The position numbers were made by a program, and so were the translations under genes. A stretch of 41,674 bases of DNA from Solobacterium sp. (GTDB lineage Bacteria; Bacillota_I; Bacilli_A; Erysipelotrichales; Erysipelotrichaceae): positions 1-41,674 of the forward strand of contig JAFOMZ010000220.1 in the NCBI GenBank assembly GCA_017421125.1, given 5' to 3'. The notes under the pieces are model-generated. The model worked only from the letters and a program-made list of their open reading frames with translations. It was not told the origin of the DNA and ran no database searches. Each line of letters begins with the position of its first letter. Position 1 is the first letter of the stretch. Below, piece by piece: positions 1 to 41,674 of the stretch.

Positions 1-159
1 CTCTGAGACATGATTGTATTCCAGACATCTGTTCAGAGTGTATGAAATATCATCTATAAGAACCTGATAATTATTCATCAAAGACTGCATATGTCTGCAG
101 GCCTCAATGCCAGTCAGAACATTATCTTCTGTAAGAAACCATATATAATCCTGTGTCAT
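1..159 (-). CDS. Unknown protein, N-terminal fragment cut by window edge
   Basis: An ATG at 159-157 opens a frame of 53 codons that runs off the window without a stop. It has a GGAGG ribosome binding site (complement of 168-172) eight bases upstream, which is why I call it despite its short visible length. The visible peptide begins MTQDYIWFL and contains no signal peptide, membrane segment or motif I recognise; it is polar, with a likely helical stretch around residues 20-45. It follows the MBOAT gene on the same strand after about 130 bp, so it could be the last gene of the acyltransferase cassette or a separate unit. Its ribosome binding site lies in one arm of a hairpin (see 162-199). No function can be assigned. 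Confidence 0.6.
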   Translation of the reverse strand, partial: MTQDYIWFLTEDNVLTGIEACRHMQSLMNNYQVLIDDISYTLNRCLEYNHVSE

Positions 160-161
160 TA

Positions 162-199
162 ACAAATCCTCCAAGTATTTCTACCTGGAGGATATTTGT
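162..199 (-). promoter_or_regulatory. Hairpin enclosing the ribosome binding site of the first gene
   Basis: The arms are 162-173 (ACAAATCCTCCA) and 186-199 (TGGAGGATATTTGT). They are fully complementary except for a 2-nt bulge, and the loop is 12 nt. In the minus-strand transcript the arm nearer the start codon carries GGAGG, the ribosome binding site for the ATG at 159. The other arm is therefore an anti-ribosome-binding-site element. This is seen in the sequence; control of translation is inference. Confidence 0.5.
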
Positions 200-288
200 T
201 TTCAAGGAATCAGATAAGTACTTTTTTATTTATTGTCCTTGACACAGGGCCCACTTTACAACTGAATCTGCGGCTTTATTTAATTCTG

Positions 289-1782
289 CTAGAACTGGAA
301 ATAGATAAATGCGGCACTATCATATTCAGGGCCATATACCCCGAAGATCAGCAGGAACATCACAGCTGCATAACAGATCGCCAGACGTACCGCCGGTTTC
401 TGAGCGATGATAAAATCCCTGACCTGTATATTTCTGTATCTGAATATATCCGAGATGAACAGAACGATCATGCTGAAGGCAAGAATTCCGGCATCCGACC
501 GTTCAAGACCGATCGATGACAGTCCGCCTTCGTGTGCAAACCATGCGGGTGTTATATACAGCATTCTTGAAAGAATGCCGAAGGCCGATGACAATGAATC
601 AGCCCGGAAGAAGATCCATGTGATCATCAGGAGATAAAATGTGATGGCTGTCTGCAGAATACGGTGCAGTGCTGAATCTGTTCCGATGTGAAGCAGTTCA
701 TTGACCTTCTTTTTAACAGGCTTCATCAGATCACCGATCACCTGGAAGAGTCCGTTGATGCCTCCACAGACAACAAAGTGATATTCCGCACCGTGCCAGA
801 GTCCGCTGACCAGGAATACGATCATCAGATTCAGGTACTTTCTCCATCTGCCGAGTCTGTTGCCGCCAAGGGGAATATACAGATAATCCCGGAACCAGGT
901 GGACAGAGATATATGCCAGCGTCTCCAGAATTCAGAGACGGAGCGGGACAGGTATGGCGCATTGAAGTTGTCCATGATACGGAAACCCATGATCTCTGCT
1001 GCACCTATCGCGATATTGGAATAGCCTCCGAAATCACAATAGATCTGAAAGGCGAAACATGCTGTGGCAATCGTAAGCTGCAGTCCGGAACATTCTGTCC
1101 AGCCGTCATAAACGGCATCTACCACCATGGCCAGATAAGATGACAGAACGATCTTCTGGAAATATCCGTACAGCATCAGCAGAAATCCGTGCCTGACATT
1201 CTCGAAATCAAACGGATGTTTCTGACTGATCTGTACCAGAAGATTTTTTGAACGTTCGATCGGACCGGCTACCAGCTGAGGAAAGAAGCTGACGAACAAT
1301 GCATATTTCAGGAAGTTCTTCTCTGCATAAATGTCGTTGCGGTATACATCCGCGGTATAGCTCAGTGCCTGGAATGTATAGAAAGAGATGCCTACTGGAA
1401 GCAGTACATCAAATCTTGGGATCGTGTACCGGATATCAAGCAGTTCCAGGATCGTGTTTACGGTACCGGAAAACAGATTGTAATATTTGAAAAAGAACAG
1501 GATCAGAAGGTTGCTGATAAAGGACAGCGCTACATACTGCTTTTTGCGTGCAGTGCGCTGCTTTTCATCTGCGATCCTGTCACAGCCGGAGATCAGGATC
1601 CCTGACAGGTAGGTGATGGCTGTTGATGTCAGCATCAATAAAGCATATTTCGGGTTCCAGCACATGTAGAAGAAATAGCTGCATATGAGCAGGAAGACCG
1701 TACGTGCTTTGTATGGAATCACATAGTATGTCAGACAGACCAGCGGAAAGAATATCAGGAATTCAATTGAATTAAACAGCAT
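289..1782 (-). CDS. MBOAT-family membrane O-acyltransferase (AlgI/DltB/PatA-like)
   Basis: A 497-residue polytopic membrane protein of the usual length for bacterial MBOAT enzymes, which move an acyl (commonly acetyl) group across the membrane onto a cell-surface polymer. Family hallmarks are visible: a hydrophobic N-terminus, GISFYTFQALSY near residue 131, SEFWRRWH near 283 with His290, and SGLWHG near 326 with the likely catalytic His330. The start is well supported by AAGGAGGAACT just before the ATG. It lies 26 bp downstream of an SGNH-fold gene on the same strand, the classic two-gene arrangement of surface polymer O-acetylation systems. The acceptor polymer cannot be read from the sequence. 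DltB is less likely because no dltA, dltC or dltD is present. The cassette looks more AT-rich than the housekeeping genes that follow, a weak hint of transfer. Confidence 0.9.
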   Translation of the reverse strand: MLFNSIEFLIFFPLVCLTYYVIPYKARTVFLLICSYFFYMCWNPKYALLMLTSTAITYLSGILISGCDRIADEKQRTARKKQYVALSFISNLLILFFFKYYNLFSGTVNTILELLDIRYTIPRFDVLLPVGISFYTFQALSYTADVYRNDIYAEKNFLKYALFVSFFPQLVAGPIERSKNLLVQISQKHPFDFENVRHGFLLMLYGYFQKIVLSSYLAMVVDAVYDGWTECSGLQLTIATACFAFQIYCDFGGYSNIAIGAAEIMGFRIMDNFNAPYLSRSVSEFWRRWHISLSTWFRDYLYIPLGGNRLGRWRKYLNLMIVFLVSGLWHGAEYHFVVCGGINGLFQVIGDLMKPVKKKVNELLHIGTDSALHRILQTAITFYLLMITWIFFRADSLSSAFGILSRMLYITPAWFAHEGGLSSIGLERSDAGILAFSMIVLFISDIFRYRNIQVRDFIIAQKPAVRLAICYAAVMFLLIFGVYGPEYDSAAFIYFQF

Positions 1783-1808
1783 AGTTCCTCCTTGCAGAAA
1801 TTGAGCTC

Positions 1809-2867
1809 TCAGACATCGCTGTCATCCAGCCCGACCAGTTTTCTGCGCTCCTGCAGGAACTGCAGGAAGTCTTCGTGATCCTTCTCCCATGACCGGTATG
1901 CAGGGTCTTCTTTATGTGAAGGAAGGTCATAATGCGCAGTCAGCCAGTTCCCAAGATATTCCGTTGCTTTTTTCTGACCAGTGAAGTTCAGATGTCCGTA
2001 ATCATTGAAATCATGTGCGTAATCAATATCTATATCGTTCTGCATCGGCAGAAAAGGAATATTCTGCTTATCAAGATATACTGCGACACTGTTGTTAAGC
2101 CCCGTTGTTTCCAGATACCATTCGAGCTCGTCACCGTTTGCGTCTGTGATCGGAGTTTTGAATACGACCAGTTCAATGTTGTTATCTCTGCACAGATCCT
2201 GAATCTTTTCAAAGTATTCGATCGCTGTTTCGGGGATCTCTTCCAGTTCTTCCGATGGAGGAGCAGGGGTTTCATGCGGACTTTCACCAAAGCGGACCAA
2301 TGCGCCTTTATAGTAATCCGGCTGGATGAAGTCATATTTTTTGATTTCTTTCCATCGTGAATGATAGAGCAGAAACGGAACATAATAAGGAAGCTTTTCT
2401 TTCCAGCCTGCATCCGGGAAAGCCATTTCGATCAGATCACGCTTATATTCAAAAGTCCTGATATTATCTGTAACCGGACGAAGTCTTTCTTCAAAGACAA
2501 AGACTTCTCCGCTTCTGAAATAGTAACCTTCCAAAAGGACAACTTTCGGTTTCTGGTATTTCAATGCTTCTTTCAGAAGGTAATAGGAACAGATCATAGT
2601 CTGTGACGGGCTGCCGAGGACATAAGAAGTAATACCATGTTCCTCCCATAACTGATTCGGCTGAAATCCATAATATGCATGACTGCTGCCCAGTACCAGC
2701 ACATCAATTGATTCCGGTTCCAGACGGTAGAAGGAACGTACCATATCAACTCCTTTGCCTTCTTTCTTTCGCAGGACTTCATTGCTGACAAACAGCAATG
2801 AACATATACCGATAAAAAAAACAAGCAGTTCAATAAATCCGTTTCTCACCTTTGCGGTAATTTTCAT
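1809..2867 (-). CDS. SGNH-fold membrane-anchored acyltransferase partner
   Basis: A 352-residue protein with one N-terminal membrane anchor (about residues 10-30) and an extracytoplasmic SGNH/GDSL-type domain. The nucleophile block is VLVLGSSHAYYGF near residue 56, with the probable catalytic Ser62. The C-terminal block FNDYGHLNFTG supplies the Asp289-x-x-His292 pair. AlgX/AlgJ- and DltD-like proteins of this type take the acyl group delivered by an MBOAT protein and place it on the polymer. I chose the ATG at 2867 because GAGG lies at the right distance. An in-frame ATG four codons earlier (2879) would put that GAGG inside the gene. The MBOAT gene follows after 26 bp, so the two are probably co-transcribed from the promoter at 2928-2956. 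Confidence 0.85.
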   Translation of the reverse strand: MKITAKVRNGFIELLVFFIGICSLLFVSNEVLRKKEGKGVDMVRSFYRLEPESIDVLVLGSSHAYYGFQPNQLWEEHGITSYVLGSPSQTMICSYYLLKEALKYQKPKVVLLEGYYFRSGEVFVFEERLRPVTDNIRTFEYKRDLIEMAFPDAGWKEKLPYYVPFLLYHSRWKEIKKYDFIQPDYYKGALVRFGESPHETPAPPSEELEEIPETAIEYFEKIQDLCRDNNIELVVFKTPITDANGDELEWYLETTGLNNSVAVYLDKQNIPFLPMQNDIDIDYAHDFNDYGHLNFTGQKKATEYLGNWLTAHYDLPSHKEDPAYRSWEKDHEDFLQFLQERRKLVGLDDSDV

Positions 2868-2927
2868 AGCAGACCTCATATACAGCAGTTATGTCAAATG
2901 ATACAGAACTGTAAAATCACAACATTC

Positions 2928-2956
2928 ATATTATATACATTTATGCATTAAGTCAA
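2928..2956 (-). promoter_or_regulatory. Likely promoter of the SGNH-MBOAT operon
   Basis: On the minus strand TTGACT (2956-2951) is followed after 17 nt by TAATAT (2933-2928). An overlapping TATAAT (2935-2930) gives a 15-nt spacing. It points at the SGNH gene starting at 2867. The match to a housekeeping sigma promoter is good and no competing site is seen. Confidence 0.65.
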
Positions 2957-2980
2957 AAATGTTTGCCTGATTGACCCCGG

Positions 2981-3029
2981 TCATTCTGATATGAAACAAG
3001 CAGACACTTTCATATCTGCTCATTCTGAT
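2981..3029. repeat. Perfect 9-bp inverted repeat flanked by 10-bp direct repeats
   Basis: GATATGAAA (2988-2996) and TTTCATATC (3008-3016) are perfect inverted repeats around an 11-nt spacer. The decamer TCATTCTGAT occurs at 2981-2990 and again at 3020-3029. A second pairing, AGCAGA (2999-3004) with TCTGCT (3015-3020), is also possible. The block lies upstream of the SGNH promoter and beyond the htrA terminator. It lacks a T-run, so it is not an obvious terminator; a binding site is possible. Confidence 0.45.
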
Positions 3030-3090
3030 CTTGTCAGGGCAGGCGGTCTTTTTTGTCTTTCTGTCATCGGTGATGATCGATGCGGACAAC

Positions 3091-3122
3091 AGAAAAGAGG
3101 CTCAGTCATTGACTGAAGCCTC
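3091..3122 (-). terminator. Intrinsic terminator of htrA
   Basis: On the minus strand the stem GAGGCT/AGCCTC, extended by CAGTC/GACTG with one unpaired base, is followed by TTTTCTGT. It starts 13 bp after the htrA stop codon. Confidence 0.85.
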
Positions 3123-3134
3123 CTGTGTGTTTTG

Positions 3135-4928
3135 TCAGCCTTCGTATGTATCGTTGATCGGACCTGTCAGTGTTACATCAACAGATCTTCTGTCTCCATC
3201 ACGTTCGATCTGCAGCGTGATCGTATCGCCGGCTTTCTTCTTTTTCAGGAAATTGCTCAGATCCTGATAGGAATTGATCTCTGTACCGTCTGCGCTCAGG
3301 ATCTTGTCATATGACTGCAGGCCTGCTTTTTCAGCGCCTGAGCCCTTGATGACATCCGTGATGTACAGTCCTTCGGAATACTCGCCATAAGGCTGTGTCA
3401 GTACCTGGATGTATACACCCAGTGTTGCACGGTCCGCGACATATCCGTATTCGATCAGCTGTTCAGCAACATCCATTGCTGTGTTGATCGGGATCGCGAA
3501 GCCAAGTCCTTCAATGATCGTACCGCTTGATGTATAGCCGGAGTCTTTGGAATTGACGACACCGATCAGTTTTCCCTGACCGTCGAACAGTCCGCCGCCG
3601 GAGTTGCCGGAGTTGATCGCTGCGTCTGTCTGGATCAGTTCATATGTTTCGTTGTCGATCGTAACTTCACGGTTTGTCGCGGAGACGATACCGTTTGTGA
3701 CGGTTCCGCCAAGGGTTCCCAGAGGATTGCCGATAACGATCGCCGTATCACCGGTCTGGATCAGTGCGGAATCACCGATCTCGGCAGCCGGCAGGTTGGA
3801 AGCGTCGATCTTGATGACGCCGATATCCGTCTTTTCATCTGTGCCGATCATTTCAGCGGAATATGTTCTTCCGTCATACAGCGTGACATTGATGCTCAGC
3901 GCGTTTTCAATGACGTGGTTGTTTGTAATGATATAGCCGTCATCCGAGATGATGACACCGGAGCCGGCAGCCTGTGATCTGTAGCTCTGCTGTCCGAAGA
4001 AGCCGAAGCCGTATCCTGTTGACTCGATCTCTACGACGATCTCAACGACACTCGGCTGTGCTTTGGCAGCGATGTCACGGATCGACATATCACCGGACGG
4101 CACTGTGATGACCGCGCTCTGCTGTGACTCTGTTTCTTCCTCAACAGGCGTATCAACTGTTTCCTGTTCTGCTTCATCAATGAATCCGGGCACTTCTTCC
4201 TCGGTCTTCTGTCCGAATGTTCTGAATGCCAGGTATCCGCCGCCGAAGCCGCTTGCCAGACCGACCACACCGGCCAGAAGGGCAGTCAGCAGAGGACGTG
4301 ATTTCTTCACAATGACCTGCTGTACCACAGGTTCCTGTACTCTGGGTTCCGGTTTGACAGGTTCAGGAATAGCTGCTTCTTTGACTGGTTCTTCATGGAC
4401 CGGTTCAGCGGGCTGAACTTCTTCATGTACTTCAGGCGCAGCTTCTTCATGAATTTCAGGCTGTGCTTCTGCAGCTTCTTCCGCAGCAGTTTCTTCCTGC
4501 TGTGCAAGTACCGGAACAGGCGGAATGACCAGTGCCGGTTCTTCAGGTGTGTCCTCACCGGGAACTTCCGGAAGAACGATCTTTTCTTCGGAAGCTGCTG
4601 TCTCTTCTTCCTCAATGACCGGAAGCTCGGGCAGGGGTGGCAGTGTTTCATGCGTCTCCTGATCCAGGTCCGATTCAAGCTGTTCCCGGAAGGAAGCGAT
4701 GTCCTCGGCAATCGAGTCAAGGGACTGCGCATCTTCCACCGCTGCATCATCCTTCAATTCTTCTTTGATATCTTCGGCCATACTTTCTGTATGTTCTTTG
4801 ATCTGTTCAGCGTGATCCAGGACTTCGCTGACTGTATTCTCTGCAGCCTGCACGACAGTTTCCTGTGATTCAGCAGGAGTGACAGAGCCTGTTGTTTCTT
4901 CATTTGTATTCTTATTCAGTTCACTCAT
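3135..4928 (-). CDS. htrA: HtrA/DegP-family membrane-anchored serine protease
   Basis: This 597-residue protein is a trypsin-like quality-control protease of the envelope with one PDZ domain. Order: a long acidic, Pro/Glu/Ala-rich arm (about 1-205), one transmembrane segment (about 212-238), a second acidic linker, the protease domain (about 280-480) and the PDZ domain (about 495-590). The triad is visible: His338 in TNNHVIENA, Asp368 in DEKTDIGVIKI and Ser443 in NSGNSGGG. I chose the ATG at 4928 because AGGAG lies at the right distance; an upstream in-frame ATG at 4973 lacks one. The arm before the membrane segment is far longer than the short tail usual in Firmicutes HtrA proteins. The gene stands alone with its own terminator, and an imperfect palindrome (4980-5001) lies just upstream. 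The family is commonly induced by envelope or heat stress. Confidence 0.95.
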   Translation of the reverse strand: MSELNKNTNEETTGSVTPAESQETVVQAAENTVSEVLDHAEQIKEHTESMAEDIKEELKDDAAVEDAQSLDSIAEDIASFREQLESDLDQETHETLPPLPELPVIEEEETAASEEKIVLPEVPGEDTPEEPALVIPPVPVLAQQEETAAEEAAEAQPEIHEEAAPEVHEEVQPAEPVHEEPVKEAAIPEPVKPEPRVQEPVVQQVIVKKSRPLLTALLAGVVGLASGFGGGYLAFRTFGQKTEEEVPGFIDEAEQETVDTPVEEETESQQSAVITVPSGDMSIRDIAAKAQPSVVEIVVEIESTGYGFGFFGQQSYRSQAAGSGVIISDDGYIITNNHVIENALSINVTLYDGRTYSAEMIGTDEKTDIGVIKIDASNLPAAEIGDSALIQTGDTAIVIGNPLGTLGGTVTNGIVSATNREVTIDNETYELIQTDAAINSGNSGGGLFDGQGKLIGVVNSKDSGYTSSGTIIEGLGFAIPINTAMDVAEQLIEYGYVADRATLGVYIQVLTQPYGEYSEGLYITDVIKGSGAEKAGLQSYDKILSADGTEINSYQDLSNFLKKKKAGDTITLQIERDGDRRSVDVTLTGPINDTYEG

Positions 4929-4979
4929 ATTCTTAAGCTCCTTTCTGCTTACAACTGTAATATAGGTTTGCAATGTGAA

Positions 4980-5001
4980 TTTACTGTGAACACACGGTAA
5001 A
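4980..5001. promoter_or_regulatory. Imperfect palindrome upstream of htrA, candidate operator
   Basis: TTTACTGTG (4980-4988) and CACGGTAAA (4993-5001) form an inverted repeat with 8 of 9 positions matching around a 4-nt centre. It sits in the short gap between the rhomboid stop codon and htrA. I recognise no CtsR, HrcA (CIRCE) or CiaR-type site in it, so the binding protein is unknown. Confidence 0.4.
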
Positions 5002-5013
5002 TTTTCGTTTAAC

Positions 5014-5568
5014 TTAATCTCTCAGGAACAGCCCGCAGCCCATACCGGCAAATCCGCCGATGATATGCGTCAGCTGCGAGATGTTGTCATGCACCGTGAA
5101 GCCTGTCCAGATCTGTTCGGTAATGTAGATGACACTGACAACGAGCAGTGTCACAGGGATCGTTCCGGACTTGGAGGATGTGATGCTGGACAGCAGGATG
5201 AATGCAAATACCAGACCGCTGGCGCCTAGCAGGGCGGTATGAGGACTGATCAGGACATGCAGCAGTCCGGTGACGACGGACACGACTGCCATGATCTCAA
5301 GCAGGGTCTTACTGCCGTACTTTTCCTCCAGCATCGGTCCCAGCACAAGAAACAGCATCATGTTGTTCGCGTAGTGCGAGAAGTCTGAATGTCCCAGCGT
5401 ATGCGTCAGAAGACGCAGGTAGAACAGAGGGTCCGCAAAGGAAGTGCGGTAGATGCTGAAGTATCTCGTCAGCATGCCTCCTGTCAGTGTATTGACAACA
5501 AGCACGATCATACTCACTGCCGCAAAGGACAGTACGACCGGTGAATTCCATACGATCTTTTGTTTCAT
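5014..5568 (-). CDS. Rhomboid-family intramembrane serine protease
   Basis: A compact 184-residue protein with about six membrane helices, close to the minimal rhomboid core. Rhomboids cut transmembrane substrates inside the bilayer using a Ser-His pair. Both residues are visible: Ser117 in LLGASGLVFAF and His168 in QLTHIIGG. His65 and Asn68/Asn69 in HYANNM fit the conserved oxyanion segment of helix 2. A strong AAGGAGG sits before the ATG, and a well-formed promoter lies at 5592-5620. htrA follows after 85 bp with no clear terminator between, so partial read-through into htrA is possible. That would put two envelope proteases under partly shared control. The substrate is unknown. Confidence 0.88.
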   Translation of the reverse strand: MKQKIVWNSPVVLSFAAVSMIVLVVNTLTGGMLTRYFSIYRTSFADPLFYLRLLTHTLGHSDFSHYANNMMLFLVLGPMLEEKYGSKTLLEIMAVVSVVTGLLHVLISPHTALLGASGLVFAFILLSSITSSKSGTIPVTLLVVSVIYITEQIWTGFTVHDNISQLTHIIGGFAGMGCGLFLRD

Positions 5569-5591
5569 AAGGATGCCTCCTTCAGATAACC

Positions 5592-5620
5592 ATTATACAA
5601 TTGTTTCCGCCAAGAGTTAA
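5592..5620 (-). promoter_or_regulatory. Promoter of the rhomboid gene
   Basis: On the minus strand TTAACT (5620-5615), a 17-nt spacer and a perfect TATAAT (5597-5592) precede the rhomboid ribosome binding site AAGGAGG and the ATG at 5568. Confidence 0.75.
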
Positions 5621-5641
5621 AAAGTTGATGACAGGAGAACA

Positions 5642-5669
5642 TTGTTTAAAATGCGGATATTGGTATAAT
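5642..5669 (+). promoter_or_regulatory. Promoter of the sseB-like operon, extended -10
   Basis: TTGTTT (5642-5647), a 16-nt spacer and TATAAT (5664-5669) with a TGG extension immediately before it. Transcription would start about 13 nt before the ATG at 5689, leaving room for the GGAG site. It is divergent from the rhomboid promoter only 22 bp away. Confidence 0.75.
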
Positions 5670-5688
5670 TACTGCGGAGATATGAAAT

Positions 5689-6558
5689 ATGGCAAGTAAG
5701 AAAAAACAGAAAAAGGCGGCAGCGCCTATCCAGAATAAAGCACTGAAAAACGCGATCGCAGCACTGAAGTCAGGTGCTGACGAAGAAAAATTCAAGACAT
5801 TCCTCAAGGAAGCGATGAAATCAAAACTGCTCGTACCTGTGATCTTCAGCTCCGAATTCAAACCGGACGCCACAGGCAAAGTCAGGATCGACAGTAATAC
5901 CCGTGTCAGCTTCGTTATGGTCAATACGACCAACGGAAAGAGCTTCCTGCCGGCATTCACGGATTTTGAGGAAGCGAAAAAGCTCAAGGTTTCCCAGGAA
6001 GGCAACCTGCAGTATGTCGTTCGCACCCTGAAGGAATACGAAAATATGCTCGAGGATCCCAGGAATAATGCGGAAGGCATCGTCATCAACCCGATGAACG
6101 AAAATATGGTCCTGCCCAAACCGCTGGTCCTGGCACTGGTCAAAGGACAGGATATCGCGAATATCCAGATCCGTACGCCTCAGCAGAGGGCGGAAGAACA
6201 GGCTCAGCCGCAGCCGCAGGCACCGGTACCCGGCGCGATCCCTCCGGGCATGCAGGCAGTATACAGCGAGCCGAGGATCTATCCCACGGCACTGGTCAAT
6301 GCGGTATATGAATACTGCTGCGGCAAGGAAGGCCTCAGCCGTGTATGGATGAGACAGCAGCTGGCGGGCGGACAGGTCGCATTCGCGTTTGTAGTGGAAA
6401 CAGACAAACCGGATCCCGAACTGCTGCAGGGCATCCATGATGCGGCAGCACCTCTGGCAAAAGAGGTTCCCGTTGTCGTCATGAGCTATTCCGAAAAGAT
6501 CGAAGAAACTGTTGTACAGGGAACAGTTCCCCTGTATGACAGAGAGCTGGAGTTCTGA
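5689..6558 (+). CDS. SseB-family protein
   Basis: A 289-residue soluble protein. After a Lys/Ala-rich N-terminus (about 1-18), residues 20-160 resemble the SseB N-terminal domain (LVPVIFSSEF, SFLPAFTDFEEAKK, GIVINPMNENMVL). Residues 205-285 form a second domain like the SseB C-terminal domain. SseB was named for enhanced serine sensitivity in E. coli; its biochemical role is not established, so I do not assign one. There is no signal peptide. The linker around 165-195 is Gln/Pro/Ala-rich. It is the first gene of a tight plus-strand group: the next gene starts on the last base of its stop codon (TGATG). The start is supported by a GGAG site and a strong extended -10 promoter. Confidence 0.75.
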   Translation: MASKKKQKKAAAPIQNKALKNAIAALKSGADEEKFKTFLKEAMKSKLLVPVIFSSEFKPDATGKVRIDSNTRVSFVMVNTTNGKSFLPAFTDFEEAKKLKVSQEGNLQYVVRTLKEYENMLEDPRNNAEGIVINPMNENMVLPKPLVLALVKGQDIANIQIRTPQQRAEEQAQPQPQAPVPGAIPPGMQAVYSEPRIYPTALVNAVYEYCCGKEGLSRVWMRQQLAGGQVAFAFVVETDKPDPELLQGIHDAAAPLAKEVPVVVMSYSEKIEETVVQGTVPLYDRELEF

Positions 6559-7325
6559 TGATCATTCGTCAGCTGCAGCAGGATGAAATACAGCAGGGCA
6601 CCGCACTGATCAGGGAGGTCTTCGAAGCAGAAGACCATCTTGGCTATGACGAGGAAGGCGCCAAAGCTTTTCTCTCTCTTCTGGAACGCAAAGGAGGAGA
6701 ACTGTCATGGCTGGGAGCCTTTGAAGAAGACCTGCAGGGCGTACTTGCCTGGAATCCGGATACCATGCATATGGTCTATCTGTTTGTCAGGGAAGAAAAA
6801 CGCAGGCGCAGGATCGGAACATTCCTCGTGGAAGAACTGTCAAAACGGGCGTTTGATGAAGGCTTTGACAGGCTGACCGTCAACGCCAGGACAGATGTAC
6901 TGGAATTCTATGAATTCAACGGATTTGTCCCGCTCTCACACAGTGAGGAGAACGGTGTAGGCCGTGTATCCATGGAACTGCCTTTAGCAGACAGGTTCCT
7001 TGGAACACTTGTGACCGTTACGGTGGAACATACGGTCGGACAGCTCCATGAGGTCTATGCGGATGAGCAGTACCCGTGCAACTACGGATATATTGAAGAG
7101 CTGGCAAAATACAGAGGGATCTTCCAGGATGCCTATGTGATCGGCGTACATGAACCGGTCGACAGCTTCCGGGGCTACGTAACAGCGATCATCTACCGTT
7201 ACGGCCATGGCAGTGTCTGGGTCGTCACACCCGGCACCGTCTACAGCAGGGATGAGGTCATCAATACCGTAGCCTTCCAGGAACAGTATTACGACACCAG
7301 GATCGTCTGGTACCAGCCAAAGTAA
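6558..7325 (+). CDS. GNAT acetyltransferase fused to a pyrophosphatase-like domain
   Basis: A 255-residue two-domain protein. Residues 1-142 are a GNAT acetyltransferase: the acetyl-CoA loop is RRRRIGTFL near 82-90, followed by the FYEFNGF strand typical of the fold. Residues 147-255 resemble the short inorganic pyrophosphatase-like family, with VTVTVEHTVG, YPCNYGY, QDAYVIGVHEP and the terminal VAFQEQYYDT. In that family an acidic cluster precedes the QDAY-like segment; here the segment reads YRGIFQDAY, so only Asp191 of the metal-binding Asp cluster is obvious. I infer that the C-terminal domain binds a ligand or phosphate but may not hydrolyse pyrophosphate. The gene overlaps the SseB-like gene by one base and ends at a hairpin terminator. 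Both substrates are unknown. Confidence 0.75.
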   Translation: MIIRQLQQDEIQQGTALIREVFEAEDHLGYDEEGAKAFLSLLERKGGELSWLGAFEEDLQGVLAWNPDTMHMVYLFVREEKRRRRIGTFLVEELSKRAFDEGFDRLTVNARTDVLEFYEFNGFVPLSHSEENGVGRVSMELPLADRFLGTLVTVTVEHTVGQLHEVYADEQYPCNYGYIEELAKYRGIFQDAYVIGVHEPVDSFRGYVTAIIYRYGHGSVWVVTPGTVYSRDEVINTVAFQEQYYDTRIVWYQPK

Positions 7326-7326
7326 G

Positions 7327-7354
7327 AAAGCGTATCTGCGTGATACGCTTTTTG
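7327..7354 (+). terminator. Intrinsic terminator after the GNAT fusion gene
   Basis: AAGCGTATC (7328-7336) and GATACGCTT (7342-7350) form a perfect 9-bp stem with a 5-nt loop and a run of five T. It begins right after the stop codon. The next gene starts only 18 bp later, so it may attenuate rather than fully stop transcription. Confidence 0.75.
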
Positions 7355-7371
7355 AGGATAAGGAGTCATTT

Positions 7372-8658
7372 ATGGCAAAAGCATTGATCAACGGACATTT
7401 ATATCAGGCAGAAGGGACTGCCCTGTATCTGGATGAAGGAATGATCATCCATACAGGCACCGATGAAGAGATACAGCAGTATATTCAGGATGGTGATGAA
7501 GTGATCGGTCTGAAGGGGGCATATGTGTATCCCGGATTCAGCGTTCCTTATATCAGCCTGATCCAATACGCTGCACAGAACGGCCATACGATGCTTGGCA
7601 GTCTGCAGGATATCCGTACACTGCTGGAACGCGCTTCTGCGTCCCAGGATCTCTGGGTACGCGGGGAAGAACTGGAACGTGATCTGGTCAGCAGTGAAAC
7701 AAAAACACTGCTGGACGGCTTCCGCCGTCCGGTGATCCTGTATGGAAGCGATCATACCTGGTGCATGGTCAACGCCGCAGCGTTAAAGAAAGCAGATATC
7801 GATCAGGATACGATGATCCCCGACGGGACGGTCAATATGGAAACAGGACTGCTGGAAGGACAGGCAGTCAGGGTACTGGAAAGCTTCCTGCCCGCGGTTT
7901 CCGCGGAAGAGATCCGTGAGAAGATCCTTGCGGCAGTACATGCCCTGAACAGGAACGGATTTACCGGGGCAGGCAGCCATGACTTTGTACAGGGATATGA
8001 CTGGAAAATGGTACTGGACGGGTTCATGCGTCTGAGCTACCAGGGTGCGCTCACACTCAGGGTCGACGAACAGTGCCTGTTTGAGATCCCGGAAGAGCTG
8101 GCGCATTTCCTGGATGAAGGATATACGACAGATGTCGGTGATGACTTCTTCCGGATCGGCCCGCTGTACATTGCCCAAAAGGAAGAGAATTCCGATGTCA
8201 TGATGGAACTTGCGAATTCCTATAACATGCCCGCACTGCTGGATACGGATCTGCTGATGAAAGAATTAAAGAATCTCGTACTGGAAGGCAATCCGTTAGG
8301 ATACGCCCTCAATGCGGATCAGTGCGGCATGACCGCAAAGCACCAGGCAGTGAAAAAGAAGATCCGTATGATCGGGTCACTGGAAGAAGACATCGATGAT
8401 CTGACATCACTGCTCTGCGATCCTGCATCTCAAAGTATTGCCGGAGTGATCGCCGACTATGCTGCGAAAGGCATACAGCCGGGGCGTGTCATCGAACTGT
8501 TAAGCAAAGGCACAGCACAGTTCATGAGACGGGAATATGAACTCGGACAGATCAGGGAAGGATTCCTGGCGGATCTGTGCATCACGGATCACGATCTGGA
8601 AACTGAATATGAACAGGCAAAGGTGATCATGACATTTGCCGGCGGGGAGCAGGTATGA
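7372..8658 (+). CDS. Degenerate amidohydrolase-family (YtcJ-like) protein
   Basis: A 428-residue protein that aligns by eye with metal-dependent amidohydrolases of the YtcJ type. It has an N-terminal beta-sandwich segment, the family's PGF turn (YVYPGFSVPY near residue 52), GSDHTWCMVNAAAL near 123 and a C-terminal sandwich ending FLADLCITDHD. The hallmark after PGF should be a His-x-His metal pair (PGFxDxHxH); here it is FSVPYISL, so both ligands are missing. The protein is also about 100 residues shorter than typical YtcJ proteins (about 530). I infer a non-catalytic or strongly altered enzyme. AAGGAG precedes the ATG. The stop overlaps the next gene by 4 nt, so it is co-translated with the PAT-like GNAT, HflX and the M18 peptidase. 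Confidence 0.7.
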   Translation: MAKALINGHLYQAEGTALYLDEGMIIHTGTDEEIQQYIQDGDEVIGLKGAYVYPGFSVPYISLIQYAAQNGHTMLGSLQDIRTLLERASASQDLWVRGEELERDLVSSETKTLLDGFRRPVILYGSDHTWCMVNAAALKKADIDQDTMIPDGTVNMETGLLEGQAVRVLESFLPAVSAEEIREKILAAVHALNRNGFTGAGSHDFVQGYDWKMVLDGFMRLSYQGALTLRVDEQCLFEIPEELAHFLDEGYTTDVGDDFFRIGPLYIAQKEENSDVMMELANSYNMPALLDTDLLMKELKNLVLEGNPLGYALNADQCGMTAKHQAVKKKIRMIGSLEEDIDDLTSLLCDPASQSIAGVIADYAAKGIQPGRVIELLSKGTAQFMRREYELGQIREGFLADLCITDHDLETEYEQAKVIMTFAGGEQV

Positions 8659-9197
8659 AGTTCAGAAAGATCAGAAGGGAAGACATTGAAACATGTCTGA
8701 ACTGGTATAACTACTACATTGAAAACAGCACGGCTACATTTGAGACAATACCGCTGAGCCTGGAGGAATTCACCTCACGGATCGAACAGATCACCTCACG
8801 TTATCCGTGGATCGTCATGGAAACAGAGGAAGGGATCGTCGGATACGCCTATCTCAGCCCGTTCATGACACGCAGTGCCTATGACTGGACAGCGGAAGTA
8901 TCCCTGTATCTTGATCAAAAACAGCGTTATCACGGATACGGAAAGCGCTTGTTTGAAGAAATCATCCGTATTGCAGAGGAAGAAGGCTACCGTAACCTGA
9001 TCTCGGTGATCACATCCGAGAACACACCGTCCATTTCCATGCATCACGCGCTTGGCTTCGTGAAGTCGGGTGAATACCCGGCATTCGGCTATAAGGACGG
9101 CAGATGGCTCGGCGTTTCCTGCTATACAAAAGTGATCAACGAGGCGGTCGATATTTCGCACAGCCCGTTCTCTGCGAAATGGAGCATTGACGCATGA
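8655..9197 (+). CDS. GNAT acetyltransferase, phosphinothricin acetyltransferase-like
   Basis: A 180-residue GNAT enzyme of the PAT/bar/YwnH type, which transfers acetyl from acetyl-CoA to a small amine. Landmarks: the opening WYNYYIENSTATFE (residues 17-30), WIVMETEEGIVGYAYLSPF, the acetyl-CoA loop QRYHGYGKRLFEE near 95-107 and NTPSISMHHALGFVKSGE near 124. The segment GYKDGRWLGVSCYTK near 148 is typical of this subfamily. Many members acetylate amino-acid-like compounds such as methionine sulfoximine or phosphinothricin; the true substrate here is unknown. It overlaps its neighbours by 4 nt on both sides, indicating translational coupling inside the hflX operon. Confidence 0.85.
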   Translation: MKFRKIRREDIETCLNWYNYYIENSTATFETIPLSLEEFTSRIEQITSRYPWIVMETEEGIVGYAYLSPFMTRSAYDWTAEVSLYLDQKQRYHGYGKRLFEEIIRIAEEEGYRNLISVITSENTPSISMHHALGFVKSGEYPAFGYKDGRWLGVSCYTKVINEAVDISHSPFSAKWSIDA

Positions 9198-10465
9198 GCA
9201 GAGCTGTACTTGCGGCAGTTCAGCTGACAGCCGATACGACTTTTGATTCACGCTTTGAAGAATGCAAAAGACTGTGTGAGGCATGCGGTATTGAAGTCGT
9301 GGGAGAGATCGTCCAGAAGTCACGCTCGATGGACCCGAAGACCGCATTCCGTCAGGGCAAGATCGAAGAACTGTCCAGGATGACGGAGGCACTGGAAGCG
9401 GACTGTGTCGTCTTCGGCTCCCCGCTGTCCGTGGCAGCCTCTGCCAGGCTGAGTGCAGCCTGCGGCGTTCCCGTCAAAGACCGTACGGCACTGATCCTGG
9501 ATATCTTTTCACTGCGGGCAAGGAGCGCCCAGGCAAAGATGCAGGTCGAACTGGCAAGGCTGGAATACGCGATGCCGGCATTGATCCGTGATGTGGATGA
9601 AGCGGAAACACACCAGCGGGGCGGCTCGGCAGTCAACAGAGGTGCCGGTGAGACAAGGGCAGCCGGATTGCGCAGAAAATACCAGAGCCGGATCACCGAA
9701 CTGAAAAAGCGCCTGGCTTCCATTGAAAAACGTGACCGCCAGGCATCAAGTCACCGCAACAAATCAGGCCTGAAGCGTGCTGCGCTGGCAGGGTATACGA
9801 ATGCCGGAAAGAGCTCACTGCTCAACATAATCATGAAACATACCGGTTCCCAGGCGGGCACAGCGGAAGAAAAAGACATGCTGTTTGCCACGCTGGATAC
9901 AAGCATACGCAGGATCGACTATGATAACCATGCATTCTTCCTGTATGACACGGTCGGCTTTGTGTCAGACCTGCCGCACGGTCTGGTCGAGGCATTCCGC
10001 AGTACACTGTCAGCTGTCACGGACGCTGACCTGATCGTTGAAGTGATCGATGCCTCCGATCCCCAATGGCAGACGCATGTCAGGGTGACTGAGGAGACGC
10101 TGAAGCAGATCGGGGCAGAGGACATTGAAGTACTCAGGGTCTTCAACAAGATCGACCTCTGCGACAGGAGTGAATTCACCCAGGCACTGTGTGTCAGCTG
10201 CCGTACCGGGGAAGGCATTGAAGAACTGACGGAAGAGATCATCGCAAGGCTCTATCCGGAGGAGATCACGATCCACTGCCTGATCCCGTATGAGCGTATG
10301 GCAATGATCCGCAACAATCTGTCATTGCGCATCAGTATACTGGAAAGCTATGAAGATGGTATGATGACTGAGATCAGCGGCGAACGCGTCAGAGCGCTGC
10401 CGTTTATGAAATATCAGATGGAGGAAACTGATTATGAACACCGTATGGGACAAATTAAACAATGA
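9194..10465 (+). CDS. hflX: Ribosome-associated GTPase HflX
   Basis: A 423-residue GTPase that binds the 50S subunit and in other bacteria splits stalled or hibernating ribosomes. The N-terminal HflX domain (about 1-180) includes the signature KDRTALILDIFSLRARS, the coiled arm near 150-185 and the Gly-rich QRGGSAVNRGAGETR. The G domain follows: G1 GYTNAGKSS near residue 198, G3 DTVGF near 252 and G4 NKID near 318. Length and domain order are normal. The start overlaps the preceding GNAT gene by 4 nt. The last 32 nt overlap the aminopeptidase gene, whose ribosome binding site lies inside hflX. Confidence 0.95.
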   Translation: MSRAVLAAVQLTADTTFDSRFEECKRLCEACGIEVVGEIVQKSRSMDPKTAFRQGKIEELSRMTEALEADCVVFGSPLSVAASARLSAACGVPVKDRTALILDIFSLRARSAQAKMQVELARLEYAMPALIRDVDEAETHQRGGSAVNRGAGETRAAGLRRKYQSRITELKKRLASIEKRDRQASSHRNKSGLKRAALAGYTNAGKSSLLNIIMKHTGSQAGTAEEKDMLFATLDTSIRRIDYDNHAFFLYDTVGFVSDLPHGLVEAFRSTLSAVTDADLIVEVIDASDPQWQTHVRVTEETLKQIGAEDIEVLRVFNKIDLCDRSEFTQALCVSCRTGEGIEELTEEIIARLYPEEITIHCLIPYERMAMIRNNLSLRISILESYEDGMMTEISGERVRALPFMKYQMEETDYEHRMGQIKQ

Positions 10466-11801
10466 AGAAAAACAGCAGCTGACTGAATTCAATGAAAGCT
10501 ACCGTCAGATCCTTTCCGCAGCCAAAACAGAACGTGAGTTCGTTGTGGAATCGGTAAAGCTTGCGGAAGCGGCAGGCTACCGTGATCTCGCGGATATCCG
10601 TGAACCGCTGAAAACAGGCGACAAGGTATATGCGGTAAACCGCGGAAAGAACCTGTGCATGTTCATGATCGGTGAAGAACCTCTCACCAGCGGCATGAAC
10701 ATCCTGGGCGCGCATATCGATTCACCGCGCCTGGACCTCAAACAGCACCCGCTGTTTGAAATGGACGGCATCGCGCTGCTGGATACGCATTATTACGGCG
10801 GCATCAAGAAGTACCAGTGGGTCGCAAGGCCGATGGCACTGCATGGCGTCGTATGCAAAAAGGACGGAACATGCGTACCGGTAGTTGTCGGCGAAGATCC
10901 GGCAGACCCGGTAGTCGGTATTTCCGATCTGCTGATCCACCTGTCCGCGGAACAGCTCAAGAAAACAGCTTCCGTTGTCGTCGAGGGTGAAAAGCTCGAT
11001 GTGACAGTCGGAACGATCCCCGTGCAGTCAGAAGAAAAGGATGCGGTCAAGAAATATATCCTCGGCATCCTGAAAGAGAAATATGACATTGAAGAAGATG
11101 ATTTCGTCTCAGCAGAGATCGAAGTCGTACCGGCAGGCGAGGCAAGGGATTATGGCCTTGACCGTTCCATGCTCATGGGCTACGGACATGACGACAGGGT
11201 ATGCGCTTATACGAGCCTGCGCGCAATGCTGGATTCAGAACCTCAGAAGCGCACTTCCTGCTGCATCCTGGTAGACAAGGAAGAGATCGGCAGCGTCGGC
11301 GCGACAGGCATGCAGTCTTCCTTCTTCCGTGATACGGTCATCCGTATGCTGGCGCTGAACGGAAAGACATCCATGCTGAATATCATTGATACGATGACAA
11401 ACTCAAAGATGCTGTCAAGCGACGTATCCGCAGCCTTTGATCCGCTGTACCCGGAAGTCATGGAGACAAAGAACAGCTGCTACTTCGGAAAGGGCATCGT
11501 CTTCAACAAGTACACAGGCAGAGGCGGTAAGTCCGGCTCCAACGATGCGGCACCGGAATTCATCGCTAAGGTCAGGGCAGCCATGGACGCTGATAACGTC
11601 ATGTTCCAGACAGCTGAGATCGGCAAGGTCGATGCGGGCGGTGGCGGAACGATCGCCTATATCCTTGGCAACATGAACATGGATGTACTGGATGCAGGCA
11701 TCCCCGTACAGAACATGCACGCGCCTTGTGAGGTCGTCAGTAAAGCTGATGTCTGGGAAGGCTACCGGGCATACAAGGCATTCATCAAACATGTCGGCTG
11801 A
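10434..11801 (+). CDS. M18-family metalloaminopeptidase
   Basis: A 455-residue cytosolic zinc aminopeptidase of family M18 (aspartyl aminopeptidase/yeast Lap4 type), which releases N-terminal residues from peptides. Metal and catalytic motifs are visible: GAHIDSPRLDLK near residue 90, LVDKEEIGSVGATG near 278 with adjacent glutamates, and the C-terminal NMHAPCEVVSKADVW near 424 with its metal His. Length is usual for the family. The ATG lies 32 nt inside hflX and is preceded by GGAGG at 9 nt, which supports this start and coupling to hflX. No terminator is seen before the MarR promoter that begins 10 bp downstream. Confidence 0.93.
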   Translation: MNTVWDKLNNEEKQQLTEFNESYRQILSAAKTEREFVVESVKLAEAAGYRDLADIREPLKTGDKVYAVNRGKNLCMFMIGEEPLTSGMNILGAHIDSPRLDLKQHPLFEMDGIALLDTHYYGGIKKYQWVARPMALHGVVCKKDGTCVPVVVGEDPADPVVGISDLLIHLSAEQLKKTASVVVEGEKLDVTVGTIPVQSEEKDAVKKYILGILKEKYDIEEDDFVSAEIEVVPAGEARDYGLDRSMLMGYGHDDRVCAYTSLRAMLDSEPQKRTSCCILVDKEEIGSVGATGMQSSFFRDTVIRMLALNGKTSMLNIIDTMTNSKMLSSDVSAAFDPLYPEVMETKNSCYFGKGIVFNKYTGRGGKSGSNDAAPEFIAKVRAAMDADNVMFQTAEIGKVDAGGGGTIAYILGNMNMDVLDAGIPVQNMHAPCEVVSKADVWEGYRAYKAFIKHVG

Positions 11802-11810
11802 TCATATCGA

Positions 11811-11839
11811 TTGACAAAACGATCACTGCGTCATACAGT
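11811..11839 (+). promoter_or_regulatory. Promoter of the MarR-family regulator
   Basis: A perfect TTGACA (11811-11816), a 17-nt spacer and TACAGT (11834-11839). The palindromic operator follows within a few bases, over the expected transcription start. Confidence 0.75.
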
Positions 11840-11841
11840 TG

Positions 11842-11865
11842 GCATATACAACGATTGTATCATGC
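11842..11865. promoter_or_regulatory. Palindromic operator, probably bound by the downstream MarR protein
   Basis: ATACAA (11846-11851) and TTGTAT (11855-11860) are perfect inverted repeats around CGA. They are extended by GCAT on the left (11842-11845) and ATGC on the right (11862-11865) with one base out of register. It lies just downstream of the -10 and upstream of the ribosome binding site, the usual place for MarR autorepression. Binding by this MarR protein is inference. Confidence 0.65.
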
Positions 11866-11886
11866 GATTATCTTGGAGGTACCGAT

Positions 11887-12339
11887 ATGTTGGAACATGA
11901 TCAGCTGCGCATGCTCAGCAACAGGATCGACTCGCTGGCACGCTTAAGGAGAAGATTTCTGAACAAAAGACTCAGCAGTACAGATCTCAAAGGTCATCAG
12001 TTTTTGATGCTGCTGACGATCCTGCATGATCCGGGCATCTCGCAGGAAGAGATCTCGGAAAAGATCGATATCGATAAGACCAGGATCGCAAGAAGCTCTA
12101 TCTTCCTGGAAGAGAAGGGCTATATCGAACGCCGCAGGGATACGGAAGACCGCAGGAAATATCATCTGTTTCTGACGGAAGAGGGGAACAAACTCGTTCC
12201 CATGATCCGGAACATCATTTATGACTGGAGCATCACGATCACCGAAGGACTGAGTGAAGAAGAACTCAGACTTCTCATGCCGATGATCGATGTCCTGTAC
12301 AACAATGCGCGCAAACAGGATGACCCGGCTCTGATCTGA
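11887..12339 (+). CDS. MarR-family transcriptional regulator
   Basis: A 150-residue winged-helix regulator of the MarR/SlyA family. The DNA-binding part spans about residues 30-105: GISQEEISEKIDIDKTRIARS is the helix-turn-helix, and EEKGYIERRRDTEDRRKYHLFLTEEG is the recognition wing with the typical DxRx4LT pattern. The flanking helices would form the dimer. I chose the ATG at 11887 because GGAGG is well placed. A longer frame opening at 11839 would start inside the promoter and run through the operator. MarR dimers usually repress themselves and a nearby enzyme or efflux gene and release DNA on ligand or oxidant binding. No such target gene is adjacent, so the ligand and regulon are unknown. 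A terminator follows directly. Confidence 0.92.
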   Translation: MLEHDQLRMLSNRIDSLARLRRRFLNKRLSSTDLKGHQFLMLLTILHDPGISQEEISEKIDIDKTRIARSSIFLEEKGYIERRRDTEDRRKYHLFLTEEGNKLVPMIRNIIYDWSITITEGLSEEELRLLMPMIDVLYNNARKQDDPALI

Positions 12340-12367
12340 GATCCGTTCAGACCGAATAACCAAAGAA

Positions 12368-12397
12368 GAGGCACTTTGTGATGAGGTGCCTCTTTTG
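12368..12397 (+). terminator. Intrinsic terminator of the MarR gene
   Basis: AGAGGCAC (12368-12375) pairs with GTGCCTCT (12387-12394), followed by TTT. Confidence 0.8.
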
Positions 12398-12423
12398 TAT
12401 CGAATCGGATCAGCGTACAGAAT

Positions 12424-12449
12424 AAAAAAGATCCATATTGCTATGGACC
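12424..12449 (-). terminator. Intrinsic terminator of the plsY-esterase operon
   Basis: On the minus strand GGTCCAT (12449-12443) pairs with ATGGATC (12436-12430), with one G-U pair. It is followed by six T (12429-12424). Confidence 0.8.
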
Positions 12450-12458
12450 TTTCGGATA

Positions 12459-13235
12459 TCAGAATAATTCGGGGAACAGGTATTCCATGAATACAGGAAC
12501 GATGGTCTTCCAGGAAGCTTCGCAGTGCATTCCTTCAGGTACGACATGCGGATATGTGCTGCAGCCTTTCATGCTGTAGGCATGGTTGAGCGTCAGCAGG
12601 TTGTCCACACAGCGGACGAATGAGCTCTTGCGTTTGACTTCATTGGAACCGAAGTCCAGATAGATCCGTGTGTTTTTGTTGAAATCCGTGCTGTTGATCA
12701 GGTCCAGGACCTGTTCCATACAGAGATCCATGGAACTGGATACGCAGGCTGCCTTGGAGAAGACATCATTGTATCTGGCGATCATGTAGAGGGACATCAG
12801 TCCGCCCATGCTTGAACCGCCGATCCCGACATGTTTGCGGTCGCTTTTGATGCGGTACCGCTGTTCACAGGCCGGCTTCAGGACATTGACGAACCAGTCC
12901 GCTGTCACATCACCGTATGTTTTGATCGGCGGGAACCAGTCGCTCTGGTAGACCGGGTAGGGACAATACTCACCCAGACGGTTATGTCCGGTATGGTTGC
13001 AGTCCTGTCCGATCACGACAAGCGGGATATCGTTCCTATCGAGGTATTCCCGGATGCCCCAGGATTTTCCGTATGTCGCCGTGGCGTCATCGAACAGATT
13101 ATGCCCGTCGAACATGTAAAGCACCGGATAAGTCTTTCTGCTTTCATCATAGCCGTTTGGAAGATAGACGTAGATCTTGCGGGGACTTTCGCCTAACGGT
13201 TCGATCCCAAGTGTAAATGTTTCGATCCTGGACAT
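12459..13235 (-). CDS. Alpha/beta-hydrolase, putative esterase (PF00756 type)
   Basis: A 258-residue alpha/beta-hydrolase of the putative esterase family, related to Fes/IroE-like and acetylxylan-esterase-like proteins. Landmarks are YVYLPNGYDE, the strand PVLYMFDGHNLF, the nucleophile elbow GIGGSSMGG near residue 137 and a C-terminal VPEGMHCEASW supplying the likely catalytic His. No signal peptide is seen, so it is probably cytoplasmic. The start lies one base after the plsY stop codon (TAACATG), implying translational coupling with PlsY. The substrate is unknown. A second protein of the same broad family lies at 22742-23617 but differs in length and sequence. Confidence 0.85.
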   Translation of the reverse strand: MSRIETFTLGIEPLGESPRKIYVYLPNGYDESRKTYPVLYMFDGHNLFDDATATYGKSWGIREYLDRNDIPLVVIGQDCNHTGHNRLGEYCPYPVYQSDWFPPIKTYGDVTADWFVNVLKPACEQRYRIKSDRKHVGIGGSSMGGLMSLYMIARYNDVFSKAACVSSSMDLCMEQVLDLINSTDFNKNTRIYLDFGSNEVKRKSSFVRCVDNLLTLNHAYSMKGCSTYPHVVPEGMHCEASWKTIVPVFMEYLFPELF

Positions 13236-13236
13236 G

Positions 13237-13842
13237 TTATCCCATCCACTTGATTTTGCTTTCGGTACCGTTCATGATCCTCTGGATGTTTGCCTTATGA
13301 CGATAGGTCACAAATGCCCAGAGAATGAACAGGCATACCGATAACTGCATGCTGTGATTGACAAATATGCTGACGAGCGCTTCCGCGAACAGTGCGCTGA
13401 TGCTGGAAGCCGACACCATCTTTGTCAGATAGAGTACCGCGAAGAATACAACGATCGGGAACAGGAAGTTCCAGAACCATTGATGTGTGATCAGTACAGT
13501 GATGCCGAGGAAAAAACCATAGGATGTCGCAACAGCCTTGCCGCCGCGGAACTGTGCGAAAACAGGGAAACAATGGCCGACACAGCAGGCAAGACCTGCA
13601 TACAGCACAGCCTGCGGTGCGAGTCTGGACGCGATAAGCATACTAATGAATGCCTTGAGACCATCCAGTATCGTGACGCTGATTGCCGCTTTTTTGCCGA
13701 GCACTCTGCCGGCGTTGGTAGCACCGAGGTTTCCGCTGCCTTCCAGGCGGATGTCCTTATGGTAGAAAACTTTCCCGATGACAAGCGCCCAGGGGATCGA
13801 TCCGAACAGATAGCTGAGGATCATAACCAGTAATGTGTTCAT
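13237..13842 (-). CDS. plsY: Glycerol-3-phosphate acyltransferase PlsY
   Basis: A 201-residue membrane protein that transfers an acyl chain from acyl-phosphate to the sn-1 position of glycerol-3-phosphate, the first step of phospholipid synthesis. Three conserved loops are visible: SYLFGSIPWALVIGK at the N-terminus, GSGNLGATNAGRVLG near residue 35, and AQFRGGKAVATSYG near 97 (the acyl-phosphate loop). Five hydrophobic helices fit the family. I chose ATG at 13842 because GGAGG is optimally spaced; a TTG five codons earlier would place that site inside the gene. It is divergent from parE, as seen in several Firmicutes where plsY neighbours parE/parC. Confidence 0.93.
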   Translation of the reverse strand: MNTLLVMILSYLFGSIPWALVIGKVFYHKDIRLEGSGNLGATNAGRVLGKKAAISVTILDGLKAFISMLIASRLAPQAVLYAGLACCVGHCFPVFAQFRGGKAVATSYGFFLGITVLITHQWFWNFLFPIVVFFAVLYLTKMVSASSISALFAEALVSIFVNHSMQLSVCLFILWAFVTYRHKANIQRIMNGTESKIKWMG

Positions 13843-13897
13843 AAACTGCCTCCGCAAGTTATTCTATCACAGTTTGTATGTACATGAAAAATAGCGT

Positions 13898-13926
13898 AAA
13901 ATACAAACCCGTATTTTTGCTATAAT
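13898..13926 (+). promoter_or_regulatory. parE promoter with overlapping 7-bp palindrome
   Basis: TATAAT (13921-13926) has an upstream TGC extension, giving an extended -10 promoter with only a weak -35. AAAATAC (13898-13904) and GTATTTT (13911-13917) form a perfect inverted repeat that covers the -35/spacer region. It could be an operator or a local structure. The promoter drives parE, whose GGAG site and ATG follow at 13953. Confidence 0.6.
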
Positions 13927-13952
13927 AATACAGTTAATGAAACGGAGATACT

Positions 13953-15881
13953 ATGGCAGCTAAAACGGTGAATTATGATGACTCCAGTATTCAGATCCTG
14001 AAAGGACTGGATGCGGTCAGAAAACGTCCCGGCATGTATATCGGTTCCACCGATTCACACGGACTTCATCATCTGATCTGGGAAATTGTTGACAATGCCG
14101 TGGATGAGGCATTGAACGGATACGGTAAGAAGATCACGATCACGCTGGAAGCGGACGGCTCATGCACAGTCGAAGACGAAGGCCGCGGCATGCCGATCGG
14201 CAAACACGCAAGCGGCGTCAATACGCTTCAGGTCATCTTTACCGTGCTCCATGCGGGCGGTAAATTTACGTCCGAGGGCGGCTACCGCACAGCCGGCGGT
14301 CTGCACGGTGTCGGCGCATCTGTTGTCAATGCGCTGAGTGAATGGCTGACGGTCGAAGTCGCGCATGAGGGAAAACTTGTCCGCATGCGTTTTGAGCACG
14401 GTGATAAGAAGATATATCCCCTGGAAGAACTGGGAAAAACAAACAAGACAGGTTCGAAGGTCACATTCAAGCCTGATAAAAAGATATTTACGACAACGGA
14501 CTTCAAATACGACACGGTCTGTGAACGTGCCAGGGAAGAGGCTTTCCTGCTTTCCGGCATTGCGATCACGGTCATTGATAAGCGCGGCAAGAAGGAAGTA
14601 CGGGAAACATTCTGCTACGATGACGGACTGAAGAGCTTCCTGGAATACCTGCATGAAGACAGGAACGTGCTCATGGCACCTGTCAAATTCAGCGGTGAAT
14701 CACAGACGATCAAAGTGGATGTGGCATTCCAGTACACGGATGATTACCAGGAAAACACATTCAGTTTTGTCAACCTTGTCAGAACGCTGGACGGCGGTAC
14801 GCATGAGGTCGGCTATAAGACAGCCTTTACCAAGGCGGTCAACGACTATGCAAGAAAATACGGACTGCTGAAGGATAAGGATAAGAACCTGGAAGGAAGC
14901 GATGTCAGGGAAGGCCTGACGTCGATCATCTCCGTATCCATTCCGGAGGAACTGCTGCAGTTTGAAGGCCAGACAAAAGGCAAGCTCGGCACGCCCCAGG
15001 CAAAGCCTGCGGTAGACGCGGTCGTTTCCGAAAAACTGGCGTTCTGGCTGGAGGAAAACCGCGACCAGAGCGATATGCTCGTACGCAAGATGATGAAGGC
15101 TTCCATGGCCAGGGAAGCTGCCAGAAAGGCACGTGAAGACGCCCGTAAGGGAAAGAAGACGAGCAAGGCGGAAAAAGTGCTTTCCGGCAAACTTGCGCCT
15201 GCCCAGTCCAAGGACTCCCGCATCAAAGAACTGTTCCTGGTCGAGGGTGACTCAGCCGGAGGCAGCGCCAAGCAGGGAAGGGATTCCCATTACCAGGCGA
15301 TCCTGCCGCTGCGAGGCAAGGTGCTGAACACGGAAAAGGCAAGTGTTTCCGAGATCGAAAAGAATGTCGAACTGAATACGCTGATCCATGCGCTTGGCGC
15401 AGGGGTCGGGGCTGATTTCGACTACACGGAATCCAACTACGGCAAAGTCATCATCATGACCGACGCCGACGACGACGGATCCCATATCCAGATCCTGCTG
15501 CTGACATTCTTCTACCGCTATATGAGACCGCTGCTGGAGCAGGGCATGGTATACATCGCGCTTCCGCCGCTTTACAGGGTGACGAAGGGCAAGGTCCTGG
15601 AATACTGCTATACGGACGACGAACTGGATGAACTGCGCAAAAAGCTCGGAAAGATCGAAGTACAGCGCTACAAGGGACTCGGTGAAATGAATGCTTCCCA
15701 GCTTTGGGAAACGACCATGGATCCGGCAAGCAGGACGCTGATCCAGGTCAGCATCGAAGACGGTATCCTCGCGGAACGGCGTGTATCGACCCTGATGGGC
15801 GATAAAGCGGATCTGCGCAGAAAATGGATCGAAGAAAACATCTCCTTTACACTGGAAGATGATTTCAGGGTGGAAAGCTGA
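13953..15881 (+). CDS. parE: DNA topoisomerase IV subunit B (ParE)
   Basis: A 642-residue ATPase subunit of topoisomerase IV, which with ParC decatenates daughter chromosomes. The GHKL ATPase domain carries EIVDNAVDEAL, DEGRGMP and the lid loop GLHGVGASVVNALS. The transducer domain follows, then the TOPRIM domain with EGDSAGGSA near residue 430 and the metal triad DADDDGSHI near 505. The C-terminal tail includes QRYKGLGEMN. ParE and GyrB are close; I call ParE because the partner gene directly downstream is a clear ParC and because the ParE/ParC pair sits beside plsY. The stop TGA shares its last base with the parC start. Confidence 0.92.
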   Translation: MAAKTVNYDDSSIQILKGLDAVRKRPGMYIGSTDSHGLHHLIWEIVDNAVDEALNGYGKKITITLEADGSCTVEDEGRGMPIGKHASGVNTLQVIFTVLHAGGKFTSEGGYRTAGGLHGVGASVVNALSEWLTVEVAHEGKLVRMRFEHGDKKIYPLEELGKTNKTGSKVTFKPDKKIFTTTDFKYDTVCERAREEAFLLSGIAITVIDKRGKKEVRETFCYDDGLKSFLEYLHEDRNVLMAPVKFSGESQTIKVDVAFQYTDDYQENTFSFVNLVRTLDGGTHEVGYKTAFTKAVNDYARKYGLLKDKDKNLEGSDVREGLTSIISVSIPEELLQFEGQTKGKLGTPQAKPAVDAVVSEKLAFWLEENRDQSDMLVRKMMKASMAREAARKAREDARKGKKTSKAEKVLSGKLAPAQSKDSRIKELFLVEGDSAGGSAKQGRDSHYQAILPLRGKVLNTEKASVSEIEKNVELNTLIHALGAGVGADFDYTESNYGKVIIMTDADDDGSHIQILLLTFFYRYMRPLLEQGMVYIALPPLYRVTKGKVLEYCYTDDELDELRKKLGKIEVQRYKGLGEMNASQLWETTMDPASRTLIQVSIEDGILAERRVSTLMGDKADLRRKWIEENISFTLEDDFRVES

Positions 15882-18385
15882 TGGCAAAGAAAAAACAACT
15901 GGAAGACAATACCAAATATATTCCCGCGCTGCTGGAAGATATTATGGGAGACCGCTTCGGGCGGTATGCGAAATACATTATTCAGGAACGCGCGCTGCCT
16001 GATGCGCGTGACGGACTGAAGCCTGTTCAGAGACGTATCCTCTACGCAATGTATCATGACGGAAACACTTGGGATCATGCTTACCGTAAATCCGCCAAGA
16101 CAGTCGGTCTTGTCATCGGTAATTATCATCCCCATGGCGATACATCTGTTTATGACGCAATGGTGCGTATGTCCCAGGACTGGAAGGTCAGACTGCCGAT
16201 GATCGATATGCACGGCAACAACGGCTCCATCGATGATGACCCGGCTGCTGCGATGCGTTATACGGAAGTCAGGCTTGCCAAAGTCACGCAGGTCATGGAA
16301 GACGACCTGGACAAGGATACGGTCGAATTTGCGCCGAACTTTGATGATACGGAAACAGAGCCGACAGTACTGCCGGTACCTTTCCCCGTGATGCTGGTGA
16401 ACGGGGCAAACGGCATTGCGGCAGGCTATGCCACAAACATGCCTCCGCACAACCTCAGGGAAGTCGTTGACGCAACGATCTTCCGTCTGAACAATCCGGA
16501 ATGCTCACTTGAAAATGTCATGGAATTCATCCAGGGACCCGACTTCCCGACCGGCGGTATCGTACAGGGTGCCCAGGGCATCCACGATGCATTTGAGACC
16601 GGCAAGGGAAGGATCGTTGTAAGGGCAAAGGCTGAGATCGTCGACGCCAAATCCATGCAGCAGATCGTGATCACCGAGATCCCTTATGAAGTGGTCAAGA
16701 GCGAACTGGTGCGCAAGATGGATGAGATCCGCATCAACAAGGATATCGACGGCATCCTGGATGTACGTGATGAATCAGACAGAAACGGTCTGAGGATCAC
16801 AGTGGATCTGCGCAAGGACGCAGATGCACAGATGATCCTGAACTATTTCTATAAGAATACAGATCTGCAGATCTACTACAGCTACAACAATGTCACGATC
16901 ATCGACAAGCGTCCGGTACAGGTAGGCCTGCTCGGACTGATCGATGCGTTTATCGATTTCCGCAAGGAAGTCGTGATCAGAAGATCAAAATATGAACTGG
17001 CCAGAATGGAAGCCAGATGCCATGTGATCGAAGGCCTGATGAAGGCGGTATCGGTTCTGGACCAGGTCATCGCGATCATCCGCGCTTCCAAGGATAAGGC
17101 TGATTCGAAAAAGAACTTGATGCGGGAATTCGGCTTTGATGAGCCTCAGGCAGAAGCGATCGTTTCACTGCGTCTGTACAGACTGTCGAATACGGACATC
17201 GTCATGCTGAGGAATGAGTTTGCCGAACTCGTCAATAAGATCGAAGAGATCCAGTCGATCCTCGACAACCCCAATGTACTGCGTTCCGTGATCGTCAAGG
17301 AACTCCGTGCCGTCAAAGAGGAATACGGGGATGACCGGCGTACACAGATAGAGGATGAGGTAGCGGATATCACGATCGACAAGACATCCATGATCGCCAA
17401 TGAACATGTCGCAGTGACGATCAGCCGTGACGGCTATGTCAAGCGTGTTTCCATGCGCTCCTATATGGCAAGCGCAGGCACGGTCACCGGACTGAAGGAA
17501 GGCGACGAACTGATCGGTGTGATCGAATGCGATACTGTCGACAAGCTCCTGCTGTTCACATCCAAGGGCAATTACGCGTATCTGCCAGTCTGGCAGATGG
17601 ATGACTGCAAGTGGAGGGATATCGGTTCCCATCTGAACAAACATACCCGTATCGAGGGTGATGACAAGGTCAGAAGTGCCGTACTCGTGCGCAGTTTTGA
17701 TACATATGCGTGGATCGTTACGGTCGCTTCAAACGGACAGATCAAGAAGAGCGAAGTCAGCCTGTTTGAAGTGCAGAGGAACAACCGTGTCATGCCGGCA
17801 ATGCTGATTTCCAACGGTACATTACTGAAGGCATTTATCGCCTATGAGAACCAGCAGGTCGTACTGGTCACACGTGACGGTCTGTCATGCCGCTATAACG
17901 TGAGCGAGATCCCGTCCATGGGCGTCAGGGCCAGGGGTGTTAAGGCCCAGAACCTGGCAAAGAACGATGAACTGGCTTCTGCCTGTGCGATCGACGCCGA
18001 TACGCCGGCAGTGCTATATATGTGCGCCAACGGTCAGATGAAGCGTGTCAGGCTGGATGATATCCCGATGGTAGGAAGACCTGCTAAGGGCAACCAGATC
18101 TGCAAGAAGATCAAATCCAACCCGGCAGTCCTGAACTGGGCTCAGGGGATCACGCCGTATGATGAGATCAATCTCATGGACGGCGGCCTGAAGCAGCTCC
18201 ATGGCAGCGATGTTCCGTTAAAGACAACGGATACCGCATTCAGCACACCGGCTGATCTCAGCCCGCAGTGGTATCTGGTCAGGGGCGTGGAGGAATGCCG
18301 CATCATGGACCGTCCGGAAGGCGCGGAAGAAGTCCATGATGAAGTGGAAAAGATCTCTCTGTTTGATGAAGGAGGCAGATCATGA
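15881..18385 (+). CDS. parC: DNA topoisomerase IV subunit A (ParC)
   Basis: An 834-residue DNA-cleaving subunit of topoisomerase IV. The winged-helix/tower region contains PDARDGLKPVQRRILYAM and the active-site segment AAMRYTEVR with the catalytic Tyr near residue 127. The quinolone-resistance segment reads HPHGDTSVYDAMVRMSQDW. The sequence MHGNNGSIDDDPAAAMRYTE and the six-bladed C-terminal domain (about 500-800) favour ParC over GyrA; a GyrA box (QRRGGKG) is not seen. In the resistance segment the position equal to GyrA Ser83 or S. aureus GrlA Ser80 is Thr, and the next hotspot (GrlA Glu84) is Asp. It overlaps parE by 1 nt and yqeH by 4 nt. Confidence 0.93.
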   Translation: MAKKKQLEDNTKYIPALLEDIMGDRFGRYAKYIIQERALPDARDGLKPVQRRILYAMYHDGNTWDHAYRKSAKTVGLVIGNYHPHGDTSVYDAMVRMSQDWKVRLPMIDMHGNNGSIDDDPAAAMRYTEVRLAKVTQVMEDDLDKDTVEFAPNFDDTETEPTVLPVPFPVMLVNGANGIAAGYATNMPPHNLREVVDATIFRLNNPECSLENVMEFIQGPDFPTGGIVQGAQGIHDAFETGKGRIVVRAKAEIVDAKSMQQIVITEIPYEVVKSELVRKMDEIRINKDIDGILDVRDESDRNGLRITVDLRKDADAQMILNYFYKNTDLQIYYSYNNVTIIDKRPVQVGLLGLIDAFIDFRKEVVIRRSKYELARMEARCHVIEGLMKAVSVLDQVIAIIRASKDKADSKKNLMREFGFDEPQAEAIVSLRLYRLSNTDIVMLRNEFAELVNKIEEIQSILDNPNVLRSVIVKELRAVKEEYGDDRRTQIEDEVADITIDKTSMIANEHVAVTISRDGYVKRVSMRSYMASAGTVTGLKEGDELIGVIECDTVDKLLLFTSKGNYAYLPVWQMDDCKWRDIGSHLNKHTRIEGDDKVRSAVLVRSFDTYAWIVTVASNGQIKKSEVSLFEVQRNNRVMPAMLISNGTLLKAFIAYENQQVVLVTRDGLSCRYNVSEIPSMGVRARGVKAQNLAKNDELASACAIDADTPAVLYMCANGQMKRVRLDDIPMVGRPAKGNQICKKIKSNPAVLNWAQGITPYDEINLMDGGLKQLHGSDVPLKTTDTAFSTPADLSPQWYLVRGVEECRIMDRPEGAEEVHDEVEKISLFDEGGRS

Positions 18386-19428
18386 CGATATGCAAAGGCT
18401 GCGGCGCAGTGCTGCAGAATGAATATCCGGATCAGGCAGGCTATACGCCCAGGCTGGACGCGGAATACTGCCGCAGATGTTTCCGTCTGATCCACTATGA
18501 TGACCTGACGGTATCCATGCGTACGGGCATAGACCCTGACATGGTGCTGAACGAGATCGCTGCCAGGGATGCCCTGGTATTATGGGTGGTCGACCTGTTT
18601 GACTTTGAAGCAGGCATGATCCCCGGATTGACAAGAAAGATCGGTGATAAGGACATCATCATGGTCTGCTCAAAGCGTGATATCCTGCCGGATACACTGA
18701 GCCATGAAAAGATCGCCCGGTTCGTTTTTGCCAGACTGAAGGAACTCGGTATCCGCATTAAGGGACTGATCATGACCAGCAAGGACAACGACGGGATCCG
18801 GGAAGTCAAGGATGCTGTGAATATGCTGAGAAACGGACGTGACGTGATCGTCATAGGCAGGGCCAATGCCGGAAAGAGCACTTTGCTGAACCATCTGGCA
18901 GGGGAAGAGATCCTTGCCAGCAGCCGTTACCCCGGTACAACACTGGCTCTCAATAAGATCGAGATCGATGGCGTGACATATATCGATACACCCGGCATTG
19001 AGATCGAAAACAGCCTGCTGATGCAGGTGAACGAGGCGGACCTGAAAACGATCCTCCCGTTTACGACGATCAAACCGCAGATCTTCCAGCTGAGAGGTGA
19101 CCAGTCCTTCGCAGTCGGCGGACTGTTCCGTCTTGACCTGAGAGGCTGCGATCATGCGACGTGTGTATGGTATATCGGCAGCCGCCTGAACCTGCACCGC
19201 TCCAAAGCGTCTGCGGCGGATGATCTCTGGGAGAAGCATTACGGGAAACTGTTCTCACCGGTCCCCGTAAACAACGCCTTCCGCACCATGACCATCCGTA
19301 AGGATCTTGATAAAATGGATGTAGTAGTGGACGGTCTTGGCTGGGCAAGCATCAGCGGCCAGGTCGGAACGATCACCACAAAAGCACCCGAACACGTGAA
19401 TGTAACATTCAGAAAGGCAATGCTGTAA
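18382..19428 (+). CDS. yqeH: Circularly permuted ribosome-assembly GTPase YqeH
   Basis: A 348-residue GTPase needed for 30S subunit maturation in B. subtilis. An N-terminal zinc finger is visible: C4-x2-C7 (CKGC) and C30-x2-C33 (CRRC). The GTPase motifs come in permuted order: G4 CSKRD near residue 94, then G1 GRANAGKST near 159, then G3 DTPGI near 203. The C-terminal domain (about 220-348) is RNA-binding in relatives. Length is close to the family norm of about 365. The start overlaps parC by 4 nt and yhbY follows after 3 nt, so decatenation and ribosome-assembly genes share one transcript here. Confidence 0.95.
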   Translation: MTICKGCGAVLQNEYPDQAGYTPRLDAEYCRRCFRLIHYDDLTVSMRTGIDPDMVLNEIAARDALVLWVVDLFDFEAGMIPGLTRKIGDKDIIMVCSKRDILPDTLSHEKIARFVFARLKELGIRIKGLIMTSKDNDGIREVKDAVNMLRNGRDVIVIGRANAGKSTLLNHLAGEEILASSRYPGTTLALNKIEIDGVTYIDTPGIEIENSLLMQVNEADLKTILPFTTIKPQIFQLRGDQSFAVGGLFRLDLRGCDHATCVWYIGSRLNLHRSKASAADDLWEKHYGKLFSPVPVNNAFRTMTIRKDLDKMDVVVDGLGWASISGQVGTITTKAPEHVNVTFRKAML

Positions 19429-19431
19429 TAT

Positions 19432-19719
19432 ATGCTGACAGGAAAACAGAAACGTTACCTGCGTTCTCTTGCCGAGACGCAGCCGGCAATCTTTCAGATC
19501 GGCAAGGAAGCGCTCAGCGACAACCTGATCGATACGGTCGACAAGGCGCTGGAAGCCAGGGAACTGATCAAGATCAGGATCCTCAAGACGGCACCCGAGG
19601 ATACGAAGGAACTTGCATTTGATCTGGCAATGCACACCCGCAGCGAGATCGTTCAGATCATCGGCCGGACACTGATCCTTTACCGCAGAAGCCGTGAACA
19701 CAAGATCGTTCTGCCATGA
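19432..19719 (+). CDS. yhbY: RNA-binding protein YhbY (CRM domain)
   Basis: A 95-residue single-domain CRM RNA-binding protein associated with pre-50S ribosomes in other bacteria. It begins MLTGKQKRYLRSLA and contains the domain core PAIFQIGKEALSDNLI near residue 19, ending with IIGRTLILYRRSR. Length matches the family. It lies 3 bp after yqeH and overlaps the next gene by 4 nt, the same order as in the B. subtilis yqe cluster (yqeI). No strong ribosome binding site precedes it, so re-initiation after yqeH is likely. Confidence 0.93.
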   Translation: MLTGKQKRYLRSLAETQPAIFQIGKEALSDNLIDTVDKALEARELIKIRILKTAPEDTKELAFDLAMHTRSEIVQIIGRTLILYRRSREHKIVLP

Positions 19720-20528
19720 AGACATGTATCGTAAGCGCACCGTTTGATCCGGTCACAAATGCCGAGATCAGACGTCTGCTGAATGCCGCAAAGGTAAACG
19801 GCTTCAGAAAAGTATATCTGTATGTAACAGAAGAGGGCATCCTGCCCCGTGCACAGCGTATGCGCATGGTCAGTCTTGCCATCAGGCCATGGAGAAAACT
19901 GGAACTGTACAAAGGAAAAGACAATCCTGCCAATATGATCCCGCTCAACAGCGCTTCGGAAGAGATTGTACGGCAGGGAAGATATGATCTGGCTGCGCCC
20001 GGGATCAGAAAGCTTCTGATCGAAGAAGGGCCGTACCTGAACGAAACACTGGATCATCTGTGCAATCCTCACCGTGCCGCGCACAGCAGATCTGTTGCTA
20101 TGGTATGCAGACAGCTGGCGGAAGCACACGGAATGGATGCGGAACAGGCATGGCGGGCAGGCATGATGCATGACATGACAAAAGCCTTCAGCGATGAAGC
20201 AAACGGAAAGATCATGAAAGTATACGCGCCGGAAATGATGGAATACAGCCCGAAAGTATGGCACAGCTATACGGCACCCGTATACCTGTATCATTATCTT
20301 GGACTGCGGGACCGTAAGATCCTGGAAGCCATCAGGCATCATACGCTCGCAGACGGAACAGGCGATCTTGACAGGATCCTGTATATCGCCGACAAGATCG
20401 AACCGTCCAGAGGATATGATTCAACAAAAGAAATGGAATTAAGCATACAGGATCTGAAAAAAGGAGCAGAACTTGTACTTGCGGAATCCAAGCAGTATAT
20501 GCGTGAAAAGGAGGGACTGAATGTCTGA
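19716..20528 (+). CDS. yqeK: NadD-like (degenerate) and YqeK HD-domain fusion
   Basis: A 270-residue fusion. Residues 115-270 are a YqeK-type HD hydrolase, a family shown to cleave diadenosine tetraphosphate symmetrically. Metal-site residues are visible: His123, MMHD (His152-Asp153), RHHT (His208-His209) and ADKIEP (Asp226). Residues 1-110 look like nicotinate-mononucleotide adenylyltransferase: SAPFDPVTNAEIRR replaces the usual GGTFDPxHxGH, and NSASEEIVRQGRYDL replaces the SSTxIR segment. The signature histidines are gone, and most of the core between them is missing (about 110 residues instead of about 190). I infer that the NadD half is not an active adenylyltransferase. It sits between yhbY and rsfS, where separate nadD and yqeK genes occur in B. 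subtilis. Confidence 0.85.
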   Translation: MKTCIVSAPFDPVTNAEIRRLLNAAKVNGFRKVYLYVTEEGILPRAQRMRMVSLAIRPWRKLELYKGKDNPANMIPLNSASEEIVRQGRYDLAAPGIRKLLIEEGPYLNETLDHLCNPHRAAHSRSVAMVCRQLAEAHGMDAEQAWRAGMMHDMTKAFSDEANGKIMKVYAPEMMEYSPKVWHSYTAPVYLYHYLGLRDRKILEAIRHHTLADGTGDLDRILYIADKIEPSRGYDSTKEMELSIQDLKKGAELVLAESKQYMREKEGLNV

Positions 20529-20859
20529 TTTACTGCAGTTAGTCGAACACACCCTGAGTGAAAAACTCGCCGAACACATTTCCGTGATCGATATGAGAGG
20601 CATCAATCCGTTCACGGACTGGTTTGTTGTCGCAACAGCCAGAAATCTCCGCCATGCGGACAGCCTTGCGGATGAAGTTGCGGATGCTGCGCAGAAAGCA
20701 GGCTTCCCGCTCCGTACCAGGGAAGGTGCGGAAGGAAGTTCATGGATCCTCGTGGATCTGAATGAAGTGATCGTGCATATCTTTACGGAAGAGGCCAGGG
20801 CACAGTACAAACTGGAAAATCTCTGGGGCGACCTGCCGATCGAAGAATACAGTGAATAA
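20521..20859 (+). CDS. rsfS: Ribosomal silencing factor RsfS
   Basis: A 112-residue protein of the RsfS/Iojap family, which binds uL14 on the 50S subunit and blocks subunit joining when nutrients are scarce. The core is intact: ISVIDMRGINPFTDWFVVATA, HADSLADEVADAA, REGAEGSSWILVDLNEVIVHIF and the terminal LENLWGDLP. GGAGG at 20513-20517 lies inside the yqeK end, four bases before the ATG, and the genes overlap by 8 nt. It is the last gene of the parE-to-rsfS run and is followed by a strong terminator. Confidence 0.95.
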   Translation: MSDLLQLVEHTLSEKLAEHISVIDMRGINPFTDWFVVATARNLRHADSLADEVADAAQKAGFPLRTREGAEGSSWILVDLNEVIVHIFTEEARAQYKLENLWGDLPIEEYSE

Positions 20860-20861
20860 CG

Positions 20862-20882
20862 GGACTCTGCGGAGTCCTTTTT
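20862..20882 (+). terminator. Intrinsic terminator after rsfS
   Basis: GGACTC (20862-20867) and GAGTCC (20872-20877) with a TGCG loop, then five T. Confidence 0.85.
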
Positions 20883-20895
20883 CTATGCCTGTCAT

Positions 20896-20929
20896 GAAAA
20901 AAGGAAGCGTGTCTATTGGACAGCTTCCT
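20896..20929 (-). terminator. Intrinsic terminator of the thioredoxin-like gene
   Basis: On the minus strand AGGAAGC (20929-20923) pairs with GCTTCCT (20908-20902), with an inner TGTC/GACA pairing, followed by a run of T. The stem begins at the first base after the coding frame, overlapping the stop codon. Confidence 0.8.
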
Positions 20930-21465
20930 CAATTTACCGGTTTATCGATCGTATCGGGTTCCGCACCCTGATAGAGGTTGTTCTGCAGCAGCCACTTTGT
21001 CAGGTCCGCTTCATTGATCGGTGACTGCGGATCCCATTCCAGGGTGTTGAGCACTTCGATCTTATCCTGATTGTTGCGGGTCGCGACAAAGGCAGGATAG
21101 CTTCCGATATTCCACTCTGACTTCAGTCTGTTTGTCTGCAGCTTTTCTTCCAGCGTGGTAATGTCAACGTATTCGATCAGCGACGGCAGGTCAACGCCTG
21201 TATTTCTCGCCGTACTCTTCATGATCGTGTTTTCCAGATATCTGCAGTCATCATTCTTGAAACTGCAGAAGTAGTAATAATGGATCGCGGAAGGACCGGA
21301 ACTCAGCGTGTAATCGGAGAGTGCCTCGTAATTGACGATCGTATTCAAAAAGTCATGCACCTCAGTCTGATCAGGTGCTTCCGGTTCAAATATAATATAC
21401 CCGATGAATGCTGCGCTCCAGATAACGAGCAGGGTATTGAAAATGTATAAGATACGTTTCAGCAT
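20929..21465 (-). CDS. Membrane-anchored protein with a thioredoxin-like fold (tentative)
   Basis: A 178-residue protein with a single N-terminal membrane segment (about 5-26) and an extracytoplasmic domain. I do not recognise a named family. Features suggestive of a thioredoxin fold are a strand ending in two cysteines, YYYFCSFKNDDC (Cys67 and Cys74, spacing x6), a following helix, and GSYPAFVAT near 121 where Pro124 sits like the cis-proline of thioredoxins. Cys67-x6-Cys74 is not the usual CxxC, so redox activity is uncertain. It is divergent from dnaD and ends in its own terminator. The start is odd: no ribosome binding site, with TAGAAT only 12 nt before the ATG, so the mRNA may have almost no leader. 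Confidence 0.6.
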   Translation of the reverse strand: MLKRILYIFNTLLVIWSAAFIGYIIFEPEAPDQTEVHDFLNTIVNYEALSDYTLSSGPSAIHYYYFCSFKNDDCRYLENTIMKSTARNTGVDLPSLIEYVDITTLEEKLQTNRLKSEWNIGSYPAFVATRNNQDKIEVLNTLEWDPQSPINEADLTKWLLQNNLYQGAEPDTIDKPVN

Positions 21466-21477
21466 AACAGTGTGATT

Positions 21478-21507
21478 ATTCTAGCATTAACCGCATAGTA
21501 AATGCAA
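21478..21507 (-). promoter_or_regulatory. Promoter of the thioredoxin-like gene, very close to its ATG
   Basis: On the minus strand TTGCAT, an 18-nt spacer and TAGAAT with a TGC extension. The -10 ends 12 nt before the ATG at 21465, leaving a leader of only about 5 nt. No ribosome binding site is visible. A second candidate further upstream (TTCAAT, 16 nt, TATAAC) cannot be excluded. Confidence 0.45.
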
Positions 21508-21550
21508 TTTGAATAATTTCCGTTATAATAATTTTTAAACGGTATTGAAT

Positions 21551-22090
21551 ATGAATAAATGGTATGAATACAAATATGTGAATCACAGGGACTGGATTCT
21601 TGATCATCTTGAGATGCTTGGACTGTCCGCACAGGAGACCGTACTGGTGCTCCTGATCGACTTTTTCAATCAGAATAATGTCGAGATCACGATGGAACTG
21701 CTGAGCCAGAAAACAGGCATGACGCCTGATGAAACAGATAAGGCTGTTTCCGTACTGTGCGCAAAGCGCTACCTGGAAATACGCGCATCCAGCAGGAAAG
21801 TGACATTCTCACTGAACGGCCTGTTTGAAACAGATACCGCAAAGTACCAGAGGGTGCTTGACTCACCTCTGTTTGAAACATTCGAGTCGGAATTCGGCAG
21901 ACCGCTCAGCCAGCAGGAAATGCAGAAGATCTCCGACTGGAACAGGACGATCGACCGTAAACTGATCATCTACGCGCTCCGTCAGGCAAGCATCTATCAG
22001 AAGCTGAGCCTCGCGTATATCGAAGGCATCCTGAAGGCATGGATCCAGAAGGGATATACGGCTGAAATGATCGAGGCAGGCAAATCATGA
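21551..22090 (+). CDS. dnaD: DNA replication initiation protein DnaD
   Basis: A 179-residue primosomal protein with the two DnaD domains. The N-terminal winged-helix part (about 1-95) contains LSAQETVLVLLIDFFNQ and a MarR-like helix region. The C-terminal DnaD/DnaB_2 domain (about 100-175) contains FESEFGRPLSQQEMQKI, LIIYALRQASIY and YIEGILKAWIQKGY, the YxxxIlxxW motif of the family. It helps load the replicative helicase at restart sites. The ATG at 21551 or a TTG at 21545 may start it; neither has a good ribosome binding site, though TATAAT at 21524-21529 gives a likely transcription start. It overlaps nth by 4 nt, the same pair as in B. subtilis. Confidence 0.93.
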   Translation: MNKWYEYKYVNHRDWILDHLEMLGLSAQETVLVLLIDFFNQNNVEITMELLSQKTGMTPDETDKAVSVLCAKRYLEIRASSRKVTFSLNGLFETDTAKYQRVLDSPLFETFESEFGRPLSQQEMQKISDWNRTIDRKLIIYALRQASIYQKLSLAYIEGILKAWIQKGYTAEMIEAGKS

Positions 22091-22737
22091 GACGGGCAGA
22101 CAGGGTGCTGGAAGGACTGGACCGGCTGTTTCCCGACGCAAGATGCGAGCTGGACCACAAGGACAGCTATGAACTTGCTGTAGCAGTCGTGCTCTCGGCG
22201 CAGACAACAGACGCATCCGTCAACAGGGTGACGCCCGCACTTTTTGAACGTTTCCCTGATCCTGCGTCACTGGCTGCGGGAGAACTTCCCGAGATCGAAC
22301 GCCTGATCGCGTCGCTCGGACTGTACCGCAATAAAGCAAAGTCCATCAAAGGCATGGCAGAAGGCATCCATGAACGCTTCGACGACAAGGTGCCCGACAA
22401 CATGGAAGACCTGGTCAGTCTGCCCGGTGTCGGCAGGAAATGCGCAAACGTGATCCTGGCGGAATGCTACGGGGTACCGGCACTGGCTGTGGATACCCAT
22501 GTGGAACGCATCAGCAAGCGGCTTGGCCTGGCAGATCAGGCAGACAGTGTCCTGACAGTTGAAAAGAAACTGTGCAAAAAGATCCCGAAGTACAGATGGA
22601 TCAAAACACATCATCAGATGATATTTTTCGGCAGATATCTATGCCGTGCCAGAAATCCGGAATGTGACCGCTGTCCGTTCACGGATATCTGTAAGGAAAC
22701 TGAACGGCCGCGTTTGAAACAGGCAAAGGAGGGCTGA
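22087..22737 (+). CDS. nth: Endonuclease III, Nth
   Basis: A 216-residue DNA glycosylase/AP lyase that removes oxidised pyrimidines. The helix-hairpin-helix LPGVGRKCANV carries the catalytic Lys118, and VDTHVERISKRLG carries the catalytic Asp136. A 4Fe-4S cluster site of pattern C-x6-C-x2-C-x5-C is intact at Cys186, 193, 196 and 202. Length matches the family. It overlaps dnaD by 4 nt, so replication restart and base excision repair are co-expressed. Confidence 0.96.
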   Translation: MRRADRVLEGLDRLFPDARCELDHKDSYELAVAVVLSAQTTDASVNRVTPALFERFPDPASLAAGELPEIERLIASLGLYRNKAKSIKGMAEGIHERFDDKVPDNMEDLVSLPGVGRKCANVILAECYGVPALAVDTHVERISKRLGLADQADSVLTVEKKLCKKIPKYRWIKTHHQMIFFGRYLCRARNPECDRCPFTDICKETERPRLKQAKEG

Positions 22738-22741
22738 ACAA

Positions 22742-23617
22742 ATGGCATTGCTGCATCTGGATTTTGAAAGCTGCTTTACCGGCTTTAACGAAGACGTTGA
22801 CATCATCGTTCCGGACCGCAAACGGACGGAAACGCCTGAACAGTTCTACGGAAAAGATAAAAAGTATCCTGTACTCTGGCTTCTGCACGGTACATTCGGA
22901 GGTCATAGTGACTGGATCAGGAAATCAAACATCGAAGTATATGCGTGTGAACATGACCTGATCGTTGTCATGCCTTCCGTCATGAACACGGACTATGAGG
23001 CATGGGACAACTTCACACTCGGCTATGATTCCTGCCGGTACATCATCGAAGAACTGATGCCGCTGGTCCATCACTGGCTTCCGGCATCCGATAAAAGGGA
23101 AGACAACTTCATTGCCGGCCTGTCCATGGGCGGCGGCGGTGCATTGAAGCTTGCCCTGGCATATCCCCAGCTGTTTGCGGCATGCGCGTCTCTTTCCAGC
23201 ATCCCGCGTGATCTGGATGGTTCCAGGGAACGTCTGGAAAAGATCTACACCAAAAAGAGAAGTGAACTGCAGGAAGATTCTGTCATGAAGTCGGATCTCA
23301 GACTGTACAACAGCATGCACCGTTTTGACAGTGTTGATGAATACCTTGCTTCACCGGCAAATACCTGGCGTACGGTCGATCAGGCTGCCGGCAGAAAAGA
23401 TCTTCCGAGATTCCTGTTCGCCACGGGAACGGAAGATCCCCTGATGTATACGACAGGCAATTTCCAGGCGTTCAGAAAACACTGCAAAGAGATCGGATTC
23501 GAAGCGGAGTTCATCGAAGGCCCGGGAACTCACGAATGGCGTGTCTGGGAACGCGATATCCAGTATGCGCTCAGGTTCTTCGGCTTCGGCAATGAACAGC
23601 AGGGCAACGCATTCTGA
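22742..23617 (+). CDS. Alpha/beta-hydrolase, putative esterase (tributyrin esterase-like)
   Basis: A 291-residue esterase of the PF00756 type, resembling tributyrin/acetyl esterases and S-formylglutathione hydrolase-like proteins. Landmarks: YPVLWLLHGTFGGHSDWIRKS, DYEAWDNFTLGYDS, the nucleophile elbow GLSMGGGGALKLA near residue 123 and the terminal GPGTHEWRVWE with the likely catalytic His. No signal peptide is visible. GGAGG precedes the ATG by 9 nt inside the end of nth, and the gap is only 4 bp, so it belongs to the dnaD-nth transcript. In B. subtilis ypoC and ponA follow nth, so this gene occupies a position where the order differs. Substrate unknown. Confidence 0.88.
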   Translation: MALLHLDFESCFTGFNEDVDIIVPDRKRTETPEQFYGKDKKYPVLWLLHGTFGGHSDWIRKSNIEVYACEHDLIVVMPSVMNTDYEAWDNFTLGYDSCRYIIEELMPLVHHWLPASDKREDNFIAGLSMGGGGALKLALAYPQLFAACASLSSIPRDLDGSRERLEKIYTKKRSELQEDSVMKSDLRLYNSMHRFDSVDEYLASPANTWRTVDQAAGRKDLPRFLFATGTEDPLMYTTGNFQAFRKHCKEIGFEAEFIEGPGTHEWRVWERDIQYALRFFGFGNEQQGNAF

Positions 23618-23638
23618 AACAAACGAAGCATTATGATG

Positions 23639-23673
23639 AAGGAGACGCTTCCGGCTGTCTCTTTCTTCTTTTT
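23639..23673 (+). terminator. Probable terminator after the second esterase gene
   Basis: AAGGAGAC (23639-23646) and GTCTCTTT (23657-23664) form an 8-bp stem with one G-U pair, followed by a pyrimidine tail TCTTCTTTTT. The T-run is interrupted and the methyltransferase starts 22 bp later, so it may be only a partial stop. Confidence 0.5.
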
Positions 23674-23694
23674 GAAAGATATGAGGAGGCAGAT

Positions 23695-24312
23695 ATGCTT
23701 GATCAAAAGGGGTTTGACTTATGGGCAGACGGATACGATAAGGCTGTCGGGATCAGTGATGAAGAAAATACATATCCTTTTGCAGGGTATAAAGAAGTAC
23801 TGGGAACCATATTCCGTATCATCATGCAGAAACAGAATGCCTCGGTACTGGATCTCGGCTTTGGGACAGGCACGCTGACGGCGAAACTGTATGAACAAGG
23901 ATGTACGATCTATGGGCAGGATTTCTCATCAAGGATGATCGCTCTGGCATCAGAAAAGATGCCGCAGGCACAGCTCTGTCAGGGAGACCTGACAAAGGGA
24001 CTGGCAGAGCCTCTGACACACCGGAACTATGATTTTATCGTTGCCACATATTCCCTGCATCATCTGACGGACGAACAGAAAACAGCGTTCCTTCATGAAC
24101 TGACATCTTATCTGAACAAAAACGGAAAGATCCTGATCGGTGATGTCGCTTTTGAGACACGGGAAGAACTGGAACAGTGCAGGATCCGGGCAGGTGATGA
24201 ATGGGATGAGGAAGAGATCTATTTTGTCGCAGAGGAACTGAAGCGTTCATTTCCGGAACTGGTATTTACCCCGGTCTCATTCTGCGCAGGGATCCTGACA
24301 TTGGCAAAATAA
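23695..24312 (+). CDS. Class I SAM-dependent methyltransferase
   Basis: A 205-residue methyltransferase of the YrrT/UbiE-like type. The SAM-binding loop is VLDLGFGTGTLTAKL near residue 51, motif II follows as GQDFSSRMI, and YDFIVATYSLHHLTDEQK is the post-III segment near 110. The opening FDLWADGYDKAV is typical of this group. Substrate cannot be told; the fold serves small molecules, tRNA or proteins. AGGAGG lies ideally before the ATG. B. subtilis carries a methyltransferase gene (yqeM) after rsfS, but this one sits elsewhere and I do not equate them. It is convergent with the penicillin-binding protein gene and shares a terminator with it. Confidence 0.85.
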   Translation: MLDQKGFDLWADGYDKAVGISDEENTYPFAGYKEVLGTIFRIIMQKQNASVLDLGFGTGTLTAKLYEQGCTIYGQDFSSRMIALASEKMPQAQLCQGDLTKGLAEPLTHRNYDFIVATYSLHHLTDEQKTAFLHELTSYLNKNGKILIGDVAFETREELEQCRIRAGDEWDEEEIYFVAEELKRSFPELVFTPVSFCAGILTLAK

Positions 24313-24323
24313 ACAAGGGCATA

Positions 24324-24363
24324 AAAAGAACAGGAGCGATCGACGTGTGATCACTCCTGTTTT
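24324..24363. terminator. Bidirectional terminator between methyltransferase and PBP genes
   Basis: AACAGGAG (24329-24336) pairs with CTCCTGTT (24354-24361), with an inner GATC/GATC pairing. It has a T-run on the plus strand and AAAAAGAA on the other side, which gives a T-run on the minus strand. It serves both convergent genes. Confidence 0.85.
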
Positions 24364-24365
24364 CA

Positions 24366-27300
24366 TCATCCGAAGTAATAGATGGTGACGATATTGTCTT
24401 TGTCGTATTTGCTGATATCCGTTCCCGGGGAGAGGACCTGTTCGTTGTCATCCGTGTCATAGACGACTTCGAATGTTCCTGCCCGCAGCGTATCACGTAC
24501 TTCCATGTACATGACACCGTTGGCGATGGACCATGCCTTGGCTGTTTCGTAGTTGTACATGATCGCGCCGTCCATGTTTTCCGGTACCCGGGAATCATAT
24601 CCTGTGCTCTGGTTTTCCGGTTTGTTTCTTGATGATTCCTTAGCCCGGAAGGAGACACAGATCTCATTGGACTTCACATCACTCTTCTCATAGCCGTAAT
24701 AGCCGCATGCCTGTACATCGATGCCCGGCAGCAGATCGACATCCTCGGTCGTCGTCTCACTGTCACTGCTGATCTGACCGACGACCTGGCCGTTCTGTGT
24801 GAGCGTTGCCTTGTAGCGTACCGGCCCATAGATCCAGCTGTAATCGAACAGTCTGTTTCCGTGTGCTTCGACAAGCATATTGCCATATGAATCGTACAGG
24901 CTGATATCCATCGTATTGCCTGCGTCTTCCAGCTTCTCCGGATCCGGATAAGCCGGCCATGACAGGGTCAGCTTATCCGCGGATTCCTGTATGACGTTGA
25001 AGTTATAGATGGTTGCCAGCGAACCTTCACTCGGTTCGACCAGATTGTAATAATCTGATTTGATCATACCGTAGGCGATCAGGTTGCCCGCCATGCCCGG
25101 AATCACGGATGCATAGGGGAACGTACCCAGGATATGCTGGATATCGGAGATACCGTCAGGTCTCGGTATGCCTTCCGGATGGATGTCATCCGTAAGGGCA
25201 CTCAGGATATGGTTGGAGATATATCCCGGAATATTGGCTTTCTGCTTTTCATCACTGAAGTAAGTATTGGCGTCTTTTTCACCTTTTTCATAGCCGACCC
25301 ATACAGCGGTCGTATACTTCGATGTTTCCGAGACCATCCACTTGTCTTTCGCGACACCGGAAGGAATGTTGTATTCCAGGCCTTCATCGCCCCAGTCTGT
25401 GGTACCTGTCTTCGCGTAGACAGGATAATCTCTCTGCAGCAGCTGCATGTAGTTGTAATAGGGTCCATAGACACATCTGTACATCAGATGTGCTGCCAGA
25501 TACGCTGCCTGTTCCGTAAGCACCTGGGAAGGCTCATAATACGGTTCGATCGGTTCGTACAGTCCGCTGCGGAATTCGATCCGCCGGATCGTATGAGGCT
25601 CGATGTAATAACCGCCGTTCATCAGGATCGCATGTGCAGCCATCAGTTCCTCACAGGAAACGACCAGGTTGGATCCGCCGATCGCAAAGCCGATATCGAA
25701 GCTGTCCTCGGTGATCTGCGAGAATCCCAAAGCCATGATGTAATTGACGACTGTCTGCCAGCCGGCTTTGTTGATGACCTCCTGCAGCGTCTGGATCGCA
25801 GGGGTATTCAGCGAGTTTCCGACAGCGTAATCCAGTGTCATCTGACCGCCGTATGAACCGCTCGCGTTCTTTACGATGATATTGGTTCCCTCGTACATCA
25901 GGGGCCTGTCCGTTACGACATGGCTCGTTGCCCATCCGAGGTATTCAAATGCCAGGGCATAATCCAGGATCGGTTTGACGCTGGAACCCGGCTGCTTGTA
26001 CTGGCTTGTGGCATGGTTCAGCAGCATACTTCCGCCGCGGCCATAGTTTCTGCCGCCGCCGATCGCTACGATCGCACCGGTATGGTTGTCTTCCGAGATC
26101 ATGCCGACTTCCATCAGATCATCCGGGAACCAGACATCTTCATAATATCCTGCCTGGATATTATCCATGACTGTCTGTACATCCGGATCCATATAGGTAT
26201 AGATCTCCATGGCCACGGAATAGGGATCCTGTCCCGTGATCTTTTCCGCTTCCCTGATCGCTGTGTCGATATAGGACTGATATGCATATCCGCCCGTACC
26301 GCCTGAACGTCTGGATGAAGGATCGACAAGCGTATCCTCTACCTTAATGTTCACAGCGAGCTGATATTCGGACTTTTTGATATATCCGTGTCTCAGCATC
26401 AGTGACAGTACGGTATTTCTGCGTGCTGTCGCATAGTCCAGGAAGTTATGCGGGTCGTAATAGTAGGGGGAGTTGATGACTCCGGCAAGCATCGCTGCTT
26501 CCGCAAGGTTCAGTTCTCCTGCCGACTTTCCGTAATAGTACTGGCTTGCCATCTCGATCCCGCGGATATTGCCTGTACCGCCGAAGTTCAGCTTGTTCAG
26601 GTAAAGTTCCAGGATCGATTTTTTATCTGTCTCTTTTTCCAGTTCCCGGGCAAGGGCGATCTGCTGGATCTTGTATTCAATATCCTTTGATCTAGCAATG
26701 CCTGCTTCTTCATTCTGCCAGTAGGTCAGCTTGACCAGCTGCATTGTGAATGTGGAACCGCCCTGACGGGCACTGCTGCCCAGCAGGATGTTCTTGACGG
26801 TCGTAAATACCGACTTGGTAAAACGCGATACATCGAAGCCATCATGATCGAAGTAACGGGAATCCTCGGTTGCCAGGAAGGCATCGATGACCGCTTCGGA
26901 CAGTTCGTTGTAGGATACGTTCTCACGCAGCTGCGTGCCGACGTCCGCGATCAGCGTGCCGTTCATGTCATAGACATGCGAAGATTCCGGTGAGAAGAAA
27001 TCATCAACGACAAGGGTCGGCTTTTCTTCCAGCATCCGGTTGACGAGCGCACCGCCGGCAGCGCCGGCAATGATCTCCAGGACCAGGAAGAAGATGACGA
27101 TCATCGTCAGGAGGTTGTATACCTTCAGCTTCTTCTTTCTCTTTCTTGTACCGGTATGTGAAGCTGTACCGGATGTTTTCTTCGGGGCAGCCTTTGCGGC
27201 TGTATCTGCAGCGCTCTTCGCTGCGGGTTTTTCTGTTGTCTTCGCCGCAGTCTGCTTCGGTCCGGATTTTGCGGCGGGCTTTGCCGCTGCTTTAGCACCG

Positions 27301-27638
27301 GCTTTGGAAGCACTGCGGGCTGCTGCTTTTTTCTTCATTCGTCTGATCGTTTTCCTGATTCTGATGACACCGTTTTTCAGCGATGCCTTCTGTTCTTTCT
27401 CTTTGGCAGGCGGAAGCTCCGGCTGTCCGGTCTCCGCTTTCTCCGCGGCAGGCGCACCGGTATCCTCGGCTGCTTTGGCAGCGTCGGACTCAGCCGGTAC
27501 TGCCGGGGGCTGAACGGTCTCTTCAGCATGGCCGGCAGTCTCTGCCGGAACAGCAGGGGGCTGCACGATTCCTTCCGCGTTCTCTTTTATATCTTCCGGT
27601 TTAATATTCATTTCATCCGGTCTTGGAGTTTCACTCAT
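24366..27638 (-). CDS. ponA: Class A penicillin-binding protein (PBP1a/PonA)
   Basis: A 1090-residue bifunctional peptidoglycan synthase. Order: a long cytoplasmic arm rich in Ala, Lys and Pro (about 1-170), one membrane segment (176-198), the GT51 glycosyltransferase with EDSRYFDHDG (Glu258) and GGSTFTMQLVK, and the transpeptidase with SSVK (Ser552/Lys555), SLN (609-611) and KTG (743-745). A C-terminal extension (about 870-1090) looks like fibronectin-III-type beta domains. The arm contains a duplicated block, VQPPAVPAET then VQPPAVPAES. I chose ATG at 27638 because GGAG is well placed inside recU; the frame also opens 27 nt earlier without a site. It overlaps recU by 8 nt. It is long for the family (often 700-900), through the arm and the C-terminal extension. 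Confidence 0.95.
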   Translation of the reverse strand: MSETPRPDEMNIKPEDIKENAEGIVQPPAVPAETAGHAEETVQPPAVPAESDAAKAAEDTGAPAAEKAETGQPELPPAKEKEQKASLKNGVIRIRKTIRRMKKKAAARSASKAGAKAAAKPAAKSGPKQTAAKTTEKPAAKSAADTAAKAAPKKTSGTASHTGTRKRKKKLKVYNLLTMIVIFFLVLEIIAGAAGGALVNRMLEEKPTLVVDDFFSPESSHVYDMNGTLIADVGTQLRENVSYNELSEAVIDAFLATEDSRYFDHDGFDVSRFTKSVFTTVKNILLGSSARQGGSTFTMQLVKLTYWQNEEAGIARSKDIEYKIQQIALARELEKETDKKSILELYLNKLNFGGTGNIRGIEMASQYYYGKSAGELNLAEAAMLAGVINSPYYYDPHNFLDYATARRNTVLSLMLRHGYIKKSEYQLAVNIKVEDTLVDPSSRRSGGTGGYAYQSYIDTAIREAEKITGQDPYSVAMEIYTYMDPDVQTVMDNIQAGYYEDVWFPDDLMEVGMISEDNHTGAIVAIGGGRNYGRGGSMLLNHATSQYKQPGSSVKPILDYALAFEYLGWATSHVVTDRPLMYEGTNIIVKNASGSYGGQMTLDYAVGNSLNTPAIQTLQEVINKAGWQTVVNYIMALGFSQITEDSFDIGFAIGGSNLVVSCEELMAAHAILMNGGYYIEPHTIRRIEFRSGLYEPIEPYYEPSQVLTEQAAYLAAHLMYRCVYGPYYNYMQLLQRDYPVYAKTGTTDWGDEGLEYNIPSGVAKDKWMVSETSKYTTAVWVGYEKGEKDANTYFSDEKQKANIPGYISNHILSALTDDIHPEGIPRPDGISDIQHILGTFPYASVIPGMAGNLIAYGMIKSDYYNLVEPSEGSLATIYNFNVIQESADKLTLSWPAYPDPEKLEDAGNTMDISLYDSYGNMLVEAHGNRLFDYSWIYGPVRYKATLTQNGQVVGQISSDSETTTEDVDLLPGIDVQACGYYGYEKSDVKSNEICVSFRAKESSRNKPENQSTGYDSRVPENMDGAIMYNYETAKAWSIANGVMYMEVRDTLRAGTFEVVYDTDDNEQVLSPGTDISKYDKDNIVTIYYFG

Positions 27639-28212
27639 TGACAGTCTCCTTAAAATAAAGCTCATCCACGATCTTCAGATAATCAACAGGCTTGATATAG
27701 CTGTACGGGATCAGGATACCATGTTCACGGAACCATTCATAAGGAATGGAACTGCGGTCGGTATTCCGCACATACCCGGTCATATCGCCTGCGTTGACAT
27801 AATATGTTTCATCCAGATTGGTAAAACGTACGATGACAAATGCGATCGCGCCGTGTCTGGCTACCGCATCCAGATGGACCATCTGGTGCTGATGGATGGA
27901 TTTGATCGGAAATGATGTCTTCGAAGCACATTCCTTTGCCTCGAAATCAATGTACTTTCCTTTGTAGATACCGTTATAGTCCGTCGTACTGGGCAGTTTG
28001 AAATACGCTTCGGTGATCTTCGCCGCAGAGCGCATCGGATAATCTACCTTGACGATCGTAACAGGGGTAGGCTTTTTGTGAATCACAGCAGTATCATCAG
28101 CCAGATACCTGCTGTTGGTCATGTTGATCTCTTTTTCCAGTTCCATGCCGCGGTGTGCCGCAGAAGTCTTCTCATGGACAAATGTATTCTTCTTTCCGTT
28201 TGGATAGTTCAC
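27631..28212 (-). CDS. recU: Holliday junction resolvase RecU
   Basis: A 193-residue junction-resolving endonuclease that cuts four-way DNA junctions in recombination and segregation. Signature parts are the N-terminal arm YPNGKKN, AHRGMELEKEIN, the active site STTDYNGIYKGKYIDFEAKE (Asp78, Asp89, Glu91, Lys93) and the stalk FPIKSIHQHQ. It starts with GTG at 28212 preceded by GAGG. It runs into the ponA gene with an 8-nt overlap, the recU-ponA pair conserved in B. subtilis, and is divergent from gpsB. Confidence 0.95.
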   Translation of the reverse strand: MNYPNGKKNTFVHEKTSAAHRGMELEKEINMTNSRYLADDTAVIHKKPTPVTIVKVDYPMRSAAKITEAYFKLPSTTDYNGIYKGKYIDFEAKECASKTSFPIKSIHQHQMVHLDAVARHGAIAFVIVRFTNLDETYYVNAGDMTGYVRNTDRSSIPYEWFREHGILIPYSYIKPVDYLKIVDELYFKETVNE

Positions 28213-28269
28213 GATCTCATAACCTCACCACGTTATTATAACTGTCTTCACTTAAATAAGGAAGTGCAG

Positions 28270-28298
28270 TTGATTTTGATCTCTAATCCTGCTTTAAT
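28270..28298 (+). promoter_or_regulatory. Promoter of gpsB (and probably rnpB)
   Basis: TTGATT (28270-28275), a 17-nt spacer and TTTAAT (28293-28298). The GGGGG ribosome binding site of gpsB follows. On the opposite strand a TATAAT at 28239-28234 probably serves recU. Confidence 0.65.
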
Positions 28299-28324
28299 TA
28301 ATATATTAGGGGGAAGCAGTGAAT

Positions 28325-28654
28325 ATGGCAGTTAAGGCAAATCTTGATATTCAGGCGATTCTTGATAAAGAGTTCAATGTTGATTTCAAAGGATATAACG
28401 CTACAGAGGTAGATGCATTCCTTGATCTTGTGATCCAGGATTACCAGATGTTCCAGCAGACATGTGCTGATCTGATGGAGAAAAACGGAGAGCTTGAAAG
28501 AACGAATGCTACCCTGAGGGCAAAGCTGATCGAACTGGAAGGGCGTACGAAGGTACAGGCTGAAAACAGCCCGAGTATGCAGGGCCAGGCGAATATTGAT
28601 ATTCTGAAAAGATTATCACGACTGGAAGAACAGGTGTTCGAACAGAAGAAATAA
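28325..28654 (+). CDS. gpsB: Cell division adaptor GpsB
   Basis: A 109-residue DivIVA-like protein that shuttles the class A penicillin-binding protein between sidewall and septum in Firmicutes. The N-terminal lipid/PBP-binding domain is clear: LDIQAILDKEFNVDFKGYNATEVDAFLD and a coiled coil to about residue 75. The C-terminal trimerisation helix is IDILKRLSRLEEQVF. GTG at 28319 or ATG at 28325 may start it; I prefer ATG because the protein family begins there, although GGGGG is nearer the usual distance to GTG. Its PBP partner is encoded divergently next door. The stop codon touches the 5' end of rnpB. Confidence 0.95.
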   Translation: MAVKANLDIQAILDKEFNVDFKGYNATEVDAFLDLVIQDYQMFQQTCADLMEKNGELERTNATLRAKLIELEGRTKVQAENSPSMQGQANIDILKRLSRLEEQVFEQKK

Positions 28655-29010
28655 CAGGTCATCTTGAGGCAGCCGCTGGGAAACCAGAGGAAAGTCCATG
28701 CTCGCACCGCCTGCGATGGCGGTAGTGATTGTGCTGGTCCAATCAATAAGGCCAGGCAGCGTAAGCTGACGGCGGAACGGAAACCTAAAGACATAGTCCA
28801 TGGTCTACGTCCATAATGTGTCACAGTGACGGAGCCGGCAGGGAAACCCGCCGGGTGGAACGCGATAAACCCCTCAAGCGAGAAATCCAAATTTGGTAGG
28901 AGAATCTCCCGGAGCGAAATGAAGCCGAGGGAGGGGGCGAAAGCTCAGATAAATGGCTGCCATGTCCGTTTACGGACAGACAGAACATGGCTTACCGAGT
29001 GTGCCTGTTC
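28654..29010 (+). ncRNA. rnpB: RNase P RNA, type B
   Basis: The catalytic RNA that trims tRNA 5' ends. Two diagnostic segments are present: GAGGAAAGTCCATGCTCGCA near 28687 and ACAGAACATGGCTTA starting at 28980. ACAGG at the 5' end and CCTGT at 29004-29008 can pair as helix P1, which sets the ends approximately (within about 5 nt). The length of about 357 nt and the overall pattern fit the type-B form of Firmicutes. No separate promoter is obvious between gpsB and the RNA, so it may be cut from a gpsB transcript or use a promoter inside gpsB. A terminator follows directly. Apparent ORFs on the opposite strand here are shadows. Confidence 0.95.
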
Positions 29011-29012
29011 AG

Positions 29013-29047
29013 GAGAAGGCTTGCAAAAAGTCTTCTCTTTCTTTTTG
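29013..29047 (+). terminator. Intrinsic terminator of rnpB
   Basis: GAGAAG (29013-29018) pairs with CTTCTC (29032-29037), followed by TTTCTTTTT. Confidence 0.85.
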
Positions 29048-29114
29048 CTTTGACACGGAAAAGGGCATCAGCGAAACACATTGCGCGATCAGTATCGTCT
29101 GACGTTGCATAAAC

Positions 29115-29143
29115 TTGCAAATACCGCAACACTATGGTATATT
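29115..29143 (+). promoter_or_regulatory. Promoter upstream of pgsA
   Basis: TTGCAA (29115-29120), a 17-nt spacer and TATATT (29138-29143). It would make a leader of about 95 nt before pgsA. A nearer extended -10, TGT-TATACT (29208-29213), could act as a second start. Confidence 0.6.
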
Positions 29144-29207
29144 ATTCACGGCTGTTTGAGGCGGAAACAAATGAATCTTCAGATGTATGGAACGGCATCG
29201 GATGTGT

Positions 29208-29213
29208 TATACT
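29208..29213 (+). promoter_or_regulatory. Second candidate -10 element for pgsA
   Basis: TATACT with a TG extension, about 30 bp before the pgsA ATG; the -35 is weak. The start site would lie just upstream of AAAAGGAG, the pgsA ribosome binding site. Confidence 0.45.
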
Positions 29214-29242
29214 AGCGATTGAATAAAAAAAGGAGTGTTTAT

Positions 29243-29836
29243 ATGAATCTTCCGAATCGATTGACAGTATTAAGAATCATACTGGTGCCGGTAGTCGTAC
29301 TGGTCTACATATTCCCGTACGCACAGGCCGGAATTGAACCTCGTATCTTTACCTTCGATTCCGTTAATATATCCATCATCAATTTTATCGTGCTGGCCAT
29401 TTATCTGATCGCAGCATTTACGGACTTCCTGGACGGACACATTGCCCGCAGCAGGAATCTGCAGACAACGTTCGGCAAATTCGCCGATCCGATCGCCGAC
29501 AAGATGCTGACGACAACGATGTTCCTGCTGTTTATCTCCAGAGGGATCATTCCTGTCGTACCGGTCATCATCATGGTCTGCCGTGATATCGTCGTTGACG
29601 GATGCCGTATGCTTGCGGCAAGCAACGGAAAAGTCGTTTCAGCCCAGATGCTCGGAAAACTGAAGACAGTCCTGCAGATGTGCACGATCGCACTGATCCT
29701 GCTGAACAATCTTCCGTTTGAACTGTGGGGACTCCCGGTCAGCGAACTGCTGCTCTGGTTCTCCGCGTTCGTATCACTTGCAAGCGGCATCTCATATTTC
29801 TCACAGCTGAAAGACGATATTCTGGAAAGCAAATAA
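29243..29836 (+). CDS. pgsA: Phosphatidylglycerophosphate synthase PgsA
   Basis: A 197-residue membrane enzyme that makes phosphatidylglycerophosphate from CDP-diacylglycerol and glycerol-3-phosphate. The CDP-alcohol phosphotransferase motif is complete: Asp61, Asp64-Gly65, Ala68-Arg69, Gly78, Asp82 and Asp86, in the family spacing. The opening MNLPNRLTVLRIILVP is typical. I chose ATG at 29243 because AAAAGGAG precedes it; the frame also opens eight codons earlier with a TTG, which would swallow that site. It lies upstream of recA as in B. subtilis, without the intervening cinA. Confidence 0.95.
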   Translation: MNLPNRLTVLRIILVPVVVLVYIFPYAQAGIEPRIFTFDSVNISIINFIVLAIYLIAAFTDFLDGHIARSRNLQTTFGKFADPIADKMLTTTMFLLFISRGIIPVVPVIIMVCRDIVVDGCRMLAASNGKVVSAQMLGKLKTVLQMCTIALILLNNLPFELWGLPVSELLLWFSAFVSLASGISYFSQLKDDILESK

Positions 29837-29838
29837 GG

Positions 29839-29856
29839 GAACCGGCCGTTCGCGGC
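29839..29856 (+). other. Inverted-repeat segment between pgsA and recA
   Basis: GCCG-TTCG-CGGC (29845-29856) is a short hairpin with a stable UUCG tetraloop. Overlapping it, GAAC (29839-29842) and GTTC (29848-29851) resemble half-sites of a Firmicutes LexA/DinR box but with a 5-nt spacing instead of 4. No T-run follows, so it is not a clear terminator. Confidence 0.35.
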
Positions 29857-29886
29857 GAATATTATATCGAAGGAGAATGACTGTAT

Positions 29887-30933
29887 ATGGCAAAAGAAAA
29901 GACAGTCCTGAGTGAACAGGATAAAAAAGATCAGCTGCTTCAGGATGCACTGAAAGCAATTGAGAAGGAATACGGCAAAGGAAGCATTATGCGTCTGGGA
30001 GACAGGGCTGATGTATCCGTTGACGCTATTTCCTCCGGATCGCTGTCACTGGACGCGGCGCTGGGGATCGGCGGTTATCCCAAGGGCAGGATCATCGAGA
30101 TCTACGGACCGGAATCCTCCGGTAAAACAACGCTCGCTCTGCATGCCATTGCGGAATGCCAGAAACAGGGCGGCAGATGCGCATTCATCGATGCTGAAAA
30201 TGCGATCGATCCGCTGTATGCGAAAAACCTCGGCGTTGATATCGATGAACTGATCCTTTCCCAGCCTGATTCGGGAGAACAGGCACTGGAGATCACGGAA
30301 GTCCTGATCAGGTCAGGCGCGATCGACCTGGTCGTTATCGACTCTGTTGCGGCACTTGTACCGCAGGCGGAACTGGACGGCGAGATGGGTGACTCATCGA
30401 TCGGTCTGCAGGCAAGGCTGATGTCCAAGGCAATGCGTAAGCTTGCCGGTGTTATGAACCGTTCCAACTGCACGGCGATCTTCATCAACCAGCTTCGTGA
30501 AAAAGTAGGTGTTATGTTCGGCAACCCCGAGACAACACCGGGCGGACGTGCACTGAAGTTCTACGCTTCGGTAAGACTGGATGTCCGCAGGGCAGAAACG
30601 CTGAAAAACGGCAGTGAGCCGATCGGCAATATCGTCAAGATCAAGGTCGTTAAGAACAAGGTCGCACCTCCGTTCAAGACAGCCCAGGTCAATATGATCT
30701 ATGGCGAGGGGATCGCGCATATCGATGAGGTGATCAACCTTGCAGTTGAAAATGAGATCATCGACAAATCCGGCGCATGGTTCTCCTATAAGGGAGAGAA
30801 GATCGGACAGGGCTTCATGAATGTCCGTGAATATGTGAAGAATCATCCGGAAATGGATGAAGAGATCACTGCAGCAGTCAAGGAAAAACTGTTCCCTCAG
30901 AAACCGGAGACTCCGGCAGAGGAACAGGCATAG
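29887..30933 (+). CDS. recA: Recombinase RecA
   Basis: A 348-residue strand-exchange protein. The Walker A motif is GPESSGKTT near residue 74; [25 protein letters not shown] (Walker B) and the L2 loop [21 protein letters not shown] are all present. The C-terminal tail is acidic, as usual. AAGGAG lies 11 nt before the ATG. The gene sits 50 bp after pgsA and ends at a strong terminator. No canonical LexA box was found in the gap, although a near-match exists (29839-29851), so SOS control through a proximal site is uncertain. Confidence 0.98.
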
Positions 30934-30947
30934 ATCCGATCATTCTG

Positions 30948-30980
30948 ACAGTACACGTGGAGTCATGTGTACTGTTTTTT
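30948..30980 (+). terminator. Intrinsic terminator of recA
   Basis: ACAGTACAC (30948-30956) and GTGTACTGT (30967-30975) form a perfect 9-bp stem with a 10-nt loop and a T-run (30975-30980). Confidence 0.9.
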
Positions 30981-31069
30981 ATCAAATACATAAATAACGG
31001 CGTGATCGGTCTGTTTTTCTGTTTTTTTCGGGCTATAAGTCATTAAATATGTGTAAAATTCGGTTTTTC

Positions 31070-31097
31070 TTGTGAAAAAATGTGTTTAAGATATAAT
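31070..31097 (+). promoter_or_regulatory. Promoter of rny
   Basis: TTGTGA (31070-31075), a 16-nt spacer and TATAAT (31092-31097). The region from the recA terminator to here (30981-31069) is AT-rich with T-tracts and holds no other feature I can support. Confidence 0.7.
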
Positions 31098-31147
31098 TAT
31101 GAGGAGAGTTTATCTCTTCACAACAATTGAATGGAGGAAAAATAAGT

Positions 31148-32701
31148 ATGAGTCCTATACTTGCCGTCATTCTTGCCGGTGTTGTTGGCATCGTGATCGG
31201 CATCGTCATCATGAAGATGGCAAGCAGTGCCGGTCTGGACCGCGCAAAGCTGCAGGCCCAGACGATTCTGGAAGAATCTAACGCCAAAGCAGAGAACATT
31301 GTACGTCAGGCAGAACTTGACGGTAAACAACAAGTCTATGAGATGAAGGAAAGAGCTGAACGGGAACTAAAGGGTCAGAGAAACAAGATCCAGCAGACCG
31401 AGAATAAGCTTTTGCGTCGAGAAGACAGTTTGAATTTCAGAGAAGAAAACCTCAACTCGAAAGAGAAAAAACTGGAACAGAAGACAAAGACTGTTGAAGA
31501 TGAGCTTGCGAACATCGACAAGATGCAGGCTGAATTGCAGAGTAAGATCAGTGAACAGATGACAGTTCTGGAAAATGTAGCCAGACTGTGTCAGGAAGAC
31601 GCCAGGAAACAGCTGATGGATGCTGTGGCAAAGAAATGTGAAAAGGATATCGGAGAATATCTGCACGAGCAGGATGAGATCGCTCAGGAAAAAGCAGCTC
31701 AGAATGCAAGGAACATTATCGCAACCGCGATCCAGCGCTATTCCCAGGATGAGACGATCGAACGTACAGTATCCGTCGTTACACTGCCCAGTGAAGACAT
31801 GAAGGGCAGGATCATCGGACGTGAAGGCAGAAACATCAAAGCAATCGAACAGGCGACAGGCGTTGACCTGATCATCGATGATACACCGGATGTGATCACT
31901 GTTTCCTGCTTTGACCCGATCCGCCGTGAGATCGCAAGACAGTCACTGGAGACATTGATGAAAGACGGCAGGATCCAGCCGGGAAGGATCGAAGATGTCG
32001 TTGCGAAAGTAACGAAAGAAATGGATGAGACCGTTCAGAGGATCGGTGAAGAGGCGATCTTCAAGCTCAGCATCGGGCGCATGAACAAAGAACTGGTCAA
32101 ACTCCTCGGAAGACTGCGCTTCCGTTACAGCTATGGTCAGAACGTACTGGAACATTCCATGGAAGTGGCAGTGTTTACAGGCATTATGGCTGCTGAGCTG
32201 GGCCTGAACCAGAGCCTGGCAAAGCGTGCTGGACTGCTTCATGATATCGGCAAAGCGATTGACTTTGAACAGGAAGGCTCACATGTTGAGCTTGGCGCGA
32301 AGGTTGCCAAGAAATACGGTGAGAACTCGATCGTCGTCAATTCGATCGAATCACATCATGGCGACGTGATGGCCTCGGATATCATTGCCGAGCTGGTAGC
32401 TGCCGCAGATACACTGTCTGCCGCAAGACCCGGCGCAAGATATGAGTCCATGGAAAACTATATCGAACGTCTGGAACAGCTCGAAACGATCGCCCAGAGC
32501 TATGACGGTGTCGAAAAGGCATATGCGATCCAGGCAGGCCGTGAGATCAGAGTCCTGGTGCAGCCGGACAAGATCGATGACATGTCCATGGTGAAGGTCG
32601 CTCATGACCTCAAGGAGCGCATCCAGAATGAACTGACATATCCGGGACAGATCAAGGTAACTCTGATCCGTGAAGTCAGAGTCCAGGAACTCGCACAGTA
32701 A
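31148..32701 (+). CDS. rny: Ribonuclease Y
   Basis: A 517-residue membrane-tethered endoribonuclease that starts decay of many mRNAs in Firmicutes. Order: an N-terminal membrane helix (about 2-22), a long Glu/Lys/Gln-rich coiled coil (about 28-150), a KH RNA-binding domain (GRIIGREGRNIKAIEQATG near 218) and an HD domain with LLHDIGKA near 363. I chose ATG at 31148 because TGGAGG precedes it; an upstream TTG would include that site in the gene. It follows recA and precedes miaB at a distance, as in many Firmicutes, but here three genes intervene before miaB. Confidence 0.97.
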   Translation: MSPILAVILAGVVGIVIGIVIMKMASSAGLDRAKLQAQTILEESNAKAENIVRQAELDGKQQVYEMKERAERELKGQRNKIQQTENKLLRREDSLNFREENLNSKEKKLEQKTKTVEDELANIDKMQAELQSKISEQMTVLENVARLCQEDARKQLMDAVAKKCEKDIGEYLHEQDEIAQEKAAQNARNIIATAIQRYSQDETIERTVSVVTLPSEDMKGRIIGREGRNIKAIEQATGVDLIIDDTPDVITVSCFDPIRREIARQSLETLMKDGRIQPGRIEDVVAKVTKEMDETVQRIGEEAIFKLSIGRMNKELVKLLGRLRFRYSYGQNVLEHSMEVAVFTGIMAAELGLNQSLAKRAGLLHDIGKAIDFEQEGSHVELGAKVAKKYGENSIVVNSIESHHGDVMASDIIAELVAAADTLSAARPGARYESMENYIERLEQLETIAQSYDGVEKAYAIQAGREIRVLVQPDKIDDMSMVKVAHDLKERIQNELTYPGQIKVTLIREVRVQELAQ

Positions 32702-32712
32702 AATCGAACACA

Positions 32713-32750
32713 TGACAAAAAAAATGCAGATCACTGATCTGCATTTTTGT
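32713..32750. terminator. Bidirectional terminator between rny and the ABC exporter
   Basis: AAAATGCAGATC (32721-32732) and GATCTGCATTTT (32736-32747) form a perfect 12-bp stem with an ACT loop. T-runs follow on both strands; the one read on the minus strand is eight T long. Confidence 0.92.
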
Positions 32751-32766
32751 TGGGAATAACAGGAAT

Positions 32767-34533
32767 TCAGATCTCAAGGATACCGTTCCACAGGCGCCAA
32801 TAGGTACCTTTTTTGCTGAGCAGTTCCTCGTGCGTTCCTTCTTCTTCGATACCGTCCTTGCCGAGCACCAGGATCCTGTCAGCGTCCTTGACCGTCGTCA
32901 GCCTGTGCGCGATCGTCAGTGTGGTTCTGCCCTCGGAGAGCTTTTCCAGGCTCTGTTCGATCAGTACTTCACTCTCATTGTCAAGGGCACTTGTCGCTTC
33001 ATCCAGCAGCAGGATCGGCGGGTTCTTCAGGAAGACACGGGCGATGGAGATCCGCTGCTTCTGGCCGCCCGATAATTTGATGCCGCGTTCACCAACATAC
33101 GAATCATAGCCTTCAGGAAGCTGACGGATAAATGTATCCGCTCCAGCCAGCTTTGCGGCTTCGATGATCTCTTCACGCGTCGCGTCACTTTTGCCGTATG
33201 CGATATTTTCCGCAACCGTACCAGAGAAGAGATATACATCCTGCTGGACGATGCCGATGTTTTCACGCAGGCTCTTCAGCGTGACATCACGGACGTCCTG
33301 ACCGTCGATCCGGAGAGAACCGGACGTAATGTCATAGAAGCGGGGGATCAGTGAACACAGCGTGGTTTTCCCGCCGCCGCTCTCTCCGACCAGTGCGAGG
33401 TTCTCACCCGGTCTGATGCTGAGGTTGATATGGTGGAGCACCCGGTTATGGTCATCGGGATATTCGAATGATACGTCATCAAACTCGATGGAACCGCCTT
33501 TGACGACAAGTTCTGACGCATCCGGTTTATCCTGGATCTGGATCGGAGTATCCATGATCTCGAGGAAACGTTCGATACCGGTTAGTCCCAGCTGGAACTG
33601 CTCGGTGAATTCAACGATCCTTCTGATCGTAGCGATCAGCGTGGAGACATAAAGCACATAGGCAACGAGTTCTCCCGCATTGATCTTTCCGTATACAAGG
33701 AACAGACCGCCGGCAATGATAACGCACAGGTACATCAGACCGTCAAACAGGCGGGTGGACATATTGAAGGCTGCCATTGCATAATAGCGGCTTGTTTTGA
33801 TCTGTTTGAAGCGGATATTGTCTTCGTTGAACTTTCTGATCTCGGATTCTTCTGCCGTAAATGCCTTGACGACACGCTCACCCAGCAGGCTGTCTTCGAC
33901 ACGGGCATTCAGCTCACCGATCTGCACACGCTGAGCCTTGGAGGCCTTTTTCAATCGCATGTTCATATGGACCGATACGATAAACATGAACGGGACACAG
34001 GCGAATACGATCACTGTAAGAAGAACGCTTGCCTGGCACAGGATCGCGAATGAAACGATGATCTTGATTGCCGCTATGAAGAATTCCTCCGGACAGTGAT
34101 GGGCAAATTCCGTTACATCAAACAGGTCGCTGGTGATCCTGCCCATGATCTGTCCGATCTTGGTGTTGGAATAATAGGTGCCGCCAAGCCGCTCCAGATG
34201 GGCAAAGGCATCGGTACGCATGTCTGTTTCAATATAGACACCCATGATATGACCGTGCGAACACATATAGAAATAGGCGGCTGCGTCAATGATCCGCAGG
34301 GCAAAGTACAGCAGCGCCATGTTTCTGACCATTGTGACAGTCAGGGCTGCCGGGTCGAGCATGGCAGTGTTGGTCAATCTGCTCATGATCCTCGGCAGGG
34401 TGATATCACACAGTGTCGTCAGAGACGCGCACAGCAGGTCCAGGGCAAGCATACCTTTATATTTCAGCAGATATGGCGCAAATCTGGAGAACAGTTCTTT
34501 CATTGGATAATTTCGGCTGATCGTTCCGCTCAT
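32767..34533 (-). CDS. ABC exporter, fused membrane and ATPase domains (multidrug type)
   Basis: A 588-residue half-transporter of the MsbA/BmrA/LmrA class, exporting lipids, drugs or peptides as a dimer. The membrane domain with six helices spans about 1-320. The ATPase domain follows with Walker A GESGGGKTT near residue 385, Q-loop IGIVQQDVYLFSG, signature LSGGQKQR near 490 and Walker B ILLLDEATS near 510, then the switch His in IAHRL. No peptidase domain is present. It has no ABC partner gene next to it, so a homodimer is likely. GGAGG precedes the ATG. The -10 box (34563-34558) lies in the centre of an AATACTA-N9-TAGTATT palindrome, implying a dedicated repressor. Substrate unknown. Confidence 0.92.
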   Translation of the reverse strand: MSGTISRNYPMKELFSRFAPYLLKYKGMLALDLLCASLTTLCDITLPRIMSRLTNTAMLDPAALTVTMVRNMALLYFALRIIDAAAYFYMCSHGHIMGVYIETDMRTDAFAHLERLGGTYYSNTKIGQIMGRITSDLFDVTEFAHHCPEEFFIAAIKIIVSFAILCQASVLLTVIVFACVPFMFIVSVHMNMRLKKASKAQRVQIGELNARVEDSLLGERVVKAFTAEESEIRKFNEDNIRFKQIKTSRYYAMAAFNMSTRLFDGLMYLCVIIAGGLFLVYGKINAGELVAYVLYVSTLIATIRRIVEFTEQFQLGLTGIERFLEIMDTPIQIQDKPDASELVVKGGSIEFDDVSFEYPDDHNRVLHHINLSIRPGENLALVGESGGGKTTLCSLIPRFYDITSGSLRIDGQDVRDVTLKSLRENIGIVQQDVYLFSGTVAENIAYGKSDATREEIIEAAKLAGADTFIRQLPEGYDSYVGERGIKLSGGQKQRISIARVFLKNPPILLLDEATSALDNESEVLIEQSLEKLSEGRTTLTIAHRLTTVKDADRILVLGKDGIEEEGTHEELLSKKGTYWRLWNGILEI

Positions 34534-34547
34534 GGTGGTTCCTCCAT

Positions 34548-34570
34548 AATACTAAGGATTATATAGTATT
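34548..34570. promoter_or_regulatory. Palindromic operator over the -10 box of the ABC exporter
   Basis: AATACTA (34548-34554) and TAGTATT (34564-34570) are perfect inverted repeats around 9 nt. The minus-strand -10 box TATAAT (34563-34558) lies in the centre. The -35 is weak (TTCGTA at 18 nt). A dimeric repressor bound here would block the promoter; its identity is unknown. Confidence 0.6.
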
Positions 34571-34611
34571 TTCCTGAAAAGTACGAATATACCGACAACT
34601 GTTTCCAATAA

Positions 34612-34637
34612 GAAAAACATGTCCTTTGCGGACATGC
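34612..34637 (-). terminator. Intrinsic terminator of the nuclease gene
   Basis: On the minus strand CATGTCC (34636-34630) pairs with GGACATG (34624-34618) around a 5-nt loop, followed by TTTTT. Confidence 0.85.
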
Positions 34638-34648
34638 TGTTCAGTGAG

Positions 34649-35359
34649 TTAATGGACCTGGCTCAGTTCAGCCTGTGATTCACCGGTCTGATAATTGATG
34701 ACGACACCGGGCTGTACGTTATAGCAATAGACACAGAAGCGCAGACCATCGTCTTCCGTTGACTGTGCTTCCAGCAGGACACCTCTGGCAACAAGTTCGG
34801 TCCCGACGAATACCGGGGTGACACGGTACAGGACAGGATTGCCAGTCCGGTAGATATAGGAAGCGATCATGCCTTCATAGTTCCGCATTCCCATATAGTT
34901 GAGATATCTTGTACCGGTGATCAGGTTCTTCGGATTCGCATTTTCACCGGTCAGGGCATATGCGATCAGGTGACAGCGGTTGTACAGATATTCATACTGA
35001 ATGAAATCATACTTATCCCATTGCCATCCGCTGGGAATGACATCCCTGATCTCACCGCGTTCTTCCTTCGGCATGGTATCCCTGGACACAAGGGCAAACG
35101 CGTATCCGCAGCGGTTCAGGCTGTCCAGTTCGCTGTAGAACTCAAAAGGTCCGCTGTCCAGTTCTTCATCCGTGAAAAAGGGGATTCCGTTATTGATCAC
35201 CGTATACGGTTCATTGCTGTATTCAGGTACTTCTTCATATGCGAATGTGCCGGGATACTCGGGATGGTACAGATCCAGCCTCTTCGCCAGATAAAGACCA
35301 AGCAGAATGATCAGACACAACGCTGCTGTACGCAGAAGGATCCGGTATGTTTTCTTCAT
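34649..35359 (-). CDS. DNA/RNA non-specific endonuclease, membrane-anchored (EndA-like)
   Basis: A 236-residue nuclease with an N-terminal signal anchor (about 7-25) and an extracytoplasmic beta-beta-alpha-metal nuclease domain. The active-site segment is YLYNRCHLIAYALTGENAN with the general base His130; NLITGTRYLN near 145 supplies the metal-binding Asn. In the classic family this reads DRGH; the NRCH form is common in the Firmicutes branch I know, so I do not read it as loss of activity. The C-terminus RFCVYCYNVQPGV is typical. Such enzymes degrade external DNA for nutrition or competence. No competence genes are adjacent. The start lacks a ribosome binding site, and TATAAT lies only 6 nt before the ATG, suggesting a leaderless mRNA. 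Confidence 0.88.
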   Translation of the reverse strand: MKKTYRILLRTAALCLIILLGLYLAKRLDLYHPEYPGTFAYEEVPEYSNEPYTVINNGIPFFTDEELDSGPFEFYSELDSLNRCGYAFALVSRDTMPKEERGEIRDVIPSGWQWDKYDFIQYEYLYNRCHLIAYALTGENANPKNLITGTRYLNYMGMRNYEGMIASYIYRTGNPVLYRVTPVFVGTELVARGVLLEAQSTEDDGLRFCVYCYNVQPGVVINYQTGESQAELSQVH

Positions 35360-35365
35360 AAAGTC

Positions 35366-35371
35366 ATTATA
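35366..35371 (-). promoter_or_regulatory. -10 box 6 nt before the nuclease ATG
   Basis: A perfect TATAAT on the minus strand, followed by GACTTT and then the ATG at 35359. Transcription would start on or next to the A of the start codon. The -35 is weak. Confidence 0.5.
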
Positions 35372-35447
35372 AAACAGCGGATATGCATACTGACAGCCTG
35401 ATTTTCCGGGATATGGGGGAACTGCGGAACTGACAGGAGGGGGATGA

Positions 35448-35543
35448 ATGATGATCAGACAGTCGGTTTTTACAAAATATCACATATGTTTCTTAATAAA
35501 CGTTGGCATTGACAGGATTGAATGTCGGGGATCACAATGCTAA
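35448..35543 (+). CDS. Possible 31-residue small ORF before the ferredoxin gene
   Basis: ATG at 35448 is preceded by AGGAGGGGG with optimal spacing, the best ribosome binding site in this gap. The frame encodes 31 residues (begins MMIRQSVFTKY, ends RGSQC) and stops at 35541-35543. It resembles nothing I know; the middle (HICFLINVGI) is hydrophobic. It overlaps the ferredoxin promoter and ends in its -10 box. It may be a leader or small peptide, or a chance purine-rich run. Another ATG at 35444 in a different frame would give 22 codons with poor spacing. Evidence is the site and spacing only. Confidence 0.25.
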   Translation: MMIRQSVFTKYHICFLINVGIDRIECRGSQC

Positions 35544-35546
35544 AAT
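35518..35546 (+). promoter_or_regulatory. Promoter of the ferredoxin gene
   Basis: TTGAAT (35518-35523), a 17-nt spacer and TAAAAT (35541-35546) with a TGC extension. A perfect TTGACA lies at 35509-35514 but too far from a -10 box to match it. Confidence 0.65.
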
Positions 35547-35570
35547 AATAGCGGGAAGGAGTGTAATTAC

Positions 35571-35747
35571 ATGCCAGTAACAATTGATAAGGATCTTTGC
35601 ATCGGATGTGGTGCTTGCACAGGTGTTTGCCCGGTTGAAGCTCTCTCTCTCGATGATGAGGGAAAGTCACAGTGTGACGGAGACCTCTGCATCAGCTGCG
35701 GTACTTGTGTTGGTACATGCCCTGTTGAAGCTATTTCACTGGACTAA
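35571..35747 (+). CDS. Small 2[4Fe-4S] ferredoxin
   Basis: A 58-residue clostridial-type ferredoxin, an electron carrier with two 4Fe-4S clusters. Two near-identical halves each carry the C-x2-C-x2-C-x3-C-P motif: CIGCGACTGVCP (Cys10, 13, 16, 20) and CISCGTCVGTCP (Cys40, 43, 46, 50). One extra Cys (35) lies between them. The ATG is preceded by GGAAGGAG. It is a single-gene unit with its own promoter and a strong terminator. It points to anaerobic metabolism, for example as a partner of pyruvate:ferredoxin oxidoreductase or hydrogenase, neither of which is in this window. Confidence 0.95.
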   Translation: MPVTIDKDLCIGCGACTGVCPVEALSLDDEGKSQCDGDLCISCGTCVGTCPVEAISLD

Positions 35748-35757
35748 CAAGATCTGC

Positions 35758-35784
35758 AAAAAAAACCGGGCGCCCGGTTTTTTT
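35758..35784 (+). terminator. Intrinsic terminator of the ferredoxin gene
   Basis: CCGGGC (35766-35771) and GCCCGG (35772-35777) form a perfect GC-rich palindrome flanked by an A-run and a T-run; because both runs are present it would also work on the other strand. Confidence 0.92.
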
Positions 35785-35809
35785 AATTTCTTTTCAAGTG
35801 TTGTTATGG

Positions 35810-35815
35810 CATAAT
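35810..35815 (+). promoter_or_regulatory. Extended -10 box 8 nt before the miaB ATG
   Basis: CATAAT with a TGG-type extension (ATGG immediately before), followed by ATTTGTCT and then ATG at 35824. The transcription start would fall within about 2 nt of the start codon. No ribosome binding site is present. Confidence 0.45.
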
Positions 35816-35823
35816 ATTTGTCT

Positions 35824-37278
35824 ATGAAGAAGAGTATAGTAAATCTGCCCGACCAGAAAAGTGCCGGCAGAAGAAATCTGAAGGCGATCGCAGAACACCT
35901 GGATTTTGAAATGCCGCAGCATCTCTCTGATCTTGGTGAAGGACGCTCCTACTATGTCCGTACATACGGCTGCCAGGCAAATGTACGTGACGGAGAGACG
36001 ATCAGCGGACTGCTGGAAGAAATGCATTTCCATCCCGCCAACAGCGAGGAGGATGCTGATCTGCTGATCTTCAATACATGCGCGATCCGCAAGGCTGCGG
36101 AAGACCATGTACTCGGAGAGATCGGCAATCTCAAGCCTTTGAAAACAAAACATCCGGAAAAGATCTTTGCTGTATGCGGCTGTATGGCCCAGGAGGAAGG
36201 GATCGTCCGTGATCTGATCGAGAAATACCCCCAGGTCGACCTGGTGTTCGGTACACATAACCTGCATGAACTGCCGGAACTGCTGGAAGCTGTTATGAAA
36301 GGTGAACGCAGGATCGCTGTCTATTCCGAAGAGGGCAAGATCATTGAAGGTCTGCCTTCAAGGCGTATCAAGCCCTACAAAGCATTTGTCAATATTATGT
36401 ACGGATGCGATAAGTTCTGCACTTACTGCATCGTACCGTATACGAGAGGCAAACAGCGTTCCCGCCGCATGGAAGATATCCTGCGGGAGATCCGCACGTT
36501 CAAAGAACAGGGCGGCAGGGAAATACAGCTGCTCGGCCAGAACGTCAATGCCTATGGAAAAGATCTCGGTATGGAAGACGGTTTTACAAAGCTCCTGGAA
36601 GCCTGTGCTGAGACCGGCATCGACCGTATCCGCTTCTATACGAGTCATCCCCGTGACTACAGCATCACGACGATCGAAGCGATGCAGAAGTATCCTTCCG
36701 TCATGAAGTCGCTCCACCTGCCTGTGCAGAGCGGCAGTGATGAGGTGCTGCGCAGGATGAACCGCGGCTATACAAGTGCTGATTACAGGCACCTTGTAGA
36801 TGAGATGAAGGCAAGGATCCCCGACATCACGTTCACGACAGATCTGATCGTCGGATTCCCCGGCGAAACGGACGAACAGTTCCAAGAAACACTTGACCTT
36901 GTGGACTACTGTCAGTTCGATTCCGCGTTTACCTTTATCTTCAGTGCCAGGGAAGGAACACCGGCTGCGAAATTCGAAGATCATCTGAGCCAGGATGTCA
37001 AAAAAGAGCGTCTGCAGATGCTGAATGACAGGATCGGCCTGTATGCAAAAAAGAATAACGACGCATATGTCGGAAGGACATTGAAGATACTGTGTGAAGG
37101 ACCTTCCCGCAAACGTACGGATGTATTCTCCGGATACAGTGAAGAAAACAAACTGGTGAATTTCGCCGGACATGACCTGAAAGAAGGAGAAATCTACGAC
37201 GTGCTCATTACCGGAGCAAAAAGTTATACACTGGACGGTGAAGCAGTGTCCGGCCATTTGGAGAATAAGGAGATTTAA
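35824..37278 (+). CDS. miaB: tRNA-2-methylthio-N6-dimethylallyladenosine synthase MiaB
   Basis: A 484-residue radical-SAM methylthiotransferase that adds a methylthio group to i6A37 of tRNAs. The N-terminal UPF0004 domain supplies the auxiliary cluster Cys50 (TYGCQAN), Cys86 (NTCAIR) and Cys120 (CGCMA). The radical-SAM cluster is C195-x3-C199-x2-C202 (YGCDKFCTYC). A C-terminal TRAM domain (about 415-475) begins near YVGRTLKILCEG. LHLPVQSGSDEVL and FTFIFSAREGTPAA are family segments. The N-terminal 35 residues before the Cys domain are present in Bacillus-type MiaB too. The ATG at 35824 has no ribosome binding site; a TTG two codons earlier is the alternative. The extended -10 close by suggests a leaderless start. 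Confidence 0.95.
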   Translation: MKKSIVNLPDQKSAGRRNLKAIAEHLDFEMPQHLSDLGEGRSYYVRTYGCQANVRDGETISGLLEEMHFHPANSEEDADLLIFNTCAIRKAAEDHVLGEIGNLKPLKTKHPEKIFAVCGCMAQEEGIVRDLIEKYPQVDLVFGTHNLHELPELLEAVMKGERRIAVYSEEGKIIEGLPSRRIKPYKAFVNIMYGCDKFCTYCIVPYTRGKQRSRRMEDILREIRTFKEQGGREIQLLGQNVNAYGKDLGMEDGFTKLLEACAETGIDRIRFYTSHPRDYSITTIEAMQKYPSVMKSLHLPVQSGSDEVLRRMNRGYTSADYRHLVDEMKARIPDITFTTDLIVGFPGETDEQFQETLDLVDYCQFDSAFTFIFSAREGTPAAKFEDHLSQDVKKERLQMLNDRIGLYAKKNNDAYVGRTLKILCEGPSRKRTDVFSGYSEENKLVNFAGHDLKEGEIYDVLITGAKSYTLDGEAVSGHLENKEI

Positions 37279-37324
37279 CGTATAATATAGGAAACGAATC
37301 AGCCGAAGACTGGAGGATAATCAC

Positions 37325-38989
37325 ATGAGTAAAGTAAGGATTTTTGCGCTTGGCGGTCTTGATGAAGACGGCAAGAATATGTTCATTGTTGAAAATGACG
37401 ACGATATCTATGCGATTGAATGCGGCCTGCGGTATCCTGAAGCAGATCAGCTCGGTATCCAGAAAATAGTCCCTGATTTCCAGTATCTGTCGGAACACGC
37501 AGATCAGGTCAAAGGTGTCTTTATCACGCACGGTCATGAAGATGTGATCGGCGCGTTGTGCAACCTGTTGAAGGAGATCAATCTTCCTGTATATATGACA
37601 CCTCTGACAGCCAGGATGTTCGAGCGGAAGGCGAAGGAAGCAGGTCTGAAGGATCTGAATATACACAGGATCAGAAGGAACTCAACGTTCAAGATCGGAA
37701 AGACCGAGATCCGCACATTCGGAACCACGCAGTCCATCGCAGATGGATTCGGTGTTGCGATCCGTACGGAAGACGGTTATGTCGTCTATACCAGTGAGTT
37801 CATCGTCGACTACGATATCAAGAGCGAAGCATTCAGGTTTGACCTGCTTGATGTCACGGATCTTGGATCAAAGGGCGTCCTTGCCCTGATGACCGAATCA
37901 GTCGGCTCGACCCGTGAGGGACACAGCGCTCCCAATCACAGGATCACCCGTCTGATCGAACCGTATTTCGAAGAAACAAAGAACAGGATCATTGTCAGCT
38001 GCTACAACAGCAACCTCTACCGTGTCATCGAACTGGTAGAACTGGCAAATAAATACAACCGCAAGGTCATGATCTATGATGAGGAACTGCGCAACCTGAT
38101 GAAAGATATGGCTGCCCTGGGATACTACAGGATCCCGGCAGGCCTGGATATCGTTCCGCAGAACTTCTCAAATGATGCGGAAAACATTCTGCTGATCATT
38201 GCAGGCGACGGATCCAGTATCTTCCGTAAGGTCCATAAGATCGTGACAAAGGAAGACGACATCGTCCAGCTGAGACCAACGGATACTGTCATCATCGCTT
38301 CACCTGCAGTGCCGGGTACCGAACGCGGCGCGGCAGGTATGGAAGATGAAATGTACAAGGAAACATCCCGGGTACACGGGATCGATTCCAAGCGTACATT
38401 CTCAATGCACGCGTCCATCGAAGACCTGAAGATGATGATCTATCTGCTCAATCCGCAGTACTATATCCCTGTTAAAGGTGAATACAGACAACTGATATCC
38501 AATGCGAATATCGCACTCGATATGGGATATCCGGCAAACAACATTATCGTGCTTGACAACGGACAGGTCGCAACGATCGAAAACGGCCAGCTGAAACGCG
38601 GGTATGATTCTGTGCCTGTAGGCGATATACTGGTAGACGGCAACGATTCCCTTGACGCTTCAGGTATGGTCCTGAAAGACCGTGAACTGCTCTCGACTGA
38701 CGGCGCGATCGTAGTCGGCATCGTGATCAACCATATGACCAAAGAGATCATTGGCGGACCTGACGTACAGTCACGCGGCGTGATCTACCTGAAAGATGCC
38801 GATTATATTATTAAGGAGATCGGCAATATCATGGAGCGCACGATCGATGAAGCTGTAGAAGCGGATCGTTATGACAACCTGCAGTGCCGTGCTGAGGCAA
38901 GAGAAAAGATCAGCAGGTATGTTCTGAAAGAGACCGGCAAGCATCCGATGATCCTGCCGGCAATCGTGGAAATCAATACAACAGATTAG
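37325..38989 (+). CDS. rnjB: RNase J2-like protein, several catalytic residues replaced
   Basis: A 554-residue beta-CASP metallo-beta-lactamase-fold RNase J protein. Fold landmarks are RIFALGGLDEDGKNMF, FITHGHEDVIGAL near residue 67, SIADGFG, IIVSCYNSNLYRV and PVKGEYRQL near 375. Compared with the RNase J1 metal site, HGHEDHIG has become HGHEDVIG (Val74 for His), the NHSIPDS-like segment reads TTQSIADG (Gln for His), the DSTNAE-like segment reads TESVGS and VHGEYR reads VKGEYR (Lys for His). I infer weak or no nuclease activity and a J2-type role as partner of a J1 encoded elsewhere. The neighbour of B. subtilis rnjB is spoIIIE, as here. GGAGG precedes the ATG, which is 46 bp after miaB. Confidence 0.85.
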   Translation: MSKVRIFALGGLDEDGKNMFIVENDDDIYAIECGLRYPEADQLGIQKIVPDFQYLSEHADQVKGVFITHGHEDVIGALCNLLKEINLPVYMTPLTARMFERKAKEAGLKDLNIHRIRRNSTFKIGKTEIRTFGTTQSIADGFGVAIRTEDGYVVYTSEFIVDYDIKSEAFRFDLLDVTDLGSKGVLALMTESVGSTREGHSAPNHRITRLIEPYFEETKNRIIVSCYNSNLYRVIELVELANKYNRKVMIYDEELRNLMKDMAALGYYRIPAGLDIVPQNFSNDAENILLIIAGDGSSIFRKVHKIVTKEDDIVQLRPTDTVIIASPAVPGTERGAAGMEDEMYKETSRVHGIDSKRTFSMHASIEDLKMMIYLLNPQYYIPVKGEYRQLISNANIALDMGYPANNIIVLDNGQVATIENGQLKRGYDSVPVGDILVDGNDSLDASGMVLKDRELLSTDGAIVVGIVINHMTKEIIGGPDVQSRGVIYLKDADYIIKEIGNIMERTIDEAVEADRYDNLQCRAEAREKISRYVLKETGKHPMILPAIVEINTTD

Positions 38990-39002
38990 AATGTGAGGAA
39001 CT

Positions 39003-41591
39003 GTGGCAGCTAAAAAAACAACCAGATCAAATTCACGCAGTAAGTCTGCTCAGCAGAGAAGGCTGGCGGCTCAGAAAAAAGCCCAGGAAGCGGAACTGAG
39101 GAGATATATCCTGATCGTTCTGATCAGCGCTGTCACCCTTGTCGCATATATGCGCATGGGTGTGGTCGGCGTTGTTCTGAACAATGCGCAGAGATTTCTC
39201 TTCGGCCGTTTCTATTTCATCGTGATGGGCGTGATTCTGATTCAGATCGCGGTACTGATCATCAACGGAAGGAGCGGCATCACCAACAGCCGGAACCCAT
39301 GGGCGGTCGTACTGATCCTTGCAGCGTTTATGCTGATATGTTCCATGGTGGACACACCGCAGGAACTGCGCGGATGGGATATCTGGAAATCATATACAGA
39401 AGATCTGAGGCAGTATTTTACAGAAGCACCTGAAAACACCGGAGGCGGTGTGATTGGTGCACTTTTGCTGTCCCTGACAACAATGCTGCTGGGAAGGGCA
39501 GGAACGGTCGTCGTGATCATTGTGCTCTTCATTATCGCTGCATTGCTGCTGGTCAGCCTTGAGACCTATAAACAGGCATTCGGAACGATCAAGGAATACT
39601 TCACCAGACCGCTCGAAGATGACGATGGCGATGAAGAGGATTATGAGGAACCGGCTGAGACATCATCCGAGCCGGAACAGAAACAGCCGAATATCTTCAT
39701 GAGATTCATCAACTGGTTCTTCATGGAAGACGCAGATGATGACGATGAAGAAGAGGAGGAAGAAGAACCTGCACCGAAGCAGTATCTGATCCCCGAAAAG
39801 ACAAAACCGGAACCGGAGCCTGTACGCCAGCTCGGTTTCCGTATCGATGATTATGAACCATCCACGGAAGACATGGTACCTGTCAAGAGTAAGCCGATCG
39901 AAGAGACAAAATCGATCTTCCTGAGCATCGACGATCTGGTCGACAGGAATGACAGGCCGCAGGTACCCAGACAGGAGATCACCCTGGATGAAGAACCGGT
40001 CATTGCGCCGCCTCCGGTGTACGTGCCGGAACCTGAACCGGAGCCTGTTGTACCGCAGCCCGCAGTACAGCAGCCTGCACCGGCACCGGCTGTACAGACA
40101 CCTGTTCAGCAAACACCGGCAAGGAGATCCAACAAGCCGTATCAGCTTCCGAAGATGAACCTGCTGGATCCGATCCCGGTCAAGCCGAAGGATGATCCCA
40201 ATGTCGAGGCAGCACAGGAGAAAGGCGAACTGCTGATCCAGGTGCTGAGAAACTTCGATATTGAAGCAAGACTGCTTGAAACACATATCGGACCGGCGGT
40301 CACAAAGTTTGAGATCCGTCCGGAATCCAATGTCAAGGTCAGCAAGATCCTGAATCTGACAGATGATGTCAAGATGCAGCTGGCTGTCCGCGATATCCGT
40401 ATTGAAGCACCGATCCCCGGTCATAATGCCGTGGGTGTTGAAGTACCGAACGTCCAGCCGATCCCTGTCAAGATGAAGGAGCTCATTCAGATGATCCCGG
40501 AAAAGGACAAGAATCAGCCGCTGCTGTTCATTCTCGGCAAAGACCTGCTTGGCAACTGCGTGACATGCCGTCTCGACAAGATGCCGCATCTCCTGATCGC
40601 AGGTGCTACCGGATCGGGAAAGAGCGTATGTATGAACTCCATCATCACTTCGCTCCTCATGCGGACAAAACCGGATGAAGTGAAGATGCTGCTGATCGAC
40701 CCGAAGAAGGTCGAATTCACGCCGTATCACAAGATCCCGCATCTGATCGGTCCGGTCATCAACGATCCTTCCAAGGCCAACAATGCCCTGAAGGTCATCG
40801 TCAGGATCATGGAAGAACGCTATGACATCTTCAGCAAATGCGGTGTCAGAAATATCCAGGTCTACAACGAAAAGGTGAAGGATGGTTCCATCAACAACGG
40901 AAATACACCTGCCCAGCCCGATTATCAGTTCATGCCTTATATCGTCGTCATTATCGATGAGTTGGCCGACCTGATGGCTGTTGCCGGAAAAGAAGTTGAA
41001 GGCAGCATCCAGAGGATCACCCAGCTTGCAAGAGCTGCCGGTATCCATCTGATCGTCGCGACCCAGAGACCTTCCACGGATGTCATCACAGGCATCATCA
41101 AAGCAAATATCCCAAGCCGTATCGCGTTCTCCGTATCCAGCGGAATCGACTCCAGAACGATCCTGGACCATGTCGGAGCGGAGCGTCTGCTCGGAAACGG
41201 CGATATGCTGTATATGCCGATCGGACAGTCTGCAGCCACCCGTGTACAGGGTGTGTTTGTAACGGATGATGAAGTCCATAGGATCACAGACTTCGTTTCA
41301 AGCCAGACAGTACCGATGTATGATGACGCGTTTGTTCTCCTGGAAGGAGTGGAAGGCGGCGAGGATATTGCTGTTGTCGGCGCTGATGCCGATCCGCTCT
41401 ATGAAGAGATCAAAGCTTATGTCATCGATGCACAGAAAGCATCCACATCACTCCTGCAGAGAAGATTCGGCATCGGCTACAACCGTGCTGCAAGAATGAT
41501 CGATCTGCTGGAACAGAAAGGTGTGATCGGTCCCGCACAGGGATCCAAACCCAGAGAAGTCTTTATCAAGAAAGACAGCTCACAGGAATGA
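39003..41591 (+). CDS. ftsK: DNA translocase FtsK/SpoIIIE
   Basis: An 862-residue septal DNA pump that clears chromosome DNA from the division site. Order: a Lys/Arg/Gln-rich N-terminus, about four to five membrane helices between residues 35 and 186, an acidic Pro/Glu-rich linker (about 195-395), the alpha/beta motor domain with Walker A GATGSGKSV near 533 and Walker B VVIIDELADLM near 643, and the C-terminal gamma winged helix (LLQRRFGIGYNRAARMID near 820) that reads polar DNA sequences. It starts with GTG at 39003, 13 bp after the rnjB stop, preceded by GAGGAA. The linker, rich in Glu/Asp and PEPEP runs, is long compared with SpoIIIE. A strong terminator follows. Confidence 0.95.
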   Translation: MAAKKTTRSNSRSKSAQQRRLAAQKKAQEAELRRYILIVLISAVTLVAYMRMGVVGVVLNNAQRFLFGRFYFIVMGVILIQIAVLIINGRSGITNSRNPWAVVLILAAFMLICSMVDTPQELRGWDIWKSYTEDLRQYFTEAPENTGGGVIGALLLSLTTMLLGRAGTVVVIIVLFIIAALLLVSLETYKQAFGTIKEYFTRPLEDDDGDEEDYEEPAETSSEPEQKQPNIFMRFINWFFMEDADDDDEEEEEEEPAPKQYLIPEKTKPEPEPVRQLGFRIDDYEPSTEDMVPVKSKPIEETKSIFLSIDDLVDRNDRPQVPRQEITLDEEPVIAPPPVYVPEPEPEPVVPQPAVQQPAPAPAVQTPVQQTPARRSNKPYQLPKMNLLDPIPVKPKDDPNVEAAQEKGELLIQVLRNFDIEARLLETHIGPAVTKFEIRPESNVKVSKILNLTDDVKMQLAVRDIRIEAPIPGHNAVGVEVPNVQPIPVKMKELIQMIPEKDKNQPLLFILGKDLLGNCVTCRLDKMPHLLIAGATGSGKSVCMNSIITSLLMRTKPDEVKMLLIDPKKVEFTPYHKIPHLIGPVINDPSKANNALKVIVRIMEERYDIFSKCGVRNIQVYNEKVKDGSINNGNTPAQPDYQFMPYIVVIIDELADLMAVAGKEVEGSIQRITQLARAAGIHLIVATQRPSTDVITGIIKANIPSRIAFSVSSGIDSRTILDHVGAERLLGNGDMLYMPIGQSAATRVQGVFVTDDEVHRITDFVSSQTVPMYDDAFVLLEGVEGGEDIAVVGADADPLYEEIKAYVIDAQKASTSLLQRRFGIGYNRAARMIDLLEQKGVIGPAQGSKPREVFIKKDSSQE

Positions 41592-41613
41592 TCCATCGGA
41601 AAGATACTCAATG

Positions 41614-41645
41614 AGAGAACTGCTGAATGCGGTTCTCTTTTTTTT
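41614..41645 (+). terminator. Intrinsic terminator of ftsK
   Basis: AGAGAAC (41614-41620) and GTTCTCT (41632-41638) form a 7-bp stem with an 11-nt loop, followed by seven T. Confidence 0.9.
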
Positions 41646-41674
41646 CTCCGGATCATTGAATTTGCCGGATCGTC

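Follow-up and report, generated by a model that had tools for sequence, protein, structure and literature searches.

The locus

The gene at 37325..38989 (+) encodes a full-length RNase J with replacements at four of its seven metal ligands, and the question is what function such a protein can have. It lies in a 41,674-nt window (the whole stretch of DNA that was analysed) from a metagenome-assembled genome (MAG) with estimated completeness 84.6%; its closest named records come from rumen and gut and are MAGs labelled 'Solobacterium sp.' or Erysipelotrichaceae. The gene starts with ATG, codes for 554 amino acids and was assigned as RNase J2-type (rnjB-like) by its open reading frame, family profile, tree position and structure match.

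On the same strand, miaB (35818..37278, +) ends 46 nt upstream and a gene for an ftsK/spoIIIE-type DNA translocase (39003..41591, +) begins 13 nt downstream. The preliminary description had placed the gene beside ftsK. This adjacency holds well beyond the window: where the flanking sequence suffices, almost every Erysipelotrichaceae locus has ftsK directly 3′ of the J2 gene, and the same order recurs in 18 of 20 loci of the sister family and in a few families further removed; miaB is found upstream in most Erysipelotrichaceae. In B. subtilis, rnjB, tepA and spoIIIE are presumably grouped, with recA, rny and miaB close by.

A gene for RNase Y (31127..32701, +; domains RNase_Y_N, KH and HD) belongs to the same neighbourhood, so that two RNA-decay genes are located within about 8 kb; RNase Y is a likely partner in the RNA-decay machinery. 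A RecA gene is found at 29887-30933, and both the RNase Y and RecA genes are at most about 8 kb upstream of the J2 gene. The minus strand carries, at 34649-35359, a gene for a small protein with the Endonuclea_NS_2 domain (DNA/RNA non-specific endonuclease), whose N terminus appears to form a membrane or signal segment.

Domains and fold

The protein is a full-length member of the RNase J family with all four domains. It scores 429.7 bits against the NCBIfam family model TIGR00649 (cut-off 400), and a domain search placed PF00753, PF22505, PF07521 and PF17770 each above cut-off; the last of these, the RNase J C-terminal (dimerisation) domain, is encoded at 38669..38974 (+; residues 449-550, 84.6 bits). 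An AlphaFold2 (AF2) model had mean pLDDT 88.8 and pTM 0.76. Its closest match was to the S. epidermidis J2 structures (Z 49-50, rmsd 2.0-2.6 Å over ~430 residues), within a range of VIA Z 44-50 for bacterial RNase J entries; the best full-length Foldseek match was chain A of 9a5v, an integrative RNJ2-RNJ1 model. The top PDB match by sequence was 6k6w (E 7e-97).

The metal site

Site residues were read from an alignment of the window protein with J1 and J2 homologues, using the numbering of B. subtilis RNase J1, in which the ligands are H74, H76, D78, H79, H142, D164 and H390 (PMC7864078, PMC5383250). At the corresponding residues 69, 71, 73, 74, 136, 158 and 384, the window protein reads H, H, D, V, Q, E and K; thus H74, H76 and D78 are kept, while H79, H142, D164 and H390 are replaced. 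The motif HGHEDH (74-79) of J1 reads H69-G-H71-E-D73-V74 (37529..37546, +), with Val in place of its last His, a metal 2 ligand. The metal 1 ligand H142 is Gln136 (37730..37732, +), in a segment reading TQSIADG versus HSIPD, and D164, which bridges both metals, is Glu158 (37796..37798, +; TSEF versus TGDF). The other metal 2 ligand, H390, is Lys384 (38474..38476, +; KGEYR versus HGEYR), and Lys is present at this position in 77 of 81 J2s of the family and 20 of 21 of the sister family.

Outside the ligand set, the Asp of the J1 segment SDSTN is Glu191 (37895..37897, +; TESVGS). Among the 5′-phosphate residues H364 is lost, S366 corresponds to Ser360 and H368 to His362 (38408..38410, +), which is invariant in all 81 J2s of the family; in J1, H368 is a 5′-phosphate/substrate residue (PMC7864078).

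The preliminary description had listed the changes HGHEDH to HGHEDV, His to Gln in the SIPD-like segment and VHGEYR to VKGEYR, as well as a change of the DSTN-like Asp. All four are real; the replacement of D164 by Glu158 is a further change absent from that list. The metal site was, moreover, described as dismantled. This wording is too strong for a site where three of seven remain and where the substitutes are themselves conserved.

With three ligands in place, the protein might be a weakly active one-metal nuclease with substrates of its own, similar to J2 of S. epidermidis or E. faecalis, and residues H69, H71 and D73 are indeed nearly invariant. The S. epidermidis protein, which lacks H79 and has the equivalent of D164E, binds one Mn and is a weak endonuclease (PMC7864078), and the weak exonuclease of E. 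faecalis needs the same two His and matters in vivo, with its D73A mutant staying active (PMC5383250). However, H142, an observed ligand kept in S. epidermidis J2, is Gln in the genus of the window, and relatives that have lost H74 (Gln in L146 and L147) or H76 (Asn in L142 and L143) have kept the gene; such losses would be difficult to explain if the metal site were essential. We consider a one-metal nuclease possible, though rather unlikely.

A J2 paralogue beside an intact J1

In a maximum likelihood tree of 76 rows (quick search, SH-aLRT support only), the window protein grouped with S. epidermidis J2 (6k6w) and other J2s of the class with SH-aLRT 100 and a branch of 0.71, apart from J1 of B. 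subtilis, S. epidermidis and Erysipelotrichales. A separate rnjA with an intact site, which the preliminary description had suggested looking for, was found in the same MAG on contig C236 (L001:1009-2808, minus strand). Its product has seven of seven metal ligands and passes the NCBIfam J1 model with 842.9 bits (cut-off 820); the possibility that the genome has no other RNase J is thereby ruled out. The two proteins share about 28% identity. The full ligand set is present in 38 of 38 J1s read, and three of seven ligands in all 52 J2s of the genus covering these positions.

Could the window protein nevertheless be the J1, or a stand-alone RNase J with different ligands, the other copy being auxiliary? 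Membership in the RNase J family agrees with such a role and nothing beyond it does. It is the other copy that has both the full ligand set and the J1 score, while the window protein, with three ligands, reaches 433 bits against the same J1 model and falls into the J2 clade; we regard this reversal of roles as very improbable. Ligands of the second metal site are changed (H79V, D164E and H390K) next to an intact-site J1 in the same genome, and the window protein is best explained as RNase J2 (RnjB) of a bacterium from the Erysipelotrichaceae, in agreement with the J2-type paralogue proposed in the preliminary description.

Conservation and selection

The same site residues were found in independent MAGs of the same or neighbouring species, two of them 99% identical (L034 and L005) and a third at 90-91% (L006). 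Among the 52-53 J2s of the genus that cover a given pocket residue, at most one departs from it; across the family D73 and H362 are invariant, with H69, H71, V74, E158, E191 and K384 nearly so. Recurrence of these residues in dozens of independent MAGs rules out sequencing error. For close pairs of J2 genes dN/dS was 0.01-0.04 (pairwise YN00, with NG86 as fallback; dS was saturated for distant pairs), and the between-species divergence of J2 is only about 1.4 times that of J1. A J2-type gene is kept in 55 of 59 genomes of the genus, the four others being incomplete drafts (74-95%), and in 40 of 40 genomes of the sister family. A decaying pseudogene or non-functional leftover, to which the many replaced catalytic residues might point, is refuted by these selection data and by full-length open frames in dozens of species, and its probability is negligible. 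The pocket has been remodelled and then frozen across the family; it is not decaying.

Two genomes deserve mention. In G033 (same genus, 95% complete) a J1 of intact length was present and no J2 was found, owing to either a contig gap or a real loss. G326, a genome of the same family with an estimated completeness of 99%, gave no candidate for any RNase J, which suggests a data problem over a real loss.

Within J2, conservation is highest in the C-terminal domain. We considered special conservation of this domain as an argument for a pure partner role and rejected it: the domain is equally conserved in J1, with a ratio to the MBL domain that is similar, and its conservation thus does not single out a partner role.

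Stepwise loss of ligands

Comparison across the class makes the window protein one step in a graded series and not an isolated oddity. The J2s of the class outside Erysipelotrichales mostly keep six or five of the seven ligands; none of the 23 has His at position 390. In Erysipelotrichales, with few exceptions, Val or Ala almost always replaces H79, Glu replaces D164 and Lys occupies position 390; the genus of the window and several further genera of Erysipelotrichaceae have Gln for H142 as well. The losses therefore look stepwise, with H390 lost first across the class, then H79, then D164 and, in the clade of the window, H142.

The order is not universal. Two genomes of another genus in the same family (the L146 and L147 loci mentioned above) retain His at 142 and 390 while having lost H74, the reverse of the pattern of the window; different ligands have thus been lost in different lineages. 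The extreme end of the series is a J2 gene (L180:47-1774, minus strand) from a member of the class with a genome of ~0.8 Mb (G321), where the seven positions read N, S, Y, N, A, D and K: nearly all metal ligands are gone and the frame is full-length.

By raw counts, Lys390 occurs in 44 of 53 J2s that have lost H79 versus one of 12 that have kept it. As these counts reduce to two or three independent pairs on the tree, and a sign test gave no support, a coupling of Lys390 to loss of H79 is suggestive at most.

Known RNase J2 proteins

Altered or dispensable active sites have been described before in J2 paralogues. The J2s of S. epidermidis and S. aureus (PDB 6k6w, 8yyf-8yyk) resemble the window protein in their place in the J2 clade, in their intact fold and as partners of an intact J1. 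In these proteins, too, four of seven ligands are changed: the first two His are kept, H79 (Ala) and H390 (Gln) are lost and D164 is Glu. The fourth change differs, since staphylococcal J2 keeps H142 and has D78 replaced by His, whereas the window protein keeps D78 and has Gln for H142; at position 390 it has Lys. In E. faecalis J2 the two leading His of the motif and its Asp are numbered as in the window protein (H69, H71, D73), and the second metal site is conserved in neither (PMC5383250). A weak exonuclease activity, needed for pilus expression, was measured for E. faecalis J2. RNase J1, as in B. subtilis (3zq4) or in the window's own genome, has the same domain order (MBL, beta-CASP, RMMBL, C-terminal domain) but, unlike the window protein, all seven ligands plus H364.

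The authors of the S. epidermidis study noted that the sites of other J2s still awaited characterisation (PMC7864078). A literature search on RNase J in Erysipelotrichia found nothing, and we found no published description of the stepwise series or of the pattern in Erysipelotrichales, where position 390 is almost always Lys and position 142 is Gln in the clade of the window.

Proposed role

With both metal 2 ligands replaced (H79V and H390K), the bridging Asp changed to Glu and one metal 1 ligand changed to Gln, the two-metal reaction presumably cannot run normally. By analogy with S. aureus, J2 would bind RNase J1 through its C-terminal domain and support the 5′ exonuclease work of J1 as a catalytically poor or inactive subunit of a J1+J2 complex, a reading to which we assign a probability of roughly three in four. 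Residues H69, H71, D73, E158, H362 and K384 would then serve fold stability, binding of RNA or its 5′-phosphate, or both, and not two-metal hydrolysis.

In S. aureus, an active-site mutant of J2 grows like the wild type while deletion of J2 is harmful, and the protein was proposed to be a structural part of the J1+J2 complex (PMC3937233). Binding of J1 to J2 in E. faecalis has a KD of 74 nM and is independent of the J2 active site (PMC5383250). The J2 of S. mutans was reported to be potently active (PMC6759994); J2 paralogues thus vary widely.

Some points count against the partner role. The J2 of S. epidermidis holds one metal (PMC7864078), and H69, H71, D73 and E158 could allow the window protein to do likewise; the conservation of the pocket exceeds what an unused pocket would need. 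The preliminary description had seen a J2-type pseudo-nuclease kept as a structural partner. Its J2-type identity is borne out by the intact J1 in the genome, the tree and the conserved adjacency to ftsK. A complete lack of nuclease activity and a purely structural role are conjectural: the equivalents of H74 and H76, on which the weak exonuclease of E. faecalis J2 depends (PMC5383250), are retained, and the pocket is frozen.

A more specific role for the pocket in Erysipelotrichales J2s can be put forward tentatively. Here K384 might fill the place of the second metal and pair with D73 and E158, and the resulting metal-free pocket, with H362 and S360 kept, might hold RNA 5′ ends and hand them to J1 or regulate it. 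The idea is appealing, but the independent events on the tree are too few to back a coupling.

These J2s bear on what RNase J2 does in the RNA decay of Gram-positive bacteria once its active site is broken. J2 is under purifying selection in the lineages tested and is accompanied by an intact J1 wherever one was read. The graded natural series, from loss of H390 through H79, D164 and H142 to near-total loss, offers a way to test which pocket residues J2 needs. If Lys does stand in for the metal in the pocket, J2 would be an RNA-sensing subunit and more than a spacer.
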